Source: a virus. From it: a stretch of DNA of 29,970 bases. The notes beneath the pieces are model-generated. The model worked only from the letters and a program-made list of their open reading frames with translations, did no database searches and was not told the DNA's origin. The position numbers were made by a program, and so were the translations under genes. This document shows positions 1 to 29,970 of this stretch, piece by piece. Position 1 is the stretch's first letter. Each line of letters starts with the position of its first letter. The DNA lies in IMG/VR virus record IMGVR_UViG_3300030430_002639, positions 1 through 29,970 of that record. The stretch is one strand, 5' to 3'.

Positions 1-77
1 GGCTCGATTAATACTAATATTTTTTGGGCGAAATCATTAGCATTTTGTTTTCGTTTTTTACAAGCTAAAACCCTTGC
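1..77. repeat. Terminal direct repeat, left copy (contig circularisation overlap)
   Basis: These 77 bases are identical to 29894-29970. The repeat lies wholly inside the serine recombinase reading frame, and joining the two copies gives one uninterrupted protein. The contig is therefore a closed circle of about 29,893 bp or a circularly permuted genome. A length of 77 also equals a common short-read assembler k-mer, so it should not be read as a biological terminal repeat. Confidence 0.95.
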
Positions 78-563
78 GTTGTCAATACAAGGGTTGCCCA
101 GTTTATCTACCTTTTTACCAGCTTTCGAGATAAAGAAACCGTCTTTTTCTGCTTGATGTTTTTTAGCTCGTAAAGCTAAGCGAGTTCTCTCTTTTATTTT
201 CAAGCGTTCAAGTTGAACTGCCCCCGCTAAGAAGGGCAGTATTTCGGGAGTTAGTTCGGGGTAGTCTAAACAAATGATTTGTAACCCCCTTTTTTTCGCT
301 TCTCCAAGCCAAGAAATCAAACCCCCAGCATCCCGACCCAATCGGGATAACTCAGCAACCACGAGCGTCGTGGAGAGTTTCAACGCTTCTTTAACTGCTA
401 GTTCTAACTGGGGGCGTAAATCGTAGGGCGTAGCCCCTGACAATTCTTCTTCATAAAAAATAATTTCATTATTCGGATAAGCGTTTCTAATCTTAAATTT
501 CTGGCTCTCAACATCTTGCTTATCGGTTGAGACTCGGACAAGGCCAACTATTTTATTATTCAT
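1..563 (-). CDS. Small serine recombinase (N-terminal and central part; continues across contig ends at 29893-29767)
   Basis: Site-specific recombinase of the resolvase/invertase class, which cuts DNA through a 5'-phosphoserine link. The ATG is at 563-561. The frame runs off the window at base 1 and continues from 29893 to a TGA at 29767-29769, giving 229 aa. Seen: catalytic motif LVRVST with R10 and S12, ELSRLGRD (residues 71-78), and the long E-helix region LERLKIKERTRLAL (residues 118-131) with E119, R120 and R126. The C-terminal part (about 193-225, TTRQIAQLLNE then STVNNILKR) looks like a helix-turn-helix DNA-binding domain. It is far shorter than large serine integrases (450-600 aa), so it may resolve multimers or invert DNA rather than integrate. 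It overlaps the preceding 69-aa gene by 8 bp, as in an operon. No att or res site was recognised. Confidence 0.9.
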   Translation of the reverse strand, partial: MNNKIVGLVRVSTDKQDVESQKFKIRNAYPNNEIIFYEEELSGATPYDLRPQLELAVKEALKLSTTLVVAELSRLGRDAGGLISWLGEAKKRGLQIICLDYPELTPEILPFLAGAVQLERLKIKERTRLALRAKKHQAEKDGFFISKAGKKVDKLGNPCIDNARVLACKKRKQNANDFAQKILVLIE

Positions 564-765
564 AGTTCACGATCTCCCAAGTTGTGCAAAAAGTTTTTAA
601 CCAATCTCTTTGCTTTTTCTTCAACGGTGTTTCTGAGTTTAAAAGTTCCTCAGCACAATAATGCGGTAATTTTTCTTTTTTTACCCAGTCCATGTATTCA
701 TTCGTTAGAGTTATATTAGCTAATTCAATTAACATTTCTTGTCGTATTTGTTTTTTAGTCATCAT
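556..765 (-). CDS. Small protein of unknown function (69 aa)
   Basis: Not recognised. It is a charged, probably soluble protein with no membrane segment and two cysteines in its second half (HYCAEELL, KTFCTTW). Its start, a double ATG at 765-760, directly follows the TAG of the gene before it (768-766). A purine-rich AGGGGGT just upstream can serve as ribosome binding site for the second ATG. It overlaps the start of the serine recombinase by 8 bp, so the two are probably translationally coupled. The tight packing on both sides is the main reason to think it is real. Confidence 0.7.
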   Translation of the reverse strand: MMTKKQIRQEMLIELANITLTNEYMDWVKKEKLPHYCAEELLNSETPLKKKQRDWLKTFCTTWEIVNYE

Positions 766-1077
766 CTACCCCCTAGAAAGTTTTACTATTGATTCGAAGT
801 TAGGCGCAACGTCTAAAACGTCTTCACCAGTTGCCAGATCAGATAAACCAAGCGCAGCAATAAATATTGCTAATTTACTTTCAAAAATATTATGTTTGGG
901 AATGGTAAAAGAGTTCCGAAACTCAAATAAATCCTTACTAAAAGTTTTGATCGTGTAGTCCTGGCCTAGTGGATCTGGCTCGGTTTGTTCGATCCAAACT
1001 TTCGCAGTCTGTCCTAAATTGCAATAAATTCTTTTTTGATTTGTTTTTGGGTGTTCCCACAGATTTAGTTTTTTCAT
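766..1077 (-). CDS. Protein of unknown function (103 aa)
   Basis: Not recognised. The frame is open back to 1224, but the ATG at 1077 (MKKLNLWEHP) is preferred. It follows a GGAGAG ribosome binding site (in plus-strand terms CTCTCC near 1085-1090), and using it removes a long overlap with the gene ending at 1103. The protein opens with a basic, aromatic stretch and carries an acidic, hydrophobic C-terminal half (residues 65-95, with the run LAIFIAALGLSD). It shares the GGAGAG-A-rich leader type with the two genes upstream in the same operon. Its neighbours are also unknown small proteins, so the context gives no function. Confidence 0.7.
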   Translation of the reverse strand: MKKLNLWEHPKTNQKRIYCNLGQTAKVWIEQTEPDPLGQDYTIKTFSKDLFEFRNSFTIPKHNIFESKLAIFIAALGLSDLATGEDVLDVAPNFESIVKLSRG

Positions 1078-1102
1078 TTTTTTTGCTCTCCAAAATTTAA
1101 AA

Positions 1103-1510
1103 TTAGTGATATTCTTTTTCCAAACCCAAAACAATATTAGCCATAAAAGACCAATAATTATCGATGATCTTTTGCTCTTGTTTAGGCGTGAGATTGTCAT
1201 TGATTGAACCCATTTTTTTGGCAAGTGGGATTATGTCATCGTTCCAATGTGGAATATTAAGGGCTAGCCCTTGAAGCCATTCAGTCATGGCTACAAGTTT
1301 TCCCGATCTTTTTATTTGAAAATCCATTTCATAAAAGAATCGATCAAAAATATAATACACCTTGGCTTCCCTTTCATATCCATGAAAAACTTCTCTAGTT
1401 AATCTGTCGTTTTTTTCACAACTCCAATAAGATAAGCATTCTTCAGTTGAAATCGTTTCAAGAATAAAATTCTGATAATTTTTTTTGTATTGTGTGTGAT
1501 GTAGTTTCAT
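1103..1510 (-). CDS. Protein of unknown function (135 aa)
   Basis: Not recognised. It starts at the ATG at 1510, 7-8 nt after a GGAGAG ribosome binding site. It is predicted soluble and rich in aromatic residues, with a central segment KVYYIFDRFFYEMDFQIKR (about residues 50-68) and a probable helical C-terminus (QEQKIIDNYWSFMANIVLGLE). Two cysteines lie at about residues 24 and 30. It is the second gene of the leftward operon. Its leader is nearly the same as that of the first gene, sharing a 19-nt exact match. The early position and small size fit a host-takeover or anti-defence accessory gene, but nothing in the sequence proves this. Confidence 0.75.
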   Translation of the reverse strand: MKLHHTQYKKNYQNFILETISTEECLSYWSCEKNDRLTREVFHGYEREAKVYYIFDRFFYEMDFQIKRSGKLVAMTEWLQGLALNIPHWNDDIIPLAKKMGSINDNLTPKQEQKIIDNYWSFMANIVLGLEKEYH

Positions 1511-1541
1511 TTTTTTTACTCTCCAAAGTAATTAATTAAAA

Positions 1542-1862
1542 TTAAATTAAAATTATGTTGTCCAATACAACTCGGCCAGTTTTGGTATAATGATATTCGA
1601 GTTCCACCTCTTTACCCTCAAGAGCGTGAAAACTTAGACCATATACCCAGCCACAATCAGCAGGGGTTTTCCAACTTTGAGCGCACATTTTAAAAAAATG
1701 TTTATCACTCTCGCAGATATTAGCCATCTTTTTTTGATAATCGTTTTGTAAGCTGTAACAGTCTATCGTTTTAATTTCGTACCGTGGGTTACCGTTTCGG
1801 GAATTGTTTAATCTTTGAACGTCAACAACTGTTGTTTTCCATGTTCTTTGTTTGTTTGTCAT
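1542..1862 (-). CDS. First gene of the leftward operon, unknown function (106 aa)
   Basis: Not recognised. The frame is open from a TTG at 1877, but that codon lies beside the GGAGAG ribosome binding site. The ATG at 1862, 7 nt after GGAGAG (1875-1870), is the real start. Likely soluble, mixed alpha/beta, with four cysteines (IDCYSL, NICES, KMCAQS, PADCGWVY). The end GKEVELEYHYTKTGRVVLDNIILI looks like beta strands and could be an OB- or SH3-like fold, but this is only a pattern impression. As the promoter-proximal gene opposite the replication genes it is probably expressed first. Confidence 0.75.
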   Translation of the reverse strand: MTNKQRTWKTTVVDVQRLNNSRNGNPRYEIKTIDCYSLQNDYQKKMANICESDKHFFKMCAQSWKTPADCGWVYGLSFHALEGKEVELEYHYTKTGRVVLDNIILI

Positions 1863-1882
1863 GTTTTTACTCTCCAAAGTAA
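1863..1882 (-). promoter_or_regulatory. Repeated GGAGAG ribosome-binding leader
   Basis: The leader of the 106-aa gene (plus-strand TTTTTACTCTCCAAAGTAA, 1864-1882) matches the leader of the 135-aa gene (1513-1531) over 19 nt. A shorter version lies before the 103-aa gene (about 1078-1093). All place GGAGAG 7-8 nt before an ATG. Confidence 0.75.
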
Positions 1883-1899
1883 GTTATTAATTATGTTTA

Positions 1900-1918
1900 A
1901 CAAACGTTCTAAGTTTGT
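1900..1918. promoter_or_regulatory. Candidate operator in the divergent control region
   Basis: An inverted repeat ACAAAC-N7-GTTTGT (arms 1900-1905 and 1913-1918) sits between the two divergent transcription units, just downstream of the candidate leftward -10 element. An overlapping GTTC-N7-GTAC (1906-1920) is one base away from the alphaproteobacterial SOS box GTTC-N7-GTTC. A LexA-type DNA-binding protein is encoded at the end of the leftward operon, so autoregulation is possible. This is inference from pattern only. Confidence 0.4.
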
Positions 1919-1927
1919 ACGATGTTT

Positions 1928-1957
1928 ATGCTAAGCGAAAGGTGATATCGTTGTCAA
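1928..1957 (-). promoter_or_regulatory. Candidate sigma70 promoter for the leftward operon
   Basis: On the minus strand a perfect -35 hexamer TTGACA (1957-1952) is followed after 18 nt by TAGCAT (1933-1928, 4/6 to TATAAT). Transcription would start near 1921, at the candidate operator and about 60 nt before the first ATG. No comparably good rightward promoter was seen here. Confidence 0.4.
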
Positions 1958-2343
1958 CACCTCAGAGTAAAAAAAGTTTAATTATGTCAAAATATCGCAA
2001 TACAAGGCCTCTAATTGGTGGGATTCGATGGGCTTCGAAAGCAGAAGCAGCTTACTACTTTAAGTATTTATTACCGTTAGAAACGTCTGGTGAGATATCA
2101 GAGTTAAAGCTTCAGCCACGTTTACCTATCATTGTAAATGAGCAAAAGATCTGCCATTACGTTGCAGACTTTAGCCACATAACAGATAAAAAGATGGTGA
2201 TAACTGAAGTGAAAGGGTTCAAAACCGATTTATACAAAATCAAGATAAAATTAGCCAAAGCCTTGTACCCAGAATATGACTTCAACATTGTTGAAAGCAA
2301 GACTTTACGAAAAGATATAAAAGAGCTTGAACTTGAAGAATAG
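1951..2343 (+). CDS. DUF1064-type phage nuclease
   Basis: Resembles the DUF1064 family of phage proteins, related to restriction-like/Holliday-junction-resolvase nucleases. Seen: KYRNTRPLIGGIRWASKAEAAYY, a glycine/arginine turn followed by the conserved SK.EA helix; the basic LKLQPRLPI; and the core YVADFSH...VITEVKGF, which matches the D...E-x-K nuclease pattern. The TTG at 1951 is chosen because AAGGTG (1939-1944) lies 6 nt upstream, giving 130 aa. An ATG at 1984 (119 aa) has a poorer ribosome binding site but sits right before the domain. It is the first rightward gene and overlaps the replication initiator, suggesting a role in processing replication or recombination intermediates. Confidence 0.8.
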   Translation: MSTPQSKKSLIMSKYRNTRPLIGGIRWASKAEAAYYFKYLLPLETSGEISELKLQPRLPIIVNEQKICHYVADFSHITDKKMVITEVKGFKTDLYKIKIKLAKALYPEYDFNIVESKTLRKDIKELELEE

Positions 2344-3286
2344 CAAGTTAACGCCCGATCCAATTAGAGACGCACCCAAAGAATCAAAAGGTGAGTTTCA
2401 AGCCCCAGGGGCGCACATGGTGCTACCGTCTAGAGCTTACGGTGATCTCAGATTTAATAGATTTCCGATGACTTTTCGAGTGTTGGCTTTGTGTTGCGCT
2501 CACGCAAATAGCTTCACTGGGGTTTTCTTTCCGAATCAACAATATCTGGCACAAGTAATGCAAAGTTCACAACAAGCGGTATCACAGCACATGACGAAGC
2601 TCGTTCATTTTGGTTACATCGAAAAGATATTAAAAGAGGATAACCGCAGACCCTACGGCAAACGTGGGGCGAAATGGAGAGTTATATTTGATCCGAGGTG
2701 TAGTCTGGAAGATGCGATTGCGAAAGCCCCAGCAACTCAAAGAGATGAAGAACTCGAAAAGGATATCGCAAGGGAGACTTTAGAACAGATGAATAAAAAA
2801 GATATCCCCAAAGTTATCCACAAGCAAAAGAAGAAAGAGGAAAAGAAAAAAACAGGTAAAGTTTCACAAGGTGCAACTTGTAAAACTAACAAAAGTTATC
2901 CACAGGATATTCAGTCCAACAAGGTGGGGCTTGTATTAAAAAACAAGGTGGAGCTTGTGCGTAACGAAAACATTAATATAACTAGTAGTAGTATAGATAA
3001 AATAAGTGTTAAGAGAATGTGTAATGCGTATGACATGATAGTTCAGAAGTATTACCGCAAAGCATGGAGTTACGATCCAATCCAACTCGAATATGCAAAA
3101 GAACTACTCTCACTGTACACCCTCGAAGAGTTCCAGAAAGAAGCAGAGGAACTCGTGGCATGGAAACGGAAGAACAACCAACAACCCCCATATAGTTTGA
3201 AGTATTTTATCCAAAGAAAGTACAAAAGCCCGAAAGGGAAAGCAGACATCAACAAAGCGATTCAGGGAATCATAGATAAGCTATGA
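2333..3286 (+). CDS. Replication initiator-like winged-helix protein with internal origin
   Basis: The N-terminal part (from GAHMVLPSRAYGDLRF through FPNQQYLAQVMQSSQQAVSQHMTKLVHFGYIEKI) has the winged helix-turn-helix layout of phage/plasmid replication initiators. The centre is lysine-rich and low complexity. The C-terminal part (NAYDMIVQKYYRKAWSYDP to the end) is a helical domain that could recruit a helicase loader, as in lambda O or DnaD-like proteins. Start is uncertain: TTG 2333 (317 aa) follows AAGAG at a 7-nt spacing; ATG 2417 follows AGGGG by 5 nt and would give 289 aa beginning at the domain. DnaA boxes and iterons lie within its central coding part. The phage has no visible polymerase or helicase, so this protein probably loads the host replisome. 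Confidence 0.75.
   Translation: MKNSKLTPDPIRDAPKESKGEFQAPGAHMVLPSRAYGDLRFNRFPMTFRVLALCCAHANSFTGVFFPNQQYLAQVMQSSQQAVSQHMTKLVHFGYIEKILKEDNRRPYGKRGAKWRVIFDPRCSLEDAIAKAPATQRDEELEKDIARETLEQMNKKDIPKVIHKQKKKEEKKKTGKVSQGATCKTNKSYPQDIQSNKVGLVLKNKVELVRNENINITSSSIDKISVKRMCNAYDMIVQKYYRKAWSYDPIQLEYAKELLSLYTLEEFQKEAEELVAWKRKNNQQPPYSLKYFIQRKYKSPKGKADINKAIQGIIDKL
2810..3010. other. Candidate replication origin (DnaA boxes, iterons, AT-rich tract)
   Basis: Two perfect DnaA boxes TTATCCACA lie at 2814-2822 and 2896-2904, each inside the longer identical stretch AAAGTTATCCACA and in the same orientation. Three 16-bp iterons lie at 2866-2881, 2919-2934 and 2943-2958. A very AT-rich stretch follows (about 2965-3010), a possible unwinding element. 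The two DnaA boxes are read in different codon frames (VIH and SYPQ), as are iteron 1 and iterons 2-3. The arrangement resembles lambda ori inside gene O. Confidence 0.75.
2866..2958. repeat. Three iteron-like 16-bp repeats
   Basis: The copies are ACAAGGTGCAACTTGT (2866), ACAAGGTGGGGCTTGT (2919) and ACAAGGTGGAGCTTGT (2943). The consensus is ACAAGGTG-N3-CTTGT. Each carries inverted arms ACAAG/CTTGT, so a dimeric protein could bind. Start-to-start spacing is 53 and 24 bp. Confidence 0.85.
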
Positions 3287-3490
3287 ATGTACAAATTCTA
3301 ACCGACCCTTTACATTTTGTACGAGCAGACCCCGTACTCATATTTTTATTCTTGAAAAGGTGCGCCAGTTCTGACTCGGCAAGGGGCAAAAAAAATGTGC
3401 ATATAGGGGGGGTAGGCCACCACGTATGGCGTATGTATCCCACAAAAATATTTTGAAGTTTTCGTTTAACAAAGTAAAATGAGGTCATTT
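3287..3490. promoter_or_regulatory. 204-bp intergenic region before the packaging genes
   Basis: No gene is seen. It contains an inverted repeat GTACAAA (3289-3295) / TTTGTAC (3316-3322) with a 20-nt loop, a run of seven G followed by TA (3406-3414), and near the end TTGAAG-N16-TAAAAT (about 3453-3480) as a weak promoter candidate. The ribosome binding site TGAGGT (3480-3485) serves the ATG at 3491. As the first large gap in the rightward unit it is a natural place for a promoter of the structural genes. Confidence 0.4.
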
Positions 3491-3709
3491 ATGAAAAAAT
3501 CTTACGATGTAGTCCAAGGAAAGCAGAAACCTAACATGGACAAAACCCAATGGATAAAGGTTGGCAAAGCTTTTGAGAAAGAAGGTGTAATTAGCTCTAT
3601 GGTTCTCGATGTTCTCCCCATTCCCAATGATCAAGGTGAGATTTGGTTAAGGTTTTTTGAGAGTAAACCTAAAGATAATACCCCTTCTATGGAGGATAAC
3701 CCTTGGTAG
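3491..3709 (+). CDS. Small phage protein of unknown function (72 aa)
   Basis: The protein is MKKSYDVVQGKQKPN followed by a compact domain QWIKVGKAFEKEGVISSMVLDVLPIPNDQGEIWLRFFE. That pattern (W-x-K-V-G near the start, then leucine-aspartate-x-x-proline) recalls small phage proteins of the type W.kvG.a...dG..l.ldalP, whose function is not known to me. The ATG at 3491 is preferred over 3479 because TGAGGT sits 5 nt upstream and overlaps the other ATG. Its tail overlaps the terminase small subunit start by 7 bp, and its coding sequence supplies that gene's GGAGG ribosome binding site. Confidence 0.75.
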   Translation: MKKSYDVVQGKQKPNMDKTQWIKVGKAFEKEGVISSMVLDVLPIPNDQGEIWLRFFESKPKDNTPSMEDNPW

Positions 3710-4125
3710 AGCGTAAAAAAAAGAAACCAGTGATTCCAAAGGTAGGTAGATTTGGTGGTATTGGTGAGATTAGGAAGAGATTGAGGGGTTCTCAGATTAT
3801 TTATGATAATCGAGATGGTCTAGCCAATGAGATGTTAGAGATATCGAGAGCTAAGATTACCGATATTTTTGATTGGGAAGGTCAGAAGTTATGGTTGAAA
3901 GATGCGAAAGATATTCCTGAAGGTGCTTTGAGTGCGATAAAGAAGATACGTATTACCCAGAACCCAGCAGGGGAACAGGTAGTAGAGTGTGAGTTGATTA
4001 ACAAAGTGCAGATTCTTCAGATACTTGCTAAGAGTGCTGGTTTACTTGATGCTGAAAAAGAAGGCGATAAACCTGCGGTGGTAGATATCCAGATGATTAT
4101 GCCTGAAGAGGAAAATGGGAAATGA
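3703..4125 (+). CDS. terS: Terminase small subunit (probable)
   Basis: Probable DNA-recognition subunit of the packaging motor. Basic N-terminus (RKKKKPVIPKVG), helical middle, and a C-terminal part VECELINKVQILQILAKSAGLLDAEKE that matches the usual TerS pattern where a helix ending K...L..L....GLL precedes a divergent tail. Length 140 aa is typical. It starts at TTG 3703, directly supported by GGAGG (3691-3695) 7 nt upstream; no ATG lies nearby. It overlaps the next gene by ATGA. Identification rests on this pattern and on its place just before the PP-loop gene and the large terminase. Confidence 0.7.
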   Translation: MVERKKKKPVIPKVGRFGGIGEIRKRLRGSQIIYDNRDGLANEMLEISRAKITDIFDWEGQKLWLKDAKDIPEGALSAIKKIRITQNPAGEQVVECELINKVQILQILAKSAGLLDAEKEGDKPAVVDIQMIMPEEENGK

Positions 4126-4958
4126 TTAAGAACAAACTTAGAGTGCTTTCATTAGGTGCAGGGGTGCAATCAAGCACTCTTGCTTTTATGATTCAAAAAG
4201 GTCAAGTTCCAATGGTAGATTTCGCTGTCTTTGCTGATACAGGTGGAGAACCAGATAATGTTTATAAATGGCTAGATTTTATTAAGAACAATGTGGATTA
4301 CCCTGTTCATGTTGTACAAGAAAGAAATTTAGAAAAAGATATCGTAGATGCTGCGGAAGGAAAATACAATGCGTTCACGATTCCGTTTTATACTTTAAAT
4401 ACAAAAAATGGGAAAAAGGGTTTCTTACGTAGACAATGCACAGGACATTATAAAATCAAACCTATCATAAAAGAAGTGAGAAGAATGTTAGGATACTCAA
4501 AAGGTGAAAGAATTCCTTATAAAGAAACTAAAGTTGAAATGGTTCTTGGAATTTCTTTAGATGAAATTGTAAGAATGAGAGATAATGAATTAAAATACAT
4601 TGAGAATCAATATCCTTTAATTAATGATTTTAGAATGAAGCGACATGATTGTTTCATGTGGTTACAAAATAACAATTATCCTATTCCAGAAAAAAGTGCT
4701 TGTTATTTTTGCCCTTTCCACAGTCATTCTACTTGGGTTGAATTGAAGAAAAAACAACCTGCAGAATTTTTAAAAGCTGTAGAGATTGATAAAAGAATAA
4801 GACATCAAGAGATTCATAAAGGGAAATTAGACCCAGAGGAATTTTATCTGCATAACTCTTGTAAGCCTCTTGAAGAAGTTGTCCATGATGACACTCAACA
4901 AGATTTATTCTTAGATCAATTCAATAATGTGTGTGATGAAGGTATGTGTGGGGTATGA
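4122..4958 (+). CDS. PP-loop / PAPS-reductase-family protein
   Basis: ATP-pyrophosphatase (PP-loop) protein of the PAPS-reductase superfamily. Seen: PP-loop SLGAGVQSST (residues 10-19), ADTGGEPDNVYKW (38-50), a cysteine motif RRQCTGHYKIKP (103-114), GISLDEIVRM (143-152), and a CxxC pair CYFCPFH (194-200). Further cysteines are C177, C247, C271 and C276. Family members activate a substrate with ATP and reduce or transfer sulfur; DndC (DNA phosphorothioation) and thiolation enzymes are relatives, but no dndB/D/E partner is present. It is coupled to terS by ATGA and stops one base before the terL ATG, inside the terminase module. Arginine codons are almost all AGA, unlike the mixed use in terL, so later acquisition is possible. 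The substrate is unknown. Confidence 0.85.
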   Translation: MIKNKLRVLSLGAGVQSSTLAFMIQKGQVPMVDFAVFADTGGEPDNVYKWLDFIKNNVDYPVHVVQERNLEKDIVDAAEGKYNAFTIPFYTLNTKNGKKGFLRRQCTGHYKIKPIIKEVRRMLGYSKGERIPYKETKVEMVLGISLDEIVRMRDNELKYIENQYPLINDFRMKRHDCFMWLQNNNYPIPEKSACYFCPFHSHSTWVELKKKQPAEFLKAVEIDKRIRHQEIHKGKLDPEEFYLHNSCKPLEEVVHDDTQQDLFLDQFNNVCDEGMCGV

Positions 4959-4959
4959 A

Positions 4960-6483
4960 ATGAGTCAAGCTACTACCAAACTAGATTTCTCTTCTGCTCC
5001 CACGATTGCAAAGTTTATGAAATCAAAAGGTTTTGTGAGGGGTATTCTTGGCCCTGTTGGGAGTGGTAAGAGTTATGCTTGTTGCGCTGAGTTATGGCGT
5101 AGAGCAGTACAACAGCGACCTAGTCCGAGAGATGGAATCAAGTATTCACGTTTTGCGATAGTACGCAATACGCACCCGATGTTACGTACTACGACACTTA
5201 AGACCTGGTTAGAACTTATGCCTGAACATATCTGGGGAAATGTGAAATATGCACCCCCTATCACGCATCACATTAAGTTACCTTCTAAGGGGAAAGCAGC
5301 AGGTATTGACTGTGAAGTAATATTTTTAGCATTAGATGATCCCAAAGATGTACGTAAACTATTATCACTTGAGTTGACTGGTGCATGGGTGAACGAGTGT
5401 CGAGAGTTACCTAAAGCGGTGATTGATGGTCTAACGCATCGGGTTGGACGATATCCAACTAAAGCAGATGGTGGGCCTTCTTGGCATGGAGTCATTTTAG
5501 ATACGAACCCGATGGATACTGATCATTGGTATTATCAATTAGCTGAAGGTAAAGATAGACCAACAGGTAAATACGCTTGGGAATTTTTCAAACAACCCCC
5601 AGGGGTACTAGAGATTCCTACTGATGATGTCCCTGTTGAGATGCCTGAAGCTAATGGTTTTATTCAATCATCGGGAAAATGGTGGCGTTCTAATCCCAAA
5701 GCTGAGAATATCAATAATCTTCCTACTGGTTATTACGATCAATTACTTGGTGGTAAGAAGTTAGATTGGATTAGATGCTATGCACAAGGTAGCTATACGT
5801 ACGTTCAAGAAGGTATGCCGATATGGCCTGAATATGATGATACGACTATGGTGTCAGATTTAGAACCTGAAGAGGGTGTCCCTGTACAAGTAGGTATCGA
5901 CTTTGGTTTAACCCCTGCTGCTATTTTTGCTCAAAGAGTGAAAAATGGTAGATGGCATATTTTACATGAGCTAGTTACTTTCGATATGGGCTTGAATCGT
6001 TTTGTAACGATGTTAAAAGAAGAGATGAATATTTTTTTTCCGAAGTTTCAGTTTATGGTCTGGGGCGATCCAGCAGGTCAACAAAGAGATCAAATCTATG
6101 AAACTACTGCTTTTGATCACATGAGAACGATGGATATTCTTGCTCGACCTTGTGCTACGAATGATTTCAAAGTGCGAAGAGAAGCTTTAGCGATACCCAT
6201 GCAACGGCTGATTGAAGGTAAACCAGGTTTCCTTATTAATAAAAAATGTCAACGCTTACGTAAATCTCTTGCTGGAGGATATCATTTTAAGCGTATCTCG
6301 ATGGGTGCAGGGCAAGAACGCTATCGTTCTACTCCAAACAAAAACGAACATTCCCATGTAGGTGATGCTGCTGGATATTGTTTACTCGGTGGTGGTGAAC
6401 ATCGCTCGATGACTACCAAAAAACCTTTTATGACTAATCAACCTACGAAAGTAGACGTACTGGATTTCGATGTTTTTGCCTAG
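4960..6483 (+). CDS. terL: Terminase large subunit
   Basis: ATPase and nuclease of the DNA packaging motor. Walker A GPVGSGKS (residues 31-38), a Walker-B-like LELTGAWVNECREL (about 136-149), and a C-terminal RNase-H-type nuclease with acidic sites in VGIDFGLTP (about 311), VWGDPAG (about 367) and HSHVGDAAGY (about 462). Length 507 aa is normal. The frame is open from 4927, but the ATG at 4960 just follows the PP-loop gene stop and fits the domain. The sequence does not show whether packaging is headful or cos/DTR; the circular contig is compatible with headful or with concatemer packaging. Confidence 0.95.
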   Translation: MSQATTKLDFSSAPTIAKFMKSKGFVRGILGPVGSGKSYACCAELWRRAVQQRPSPRDGIKYSRFAIVRNTHPMLRTTTLKTWLELMPEHIWGNVKYAPPITHHIKLPSKGKAAGIDCEVIFLALDDPKDVRKLLSLELTGAWVNECRELPKAVIDGLTHRVGRYPTKADGGPSWHGVILDTNPMDTDHWYYQLAEGKDRPTGKYAWEFFKQPPGVLEIPTDDVPVEMPEANGFIQSSGKWWRSNPKAENINNLPTGYYDQLLGGKKLDWIRCYAQGSYTYVQEGMPIWPEYDDTTMVSDLEPEEGVPVQVGIDFGLTPAAIFAQRVKNGRWHILHELVTFDMGLNRFVTMLKEEMNIFFPKFQFMVWGDPAGQQRDQIYETTAFDHMRTMDILARPCATNDFKVRREALAIPMQRLIEGKPGFLINKKCQRLRKSLAGGYHFKRISMGAGQERYRSTPNKNEHSHVGDAAGYCLLGGGEHRSMTTKKPFMTNQPTKVDVLDFDVFA

Positions 6484-6961
6484 TGAACTAGATAGAATCA
6501 TGGGTTTACCCTATCCAGATATCCGTTGTGCTACTTGGTCGAAACGTCATTTCGATTATTTTCAGCCTAATGAGTTCGATGCGGTGAATATCAATCTTTT
6601 TGATGATTATGTTTCTTATCTTGAGAAATATATGCAACCCCATCTTAACTTTTCGGTCCTGGGTGAACATAAAGTTTATGCGATGTTTGGATTAGTGAAG
6701 ATTCGGGATACGGTTTATGAAGCATGGTTACTCCCATCAGCTTCTATCAGTGAACAAAAATTCAGATTACATAAAGCTTCGATACAGTTTTTTCGCTACG
6801 CTATGGAAAAATTATCGATAAAAAGACTACAGATCGCAGTTTGTACTACGAATGTATCAGCTTACAAGTGGGCAAAAGTGTGTTATTTTCAAGAAGAGGG
6901 CATATTGCGTAAATATGGTCTGAACGGAGAAGATTATTACATGATGTCAAAAATCGCATAG
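6470..6961 (+). CDS. Gp13-like (DUF2833) GNAT-fold phage protein
   Basis: Resembles the T7 Gp13/DUF2833 family, small phage proteins with a GNAT acetyltransferase-like fold linked to virion assembly or internal proteins. Seen: VYAMFGLVKIRDTVYEAWLLPS, the central strand pair with the short G-x-x-x-x-x-x-x-x-E-x-W turn; an amphipathic helix FRLHKASIQFFRYAMEKL; and the terminal NVSAYKWAKVCYFQEEGILRKYGLNGEDYYMMSKI, the usual GNAT C-terminal helix-strand. Acetyl-CoA binding residues cannot be confirmed. The ATG at 6470 overlaps terL by 14 bp; an ATG at 6500 is an alternative. Neither has a strong ribosome binding site. Confidence 0.7.
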   Translation: MFLPSELDRIMGLPYPDIRCATWSKRHFDYFQPNEFDAVNINLFDDYVSYLEKYMQPHLNFSVLGEHKVYAMFGLVKIRDTVYEAWLLPSASISEQKFRLHKASIQFFRYAMEKLSIKRLQIAVCTTNVSAYKWAKVCYFQEEGILRKYGLNGEDYYMMSKIA

Positions 6962-6971
6962 GAGATTATTT

Positions 6972-7214
6972 ATGGGTGGTATTTTTTCATCGCCAAAAGC
7001 CCCAGAAGTTCCAGATACTTCTGATGAAGAGCAACGTAGAGCAGATATGCTTGATGCCCAAGAAAAAAGAGAGCGAAGGTCGATAGCATCTCGCAGATCA
7101 GCACGAAGGGGAATAGGCGGTAGGTTAATGACTGAAACTCGAACTCCACCAGAGCTATCTAATAATGATATGGCTAATACTCTTGGTGGCATTAGGAATC
7201 CCAGAATAGGTTGA
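6972..7214 (+). CDS. Small conserved-type phage protein (80 aa), unknown function
   Basis: Starts MGGIFSSPKAPEVP, a glycine/proline-rich opening common in small phage proteins near portal genes, followed by a highly charged helix EEQRRADMLDAQEKRERRSIASRRSARR (about residues 20-47) and a glycine-rich tail (LGGIRNPRIG). AGGAGA (6960-6965) lies 6 nt before the ATG. The second and third positions (GG) could allow lipid modification in eukaryotes only, so that is not relevant here. It sits between the Gp13-like gene and the portal and is probably a minor virion or assembly protein; that is inferred from position. Confidence 0.75.
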   Translation: MGGIFSSPKAPEVPDTSDEEQRRADMLDAQEKRERRSIASRRSARRGIGGRLMTETRTPPELSNNDMANTLGGIRNPRIG

Positions 7215-7215
7215 T

Positions 7216-7335
7216 ATGAAAACTTTTATTCGCAACCCTAAACATAGAATCCGTAAACCAGGAGATACTAAAGATGATGTATCAGATGAACAAAAAGACG
7301 AAGAAAAAAAAGAAGAGCGATCAGACAAAGAATAA
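7216..7335 (+). CDS. Small acidic-tailed protein (39 aa)
   Basis: A 39-codon frame directly after the 80-aa gene. The N-terminus is basic (MKTFIRNPKHRIRKPGD) and the C-terminus is a low-complexity acid/lysine run (DDVSDEQKDEEKKEERSDKE). A weak AGG precedes the ATG. It overlaps another short gene (7274-7381) in a different frame over 62 bases. It may be real because genes on both sides abut without gaps, but coding potential at this size is hard to judge. Confidence 0.5.
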   Translation: MKTFIRNPKHRIRKPGDTKDDVSDEQKDEEKKEERSDKE

Positions 7336-7381
7336 AAATTTAAAAAAAACTATGGCCAAGAAATATGGCAAAAAAAAATAA
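7274..7381 (+). CDS. Small lysine-rich protein (35 aa) overlapping in another frame
   Basis: Begins with ATGATG at 7274, 8 nt after a good GGAGA (7261-7265). The product MMYQMNKKTKKKKKSD...MAKKYGKKK is almost all lysine in stretches and would bind nucleic acid or other polyanions. It overlaps the 39-aa frame by 62 bases and ends at TAA 7379-7381, 3 nt before the ATG of the DUF6321-like gene in the same frame. Tiny Lys-rich proteins with an MAKKYGKKK-like end occur in marine phages. The strong ribosome binding site is the best support. Confidence 0.55.
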   Translation: MMYQMNKKTKKKKKSDQTKNKNLKKTMAKKYGKKK

Positions 7382-7384
7382 GCG

Positions 7385-7657
7385 ATGGTCGCTAAAAAAT
7401 TTCAAAACCCGAAAGGTGGCCTTAACAAAGCAGGTCGTGAATATTTTAAAAGAAAAGAAGGGTCAAATCTCAAACGTCCACTTAGCAGCGGCACTAGCCC
7501 TAGGCGTGTTAGTTTTGCTGCTCGTTTTAGTGGAATGAAAGGCCCGATGAAAGATGAGAAAGGTAGACCAACAAGAAAAGCTTTGGCTTTGAAAAGATGG
7601 GGATTCAGTAGCGTAGGGGAAGCGAGAGCATTTGCAAATAGGCATAAAAAATCATGA
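7385..7657 (+). CDS. DUF6321-like small basic phage protein
   Basis: Matches the pattern of a widespread phage protein: FQNPKGGLNKAGREYFKRKEGSNLKRP, then SPRRVSFAARFSGMKGPMKDEKGRPTRKALALKRWGF and an ARAFANRH end. It is strongly basic and lacks membrane segments; function is not established. Length 90 aa is usual. It overlaps the portal gene by ATGA (7654-7657), so it is translated together with the head genes. It could be a DNA-binding or virion-associated factor. Confidence 0.8.
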   Translation: MVAKKFQNPKGGLNKAGREYFKRKEGSNLKRPLSSGTSPRRVSFAARFSGMKGPMKDEKGRPTRKALALKRWGFSSVGEARAFANRHKKS

Positions 7658-9273
7658 GCGCACTTGATACGAAAGCATTAAAGAAAAGATTTAAAAAATG
7701 TTCGATTAGAAAAGAACATTGGAGAGCTATATACGAAGAAGCGTATGAATATTGTTTGCCGATGCGTAATTTGTATGATGGCTATTACGAGCAGGATTTA
7801 CCTGGTCAAAACAAAATGAAAAGAGTTTTTGATTCAACAGCTATTAATTCAACAGCGAGATTTGCTAACCGTATTCAAAGCGCACTATTCCCACCACAGC
7901 AGAGTTGGTGTCGTTTGATACCTGGAACAAATGTTCCTGAAGAAGCTAAAGTTGAAACACAACAAGCGTTAGATTTTGCAACTGAAATGATGTTCTCTCT
8001 GATGCGACAAAGTGGATTCGATATTGCAATAGGTGAATTTTTACTCGATTTAGCGGTCGGAACTGCGGTCATGTTGGTACAAAAAGGTGATGATGTACAG
8101 CGCATCAAATATCAAGCGATACCTATGTATCATATTACTTTTGATCATGGCCCTGATAACAAACCTAATTTTGTATTTAGAAAATTTAGAAGGCCGTATG
8201 AAGTTGTAGAAAAAGAGTTTCCTGGGGTAGTTTTCCCCCCTGAAGTTCAAGCTAAATACCAAGAAGATCCTATGAAATACATAGAGCTACTTGAAGCAAC
8301 TTATCCTGATGAAGAAACAGGTGGCTTTAACTATTGCATAGTAACGATGGAGGGTGATCATAAGATTTTACACAAACATTTAAAATCAAGCCCTTGGATA
8401 ATATCAAGATTTATGGTCGCACCAGGTGAGATTTATGGTCGTGGCCCTTGTTTATATGCGCTTCCTGATATCAAAACTTTGAACAAAGTAATAGAATTGA
8501 ATCTAAAAAATGCCAGTATTTCTATTGGTGGAGTATTTACGGCAGTAGATGACGGTGTTTTTAATCCGCAAACGGCAAAGATACAACCTGGAGCGATTAT
8601 TGGTGTAAGTTCAAATGGTGGGCCTAGAGGCCCTTCTTTAGCTCCATTGCCTCGTTCTGGTGATCCAAGCATGAGTTCAGTCATTGCTCAAGAGTATCGT
8701 ATGAATATCAAGAAGATATTACTCGATGAATCGTTACCACCTGATAATATGTCAGCAAGAACGGCAACGGAGATAGTAGAACGCATGAAAGAGTTGAGTC
8801 AAAACTTAGGTGCTGCTTTTGGAAGATTGATATCTGAGACTATGTATCCGATAGTAAGACGAACTCTTGAACTAATGGACGAAGAAAAAATTATTGATTT
8901 GGCTGATTTAAAAGTAAATGGCCAAGAGATTTCTATTGAACCACAATCACCTTTAGCTAGAGCTAATAATATGGAAAAAGTACAAAATGTTCTCCAGTTT
9001 ATGCAAATAGCGCAAAGTTTTGGGGGCGCAGGATTTGGATTAATCAAACCCGAAAAAGTAGGTGATTATATTCTTGATCAAATGGGTATCGATGCTTCTC
9101 TACGTACTACACCTGAAGAGAGACAAGCTATCTTGCAACAGATACAAGCACAGCAACAAGCACAAGCTCAAGCTGAAATGCAACAAGCACAACAGGCAGC
9201 TTCGCAGGAATCTCCAACGGAACAACCTATAGAAGAGGGCGTAACGCCTGACGAAGCTGCTACCTTAAATTAA
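7654..9273 (+). CDS. Portal protein (T7-type head-tail connector)
   Basis: Forms the dodecameric ring at the capsid vertex through which DNA enters and leaves. Typical head-tail connector features: ALKKRFKKCSIRKEHWRAIYEEAYEYCLPMRN at the start, NSTARFANRIQSALFPPQQSW (residues 69-89), the WIISRFMVAPGEIYGRGPCLYALPDIKTLNKVIE segment (about 248-281) and the MSARTATEIVERMKELSQNLG helix (about 366-386). The C-terminus (about 485-520) is a glutamine/alanine-rich coil. Length 539 aa fits the family. It is followed at once by the Bbp19-like gene and scaffold, the normal podovirus order. Confidence 0.93.
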   Translation: MSALDTKALKKRFKKCSIRKEHWRAIYEEAYEYCLPMRNLYDGYYEQDLPGQNKMKRVFDSTAINSTARFANRIQSALFPPQQSWCRLIPGTNVPEEAKVETQQALDFATEMMFSLMRQSGFDIAIGEFLLDLAVGTAVMLVQKGDDVQRIKYQAIPMYHITFDHGPDNKPNFVFRKFRRPYEVVEKEFPGVVFPPEVQAKYQEDPMKYIELLEATYPDEETGGFNYCIVTMEGDHKILHKHLKSSPWIISRFMVAPGEIYGRGPCLYALPDIKTLNKVIELNLKNASISIGGVFTAVDDGVFNPQTAKIQPGAIIGVSSNGGPRGPSLAPLPRSGDPSMSSVIAQEYRMNIKKILLDESLPPDNMSARTATEIVERMKELSQNLGAAFGRLISETMYPIVRRTLELMDEEKIIDLADLKVNGQEISIEPQSPLARANNMEKVQNVLQFMQIAQSFGGAGFGLIKPEKVGDYILDQMGIDASLRTTPEERQAILQQIQAQQQAQAQAEMQQAQQAASQESPTEQPIEEGVTPDEAATLN

Positions 9274-9274
9274 T

Positions 9275-9577
9275 ATGGATAATGCAGAAAAGATAACAAG
9301 TATAAACAGTCTTGGTTGGGACGGAGTAAACTCTGTTGCTGCACCCTTTACTCGCAAGAATCAAACTCAACAAAGAGAATTAGATATAGCTTTTTCAAAA
9401 GCTTTTCAGTCTCCCGATGGTCAAAAAGTATTAGAATATTTTAGAGAAAAATATTTAAATCAACCTTGTTGGACTCCTGGTGCTGATCCTAGTTATGGAT
9501 ACGCCAGAGAAGGTCAAAACAGTTTAATTCGTGAAATAGAAAAAAGGATACAAAGAGCGCATGAACCAACAGAATGA
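9275..9577 (+). CDS. Bbp19-like small phage protein
   Basis: A 100-aa protein whose core FSKAFQSPDGQKVLEYFREKYLNQPCW...YAREGQNSLIREIEKRI resembles the Bbp19-type phage family, small proteins found beside portal and scaffold genes in podoviruses. The function is not known; a head-completion or assembly role is suggested by position. The ATG at 9275 follows the portal stop by one base. Its end overlaps the scaffold gene start by 17 bp. Confidence 0.7.
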   Translation: MDNAEKITSINSLGWDGVNSVAAPFTRKNQTQQRELDIAFSKAFQSPDGQKVLEYFREKYLNQPCWTPGADPSYGYAREGQNSLIREIEKRIQRAHEPTE

Positions 9578-10403
9578 AGCAGTAGTGTTAGAGTCTGAAG
9601 AAGAAATCCAAGCAGAACAAAATGAAGAACCTAGTTCTGAACCACAAGGTTTGATGGAACAGGGCAGAGCTAATGTTTCACATGGAACAGAAGAGGAATC
9701 AGAAGAACCTTTATCGCATCTTGAGAGTCAAGATGAAGATGAAGAAGAAGAGTTTGAAAGACCAGAGTGGTTTCCGCAAAAGTTCTGGGACGATGATGGC
9801 CCTAACCTAGAAAAAATGGCTGAGTCTTATGTGAATATGGAAAAACAATTCCATAAAGGTAAACACAAAGCCCCTGAAGATGGTAAATACAACTTTGATT
9901 TTATTCAAGATACCATAGGAAATGATGATCCAGTTCTTAATTCTTTCAGTGAATGGGCTGCTCAAAATGGTATTTCTCAATCGGCATTTGAGGAAATGAC
10001 TAGCAAAGTATTAGAAATGTCTAATGCTAATATTGAAAACACCAAGATAGACGTTGCAAGAGAGAAAAAGAAACTGGGTGAAAATGCAGATGCTATTATC
10101 AATGCTAATGCACAGTGGGTAGAAGGTCAGTATAAGTCTGGGTTCTTTTCTAAACAAGAAGTAGAAGAAATGGATATTCTTGGGTATACAGCAGCAGGTC
10201 AAACTTTGTTGCAGAAGATTAGAACTGGTTTTGGTGAAAATGTTCAGATACCTACTCATACTCTCTATGATGGTGGCGGTGAATCAGAAAATGATTTCAA
10301 AATGAGAATGAGCGAGAAGATGAACGACCCTCGCTATAAAACTGATCCCTCTTTTCAGAAGTCAGTTGAAAAAGAGTTTGCTTTATTCTATCAACAAAAA
10401 TAG
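9561..10403 (+). CDS. Scaffolding protein
   Basis: Probable internal scaffold for procapsid assembly. The N-terminal third is extremely acidic and low complexity (ESEEEIQAEQNEEPSSEP, DEDEEEEFERPEWFP). The middle has PEWFPQKFWDD...LEKMAESYVNMEKQFHKGKHKAPEDGKYNFDF, a phrase typical of T7-like scaffolds. The C-terminal part is helical with a short basic-aromatic end (KSVEKEFALFYQQK) that may contact the capsid. It lies directly before the major capsid gene, as expected. Length 280 aa is usual. Confidence 0.88.
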   Translation: MNQQNEAVVLESEEEIQAEQNEEPSSEPQGLMEQGRANVSHGTEEESEEPLSHLESQDEDEEEEFERPEWFPQKFWDDDGPNLEKMAESYVNMEKQFHKGKHKAPEDGKYNFDFIQDTIGNDDPVLNSFSEWAAQNGISQSAFEEMTSKVLEMSNANIENTKIDVAREKKKLGENADAIINANAQWVEGQYKSGFFSKQEVEEMDILGYTAAGQTLLQKIRTGFGENVQIPTHTLYDGGGESENDFKMRMSEKMNDPRYKTDPSFQKSVEKEFALFYQQK

Positions 10404-10406
10404 TTT

Positions 10407-10422
10407 ACAAGTTGCGCCTTGT
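10407..10422. promoter_or_regulatory. Iteron-like inverted repeat upstream of the capsid gene
   Basis: ACAAGTTGCGCCTTGT has the same arms and spacing (ACAAG-N6-CTTGT) as the three origin iterons and matches each of the first two at 13 of 16 positions. It lies in the 138-bp gap 10404-10541 between scaffold and capsid. It could be a binding site for the initiator or form an RNA stem-loop in the leader. Confidence 0.5.
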
Positions 10423-10449
10423 ATGGTACAAAAGAGTCTGAAAGATAAC

Positions 10450-10468
10450 CTTATGGCCTTTCCGTAAG
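10450..10468 (+). promoter_or_regulatory. Hairpin in the capsid leader
   Basis: CTTATGG (10450-10456) pairs with CCGTAAG (10462-10468) with one G-U pair and a 5-nt loop. No U-tract follows directly, so it is more likely an RNA processing or stability element, or a weak attenuator, than a terminator. A one-mismatch DnaA box (TTTGGATAA, 10482-10490) lies beyond it but is probably chance. Confidence 0.4.
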
Positions 10469-10541
10469 CAAAACAGCCCTTTTTGGATAACTGTTGCGAA
10501 ACCTTTAACGTAACTTTATGCAATCATGGAGGGCATAAAAA

Positions 10542-11402
10542 ATGACAACTAGAGCCAATCTATCGGCTGCTTTTGTACAGCTTTTTGAACAAGAAGTTCA
10601 TCAAGCATATCAAAGTAGTGCAGTATTGACTGGGGCTGCTCGAACTCGAACTGGAGTTGAAGGAAGCACAGTCAATTTTCCAAAAGTGGGTAAAGGTCAA
10701 GCTAGTGTTCGTACACCTGGCACAGACGTTATCCCATTGAACTCAACTTTTAGTAGCGTATCTTGTACTTTGACAGACTTCGCTGCTTCTGAATATTCAG
10801 ACATTTTCAACCAAGCTAAAATTAACTTTGATGAAAGAAATGAACTAGCGCAAGTGGTTGGTAATGCAATAGGCAGAAGGCAAGACCAAATACTTCTTGA
10901 TGCTATCGCTGCTGCTTCAGCAGGAACGACAGTAGCAAATACAGTAGTAACTTCTGGTTCTGCATCTGCTTCTGACTTGAATGTTGGTAAAATTATCGCT
11001 GCTAAAAAAGCACTCGATACCAAGAACGTACCACCAGATAATAGACATATTATCATTCATGCTAACAACCTAGCTGCTTTGCTTGGAGATGAGAGAGCTA
11101 TCAGTGCTGATTTCCAAACTATTCAAGCTTTGGTAAGTGGCCAAATAAACACAATGATGGGATTTACTTTTCATGTTCTAGGTGATAGAGATGAAGGTGG
11201 TCTTGCAATCGACGGTTCTAATGATAGGACTTGTTTTGCATTTCATCAAAGTGCTATGGGTGTTGCGGTTGGTATGCCAGCTTCAACAGAGATTAACTAT
11301 ATCGCAGAGAAAACATCATTCTTAGTTACCGCTAAATTATCAATGGGTGCGGTTGCTATAGATACTGATGGTATCGTAGATATTACTTGTAGGGAGAGCT
11401 AA
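10542..11402 (+). CDS. Major capsid protein
   Basis: A 286-aa protein of the HK97-like phage capsid class often found in marine podoviruses. It starts with TTRANLSAAFVQLFEQEVHQAYQ, a helical N-arm, then GAARTRTGVEGSTVNFPKVG, the conserved entry into the core. Later come RRQDQILLDAI, NLAALLGDERAISADFQTIQALVSGQI and MGFTFHVLGDRDEGG. Its end contains SAMGVAVGMP...EKTSFLVTAKLSMGAVAIDTDGIVDI, the typical final strands. A strong GGAGGG (10528-10533) precedes the ATG. A good leader, a separate upstream gap, and a terminator after the next gene fit high-level expression. Confidence 0.92.
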   Translation: MTTRANLSAAFVQLFEQEVHQAYQSSAVLTGAARTRTGVEGSTVNFPKVGKGQASVRTPGTDVIPLNSTFSSVSCTLTDFAASEYSDIFNQAKINFDERNELAQVVGNAIGRRQDQILLDAIAAASAGTTVANTVVTSGSASASDLNVGKIIAAKKALDTKNVPPDNRHIIIHANNLAALLGDERAISADFQTIQALVSGQINTMMGFTFHVLGDRDEGGLAIDGSNDRTCFAFHQSAMGVAVGMPASTEINYIAEKTSFLVTAKLSMGAVAIDTDGIVDITCRES

Positions 11403-11403
11403 T

Positions 11404-11685
11404 ATGGCATTTTCAAGAGATGGTTTTAATCCTATCGGTGGGCAATCCAAAGCTGGTTCTGCTCCGCAAATGTTTAGTTACACTACAACCGATACAATAG
11501 CTACAGTGAATACTGAAGGCTATTTCAATGATGCAGCTAAAGAATTGAAGGTGGGAGATTTAATCTTTTGCAACACTTCTACTGGTGGCACATTAGTAGC
11601 TACGCTTGTATATGTTTTATCAAATACAGGTACAGTTGTTGACGTTAATGATGGAACAACATTAGCAAGTACAGATGGCGATTAA
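11404..11685 (+). CDS. Putative capsid decoration / minor head protein
   Basis: A 93-aa protein starting one base after the capsid stop, with GGAG (within 11393-11398) upstream. The sequence MAFSRDGFNPIGGQSKAGSAPQMFSYTTTDT...GYFNDAAKELKVGDLIFCNTST is beta-rich and shares the wording (YTTTDTIATVNTEGYFNDA, VGDLI) of small phage proteins that follow capsid or tail-fibre genes. Position suggests a decoration or head fibre protein; direct proof is absent. Confidence 0.7.
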   Translation: MAFSRDGFNPIGGQSKAGSAPQMFSYTTTDTIATVNTEGYFNDAAKELKVGDLIFCNTSTGGTLVATLVYVLSNTGTVVDVNDGTTLASTDGD

Positions 11686-11693
11686 TCGCAACT

Positions 11694-11726
11694 TTGGGGG
11701 AGGGCTTAGCTCTCCCCTAATTTATT
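11694..11726 (+). terminator. Strong hairpin after the capsid/decoration genes
   Basis: A GC-rich stem GGGGAGGGC/GCTCTCCCC (11697-11705 with 11709-11717, TTA loop, one G-U pair) extends by TTG/TAA at its base. It is followed by TTTATT, not a pure T-run. It is probably a partial rho-independent terminator that limits tail gene transcription, at the same place as Tphi after gene 10 in T7. Confidence 0.7.
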
Positions 11727-11737
11727 GAGGAACATAA

Positions 11738-12367
11738 ATGGCAGCAGGTGATACTGACGTAAAAGTTTGTAACAAAGCACTTTTACTTTTAGGTGCAGAA
11801 CCTATTACTTCTTTTTCTGACGGAAGTGCTGCTGCTCAAGCTTGTGATACTATTTACAAAGAAGTGAAGTTTTCCACGATGGGAATGTATAAGTGGAGCT
11901 TTACGGTTGCTAAAACACAACTAACTAGAGATCAAGCTTCACCTCAAAGTGAATGGACATATCAATATCAGTTGCCCAATGATATGTTGACAGGTGTTCC
12001 AGAAGCAGTTCGTACATCTAGCACCCCTGGCTCTCTTTTATTTAAAGACTGGGAGATTGGTCAAGCTGCTGACAATAGTGCTGTTTTAAGAACAGAAGCA
12101 GTTGAGATTCACATAGATTATCAAAGAGCAGTTGGTGAAGGTGCGATGCCAACTTATTTTATTCAACTTCTAGCGTATCAACTTGCATGGCATTTAGCAG
12201 AAGTAATTACTGATCAAACAACTAAATCAGATTATTGGAGGGGTGTAGCACTTGGTACACCAACTGAAAATATGAGAGGTGGTTATTTCAGACAAGCAAC
12301 AGCGATTGATTCTGCTGGTCAATCCCCTAGCATTATAGGTGATTATCTACTCACAGATGTAAGATAA
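11738..12367 (+). CDS. Tail tubular protein A (Gp11-like)
   Basis: Adaptor/gatekeeper ring below the portal. The start DVKVCNKALLLLGAEPITSFSDGSAAAQACDTIYKEV matches the family pattern in which leucine-rich N-helix, short turn, and C...Y follow; then MYKWSFTVAKTQL and YQYQLPNDMLTGVPEA. Length 209 aa is usual. ATG at 11738 after GAGGAA (11727-11732). It overlaps the next gene by one base (TAATG), and the pair Gp11/Gp12 is conserved in podoviruses. Confidence 0.9.
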   Translation: MAAGDTDVKVCNKALLLLGAEPITSFSDGSAAAQACDTIYKEVKFSTMGMYKWSFTVAKTQLTRDQASPQSEWTYQYQLPNDMLTGVPEAVRTSSTPGSLLFKDWEIGQAADNSAVLRTEAVEIHIDYQRAVGEGAMPTYFIQLLAYQLAWHLAEVITDQTTKSDYWRGVALGTPTENMRGGYFRQATAIDSAGQSPSIIGDYLLTDVR

Positions 12368-14415
12368 TGAGCAGAGTACAACAATATCAAGCATTGTTTA
12401 CTACTGGTGAGATCGATCCTCTTTTACTTGGAAGAGTTGATTTAAAACAATATTATTCTAGCGTGAGTAATGCTCAGAATGTTTTGTTTGAACCCCAAGG
12501 TGGTGTATCTCGCAGACCAGGTCTCAAGTTTCTATTAGATATCACAAGTGATGGTGCAAACAATTCACATCATCTTGTACCTTTTGAATTTTCTTCTACC
12601 CAAAGCTTCATGATATGTATGAGCGCACAGAATACCGCATCAACTATACGAATGAGATTTTTCAAAGACGGTGCTTTGTTAACAAATATTAATGCTTCAG
12701 GAAATGATTATTTAGATTTCAACGTAGGCACGTTATATGAAGTTACTGCTTTTGATTTACAAAGATTAAGTTTTACTCAGTCAGCAGATACTTTAGTTGT
12801 AGTTCACCCAAACTTCGCCCCTTTTAAAGTAGTAAGAGGTGCAACTGATACCACATGGACAGCAACTACTTTAGTTTTAACTGTACCGCTTCATGCTTTT
12901 ACTCTTGCTGAGTCAAGGTTAGCAGGAAACATTACACCATCAGCAGTTGATGGAACTATTGACATAGAAAGTGTTAGTAGTATTTTTTCAAGCTCCCAAG
13001 AAAATCAATTTATTGTGAGAGACAACGGATTTGGTAGAGCAAGAATAATTGACGTAGAAAGTGCAACAAAACTTCAGGCACACGTTGAGATACCTTTTTT
13101 TGATACTACACTCATACCTAGCGCAGAATATGTGCTAGAAAGTGGTTATGAAGCAGCATGGTCTAATACTAGAGGGTGGCCATTGACAGCTACTTTTCAC
13201 GAAGGTCGATTGTTTTTCGGTGGTTCTGCATCTTTACCATCAACATTGTTTGGTTCTAAGGTGGGAGACTTTTTTAATTTTAAAGCTGCTGAAGGTTTAG
13301 ATGACGATGCAATCAAAGTAACTTTAGCAACTGACTCTGTGAACACAATTACTGGGTTACGTTCAGGTAGAGACTTGCAGATATTTACTACTGGTTCAGA
13401 GTTCTTTATTCCGCAAGGTGATTTAGATCCTATTACCCCTGCAAATGTAGTAGTGAAATCAAGTACAAAAAGGGGCGCAAAACCTTTTATCAAACCACAG
13501 GCGGCAGAAGGTGGAACATTATTTATTCAAAGGTCAGGTAAAGCGGTAAGAGAGCTTTTATTTAGTGATGTTGAATTATCGTATGTTGCAAATAATATTT
13601 CGTTATTGGCTTCACATTTACTTGTCGACCCAAAAAGAATGGCTCTGAGAGCTTCCACAGATACTACTGATGGCGATTTGTTTATGATAGTCAACGGAGA
13701 AAATACTGCTGGATATCGAGCAGAGAGTATAGGTCATGCTGGAGAGCTTATTGTATTCATGTTGAATCGAGGGCAAAACGTAGTTGCACCTTCACATTTT
13801 ATTACTGATGGTGTTTTTACTGATGTTGCAGTAGATGTTGATGAAATCTATGTTGTAGTTAAAAGAAGTATCGGTGGTTCTGATAAATATTATGTAGAAG
13901 TATTTGATGATGATTTTACGACTGATGCAGCTACACAAAAGACTTCAAGCTTTTCAGGAACAAACTATTCTGGTCATAGTCATTTAGAAGGTAAGACTGT
14001 AAAACTTATAAGAGATGACATAGTTGATACTGATGATACGGTATCTAGTGGCGCAGTTGATGTAGCAGCAGAACCATCAACTTATCTTGAAGTAGGTTTA
14101 GATTTTGCAGTAGAGCTTAAAACAAATCCTGTAGAACCAAATATCAGTAGTGGTGTAATTACTTCACAAAGAAAAAGAATCTTAGAAGTTACACCTCATT
14201 TACATCTTACTCAAAACTTAGCTATCAATGGTCGAGAGATACCATTACAAAGTTTGGCTTTGAGTGGGAGTGGTGGAGTTACCACATTTACTGGTAAGAA
14301 AAAACAACATGGATTTCTTGGGTATTCCAGAGATGCACAGCTTACTATTACTCAAACTCAACCAGTGTTTTTTACACTTTTAGCTTTAGATTATAAATTA
14401 ACCGTAGGGAGATAA
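12367..14415 (+). CDS. Tail tubular protein B (Gp12-like nozzle)
   Basis: Nozzle protein of the short tail. Typical start YQALFTTGEIDPLLLGRVDLKQYYSSVSNAQNVLFEPQGGVSRRPGLKFL; the core contains WPLTATFHEGRLFFGGSASLPSTLFGSKVGDFFNFK (about residues 273-308) and SGKAVRELLFSDVELSYVANNISLLASHL (about 391-419). The C-terminal part is beta-rich. Length 682 aa is within the family range. It follows Gp11-like by a stop/start overlap. Confidence 0.92.
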   Translation: MSRVQQYQALFTTGEIDPLLLGRVDLKQYYSSVSNAQNVLFEPQGGVSRRPGLKFLLDITSDGANNSHHLVPFEFSSTQSFMICMSAQNTASTIRMRFFKDGALLTNINASGNDYLDFNVGTLYEVTAFDLQRLSFTQSADTLVVVHPNFAPFKVVRGATDTTWTATTLVLTVPLHAFTLAESRLAGNITPSAVDGTIDIESVSSIFSSSQENQFIVRDNGFGRARIIDVESATKLQAHVEIPFFDTTLIPSAEYVLESGYEAAWSNTRGWPLTATFHEGRLFFGGSASLPSTLFGSKVGDFFNFKAAEGLDDDAIKVTLATDSVNTITGLRSGRDLQIFTTGSEFFIPQGDLDPITPANVVVKSSTKRGAKPFIKPQAAEGGTLFIQRSGKAVRELLFSDVELSYVANNISLLASHLLVDPKRMALRASTDTTDGDLFMIVNGENTAGYRAESIGHAGELIVFMLNRGQNVVAPSHFITDGVFTDVAVDVDEIYVVVKRSIGGSDKYYVEVFDDDFTTDAATQKTSSFSGTNYSGHSHLEGKTVKLIRDDIVDTDDTVSSGAVDVAAEPSTYLEVGLDFAVELKTNPVEPNISSGVITSQRKRILEVTPHLHLTQNLAINGREIPLQSLALSGSGGVTTFTGKKKQHGFLGYSRDAQLTITQTQPVFFTLLALDYKLTVGR

Positions 14416-14418
14416 AAC

Positions 14419-14913
14419 ATGGGTGATCCAGTATCCGCAGCTTTGATAGCAGCCTCAGTAGGTGCTTCGGCATATTTCACCGTTGAATCAGGTAAAACAC
14501 AAAAAAAGATTTATGATCGTCAAGCTCAAATTGAAAAACGTCAAGCTTCTTTTGATGCGTTGCAATATAAACAGCAAGGGGTAGACGCACTCAAACAGCT
14601 TAATAGAGTTCTTGCTGCTAATACTGCTAGGGCTGCTGCTGGTAATCTTGATCCGTTCTCTTCGTATGATTCAACAAATATTATTGCAAATAATAATTTA
14701 AGAGAAGCAGTTAATGATTTTACTATTGCTAGAGACAACGCTAGTTTGGCCTTAAAGGTTGGTAGATTCCAAGCTGAAAGTAATCGTTTCTCTGGTAAGA
14801 TTGCTAAGAGAGATGCTCAAAGAAATGCTCTTATTGATGTTGCAGAGGGTGGAGCTAAAATTGCTGAGCTTGGAATGTTTGAACCACAAACTCAAACTCA
14901 AACAAAAAAATAA
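14419..14913 (+). CDS. Internal virion protein, Gp14-like (probable)
   Basis: A 164-aa protein that opens with an alanine/serine-rich, membrane-compatible segment (VSAALIAASVGASAYFTV, residues 5-22) followed by a long helical region rich in Q, A and R (YDRQAQIEKRQASFDALQYKQQG). This is the usual form of the small ejection protein (T7 gp14) that enters the outer membrane during infection. It lies just after tail tubular B and before the large internal-protein genes, matching podovirus order. There is no clear motif beyond this; identification is by form and position. Confidence 0.65.
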   Translation: MGDPVSAALIAASVGASAYFTVESGKTQKKIYDRQAQIEKRQASFDALQYKQQGVDALKQLNRVLAANTARAAAGNLDPFSSYDSTNIIANNNLREAVNDFTIARDNASLALKVGRFQAESNRFSGKIAKRDAQRNALIDVAEGGAKIAELGMFEPQTQTQTKK

Positions 14914-14915
14914 AA

Positions 14916-16634
14916 ATGGCTGAACAACAAAAATATCAAAGAAGATTAGAGAAACTAAGATTAGCTAATCTTTCGGTACGTAATGAACGTGAAGAATCGA
15001 TAGGTCAAGCTGAGTTATCAAGAAAGCTTGATAGACTTGGAAGCTTCTTCATTGATCGTGCAGCTAAACGTGTAGCTCTTGAAGGTGCTGAATATGGTGC
15101 TGACAATGCTCCAACTATCCAACAAATACAAGATGCTGTTGACACTGGAACTGAAATCGATCTCCCAGGTAATCTCCGATCGATAAGAGGAAGGGCTGCT
15201 AGGAAAGCAGCATTAGAATCTGTTTATGATAATTTTAGTCTACTCACAGAAAGACAAATATTAGATATTGTTAATAATCAATCTTTAGATGATTTTGATG
15301 TTGAAGATATTCAAGAACGAACAAATACAGTTATCGATGTATACTCTACTCTATTAAATAAACAATCACCTTCTCTAGCTAGAAAACTAAGGGCGAGTAC
15401 CAGTTTAACAGCTTATCAAACAATATCTTCACGCTCTAAAGAATTTTTAAAAAGAGAAGAAGTAAAAGAAAGAAGATTATATTTAGGTGAATTAAATACA
15501 TATTTAGATGATGTCCTTCCATCATTCTTCGAAGGAACTGGGGCTTTTGACATAAATGATCAAGGTGAATTAACCGAATCAATGCAAGGTTTTGAGCTAG
15601 TAAAATCTAATGTAGATGCTGTTAAAACAAATGTTATAAGTAAATTAGCAAAACTTGGAGAAAGTCCTGATTCGCTCAAAAGTATTGCTAATGAATTTGA
15701 TAAGAATATTTTATTGGTAAGTGAGAATCATATCTCTTTGTACTTAGAAAAGAAAAATTCTTTGAACGCACGAAAATTTATACAAGTATTACAAAGTAAT
15801 ATAGAGAATCCAAATTCTTCAAAAGCAAAAACTATTCCCAATGAAATCAGATCATCTTTTTATAGTCTTAATGTTAATGATAGAATACAAATTGTTGATA
15901 AGTTGACAAAAAGATTTTCTGATAATTTAGCTTTAGATCTTAAAATAACTGAAGATTTATCTAAAGAGAACAATAATAAAAATGAGGATTTATTAAATAG
16001 AGCTTTAGTTTTACCTGAAAATGAATCAGAAAAATTTTTACAGAATAATCCACAAATACAACGCCAATACAATGCGGTTGTTGCACTAGCAAGAGAAGAA
16101 AATTCCTTAGATTTATTGCAAACACCAAATGTAAATACTGTTTATGATCTTGTTTATGATGATGCTTTTGGCGATAGAACAGTAAGTTTGAATAAACTAC
16201 GCAGTTTTTTAGCACAAGGTTTACTTGATAAAAAACAATTTGAAAAAATTACAAACATTAGAGATTCAAGAAGAAAGAATGACATAGAGGACGGAATTAC
16301 TGTTATTAAACAAACATTTGATGAATTTCAAATTGAAACACTGTTACAAGAATTTCAGACTCTCATAACTGGAATCAACAAATTATCTCCAAGTGCAGCT
16401 TTAAAGCAAATTTTTCAAGAACGAGGTCAAAAAATAATTGAACAAAATAGTGATGAAATTATCCGAATAAAAGAACAAATATCTAAAACGGAACTTGAGA
16501 TAAAAAATTTACCTAAAGATGATAACTATCTAGCAAACAGACGAGATAAAGATCGTAAGATTAGAAGAAGTAATTCTAAAATAGAAAAGTTAGAAAATGC
16601 AAATAGAGAAATAAAATTGAGATTAGATAGATGA
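14916..16634 (+). CDS. Putative internal virion / DNA-ejection protein (572 aa)
   Basis: Not closely recognised. Almost all predicted helix and highly charged, with coiled-coil-like stretches: N-terminal EKLRLANLSVRNEREESIGQ, a middle region about 250-350, and the C-terminal EIIRIKEQISKTELEIKNL...KIEKLENANREIKLRLDR. No transmembrane segment and no enzyme motif. It lies in the T7 gp15 position (second internal protein). DNA is more AT-rich here than in head genes. It overlaps the next gene by ATGA at 16631. Confidence 0.65.
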   Translation: MAEQQKYQRRLEKLRLANLSVRNEREESIGQAELSRKLDRLGSFFIDRAAKRVALEGAEYGADNAPTIQQIQDAVDTGTEIDLPGNLRSIRGRAARKAALESVYDNFSLLTERQILDIVNNQSLDDFDVEDIQERTNTVIDVYSTLLNKQSPSLARKLRASTSLTAYQTISSRSKEFLKREEVKERRLYLGELNTYLDDVLPSFFEGTGAFDINDQGELTESMQGFELVKSNVDAVKTNVISKLAKLGESPDSLKSIANEFDKNILLVSENHISLYLEKKNSLNARKFIQVLQSNIENPNSSKAKTIPNEIRSSFYSLNVNDRIQIVDKLTKRFSDNLALDLKITEDLSKENNNKNEDLLNRALVLPENESEKFLQNNPQIQRQYNAVVALAREENSLDLLQTPNVNTVYDLVYDDAFGDRTVSLNKLRSFLAQGLLDKKQFEKITNIRDSRRKNDIEDGITVIKQTFDEFQIETLLQEFQTLITGINKLSPSAALKQIFQERGQKIIEQNSDEIIRIKEQISKTELEIKNLPKDDNYLANRRDKDRKIRRSNSKIEKLENANREIKLRLDR

Positions 16635-17716
16635 CTACTGATAATTTTACAGAATTTACTGAGGTATTTAATAAAGCATGGGACGATTCTTTTTCAGACA
16701 TTCCTGGAGAAATAACATATTCTATTATTTTTAATAAAGAGAAAGAAAAATATTCATCAATATTTGGAGAACCACCTGAAAAAATTCAAGATAATGATAT
16801 TGAAGATGAAGAAAATTTAAGAAAAATTGTTGATAGCAAATCAATATATGGAAGAAATATTCCTACTCAACAACAGAAAAATTTAGCTCAACGTAGATTG
16901 CAAAATTTAAAAATTAATGTAAGTGATGATTCATTATTTCTTAATAAAGCATCTTTGACAGAAGAAAATCTAAAATCTGTAAGAGAAGGAAAGCAAGAGG
17001 AAATAACGGTTGATAATGACTGGATAAAAGCATCAAAGCTTTTACATAATTATTTGAAACCAAATGATGCGCCTTACGAATCAGATGAAGAGTATGCTAA
17101 GTGGGGAATCAATTTTACAAACTCTTTAAATTATAGCATTACTGATTTAGTAATAAATGTTAATAAAATGGACGAAGCACCACCACAGCTTTTTCATGCT
17201 CTTTACTATTTGCTCGAAACTTCTGACAGAAAAGGTATTTCTTTTAAAAACTTCAAACAGGGTCTTTATGAAATAGCAACTGATCCTGTTGATCAACTGT
17301 CTGCATTAAGTGGTTTAGGTATTGGGTTTTTATTTAAACAAGCAGGACAACAGGTAACAAAAAGAACTCTAAAAGAAAAACTTAAAGAAATAATAGTAAG
17401 GAAACCTGATGCAACTGATTTAGTTTTATCAGCAGAGGGCGCAGGTATTGTAGGTGAAGATTCTTTTGCTAGACAAATAGTAAGAGAGGGTGCTGGTGGA
17501 GAAAAAGGAAGTAATCTCGAAACTGGTATTTCTTCAACTGCTGGGGCTGTAGCTTTGCCAGTAGTAGGTAGAACAATAGAGGGGATAACAAAAGCAGTTT
17601 CTTCAGGATTAGCAAAATTAAATCCCAAAAAAGAGACTGATCCTTTTATGGAAAATTTTAAAAAACAATTAGATTTATTTGCAGAAGATAAATCCGAACA
17701 AGATGCACAAGGTTAA
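16631..17716 (+). CDS. Putative internal virion protein (361 aa)
   Basis: Not recognised. It is acidic in the first half and contains two short glycine/alanine-rich hydrophobic segments (DQLSALSGLGIGFLFKQ, about residues 222-238, and GISSTAGAVALPVVGRT, about 299-315) that could touch a membrane during ejection. The start ATGA overlaps the preceding stop, and a 3-nt gap separates it from the 1166-aa gene. The placement between two ejection-protein candidates is the evidence for a virion role; other functions cannot be excluded. Confidence 0.55.
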   Translation: MTTDNFTEFTEVFNKAWDDSFSDIPGEITYSIIFNKEKEKYSSIFGEPPEKIQDNDIEDEENLRKIVDSKSIYGRNIPTQQQKNLAQRRLQNLKINVSDDSLFLNKASLTEENLKSVREGKQEEITVDNDWIKASKLLHNYLKPNDAPYESDEEYAKWGINFTNSLNYSITDLVINVNKMDEAPPQLFHALYYLLETSDRKGISFKNFKQGLYEIATDPVDQLSALSGLGIGFLFKQAGQQVTKRTLKEKLKEIIVRKPDATDLVLSAEGAGIVGEDSFARQIVREGAGGEKGSNLETGISSTAGAVALPVVGRTIEGITKAVSSGLAKLNPKKETDPFMENFKKQLDLFAEDKSEQDAQG

Positions 17717-17719
17717 ATT

Positions 17720-20700
17720 ATGATTAATCCAGATGTTGAAGAAATTGAAACAGTGCAATTAACTGATGATGTTGTTGATAATGAAGTTTTAGAACTCGAT
17801 CAAAATGAAGAATTTCAACAGGTCAAACAAAATTTTTTACAAGAAGATATCAATAAAATAATTGATGAAAATATAAATTTTGAAAAATTAAATAATCCCG
17901 ATGAATTTATGGCAGATGAATTATTATTTGCAGGGCCAATTACAGGCATAACAAAACTTATCAATCCTGTAATCAGAAAAAGTAAAGAAGTTATTGAAGA
18001 GGGTGTTTATTCAACATTAAAAGAAAAATTAGAAAAACCTGTAGATTTAAAAGGTGCGGCTGATATAACAGGCAGAACTCAGAGGGGTGAGATAGCAGAA
18101 CAAATTACCGAGGAAGGGCCAAGAAAAAAAGTAAATATACAAGATAAAGATTTAGTAGATACTGCAAAATTTATTAATAAAACAACAGGAAAAACACCTG
18201 ATGAAACAGAAAAAATTTATAGTAATGAGCAACTTACAACTGAAGCTAAACAATCAGAAAGAGAATTAGTTCTTGATGATTTGCCTGAACAAGATTATGA
18301 AAAACTTGCTAATTCTGTTAATGGTATCAATTTAGATAATGAATCTGTGCCACAAAAAATATTGCCAAATATCGATTATATTGCGCTAGGTGATGGAACT
18401 TTGCAAAGAAAAGTTGAGAGTTATGTGCAAGAGCAAATCCAAATCCAAAAAGTTCAGGGGCAAAAAAATAGAAAAATAACAGTTGATGCTTTATTAAGAG
18501 AAGCAGATGCAATTTTAAGTGATTCTGCAAAAGTAGATGAAATTACCAATTATCTTATTCAAAGACAAAGAGGCGATAAATTATTTGCAAATACTGAGGC
18601 ATTAGCAGCTAGAAATATTCATGTGGCATTTCAACTAGAAGCAATAAGATTATCAAATATAGCAACAGAATCAGGTAATGATGTTGATATAGCAAAAGCT
18701 CATAAAGCTGCACAAATAGCGATGATGGTGACTAAGAAAATTTCTGAAACTGGAAGTGATGCTGGTCTTACTTTGTTTGTTCATCAAATCCCTGTTACTG
18801 ATGTTTCTAATGTTCAAATGCCAAAAATATCAGATCCAAATACAAGGAATGTAGATATTATTGTAAATGAAGATACTGTTTCAGATTATTTTGCATTAAA
18901 TGGTGGTGAAGCTAATGTAAAAGCAGAATTTACGTTTTTACAAAATTTACCAACAGCAAGACAAAAAAATAATTTTTTAGATAGAGTAACAAAAACAACT
19001 AAAGAAACTAGAAGCAATTTAAAAAGAAGTCTTGTAGAAACCTATCAATCAGCACTTCTTAGTTCTCCAGTAACCCACACATTTAACATTGTAGGAACAG
19101 GAACATTTTTAACAACTCTTCTGGCTGAACGAGCTTTAACAGAACCTATAAAAACCTTACAAGGTAAAAGTGAAGCGTTTATTATGATTAAATCAATGAA
19201 AACGTATTTTCCGCAAATGATAAAAGCTTTTGCTTATGGCGCACTTACTGAAAAGAGTTTAGCAGACACCAGTACGAGGCTTGATGCGCCAACTATAAGT
19301 TTTAATCGACAAGGATTTAGATTAAAAAATAGGTCGGAAGATGGTGATATGCCCGAAAGTCTATTAGCAACTTTTATTGATGGGTTAGGTATTATGACAA
19401 GACTTCAGGGTATTAGACCCATGATAGCATTTGATGAATTTTTTAAAGCTATGGCAAGAGGTATGGAAATTGATGCTTACTCTCATAGATTAGCAACAAG
19501 AGCTACAGATCAAGAAAGATTACTCAAAAGAAATCGAAATCTTTCGCAAGAACAATTAGATGATGTATTGAATAAAAAATATCAAGAAGTATTTACTAGG
19601 GTAAGACATAGTGAAGAAGCATTTGAACAAGGTGCAGAGTTCGCTCGAATCGCAACATTTCAAGATGATTTGCCAAAAGAATTAGATGCTATTACAAAAG
19701 TTGCAAATTTAGCAACAGTCAAAATATTTTTCCCATTTTATAAAAGCCCAACGAATATAGTACGAAGATTATTAGAAAGATCGCCTTTAGCTTTTCCGCT
19801 AGATGCACTTACAAGAAGAAAAATATTTAATAATAAAAAAGATCTTGAATCAATAAGACAAAAAAAAGAAGCTCTCGTAAGAATTGCTTTAGGAACTGGA
19901 ACAGGTGCAGCACTTGTTATGTTAGCTAAAGAACATAGTGATCTTTTTAGAATAAATGGATATGGCCCTAGTAATAAAAAGGAAAGGTCAAATTGGCTTG
20001 AAACAAATAGACCGTATAGCATTGGACTAAGAAAATCTACTGCTGATGATTGGACCTGGTCTAGCTACGCTCGATATGAACCTATTGCTGGTGTGTTAGC
20101 TATGGCTGCTGATACAGCGTATATGTTGCCATTATTAAGTTTTGATAATCCAGATTTAATAGAAGATGCTACTTTAAATCTTGGATTGCACATGGCTAGA
20201 TATCCTGCTACTGCTTTACCTATGCTTCAATTCGCTGGAGAGCTTTATGAAGTTGTTGATAACTATAGCCCAGAAGAAGATAAAATTAAGGATATGATAA
20301 AAAAATTTGGTAGATTATTTCTTACTCAATCACTTAATGCTGGATATGTAGTAGGAAGAAATATATCTTCTTTAGGTTTAAATAATCTAGGTTATGAAGC
20401 TACTAAAGAAAGAGCAGGATTTGGAGAACAAGCAACTCTTGGGACTGGAGAATTTGCAACTAAAGTAGATAGTAATATTGCGAGTTTGAAAACACCAAAA
20501 TTTCAATATAAAGAAGTAACAGTAGGGCCAGTCACTTTATTAAGCACAGATATTACACGTTCTTTTTATAAGTTTCAAAATGATATATTAGCTCGAACTT
20601 TAGGTGGTTCAAGTAAACTTCCTCCACAAGTTAATCATTGGTTTGAAGAAAAACCACAAGGTAAAAAAGGTATTTTTTGGACATTGTTTCCACTTAAAAT

Positions 20701-21220
20701 GAATACTACGCCTTCAAAAAAATATTACAATGCAGAACTTGATAGACTTGGATATGGAATTCAGCCACATAGGATTACTCATTATGGAGTAAGACTTAAT
20801 AATGAACAATTTCATCGTTTTGTAGAACTTTACAATTATCCAGAACGATCTAAATTTGGAGAATTTGTAACCGATACTGTTCCTGCAAAAACTTCATTTA
20901 GTGAATTTTTATCAGGGGATACTAAATTAAAAAAATTAAAAGATAATTATTATCCATTAGCAGACACAAGATTAAAACAACAACAATTAGTTGACGCTTG
21001 GCATAACCAAAGGACTGCACAAACAAGGGATATTTTGTTTCAAGAATATCCTGAATTAAAAGAGAGACAAGAATTTATTGAATTTAATAAAAGTGAAGGA
21101 AAAGATAAACCTTTAAGAGAAACAACAACAGATGATAAATATGATTTGTTAAAAGAATCTTACATACCAAGAAAAATAACAAATTTTATTTCTAAATTTA
21201 AAGATAGGCAAGGAGAATAA
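17720..21220 (+). CDS. Large internal virion protein (DNA-ejection, Gp16-position)
   Basis: At 1166 aa the largest gene. An acidic N-terminus (residues 1-60) is followed by long helical regions. Residues about 440-800 contain a conserved-looking core: SSPVTHTFNIVGTGTF, FRLKNRSEDGDMPESLLATF, IFFPFYKSPTNIVRRLLERSP, and FRINGYGPSNKKE...RPYSIG...WSSYARYEPIAGVLAMAAD. This core resembles large internal or polyvalent phage proteins in marine podoviruses. Short membrane-like stretches occur (IALGTGTGAALVMLA). No lysozyme/transglycosylase motif is seen at the N-terminus, unlike T7 gp16. Probably translocates DNA through the envelope. Confidence 0.75.
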   Translation: MINPDVEEIETVQLTDDVVDNEVLELDQNEEFQQVKQNFLQEDINKIIDENINFEKLNNPDEFMADELLFAGPITGITKLINPVIRKSKEVIEEGVYSTLKEKLEKPVDLKGAADITGRTQRGEIAEQITEEGPRKKVNIQDKDLVDTAKFINKTTGKTPDETEKIYSNEQLTTEAKQSERELVLDDLPEQDYEKLANSVNGINLDNESVPQKILPNIDYIALGDGTLQRKVESYVQEQIQIQKVQGQKNRKITVDALLREADAILSDSAKVDEITNYLIQRQRGDKLFANTEALAARNIHVAFQLEAIRLSNIATESGNDVDIAKAHKAAQIAMMVTKKISETGSDAGLTLFVHQIPVTDVSNVQMPKISDPNTRNVDIIVNEDTVSDYFALNGGEANVKAEFTFLQNLPTARQKNNFLDRVTKTTKETRSNLKRSLVETYQSALLSSPVTHTFNIVGTGTFLTTLLAERALTEPIKTLQGKSEAFIMIKSMKTYFPQMIKAFAYGALTEKSLADTSTRLDAPTISFNRQGFRLKNRSEDGDMPESLLATFIDGLGIMTRLQGIRPMIAFDEFFKAMARGMEIDAYSHRLATRATDQERLLKRNRNLSQEQLDDVLNKKYQEVFTRVRHSEEAFEQGAEFARIATFQDDLPKELDAITKVANLATVKIFFPFYKSPTNIVRRLLERSPLAFPLDALTRRKIFNNKKDLESIRQKKEALVRIALGTGTGAALVMLAKEHSDLFRINGYGPSNKKERSNWLETNRPYSIGLRKSTADDWTWSSYARYEPIAGVLAMAADTAYMLPLLSFDNPDLIEDATLNLGLHMARYPATALPMLQFAGELYEVVDNYSPEEDKIKDMIKKFGRLFLTQSLNAGYVVGRNISSLGLNNLGYEATKERAGFGEQATLGTGEFATKVDSNIASLKTPKFQYKEVTVGPVTLLSTDITRSFYKFQNDILARTLGGSSKLPPQVNHWFEEKPQGKKGIFWTLFPLKMNTTPSKKYYNAELDRLGYGIQPHRITHYGVRLNNEQFHRFVELYNYPERSKFGEFVTDTVPAKTSFSEFLSGDTKLKKLKDNYYPLADTRLKQQQLVDAWHNQRTAQTRDILFQEYPELKERQEFIEFNKSEGKDKPLRETTTDDKYDLLKESYIPRKITNFISKFKDRQGE

Positions 21221-21222
21221 AA

Positions 21223-23649
21223 ATGGCCACGTTTGATGTAAACGCAAACTCAAGGAAAGTCCAGTCAACCGCTAACGGTTCAACTGATGAATTTTCTTTT
21301 TCTTTTCAAGTGAACCAGACATCAGACATAAAGGTTTTTGTTGATGGTACACAAAAGACAGAATCAACTCATTACGATATAAAGAATTCATCTAATGCTG
21401 CTGGTCTAAACACAGATGGTACAGGTAAGGTTGTATTTACTACTGGCAACACCCCAGCAAATGAAAGCTTAGTATCAATCAAAAGTGATGTACCAAAATC
21501 TCGTACTTCAGTTTATACAAGTGGAGGAAACATTGTTGCTACATCTTTAGAATCTGATTTCGATACTATCACTATGCAACTGGGAGATAACGCTGAAACT
21601 ATAAACAGAAGCTTGAAAGCCCCTGTTGAAGATCCAGATAACGTAGATATGGATATACCAAAGAAAGCAGATAGACTTGATAAGGTTCTAGCTTTCAACT
21701 CAAGCACTGGCAACCCAGAGGTGAGAGACTACCTTACTTTGGCTACATCTGCTGCAATATCAGGCGTAACTGCTGGAACAGTATCAGCAAGTAAATTTGT
21801 ACAAGTAGATGCAAACAAAGACGTTACTGGTTTTAGGAATGTAACTATAACAGGTGAACTCGATGCAGCAACCTTAGATGTATCGGGTGATGTAGACATA
21901 GACGGAACTCTTGAGGCTGATGCCATAACGGTAAATGGAACTACACTCGCAGAAACTATAAGCGATACTGTGGGTGCTATGGTAAGTTCAAACACTGAAA
22001 CAGGTCTTAGCGTTACGTATGACGATAGCGATAACACTTTAGATTTTGAAATCGGTTCTCAATCTATTACAAATTCTATGTTAGCTGATGATGCGGTCGG
22101 GGCTGATGAATTAGCTAGTAGTGCAGTTGTAACAGATTCTATTGTCGATGATGCTGTAACTTTAGATAAGATGGCTGGTTTAGCAAGAGGTAAAATTATT
22201 GTAGGTGATGCAAGTGGTAATCCTGTTGCATTGGCTTTAGGTACATCGGGTCAAGTGTTGAAATCGGACGGAACGGATTTGGTTTTTGGAACTCAAACTG
22301 CATCGCCTACTGCCCTAGACGATTTAACCGCAGGTGACGCAGCAACCACTTTGCGAACTACCGCTGGTAATATAACTATAAAAACTGAAGCTAATGATAC
22401 CGACATTATCCTGGAAGTTGATGATGCAGGAACACAAGTCACAGGTTTGAAAATAGATGGTAGTGAAGCTGCACAAGTTCAACTGCCAAATGATGCTCAA
22501 GCACTTGCTTTTGGAGCAGACCAAGATGTTACCCTTACTCACAATCATAATGTAGGTCTTACTCTGAATAGTAAAGATTTATCTGGAGTCACCTCTATAA
22601 ATAATCAATCATTCGGAACAAGAAATTACATTTTAAATCCAGAATTTGCATACTCTCAAAGGGGGACAACTATAAATTCTACTACGCCAACCAGTGGAAG
22701 CAACAGTCATTCAGTTGCCATAATTGATATGTATAGGTTAGTAAGCGATGGAGACGATATTGTAGATATCGCTCAGACGCAAACGGAAGTACCGTCTGGG
22801 TCAAAAACTGCAATCGAGTTACTAGTGCCTTCAGACGCAAGTACAACAAACAAGAAGTTCGGCATCGTACAATTTCTGGAGAACGTAAATTGTGAGTCTA
22901 TCATCGGTCAAGAGGTTACTCTTTCTGCTCAAATTAAAGCTACTTCAGATTTGGACGATTGTAGAATGTCTATCATAAGCTGGTCAGGCGATGAGGATTT
23001 ACCAGCTATAAGTGGCACTAACTTCATCTCAGCCTGGGAGTCGGAAGGTACAAATCCGACACTTGCTACCAACTACACTTACGAAAACACACCAGCCGAT
23101 TTAAACGTAACAACCTCCTACGCTAAATATAGCGTGACTGCTACTATAGATACTAGTAATACTAAAAATGTAGCAATATTTATATGGTCAAATGTCACAG
23201 GCACAACGGCTGGAACTAGTAAATTGAGGATAGGGCAAGTACAGCTTGAGAAAGGATCTGTTGCAACTTCTTTCAATTTTCCAGAATTTTCAGCAGTAAT
23301 GGAGAGTTGTCGAAGGTATCTACACTTTCAAGTTGGAAATGGTGGTACGACCCAGGACAATGGAGTTATTGGTCATGGGCATTTCTTTACAACGGCTGCT
23401 CGATTAGCAGTGCCACTCACGACCCCTATGAGAGTAGCACCGACAGTAACAGGGTCAGGGATTAACTATTTAGGCCCTTCATCAGGTAGTGCGACTGGTT
23501 TTGCAAGTGTATTAAGTACTGGTGGTAACATAACAACGATGTCATTTAATATTACCTTCAGTACAAACTCATCGATGTTTTCAGGATCGTCAGGTTATAT
23601 TACATCTGGTGGTGGATTTTTTATAATGACAGCAGAATTAGGAGTATAA
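21223..23649 (+). CDS. Tail fibre protein
   Basis: Host-recognition fibre (808 aa). Residues 1-140 form a T7-type tail-fibre attachment domain (NSRKVQSTANGSTDEFSFSF, then SLESDFDTITMQLGDNAETINRSLKAP). Residues about 200-360 hold short repeating units common in marine phage fibres (LDVSGDVDIDGTLEADAITV; SITNSMLADDAVGADELASS; GLARGKIIVGDASGNPVAL). The C-terminal part from NYILNPEFAYSQRGTTINST has the carbohydrate-binding-like jelly-roll phrase found in cyanophage and pelagiphage fibres, ending with SCRRYLHFQVGNGG and a receptor tip. No chaperone-like autocleavage motif was recognised. Confidence 0.9.
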   Translation: MATFDVNANSRKVQSTANGSTDEFSFSFQVNQTSDIKVFVDGTQKTESTHYDIKNSSNAAGLNTDGTGKVVFTTGNTPANESLVSIKSDVPKSRTSVYTSGGNIVATSLESDFDTITMQLGDNAETINRSLKAPVEDPDNVDMDIPKKADRLDKVLAFNSSTGNPEVRDYLTLATSAAISGVTAGTVSASKFVQVDANKDVTGFRNVTITGELDAATLDVSGDVDIDGTLEADAITVNGTTLAETISDTVGAMVSSNTETGLSVTYDDSDNTLDFEIGSQSITNSMLADDAVGADELASSAVVTDSIVDDAVTLDKMAGLARGKIIVGDASGNPVALALGTSGQVLKSDGTDLVFGTQTASPTALDDLTAGDAATTLRTTAGNITIKTEANDTDIILEVDDAGTQVTGLKIDGSEAAQVQLPNDAQALAFGADQDVTLTHNHNVGLTLNSKDLSGVTSINNQSFGTRNYILNPEFAYSQRGTTINSTTPTSGSNSHSVAIIDMYRLVSDGDDIVDIAQTQTEVPSGSKTAIELLVPSDASTTNKKFGIVQFLENVNCESIIGQEVTLSAQIKATSDLDDCRMSIISWSGDEDLPAISGTNFISAWESEGTNPTLATNYTYENTPADLNVTTSYAKYSVTATIDTSNTKNVAIFIWSNVTGTTAGTSKLRIGQVQLEKGSVATSFNFPEFSAVMESCRRYLHFQVGNGGTTQDNGVIGHGHFFTTAARLAVPLTTPMRVAPTVTGSGINYLGPSSGSATGFASVLSTGGNITTMSFNITFSTNSSMFSGSSGYITSGGGFFIMTAELGV

Positions 23650-23650
23650 A

Positions 23651-23872
23651 ATGTGGTCAGAATTAAAATATCAAAAAACAGAAATTGATGTAGGTGTCTT
23701 TTCAACGTGTATCGTTGGGAAAAAAAATGGGAATCCTTGTGCAGTTCCAATAGAAGAAAAAAATAATGATTATGTAAACATAAAAAAATTAGTAGATGCT
23801 GGTCAATTAACTATTGCGTCAACTGGAGGAAAGTATTTAGCTTTGGATATGACGGAAAAGGACGAAAGTTAA
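23651..23872 (+). CDS. Small protein after the tail fibre (73 aa), unknown
   Basis: Not recognised. It starts one base after the fibre stop, with TTAGGAG (23639-23645) 5 nt upstream. The sequence contains two cysteines (FSTCIVGKKNGNPCAVP) and a mixed alpha/beta appearance (NNDYVNIKKLVDAGQLTIASTGGKYLAL). Because it sits just after the fibre it could be a fibre accessory or tip protein; this is positional inference only. It has no signal peptide or membrane segment. Confidence 0.65.
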   Translation: MWSELKYQKTEIDVGVFSTCIVGKKNGNPCAVPIEEKNNDYVNIKKLVDAGQLTIASTGGKYLALDMTEKDES

Positions 23873-23875
23873 TTA

Positions 23876-24064
23876 ATGAATGATGCAACTGAAAAAGTAC
23901 ATGAACTTGATGCAAAGTTAGAAGCGCACGTAGCACGATCAGAGGAACGAGATAAAACTGTATTTAATAGATTAGATAATATTGAACGCAATATCCGACA
24001 GCACACGTTTGCTTTACTAGCAGGTATGGCAGGTGTAATTATTACATTGTTATTGAGATTATGA
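23876..24064 (+). CDS. XhlA-like single-TM protein (holin-accessory candidate)
   Basis: The first 42 residues form a charged helix (DATEKVHELDAKLEAHVARSEERDKTVFNRLDNIERNIR) and the last 20 a single membrane segment (FALLAGMAGVIITLLLRL). This is the layout of haemolysin-XhlA-type phage proteins, which assist holins or endolysins. Its stop overlaps the next ATG (ATGATG at 24061), so it is coupled to the EF-hand membrane protein. Lysis role is inferred from form and neighbours. Confidence 0.7.
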   Translation: MNDATEKVHELDAKLEAHVARSEERDKTVFNRLDNIERNIRQHTFALLAGMAGVIITLLLRL

Positions 24065-24378
24065 TGTCCAAGAAATTAGAAGAGAAATCAAAGTACGCAG
24101 ATTACGATACTGATGGTGATGGGACTATTACCGATGAAGAGTTTAGTCGTGTACGTGAAATAAAGCAAACGGAAGATGCCACTCGTAAAAACTTAGCTCA
24201 ACTCAGAATGGCGAGATTTTCTTTGATAGCGATGGGTGCTTTTACAGCAGCTATGTTTTTTGTAGATGTTGAAAGAGTAAATGCTTTATCTGATATCAGT
24301 AATTTATTTTATTTAACTGGTGGAGGTATTGTTGCAGCTTATATGGGAACTACCGCCTGGGTGCAAAAGGGCAAGTAA
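24061..24378 (+). CDS. EF-hand membrane protein
   Basis: A 105-aa protein that combines one canonical EF-hand calcium loop, DTDGDGTITDEE (residues 16-27, all ligand positions present), with two membrane segments: RFSLIAMGAFTAAMFFV (about 52-68) and NLFYLTGGGIVAAYMGTTAWV (about 81-101). It lies between the XhlA-like protein and a holin candidate. A holin or holin regulator responding to calcium is a fair hypothesis; calcium binding by a single EF-hand may need a dimer. The function is not shown by sequence. Confidence 0.75.
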   Translation: MMSKKLEEKSKYADYDTDGDGTITDEEFSRVREIKQTEDATRKNLAQLRMARFSLIAMGAFTAAMFFVDVERVNALSDISNLFYLTGGGIVAAYMGTTAWVQKGK

Positions 24379-24379
24379 A

Positions 24380-24535
24380 ATGAGTTGGGTTCATCTTATA
24401 GATAGTGTAAAAGAAAAACCTATTATTCCGATGGATAAGCCCCTAGTACAACCACCCAAACAACCACCAGAGCAACAACAAAGAGAGAAGGTTCAAGAAA
24501 AGCAGAATATTAATCGTGTAGATAGATTAGTTTAG
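24380..24535 (+). CDS. Proline/glutamine-rich small protein (51 aa)
   Basis: The frame is open from 24320, but the ATG at 24380 just after the EF-hand gene stop fits better (AAGG about 8-10 nt upstream). The middle is low complexity (KPLVQPPKQPPEQQQREKVQ). It has no membrane segment or signal. It lies between two membrane proteins in the lysis region. It could be a linker-type periplasmic or cytoplasmic partner (an o-spanin-like proline-rich form lacks the lipobox cysteine here). The function is unknown. Confidence 0.6.
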   Translation: MSWVHLIDSVKEKPIIPMDKPLVQPPKQPPEQQQREKVQEKQNINRVDRLV

Positions 24536-24545
24536 GAGAGAAAAA

Positions 24546-24920
24546 ATGTTAGGATTTTTAGGGCCAATAGCAAACTTGGCTAATACTTTTGTAGAAGGTC
24601 GAGTTGAGAAAACGAAAGCTCAAGCAAAAGCTAAGATTGCTAGAGCAGAAGCAGAAGCGGAAGTTATGAAAGTTGCAGCTACGCATGAAGCTGGTTGGGA
24701 AAAAATTATGGCTGAAGCTAGTAAAGATAGCTGGAAAGACGAAGCATGGACTATATTATTTATCGTTATTATTGCACTTTCATTTATACCTTGGTGCAGA
24801 CCATACATATCTGAAGGCTTTGCAGCTTTAGAAACTGCACCTGATTGGTTTACTTATGCGATGTATGCGAGTATTGCGGCTTCTTTTGGGGTAAGGGGGA
24901 TCAAGGGGTTAAAAAAATAA
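24546..24920 (+). CDS. Holin candidate (3TM/GTA-holin type)
   Basis: A 124-aa membrane protein. A short hydrophobic start (MLGFLGPIANLANTFV) and alanine/glutamate-rich helix precede the phrase ASKDSWKDEAWTILFIVIIALSFIPW (first strong membrane segment) and GFAALETAPDWFTYAMYASIAASFGVRG (second). This is the pattern of the GTA-holin 3TM family. TAGGAGAG (24533-24540) gives a strong ribosome binding site. It probably makes the inner-membrane lesion that releases the endolysin encoded at 26455. Confidence 0.82.
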   Translation: MLGFLGPIANLANTFVEGRVEKTKAQAKAKIARAEAEAEVMKVAATHEAGWEKIMAEASKDSWKDEAWTILFIVIIALSFIPWCRPYISEGFAALETAPDWFTYAMYASIAASFGVRGIKGLKK

Positions 24921-24926
24921 AATCCC

Positions 24927-25088
24927 ATGAAAATCATAAACCATTTGCGAGTTCACGCTGAAGTTGCAAGACGCAGAAGAGTATCAAGTTTCTTAGCGCA
25001 ATCAATCGCAATCTTTTATCTCATATTATTATTATGTTTATTCTCAGGTATTTGTATTTTATATCTGCTCTGGAGCTACGATGCCTGA
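24927..25088 (+). CDS. Small membrane protein (53 aa)
   Basis: A short frame with a basic N-terminus (MKIINHLRVHAEVARRRRVSSFL) and one strong membrane segment (AIFYLILLLCLFSGICILYLLW). The positive-inside rule puts the N-terminus in the cytoplasm. It ends at TGA 25086-25088, overlapping the next gene by 8 bp. No strong ribosome binding site is seen, but it fills the otherwise empty gap between two genes of the lysis cluster. It could be an antiholin or spanin component; unknown. Confidence 0.6.
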   Translation: MKIINHLRVHAEVARRRRVSSFLAQSIAIFYLILLLCLFSGICILYLLWSYDA

Positions 25089-25563
25089 TCCATTGTCCAT
25101 TACAGCCGCTATTGCACTAGCAGGAAAATGTATCAATGGTGTTACTAAAGCTGTTAATTCAGGTCGTGAATTAGAATCTGCGATGGGCCACATTAGCCGA
25201 TGGTTTGAGTGTGTATCTGATGTTAACGCAGCAGAACGCAGGGCTAAGAAACCTAGCTTGTTTAAAAAACTAACTGATGCTAAATCAGTAGAAAAAGAGG
25301 CCTTCGATGCCTTAATCGCTAAACGTAAAATGGCTGAGATGCGTAAACAACTTTATGAAACTATCGTTTACACATGGGGTAAAGATGCTTGGAATGAGCT
25401 TGTGCAAATGGAGAGAGATATACGAGAAGAGCGTAGACAACAAGTTCATGCACGAGCAGAGTTAAAAAGAAAGATAGCTGATTTTATATTTATTTGTATA
25501 GGGGGCATTGTAATTATTGCTTTGTTAGTTGGATTTATTTATATATTATCGCTAGGTGGATAA
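25081..25563 (+). CDS. C-terminally anchored coiled-coil protein (160 aa)
   Basis: An N-terminal amphipathic part (PDPLSITAAIALAGKCINGVTKAVNSGRELE) is followed by a long charged helix (about residues 65-130) and one C-terminal membrane segment (FIFICIGGIVIIALLVGFIYILSL, about 135-158). TGGAGC (25073-25078) precedes the ATG. Proteins of this form occur near lysis genes in marine phages. A tail-anchored partner of the holin or a membrane-bound virion factor is possible; I cannot name a family. The stop overlaps the next ATG (TAATG). Confidence 0.65.
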   Translation: MPDPLSITAAIALAGKCINGVTKAVNSGRELESAMGHISRWFECVSDVNAAERRAKKPSLFKKLTDAKSVEKEAFDALIAKRKMAEMRKQLYETIVYTWGKDAWNELVQMERDIREERRQQVHARAELKRKIADFIFICIGGIVIIALLVGFIYILSLGG

Positions 25564-25775
25564 TGTTACTTGTATTTATGCTTACAATTTATCTTGATGG
25601 CGAACCGTATGGAGATCAAACTTACTGGAAAGATTTAAACCGATGTATGTATTTTGCTAAAACAATTCGTAGACAAAATTACTTTCCACCTGATAAAAAA
25701 TACAACAGTCCAGAAGTAGCTGCTACTTGTTTGCCTACTTATGTTAATCCAAATAAAACAAAAATTTGGGAATAA
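25563..25775 (+). CDS. Small protein with hydrophobic N-terminus (70 aa)
   Basis: The frame is open from 25494, but the ATG at 25563 (MLLVFMLTIYLDGEPYGDQTYWKDLNRCMYFAK), overlapping the previous stop, is preferred. It has a short hydrophobic start (perhaps a weak signal or amphipathic anchor) and two cysteines (NRCMYF, ATCLPTY) that could form a disulfide outside the cytoplasm. Similar short YLDGEP...DLNRCMYFA proteins occur in marine phages without known function. Confidence 0.65.
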   Translation: MLLVFMLTIYLDGEPYGDQTYWKDLNRCMYFAKTIRRQNYFPPDKKYNSPEVAATCLPTYVNPNKTKIWE

Positions 25776-25777
25776 AG

Positions 25778-25960
25778 ATGAAAGGTAATTTTAAGAAAAA
25801 ACTCCAAGTATTAAAACCGAAAGAAAGGTTAGAAATAGAAACTTATAATGATTTATCTCATATTTATAATTTTGAAAAAGAGACAGATGTAAAAGTAAAT
25901 TATCATTTTGATGATTGTAAACTCGAAGTATCTTTGAATGATGAAATTAAAAAGCCCTGA
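25778..25960 (+). CDS. Small charged protein (60 aa), unknown
   Basis: Starts at ATG 25778 (MKGNFKKKLQVLKPKERLEIETYNDL), 2 bases after the stop of the preceding gene; the TTG at 25766 gives a four-residue longer form with no better signal. It is highly charged with mixed lysine and acid, followed by a probable beta-strand end (VKVNYHFDDCKLEVSLN). No membrane segment. It is the last gene of the lysis-like cluster before a 103-bp gap. Confidence 0.6.
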   Translation: MKGNFKKKLQVLKPKERLEIETYNDLSHIYNFEKETDVKVNYHFDDCKLEVSLNDEIKKP

Positions 25961-26039
25961 TAATCTTGCGAGAACCAGGGCCAAACAATGGGGGGGTATG
26001 TTTAATTATGTCCCTATGAATATAAAGGTTTTTTTTTAA
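25954..26039 (+). terminator. Hairpin and T-run after the lysis-like cluster (weak terminator candidate)
   Basis: GCCCTG (25954-25959) can pair with CAGGGC (25976-25981), enclosing a smaller TCT-TGCG-AGA hairpin. No U-run follows at once; a run of seven G then TA (25990-25998) and, further on, nine or more T (about 26029-26037) do. Termination or RNA processing is possible. The rest of 25961-26063 shows only TATACT near 26051 as a poor -10 candidate. Confidence 0.4.
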
Positions 26040-26063
26040 AATTGCAAAGGATATACTAAAAAT

Positions 26064-26249
26064 ATGAGAAGATTTAAGAAAGTTCCTAAAGATAAAGAGT
26101 TTCCAGACATACCCTCCAAGTATCTTGCAGGGTCAAAAAACAAAAAGAAACGAGCAGCAGAGATACGTAGAACTAGAAGGTTATATAAAGAAGGTAAGCT
26201 AACTGGGGCAGATTTTGATAGAATTTCAAGAATGAGGGCAAAGGGATAA
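26064..26249 (+). CDS. Small basic phage protein (61 aa)
   Basis: Basic sequence KKVPKDKEFPDIPSKYLAGSKNKKKRAAEIRRTRRLYKEGKLTGADFDRISRMRAKG. The phrase KYLAG...KKRAAEI..T..LYKEGKL with a final RMRAKG recurs in marine phage genomes, generally next to a protein like the following one. Function is unknown; nucleic-acid binding is suggested by charge. AAAGGA (26046-26051) lies upstream. The stop overlaps the next ATG (TAATG at 26247-26251). Confidence 0.75.
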   Translation: MRRFKKVPKDKEFPDIPSKYLAGSKNKKKRAAEIRRTRRLYKEGKLTGADFDRISRMRAKG

Positions 26250-26455
26250 TGGCAGCACCAAAAAAATATCAGAGAATGTTTGGCGAAAAGAGAGCAAACA
26301 CGATTTATTCACGTGGGTTAGCGGCTTTTTATTCGGCAGGTAGTAGACCCAAGATGTCTGCTCATCGGTGGGCGGTAGCCAGGCTAAAAGCCCATGCTAA
26401 AGGAAAAGCAACAGTTAAAAAAGCTGACGGAGATCTATTCAGGAAGAAAGCATAA
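26249..26455 (+). CDS. Small basic phage protein (68 aa)
   Basis: Basic protein with the recurrent phage motif RPKMSAHRWAVARLKAHAKGKATVKKADGDLF. Start overlaps the preceding gene, and its own stop overlaps the endolysin ATG (TAATG), making a three-gene coupled set. Similar pairs of basic proteins are common in cyanophages and pelagiphages and remain uncharacterised. No membrane segment or metal site is seen. Confidence 0.75.
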   Translation: MAAPKKYQRMFGEKRANTIYSRGLAAFYSAGSRPKMSAHRWAVARLKAHAKGKATVKKADGDLFRKKA

Positions 26456-26952
26456 TGTTTGAATTATCAGATAAATCTTTACAAAAACTTGAAGGTGTTA
26501 ATGATAAGCTTTGCTTGACTTTGTTAAATGCAATCAAGCTAACTAAAATTGATTTTGGTATTACTTGTGGTTTACGTTCTAAAGAAGAACAAGAGAAGCT
26601 TGTACAATCAGGTGCAAGTACAACTATGAAAAGTAAACATTTAATTGGTGAAGCAGTAGACGTAGTTGCCTACGTCAACGGTAGAGTAAGTTGGGAGATA
26701 AATGTTTACGATGATATTGCAGAAGCAATTAGACAAAGCGCAAAGACCTTTCAAATTGGTATTCGTTGGGGTGCTGCATGGTCTGTCCCCGATATTTGTT
26801 TATGGCCTGATACGATGGAAGAAGCTATGCTTTCTTATATTGATTTAAAAAGACGACATAACGCAAGACCTTTCATTGATGCACCCCATTTTGAAATAGC
26901 ACAATACGAACCACACTCTTCATCTTTTTGGGCAAAGAATAATATAAGCTAA
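26455..26952 (+). CDS. Endolysin, M15-family zinc peptidase
   Basis: Cell-wall peptidase (L-Ala-D-Glu or D-Ala-D-Ala type). The zinc site is complete: SKHLIGEAVDV gives H62 and D69, and DAPHFE gives H145; the latter's E147 and D142 are in place for catalysis. Residues 38-50 (CGLRSKEEQEKLV) match the M15 entry helix. Length 165 aa is typical of single-domain phage endolysins such as that of T5. No signal peptide, so it needs the holin encoded upstream. It is the last rightward gene, 11 bp from the convergent LexA-like gene. Confidence 0.93.
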   Translation: MFELSDKSLQKLEGVNDKLCLTLLNAIKLTKIDFGITCGLRSKEEQEKLVQSGASTTMKSKHLIGEAVDVVAYVNGRVSWEINVYDDIAEAIRQSAKTFQIGIRWGAAWSVPDICLWPDTMEEAMLSYIDLKRRHNARPFIDAPHFEIAQYEPHSSSFWAKNNIS

Positions 26953-26963
26953 ATAATAATTTA

Positions 26964-27203
26964 TCAGAGTATTTCAAAAGCTCTTGGTTTATTAAAAAGC
27001 TTAATGTACCCTCGCTCTTGAATCTGATGCACATGATGACTGATTACACCAAGCGTTCTCTGTTTAATAACTTCCTGATTATCGATAGTTCCTTTTGCAA
27101 TCTCTCGGTAGGTTGGGAAATAGTCAAAATGTTGTTTGTAAATTTTTATGAAATTCAAAATTTCTAGCTGTGTCGGAGTCAATCCTAATTTTGGTTTATC
27201 CAT
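26964..27203 (-). CDS. LexA-type winged-helix DNA-binding protein
   Basis: A 79-aa protein matching only the N-terminal DNA-binding domain of LexA: LTPTQLEILNFIKIYKQHFDYFPTYREIAKG (helices 1-2), an insertion, then VISHHVHQIQERGYIKLFNKPRAFEIL (recognition helix and wing). The LexA autoproteolytic peptidase domain is absent, so it cannot be cleaved by RecA in the usual way. It may act as a phage repressor or competitor at SOS-box-like sites; a GTTC-N7-GTAC site lies in the divergent control region. It is the last gene of the leftward operon, 4 bp after the annealing protein stop. Confidence 0.8.
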   Translation of the reverse strand: MDKPKLGLTPTQLEILNFIKIYKQHFDYFPTYREIAKGTIDNQEVIKQRTLGVISHHVHQIQERGYIKLFNKPRAFEIL

Positions 27204-27207
27204 TTTT

Positions 27208-28137
27208 TTACCCTGTTATATGTGGTTCTTCTGGTTGTGATTTTTCTCTTAGCTGTATCGATAAATTAGCGTTACGTGCTTTTCTTTTTTTCTGGAAATT
27301 CTCTTGTACTTTTTTTGGTAACAATGAAATAACTTCTTGATTAAATTCTTCCAACCATTTCATTTTTTTTCTTTTGATATCTGGAGAATACATCTCTCTT
27401 TCTTCATCAGTGGTTGGGTTTTTTTGATATAAAGATTGATTTAGCTGATCAAATCTTTTTATCCAATCATCTAAAGTGTCAAATAATTCTTCGGTAAACT
27501 CTGGTTTCTCTGGATCAAAATCCTTTTTGATTGGAAGTTTCAATATAAATTTTTCAGTTTGCTCCCCTTCGCCTACGGCATTTTGAGTTTCAACCAAATC
27601 TTTAGCAGCTTCTTCAACTATTTTATCGACCATAGCATCTACTTCAGCTTCATCTTTTGCGTTCATTCTAGGCGATTTTTGAGGGGTTGTAGTTGATTTT
27701 TTAGCTTTACCAGGCTGAGACTTTATTTCAGCTTGTTGAACTTTAGCATTTACTACTTCAAACTCAGAGGCCATTTCGCCACCATGTAATCCCAAATTCC
27801 CACAAGCTCTACCCCATGCGCTAGTCTCGCAGTTTTCAAATGCAGAAGTTCGATTGACGGCAGAGCTTCCTATTTTTTCTTCAGCAATCCCACACGCAAC
27901 AGTTCGATATTGGCCATGTTCGTAAAGCTCAATTTTAGCTTTCATGACAATTTGTTTTTCGTTTTCTTTTACAATATCGGTAACAATATTAACGTCTGTG
28001 CCTAAGTGCTTTCGCAGTATTTCAATTCTAGTGGCTACGCCAGTGTAAAATTTATTATGAATTTTAACCTTATCTTTATCAGGTAGTTCAGTCATTTCTT
28101 TGATGGCATTTATCAAACATTGTTTTGCGTTAGACAT
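27208..28137 (-). CDS. Rad52-like single-strand annealing protein
   Basis: The N-terminal domain (about residues 1-130) has the features of phage single-strand annealing proteins of the Rad52/ERF-like group: FYTGVATRIEILRKHLG, AKIELYEHGQYRTVACGIAEEKIG, and the family phrase NRTSAFENCETSAWGRACGNLGLHGGEMAS. The rest (about 140-309) is charged and helical and carries GEGEQTEKF; it may bind partners such as host SSB. It overlaps the exonuclease gene by 8 bp. Together they form a 5' exonuclease/annealase recombination pair like lambda Red. Confidence 0.8.
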   Translation of the reverse strand: MSNAKQCLINAIKEMTELPDKDKVKIHNKFYTGVATRIEILRKHLGTDVNIVTDIVKENEKQIVMKAKIELYEHGQYRTVACGIAEEKIGSSAVNRTSAFENCETSAWGRACGNLGLHGGEMASEFEVVNAKVQQAEIKSQPGKAKKSTTTPQKSPRMNAKDEAEVDAMVDKIVEEAAKDLVETQNAVGEGEQTEKFILKLPIKKDFDPEKPEFTEELFDTLDDWIKRFDQLNQSLYQKNPTTDEEREMYSPDIKRKKMKWLEEFNQEVISLLPKKVQENFQKKRKARNANLSIQLREKSQPEEPHITG

Positions 28138-29092
28138 TTAGATCTTCCTCTTCTTCAGTTATTTTAATAGGTTTCCTGGTATCGTAGAACTGCCCAGTTC
28201 CTCGCTGTTCAGTCCGTTCTTTTGTTGTTCTCTCAGCCACGACATGAAATTTATCTATTTGGATACCATCGCAATTCATTTGATCAATGGCAAAGTCTAA
28301 AATTTCTTTGTGAGTGGTAGTGGTTTTTTTGCTTTGACGTTCCTCTCTTTTAGCATTGAGATAGTTATCAATGATATCAACAAGTAAATAATTTTCATTG
28401 TTGAAAGTAACTATATGTTCTGGATTGAGAGTTCTGATATCGAGCTTTTTATCTTCTTGTTTTTCTTTTGGTTTAGGAAAACGTGTACCGTAGTCGAAGT
28501 GATTCCAGAAAGTAATCGCTGCTCCGAAGATATCTTTAATATATTTTTTATTTAGTTTTACTGGATAAGTGTGGAGCTTTCCTTTTTGACAAGCGCAAAC
28601 AATAAGCCCCCATGTTAATTTTTTGTCTAGCGTTTTATTTACACAAATAAGTTGTTGATTTACCTGATAAATCCATTCAATTTTTGGTTTGTTCTGATGG
28701 TAATAATCCGTCTTAATTTCTAGCACCCCTTCGCCTGTAAAGACTTCTCCGTCAACTTCAAGCTCACCATTAATTTTGATCAACCGATCAAGCGTAGCTC
28801 CAATTTTTTCTCGCTCCATACGTACCGCAAAATCTAATTCATCAGCTACAATTTCAACTTTTTGTACGGCAAAAGTTTCTTCAAGCCACCAGTTAACTAT
28901 CCCAGCTTCTAAATGTTTGCCCCTTGTTAGTGGTCTTGAATATAGATTATCTTTAATATGACTAACACCTATTGAAGCTCGTTTGTGTTTGTCTAATACA
29001 TCGTTATCTGTTTGGCCATACGAATTTTTACCTAGAATAATCGTAGCTATTTCACTTGCGCCCAACTCTTTACCTGTAATAGTTTTTTTCAT
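28130..29092 (-). CDS. Lambda-exonuclease/YqaJ-type nuclease
   Basis: Alkaline exonuclease-like recombination nuclease. Seen: LGASEIATIILGKNSYG (N-terminal family motif), LTRGKHLEAGIVNWW with the motif-I glutamate E62, GATLDRLI (D102), VLEIKT (E125, K127) and the following YQVNQQL (Q-rich helix). These are the sites of the PD-(D/E)xK core. Length 320 aa is somewhat longer than lambda Exo (226 aa), with a C-terminal extension holding an acidic end (ITEEEEDLNV). It precedes and overlaps the annealing protein gene. Confidence 0.87.
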   Translation of the reverse strand: MKKTITGKELGASEIATIILGKNSYGQTDNDVLDKHKRASIGVSHIKDNLYSRPLTRGKHLEAGIVNWWLEETFAVQKVEIVADELDFAVRMEREKIGATLDRLIKINGELEVDGEVFTGEGVLEIKTDYYHQNKPKIEWIYQVNQQLICVNKTLDKKLTWGLIVCACQKGKLHTYPVKLNKKYIKDIFGAAITFWNHFDYGTRFPKPKEKQEDKKLDIRTLNPEHIVTFNNENYLLVDIIDNYLNAKREERQSKKTTTTHKEILDFAIDQMNCDGIQIDKFHVVAERTTKERTEQRGTGQFYDTRKPIKITEEEEDLNV

Positions 29093-29371
29093 TTAATCCT
29101 CGCAGTAAGTTTTTTTTAATCCTGACTTTTCGTTATCCTCAAAGCCCTTGTAATATTCTTTTATTTGAAATCGAGTCATTTCATTTTCATCGATCCGAGT
29201 CGAGTTAACCATTGAGTAGTTGCCTTTTGAATCCACGAAACAGTGTGGCTCTGCTAATCCATTAATAAAGTTTCGCAAATAATATGAATCAGCAGACCCT
29301 CGATCGTAAGGGCTACCATTTTTTTTGCGATGATACGGATCGTCAAACCAACTAATAATTTTTTTCAACAT
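29093..29371 (-). CDS. Conserved-type small phage protein (92 aa)
   Basis: The frame is open from 29515 but ATG 29371 is preferred: GAGGG lies 8 nt upstream and the longer frame would bury the 84-aa gene. The core DPYHRKKNGSPYDRGSADSYYLRN, then ENEMTRFQIKEYYKGFEDNEKSGLK, matches a small phage protein pattern (PYDRGSADSYY, and a glycine near E...Y..G). It is widespread in phages with unknown role. The stop touches the exonuclease start, so it is in that operon. Confidence 0.72.
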   Translation of the reverse strand: MLKKIISWFDDPYHRKKNGSPYDRGSADSYYLRNFINGLAEPHCFVDSKGNYSMVNSTRIDENEMTRFQIKEYYKGFEDNEKSGLKKTYCED

Positions 29372-29606
29372 TTCTAAAACCCTCATAATTTTGTTTTTCA
29401 ATCTCCACTTTAAAATCTTCTGGGTTCTGCATTGTTTGCAGTAACCCTTTTTCAACTTCTGCTTTTTTTTGTTCTGCTGCACCCCAAGTTTCAAAAGGCC
29501 CTGTTGATTTTTCAAAGCTGTAAAATTCTTTCACATTTTTATTTTCCCTGCGGTAACGTAAGAAATATAAATTTACAAAGTAAGTTTTTTTTGCGTCTGA
29601 AGTCAT
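29352..29606 (-). CDS. Small protein of unknown function (84 aa)
   Basis: Starts at ATG 29606, preceded by GGGGAG (29620-29615) at 8 nt; the frame is open further upstream to 29657 but lacks a better signal. Not recognised: mixed alpha/beta with YFVNLYFLRYRRENKNVKEFYSF and a glutamate/lysine-rich helix (AAEQKKAEVEKGL). Its leader contains the sequence shared with the exonuclease and annealing protein genes. It overlaps the following gene by 20 bp. Confidence 0.65.
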   Translation of the reverse strand: MTSDAKKTYFVNLYFLRYRRENKNVKEFYSFEKSTGPFETWGAAEQKKAEVEKGLLQTMQNPEDFKVEIEKQNYEGFRNVEKNY

Positions 29607-29635
29607 CGAGTTTGCTCCCCTTCGCCTGTAAAAAC

Positions 29636-29770
29636 TTAGAAATTTTGCACAAAACAACTAGGAATCAAAGCGCAACCAGCCCACAACCCCACATAAATTG
29701 AGCCAATAATACAAACAATTCCAATTACTGAAACAATGATTTCAATGATATTTTTTAGCTTTTGATTCAT
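29636..29770 (-). CDS. Small membrane protein (44 aa)
   Basis: ATG 29770-29768 overlaps the TGA of the serine recombinase (29767-29769), giving MNQKLKNIIEIIVSVIGIVCIIGSIYVGLWAGCALIPSCFVQNF. One long hydrophobic segment (IIEIIVSVIGIVCIIGSIYVGLWAGCAL) marks it as an inner-membrane peptide. The frame is open to 29818, but the ATG coupled to the recombinase is preferred. The function is unknown; small membrane proteins next to early genes sometimes act in superinfection exclusion, which is speculation here. Confidence 0.65.
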   Translation of the reverse strand: MNQKLKNIIEIIVSVIGIVCIIGSIYVGLWAGCALIPSCFVQNF

Positions 29771-29970
29771 GCTACAGCCCCCCTTTTTAAGATGTTGTTG
29801 ACAGTGGAGGCGTACCACTTGCCCCCTCTGCTCGTTGGTACTTCAATCTCATTTAGTAACTGGGCAATCTGTCGGGTGGTCTTGTCCTTGTGTGGCTCGA
29901 TTAATACTAATATTTTTTGGGCGAAATCATTAGCATTTTGTTTTCGTTTTTTACAAGCTAAAACCCTTGC
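29767..29970 (-). CDS. Serine recombinase, C-terminal part (completes 1-563 across the contig junction)
   Basis: This is the continuation of the recombinase that starts at 563; bases 29894-29970 repeat 1-77. Codons run in phase across the join (last codon before it is GAG, then CCA at 29895-29893). It encodes the DNA-binding tail TTRQIAQLLNEIEVPTSRGG followed by KWYASTVNNILKRGAVA and a TGA at 29767-29769. Confidence 0.9.
   Translation of the reverse strand, partial: ARVLACKKRKQNANDFAQKILVLIEPHKDKTTRQIAQLLNEIEVPTSRGGKWYASTVNNILKRGAVA
29894..29970. repeat. Terminal direct repeat, right copy
   Basis: Identical to 1-77. See the left copy for its meaning. Confidence 0.95.

Follow-up and report, generated by a model that had tools for sequence, protein, structure and literature searches.

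The window, the whole stretch of viral DNA analysed here, comprises 29,970 bases and carries an exact 77-base terminal direct repeat (1-77 and 29894-29970); the genome, assembled as circular, is therefore probably closed at about 29.9 kb. The locus under study is an ORF at 2327-3286 whose product matched the PHROG replication-initiation and O-like families, with E values of 5e-9 to 7e-6, and gave weak matches to helix-turn-helix and DnaD-N models. Alignment with relatives indicated TTG at 2333 as a possible start of this gene. The features of the locus are as follows.

2327-3286, plus strand: coding sequence of an O-like replication initiator, assigned from the PHROG matches, an AlphaFold model and alignment with relatives
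2585-2587, plus strand: codon 87 (Gln), part of the recognition helix SQQAVSQHM, which the model places at residues 82-95, and covarying with base 5 of the iteron arm
2814-2822, plus strand: DnaA box 1, TTATCCACA, roughly at the position of an inverted box in relatives (offset 487 versus 491)
2850-2865, plus strand: slot of the relatives' iteron 1, 16 bp before iteron 2, with no recognisable iteron left
2866-2881, plus strand: iteron ACAAGGTGCAACTTGT, corresponding to iteron 2 of four-iteron relatives
2896-2904, plus strand: DnaA box 2, TTATCCACA, starting 23 bp before the iteron at 2919
2919-2934, plus strand: iteron ACAAGGTGGGGCTTGT, corresponding to iteron 3 of relatives
2943-2958, plus strand: iteron ACAAGGTGGAGCTTGT, 24 bp after the iteron at 2919, a spacing as in relatives
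2959-3008, plus strand: AT-rich stretch, a putative DNA-unwinding element, 74% AT against 59% for the gene

The AlphaFold model of the initiator predicted a winged helix at about residues 34-122, a disordered linker at about 150-221 and a helical C-terminal domain at about 220-318, with pLDDT of about 80 in both domains and under 50 in the linker. The boxes and iterons fall within the part of the gene that encodes the linker, between the DNA-binding and the C-terminal domains, and this linker can be a place where the protein tolerates DNA-driven sequence. As a sole protein query, the window initiator found no match in viral contigs, cultured phages or bacterial and archaeal genomes, and PDB sequence and fold searches returned generic winged helices only.

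A preliminary description, made from the letters of the window, had placed a replication origin at this locus, with two perfect DnaA boxes and three 16-bp iterons bearing ACAAG and CTTGT arms inside the gene of a winged-helix initiator-like protein, followed by an AT-rich tract. Both boxes and all three iterons proved exact to the base, the family matches and the model agreed with the proposed protein, and the 50 bp past the last iteron were AT-rich as described. The codon frames were likewise as given: the boxes occupy frames 1 and 2, and the three iterons, in order, frames 2, 1 and 1. A fourth copy of the iteron, at 10407-10422, had been overlooked. The same description held that the phage lacks a polymerase of its own, and neither a polymerase nor a helicase was found among the window ORFs scanned, a set that left out the largest structural ORFs. 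GC skew changes sign at about 2 kb and 27 kb, the very points at which the genes switch orientation; because the two are confounded, skew was dropped as origin evidence and neither supports nor refutes an origin here. Elsewhere in the window, a PAPS-reductase-like gene (4122-4958) lies between the small and large terminase genes, an arrangement that recurred among the compared loci only in L012 and L029. The leftward operon includes a protein with a LexA-type DNA-binding domain (26964-27203) and a resolvase-type serine recombinase (3-563).

We then compared the counts of these sites with chance expectation. Four copies of ACAAG-N6-CTTGT occur in the window against 0.04 expected, and they are confined to the initiator gene and the capsid-promoter site at 10407-10422. 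The only two perfect copies of TTATCCACA on either strand of the window both lie on the plus strand in the linker, 82 bp apart. This count exceeds the 0.42 expected, an expectation that takes no account of the closeness of the boxes within the linker, and it is weak on its own because 10 of 100 shuffles reached two. When codons were shuffled synonymously with the window protein kept fixed, the probability of obtaining three iterons was 5e-5 and that of obtaining two boxes 0.014. From these counts and P values, the iterons in the window genome alone are far beyond chance, while the boxes are suggestive. The AT-rich stretch also holds TAGTAGTAG-like triplets (2980-3000), reminiscent of the DnaA-trios of bacterial origins, and similar TAGTA/ACTAAT runs are present in L104, L108 and L109.

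Relatives were collected from marine viral contigs through the terminase gene and then by initiator alignment, which gave 80 more loci, and these related uncultured phages formed 44 clusters at 90% DNA identity. A perfect in-gene DnaA box was present in 29 of the 44 clusters, against 1.75 expected from synonymous codon shuffling within each gene; by the same shuffling, the clusters held 73 iterons of the main class where 5.6 were expected. The other 15 clusters kept the initiator and repeats with the perfect in-gene box absent. The expectation that the sites would persist where the protein drifts thus stood for the iterons, which are found throughout the ACAAG clade, and held for the box in about two thirds of clusters only. 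The box is therefore a strong but dispensable part of the locus, and DnaA binding there is not essential to the family. The box also occurs in several sequence contexts and in both orientations; on the tree its orientation changed at least three times and its presence seven times. In the main clades, the minus-strand boxes closest to the first iteron begin 19, 20 or 21 bp ahead of it, while the plus-strand boxes of four loci (L102, L106, L107 and L151) begin 14-15 bp ahead of it, roughly half a helical turn nearer. The window boxes, both on the plus strand, precede the next iteron by 52 and 23 bp, off this family spacing, and one iteron is missing. In relatives, AT content over the 50 bp following the last iteron averages 75%, compared with 53% for the gene, and 33 of 34 genes have their AT maximum no more than about 40 bp from that iteron.

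The more distant clades carry other palindromic iterons (ACAAC..GTTGT, GTCAAC..GTTGAC, ACTAC..GTAGT and TTAAG..CTAA), which change in step with the recognition helix. Comparing residue 87 with base 5 of the iteron arm, we found Q with G in 30 rows, L with G in 2 and R with C in 12, with no exceptions in the 44 rows, in which repeat classes were read by eye and from which the three divergent rows L188, L192 and L211 were left out along with L100, whose repeats belong to other kinds. On a tree built without the residue-87 column and without the linker, the R/C pair arose twice independently, and one of these switches is nested deep in the Q clade with full support; two co-switches are too few to reach significance in a sign test. 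Given the absence of exceptions and the position of residue 87 in the recognition helix, the comparison provides strong evidence that the initiator reads and binds these repeats, with the recognition rule Q87-G and R87-C.

The fourth copy of the iteron is located between the scaffold and capsid genes, just past the former, where we identified the following features.

10404-10432, plus strand: sigma-70-like promoter overlapping the putative operator, from sequence reading and a family consensus over 30 sequences
10407-10422, plus strand: extra iteron palindrome ACAAGTTGCGCCTTGT, a putative operator
10542-11402, plus strand: major capsid protein coding sequence, 61.8% identical to the major capsid protein of MEP301

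The promoter consists of a -35 element TTTACA (10404-10409), a 17-bp spacer and a -10 element TACAAA (10427-10432), with the palindrome inside the -35 and spacer. A consensus promoter scanner made no call at 10404-10432 in the window because TACAAA is a weak -10 element. Of the 113 capsid loci whose upstream sequence was long enough, 65 carried such a palindrome, located 136-187 bp ahead of the capsid start (53 of the G..C class, 5 C..G, 3 A..T and 4 mixed). The consensus of 30 distinct capsid-side sequences was TTTACAAG-N6-CTTGTA followed by TAT 17 bp after TTTACA, in which the search pattern had imposed the ACAA and TTGT columns and had imposed neither the -10 element nor its spacing. Moreover, one R87 genome, L091/L216, has the capsid site ACAACCTCCAGGTTGT (ACAAC..GTTGT), matching its own iterons ACAACACCCAGGTTGT. 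It is the sole R87 genome showing both loci, so that the co-switch of iteron and operator is a single event. Two loci, L083 and L151, described below, break the correspondence between iterons and operator. A search for a further genome combining a C-type iteron with a C-type operator gave such operators in L136-L138 and no initiator on L136 or L137, the two tested. As the palindrome is conserved in most relatives and co-switched in L091/L216, the capsid promoter is probably under the control of the initiator too; the overlap of the palindrome with the -35 element argues for repression as the putative mode.

It might be considered that the capsid-side palindrome forms an RNA hairpin, or overlaps the -35 element by chance, and is no site for the initiator at all. 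The inverted repeat adjoins a structured 5' leader, and TTTACA alone fixes part of its left arm; the operators of L083 and L170 have changed symmetrically to A..T, in L083 beside iterons that retain ACAAG (ACAAA..TTTGT at the operator). However, the right arm keeps both its sequence and its position around a variable 6-base centre, the arm class switched together with the iterons in L091/L216, a search of the window gave no terminator-like site, and in L151, which has iterons, a promoter-like sequence persists before the capsid gene without the palindrome. We therefore regard this explanation as unlikely.

The structured leader itself occupies 10433-10541 of the window, between the capsid promoter and the start codon, and is conserved in L012, L016, L125, L128, L130 and L131. 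Compensatory double changes were seen in 9 of 13 predicted pairs in a 9-sequence alignment, and the stretch is much shortened in the window; an Rfam search with the leader gave no match. An apparent match to the iteron of L025, CTACCTGATGTAG, ahead of the capsid gene of L025 was rejected as evidence for an operator, being located in the stem of the structured leader and not at the promoter. In one subclade, a further perfect ACAAG-N6-CTTGT is found in the first capsid codons (L009:15595, L011:15595, L012:15605, L014:6824 and L023:15623), which may be a second operator or possibly a coding coincidence.

We further considered which DnaA protein might use the boxes. Upstream of the initiator, a stand-alone DnaA domain IV gene was first seen in five relatives and then in about half of the clusters or more. 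These frames of about 150-240 residues match Bac_DnaA_C, carry the R-D-H-T/S signature and leave no room for the ATPase domain. The carriers include L004, L010, L016, L018, L022, L034, L047, L049, L052, L062, L078, L084, L093, L104 and others, and some of the genes and the DUF1064 resolvase gene upstream of them overlap in different frames. A whole-record search placed DnaA domain IV over the Pfam cut-off in 5 of 15 records and found no such gene in the window.

With so many clusters encoding a protein of this kind, the boxes could serve regulation or host shut-off, by titrating DnaA or by binding the phage domain IV, instead of co-initiation with DnaA. Against this, the window has two boxes without a domain IV gene, one or two boxes per genome would titrate little DnaA, and box and gene are uncoupled across clusters: those without the gene keep the box, and those with the gene can lack it. 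Such a role is quite improbable in our judgement. Because box presence is independent of the domain IV gene, host DnaA is the more likely partner of the boxes in the window phage.

The layout of the locus was compared with known systems. In phage lambda, gene O contains four iterons with an AT-rich region behind them, and O binds as dimers (PMC3985674, PMC7466680). Similarly, palindromic iterons are embedded in the linker-coding part of the window initiator gene with an AT-rich stretch after them, although a direct comparison of the window initiator with lambda O gave no significant sequence similarity. Unlike lambda, the window has perfect DnaA boxes beside the iterons; in the 2.5 kb around lambda O, no TTATCCACA-like box with at most one mismatch was found, and DnaA acts in lambda by stimulating transcription and via sites downstream of pO (PMC3985674). 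A second difference is that lambda O is followed by P, a helicase loader, while a P-type loader next to the initiator had no match among the scanned ORFs of the window.

Iteron plasmid origins such as those of RK2, P1, F and pSC101 have a DnaA box near the iterons and an AT-rich region, and load the host DnaB. The window resembles them in the closeness of its DnaA box to the iterons and the AT-rich region. It differs in that its iterons are inside the initiator gene and palindromic, as dimer sites, and in that the initiator is an O-like winged helix by family search and not of the RepA, RepE or TrfA type. It also differs from chromosomal oriC in having one or two DnaA boxes with iterons dominating, and no array of several boxes.

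The Methylophilales phage MEP301 and phages of its type share the backbone of capsid, tail and recombination genes, with polymerases not found. MEP301 was reported to be without both polymerases, and the passages retrieved from that paper mention neither an origin nor an initiator (PMC8024684). In contrast to the window, its likely initiator gp55, a winged-helix protein, is without such repeats, and its genome has no perfect DnaA box. Searches of the open-access literature turned up neither this architecture nor a capsid promoter with an operator for a replication initiator. By its sequence features, the architecture appears to mix lambda-type and plasmid-type origins and to be widespread in one marine phage group.

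The in-gene repeats could alternatively be only autoregulatory operators of the initiator, acting as roadblock or repressor sites with replication starting elsewhere, and the capsid-promoter copy does suggest that the initiator is probably a transcription regulator too, but we hold this to be highly improbable, since the array begins 500 bp into the gene, its spacing is fixed, a DnaA box adjoins it and AT content peaks past the last repeat, which is the layout of the lambda ori, and the window palindromes are nowhere except in the initiator gene and at the capsid promoter.

Taken together, these results support the origin interpretation of the preliminary description and extend it by the candidate operator at the capsid promoter and the DnaA domain IV genes of relatives. 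The best reading is a lambda-O-type origin within the initiator gene combined with a plasmid-type DnaA box. We put a probability of about 0.8 on the region at 2.81-3.01 kb being an initiator/DnaA phage origin, with the same initiator probably also acting on the capsid promoter. The sites, their conservation and the coevolution of recognition helix and iterons are read directly in the sequences, and from them we infer the origin activity, the use of DnaA, the recruitment of helicase, and also the sign of capsid control and its timing. Initiator dimers would bind the three palindromic 16-bp iterons in the coding sequence of their own linker, and host DnaA would bind the boxes adjoining them. The AT-rich stretch just downstream would then melt, and host DnaB helicase and polymerase would be recruited, because none was found encoded by the phage. 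The initiator would also occupy the identical palindrome in the -35 and spacer of the capsid promoter, where repression is its simplest role; new genome copies may titrate the initiator and release repression, thereby coupling particle production to replication. For the complete scheme, in which one winged-helix protein starts replication at in-gene iterons with host DnaA, controls the capsid promoter and by its own dilution serves as a copy-number timer, with a captured DnaA domain in relatives, we see roughly even odds.

Small podovirus-like phages without polymerases, such as the relatives of MEP301, are common in marine data, and how their replication begins had not been described in the literature searched. 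Our analysis supplies a putative origin, its protein and a recognition rule for this phage group. If the capsid operator is real, it would give a simple timing of particle production by the phage's own replication, one that differs from the known case of T4, in which replication is linked to late transcription.
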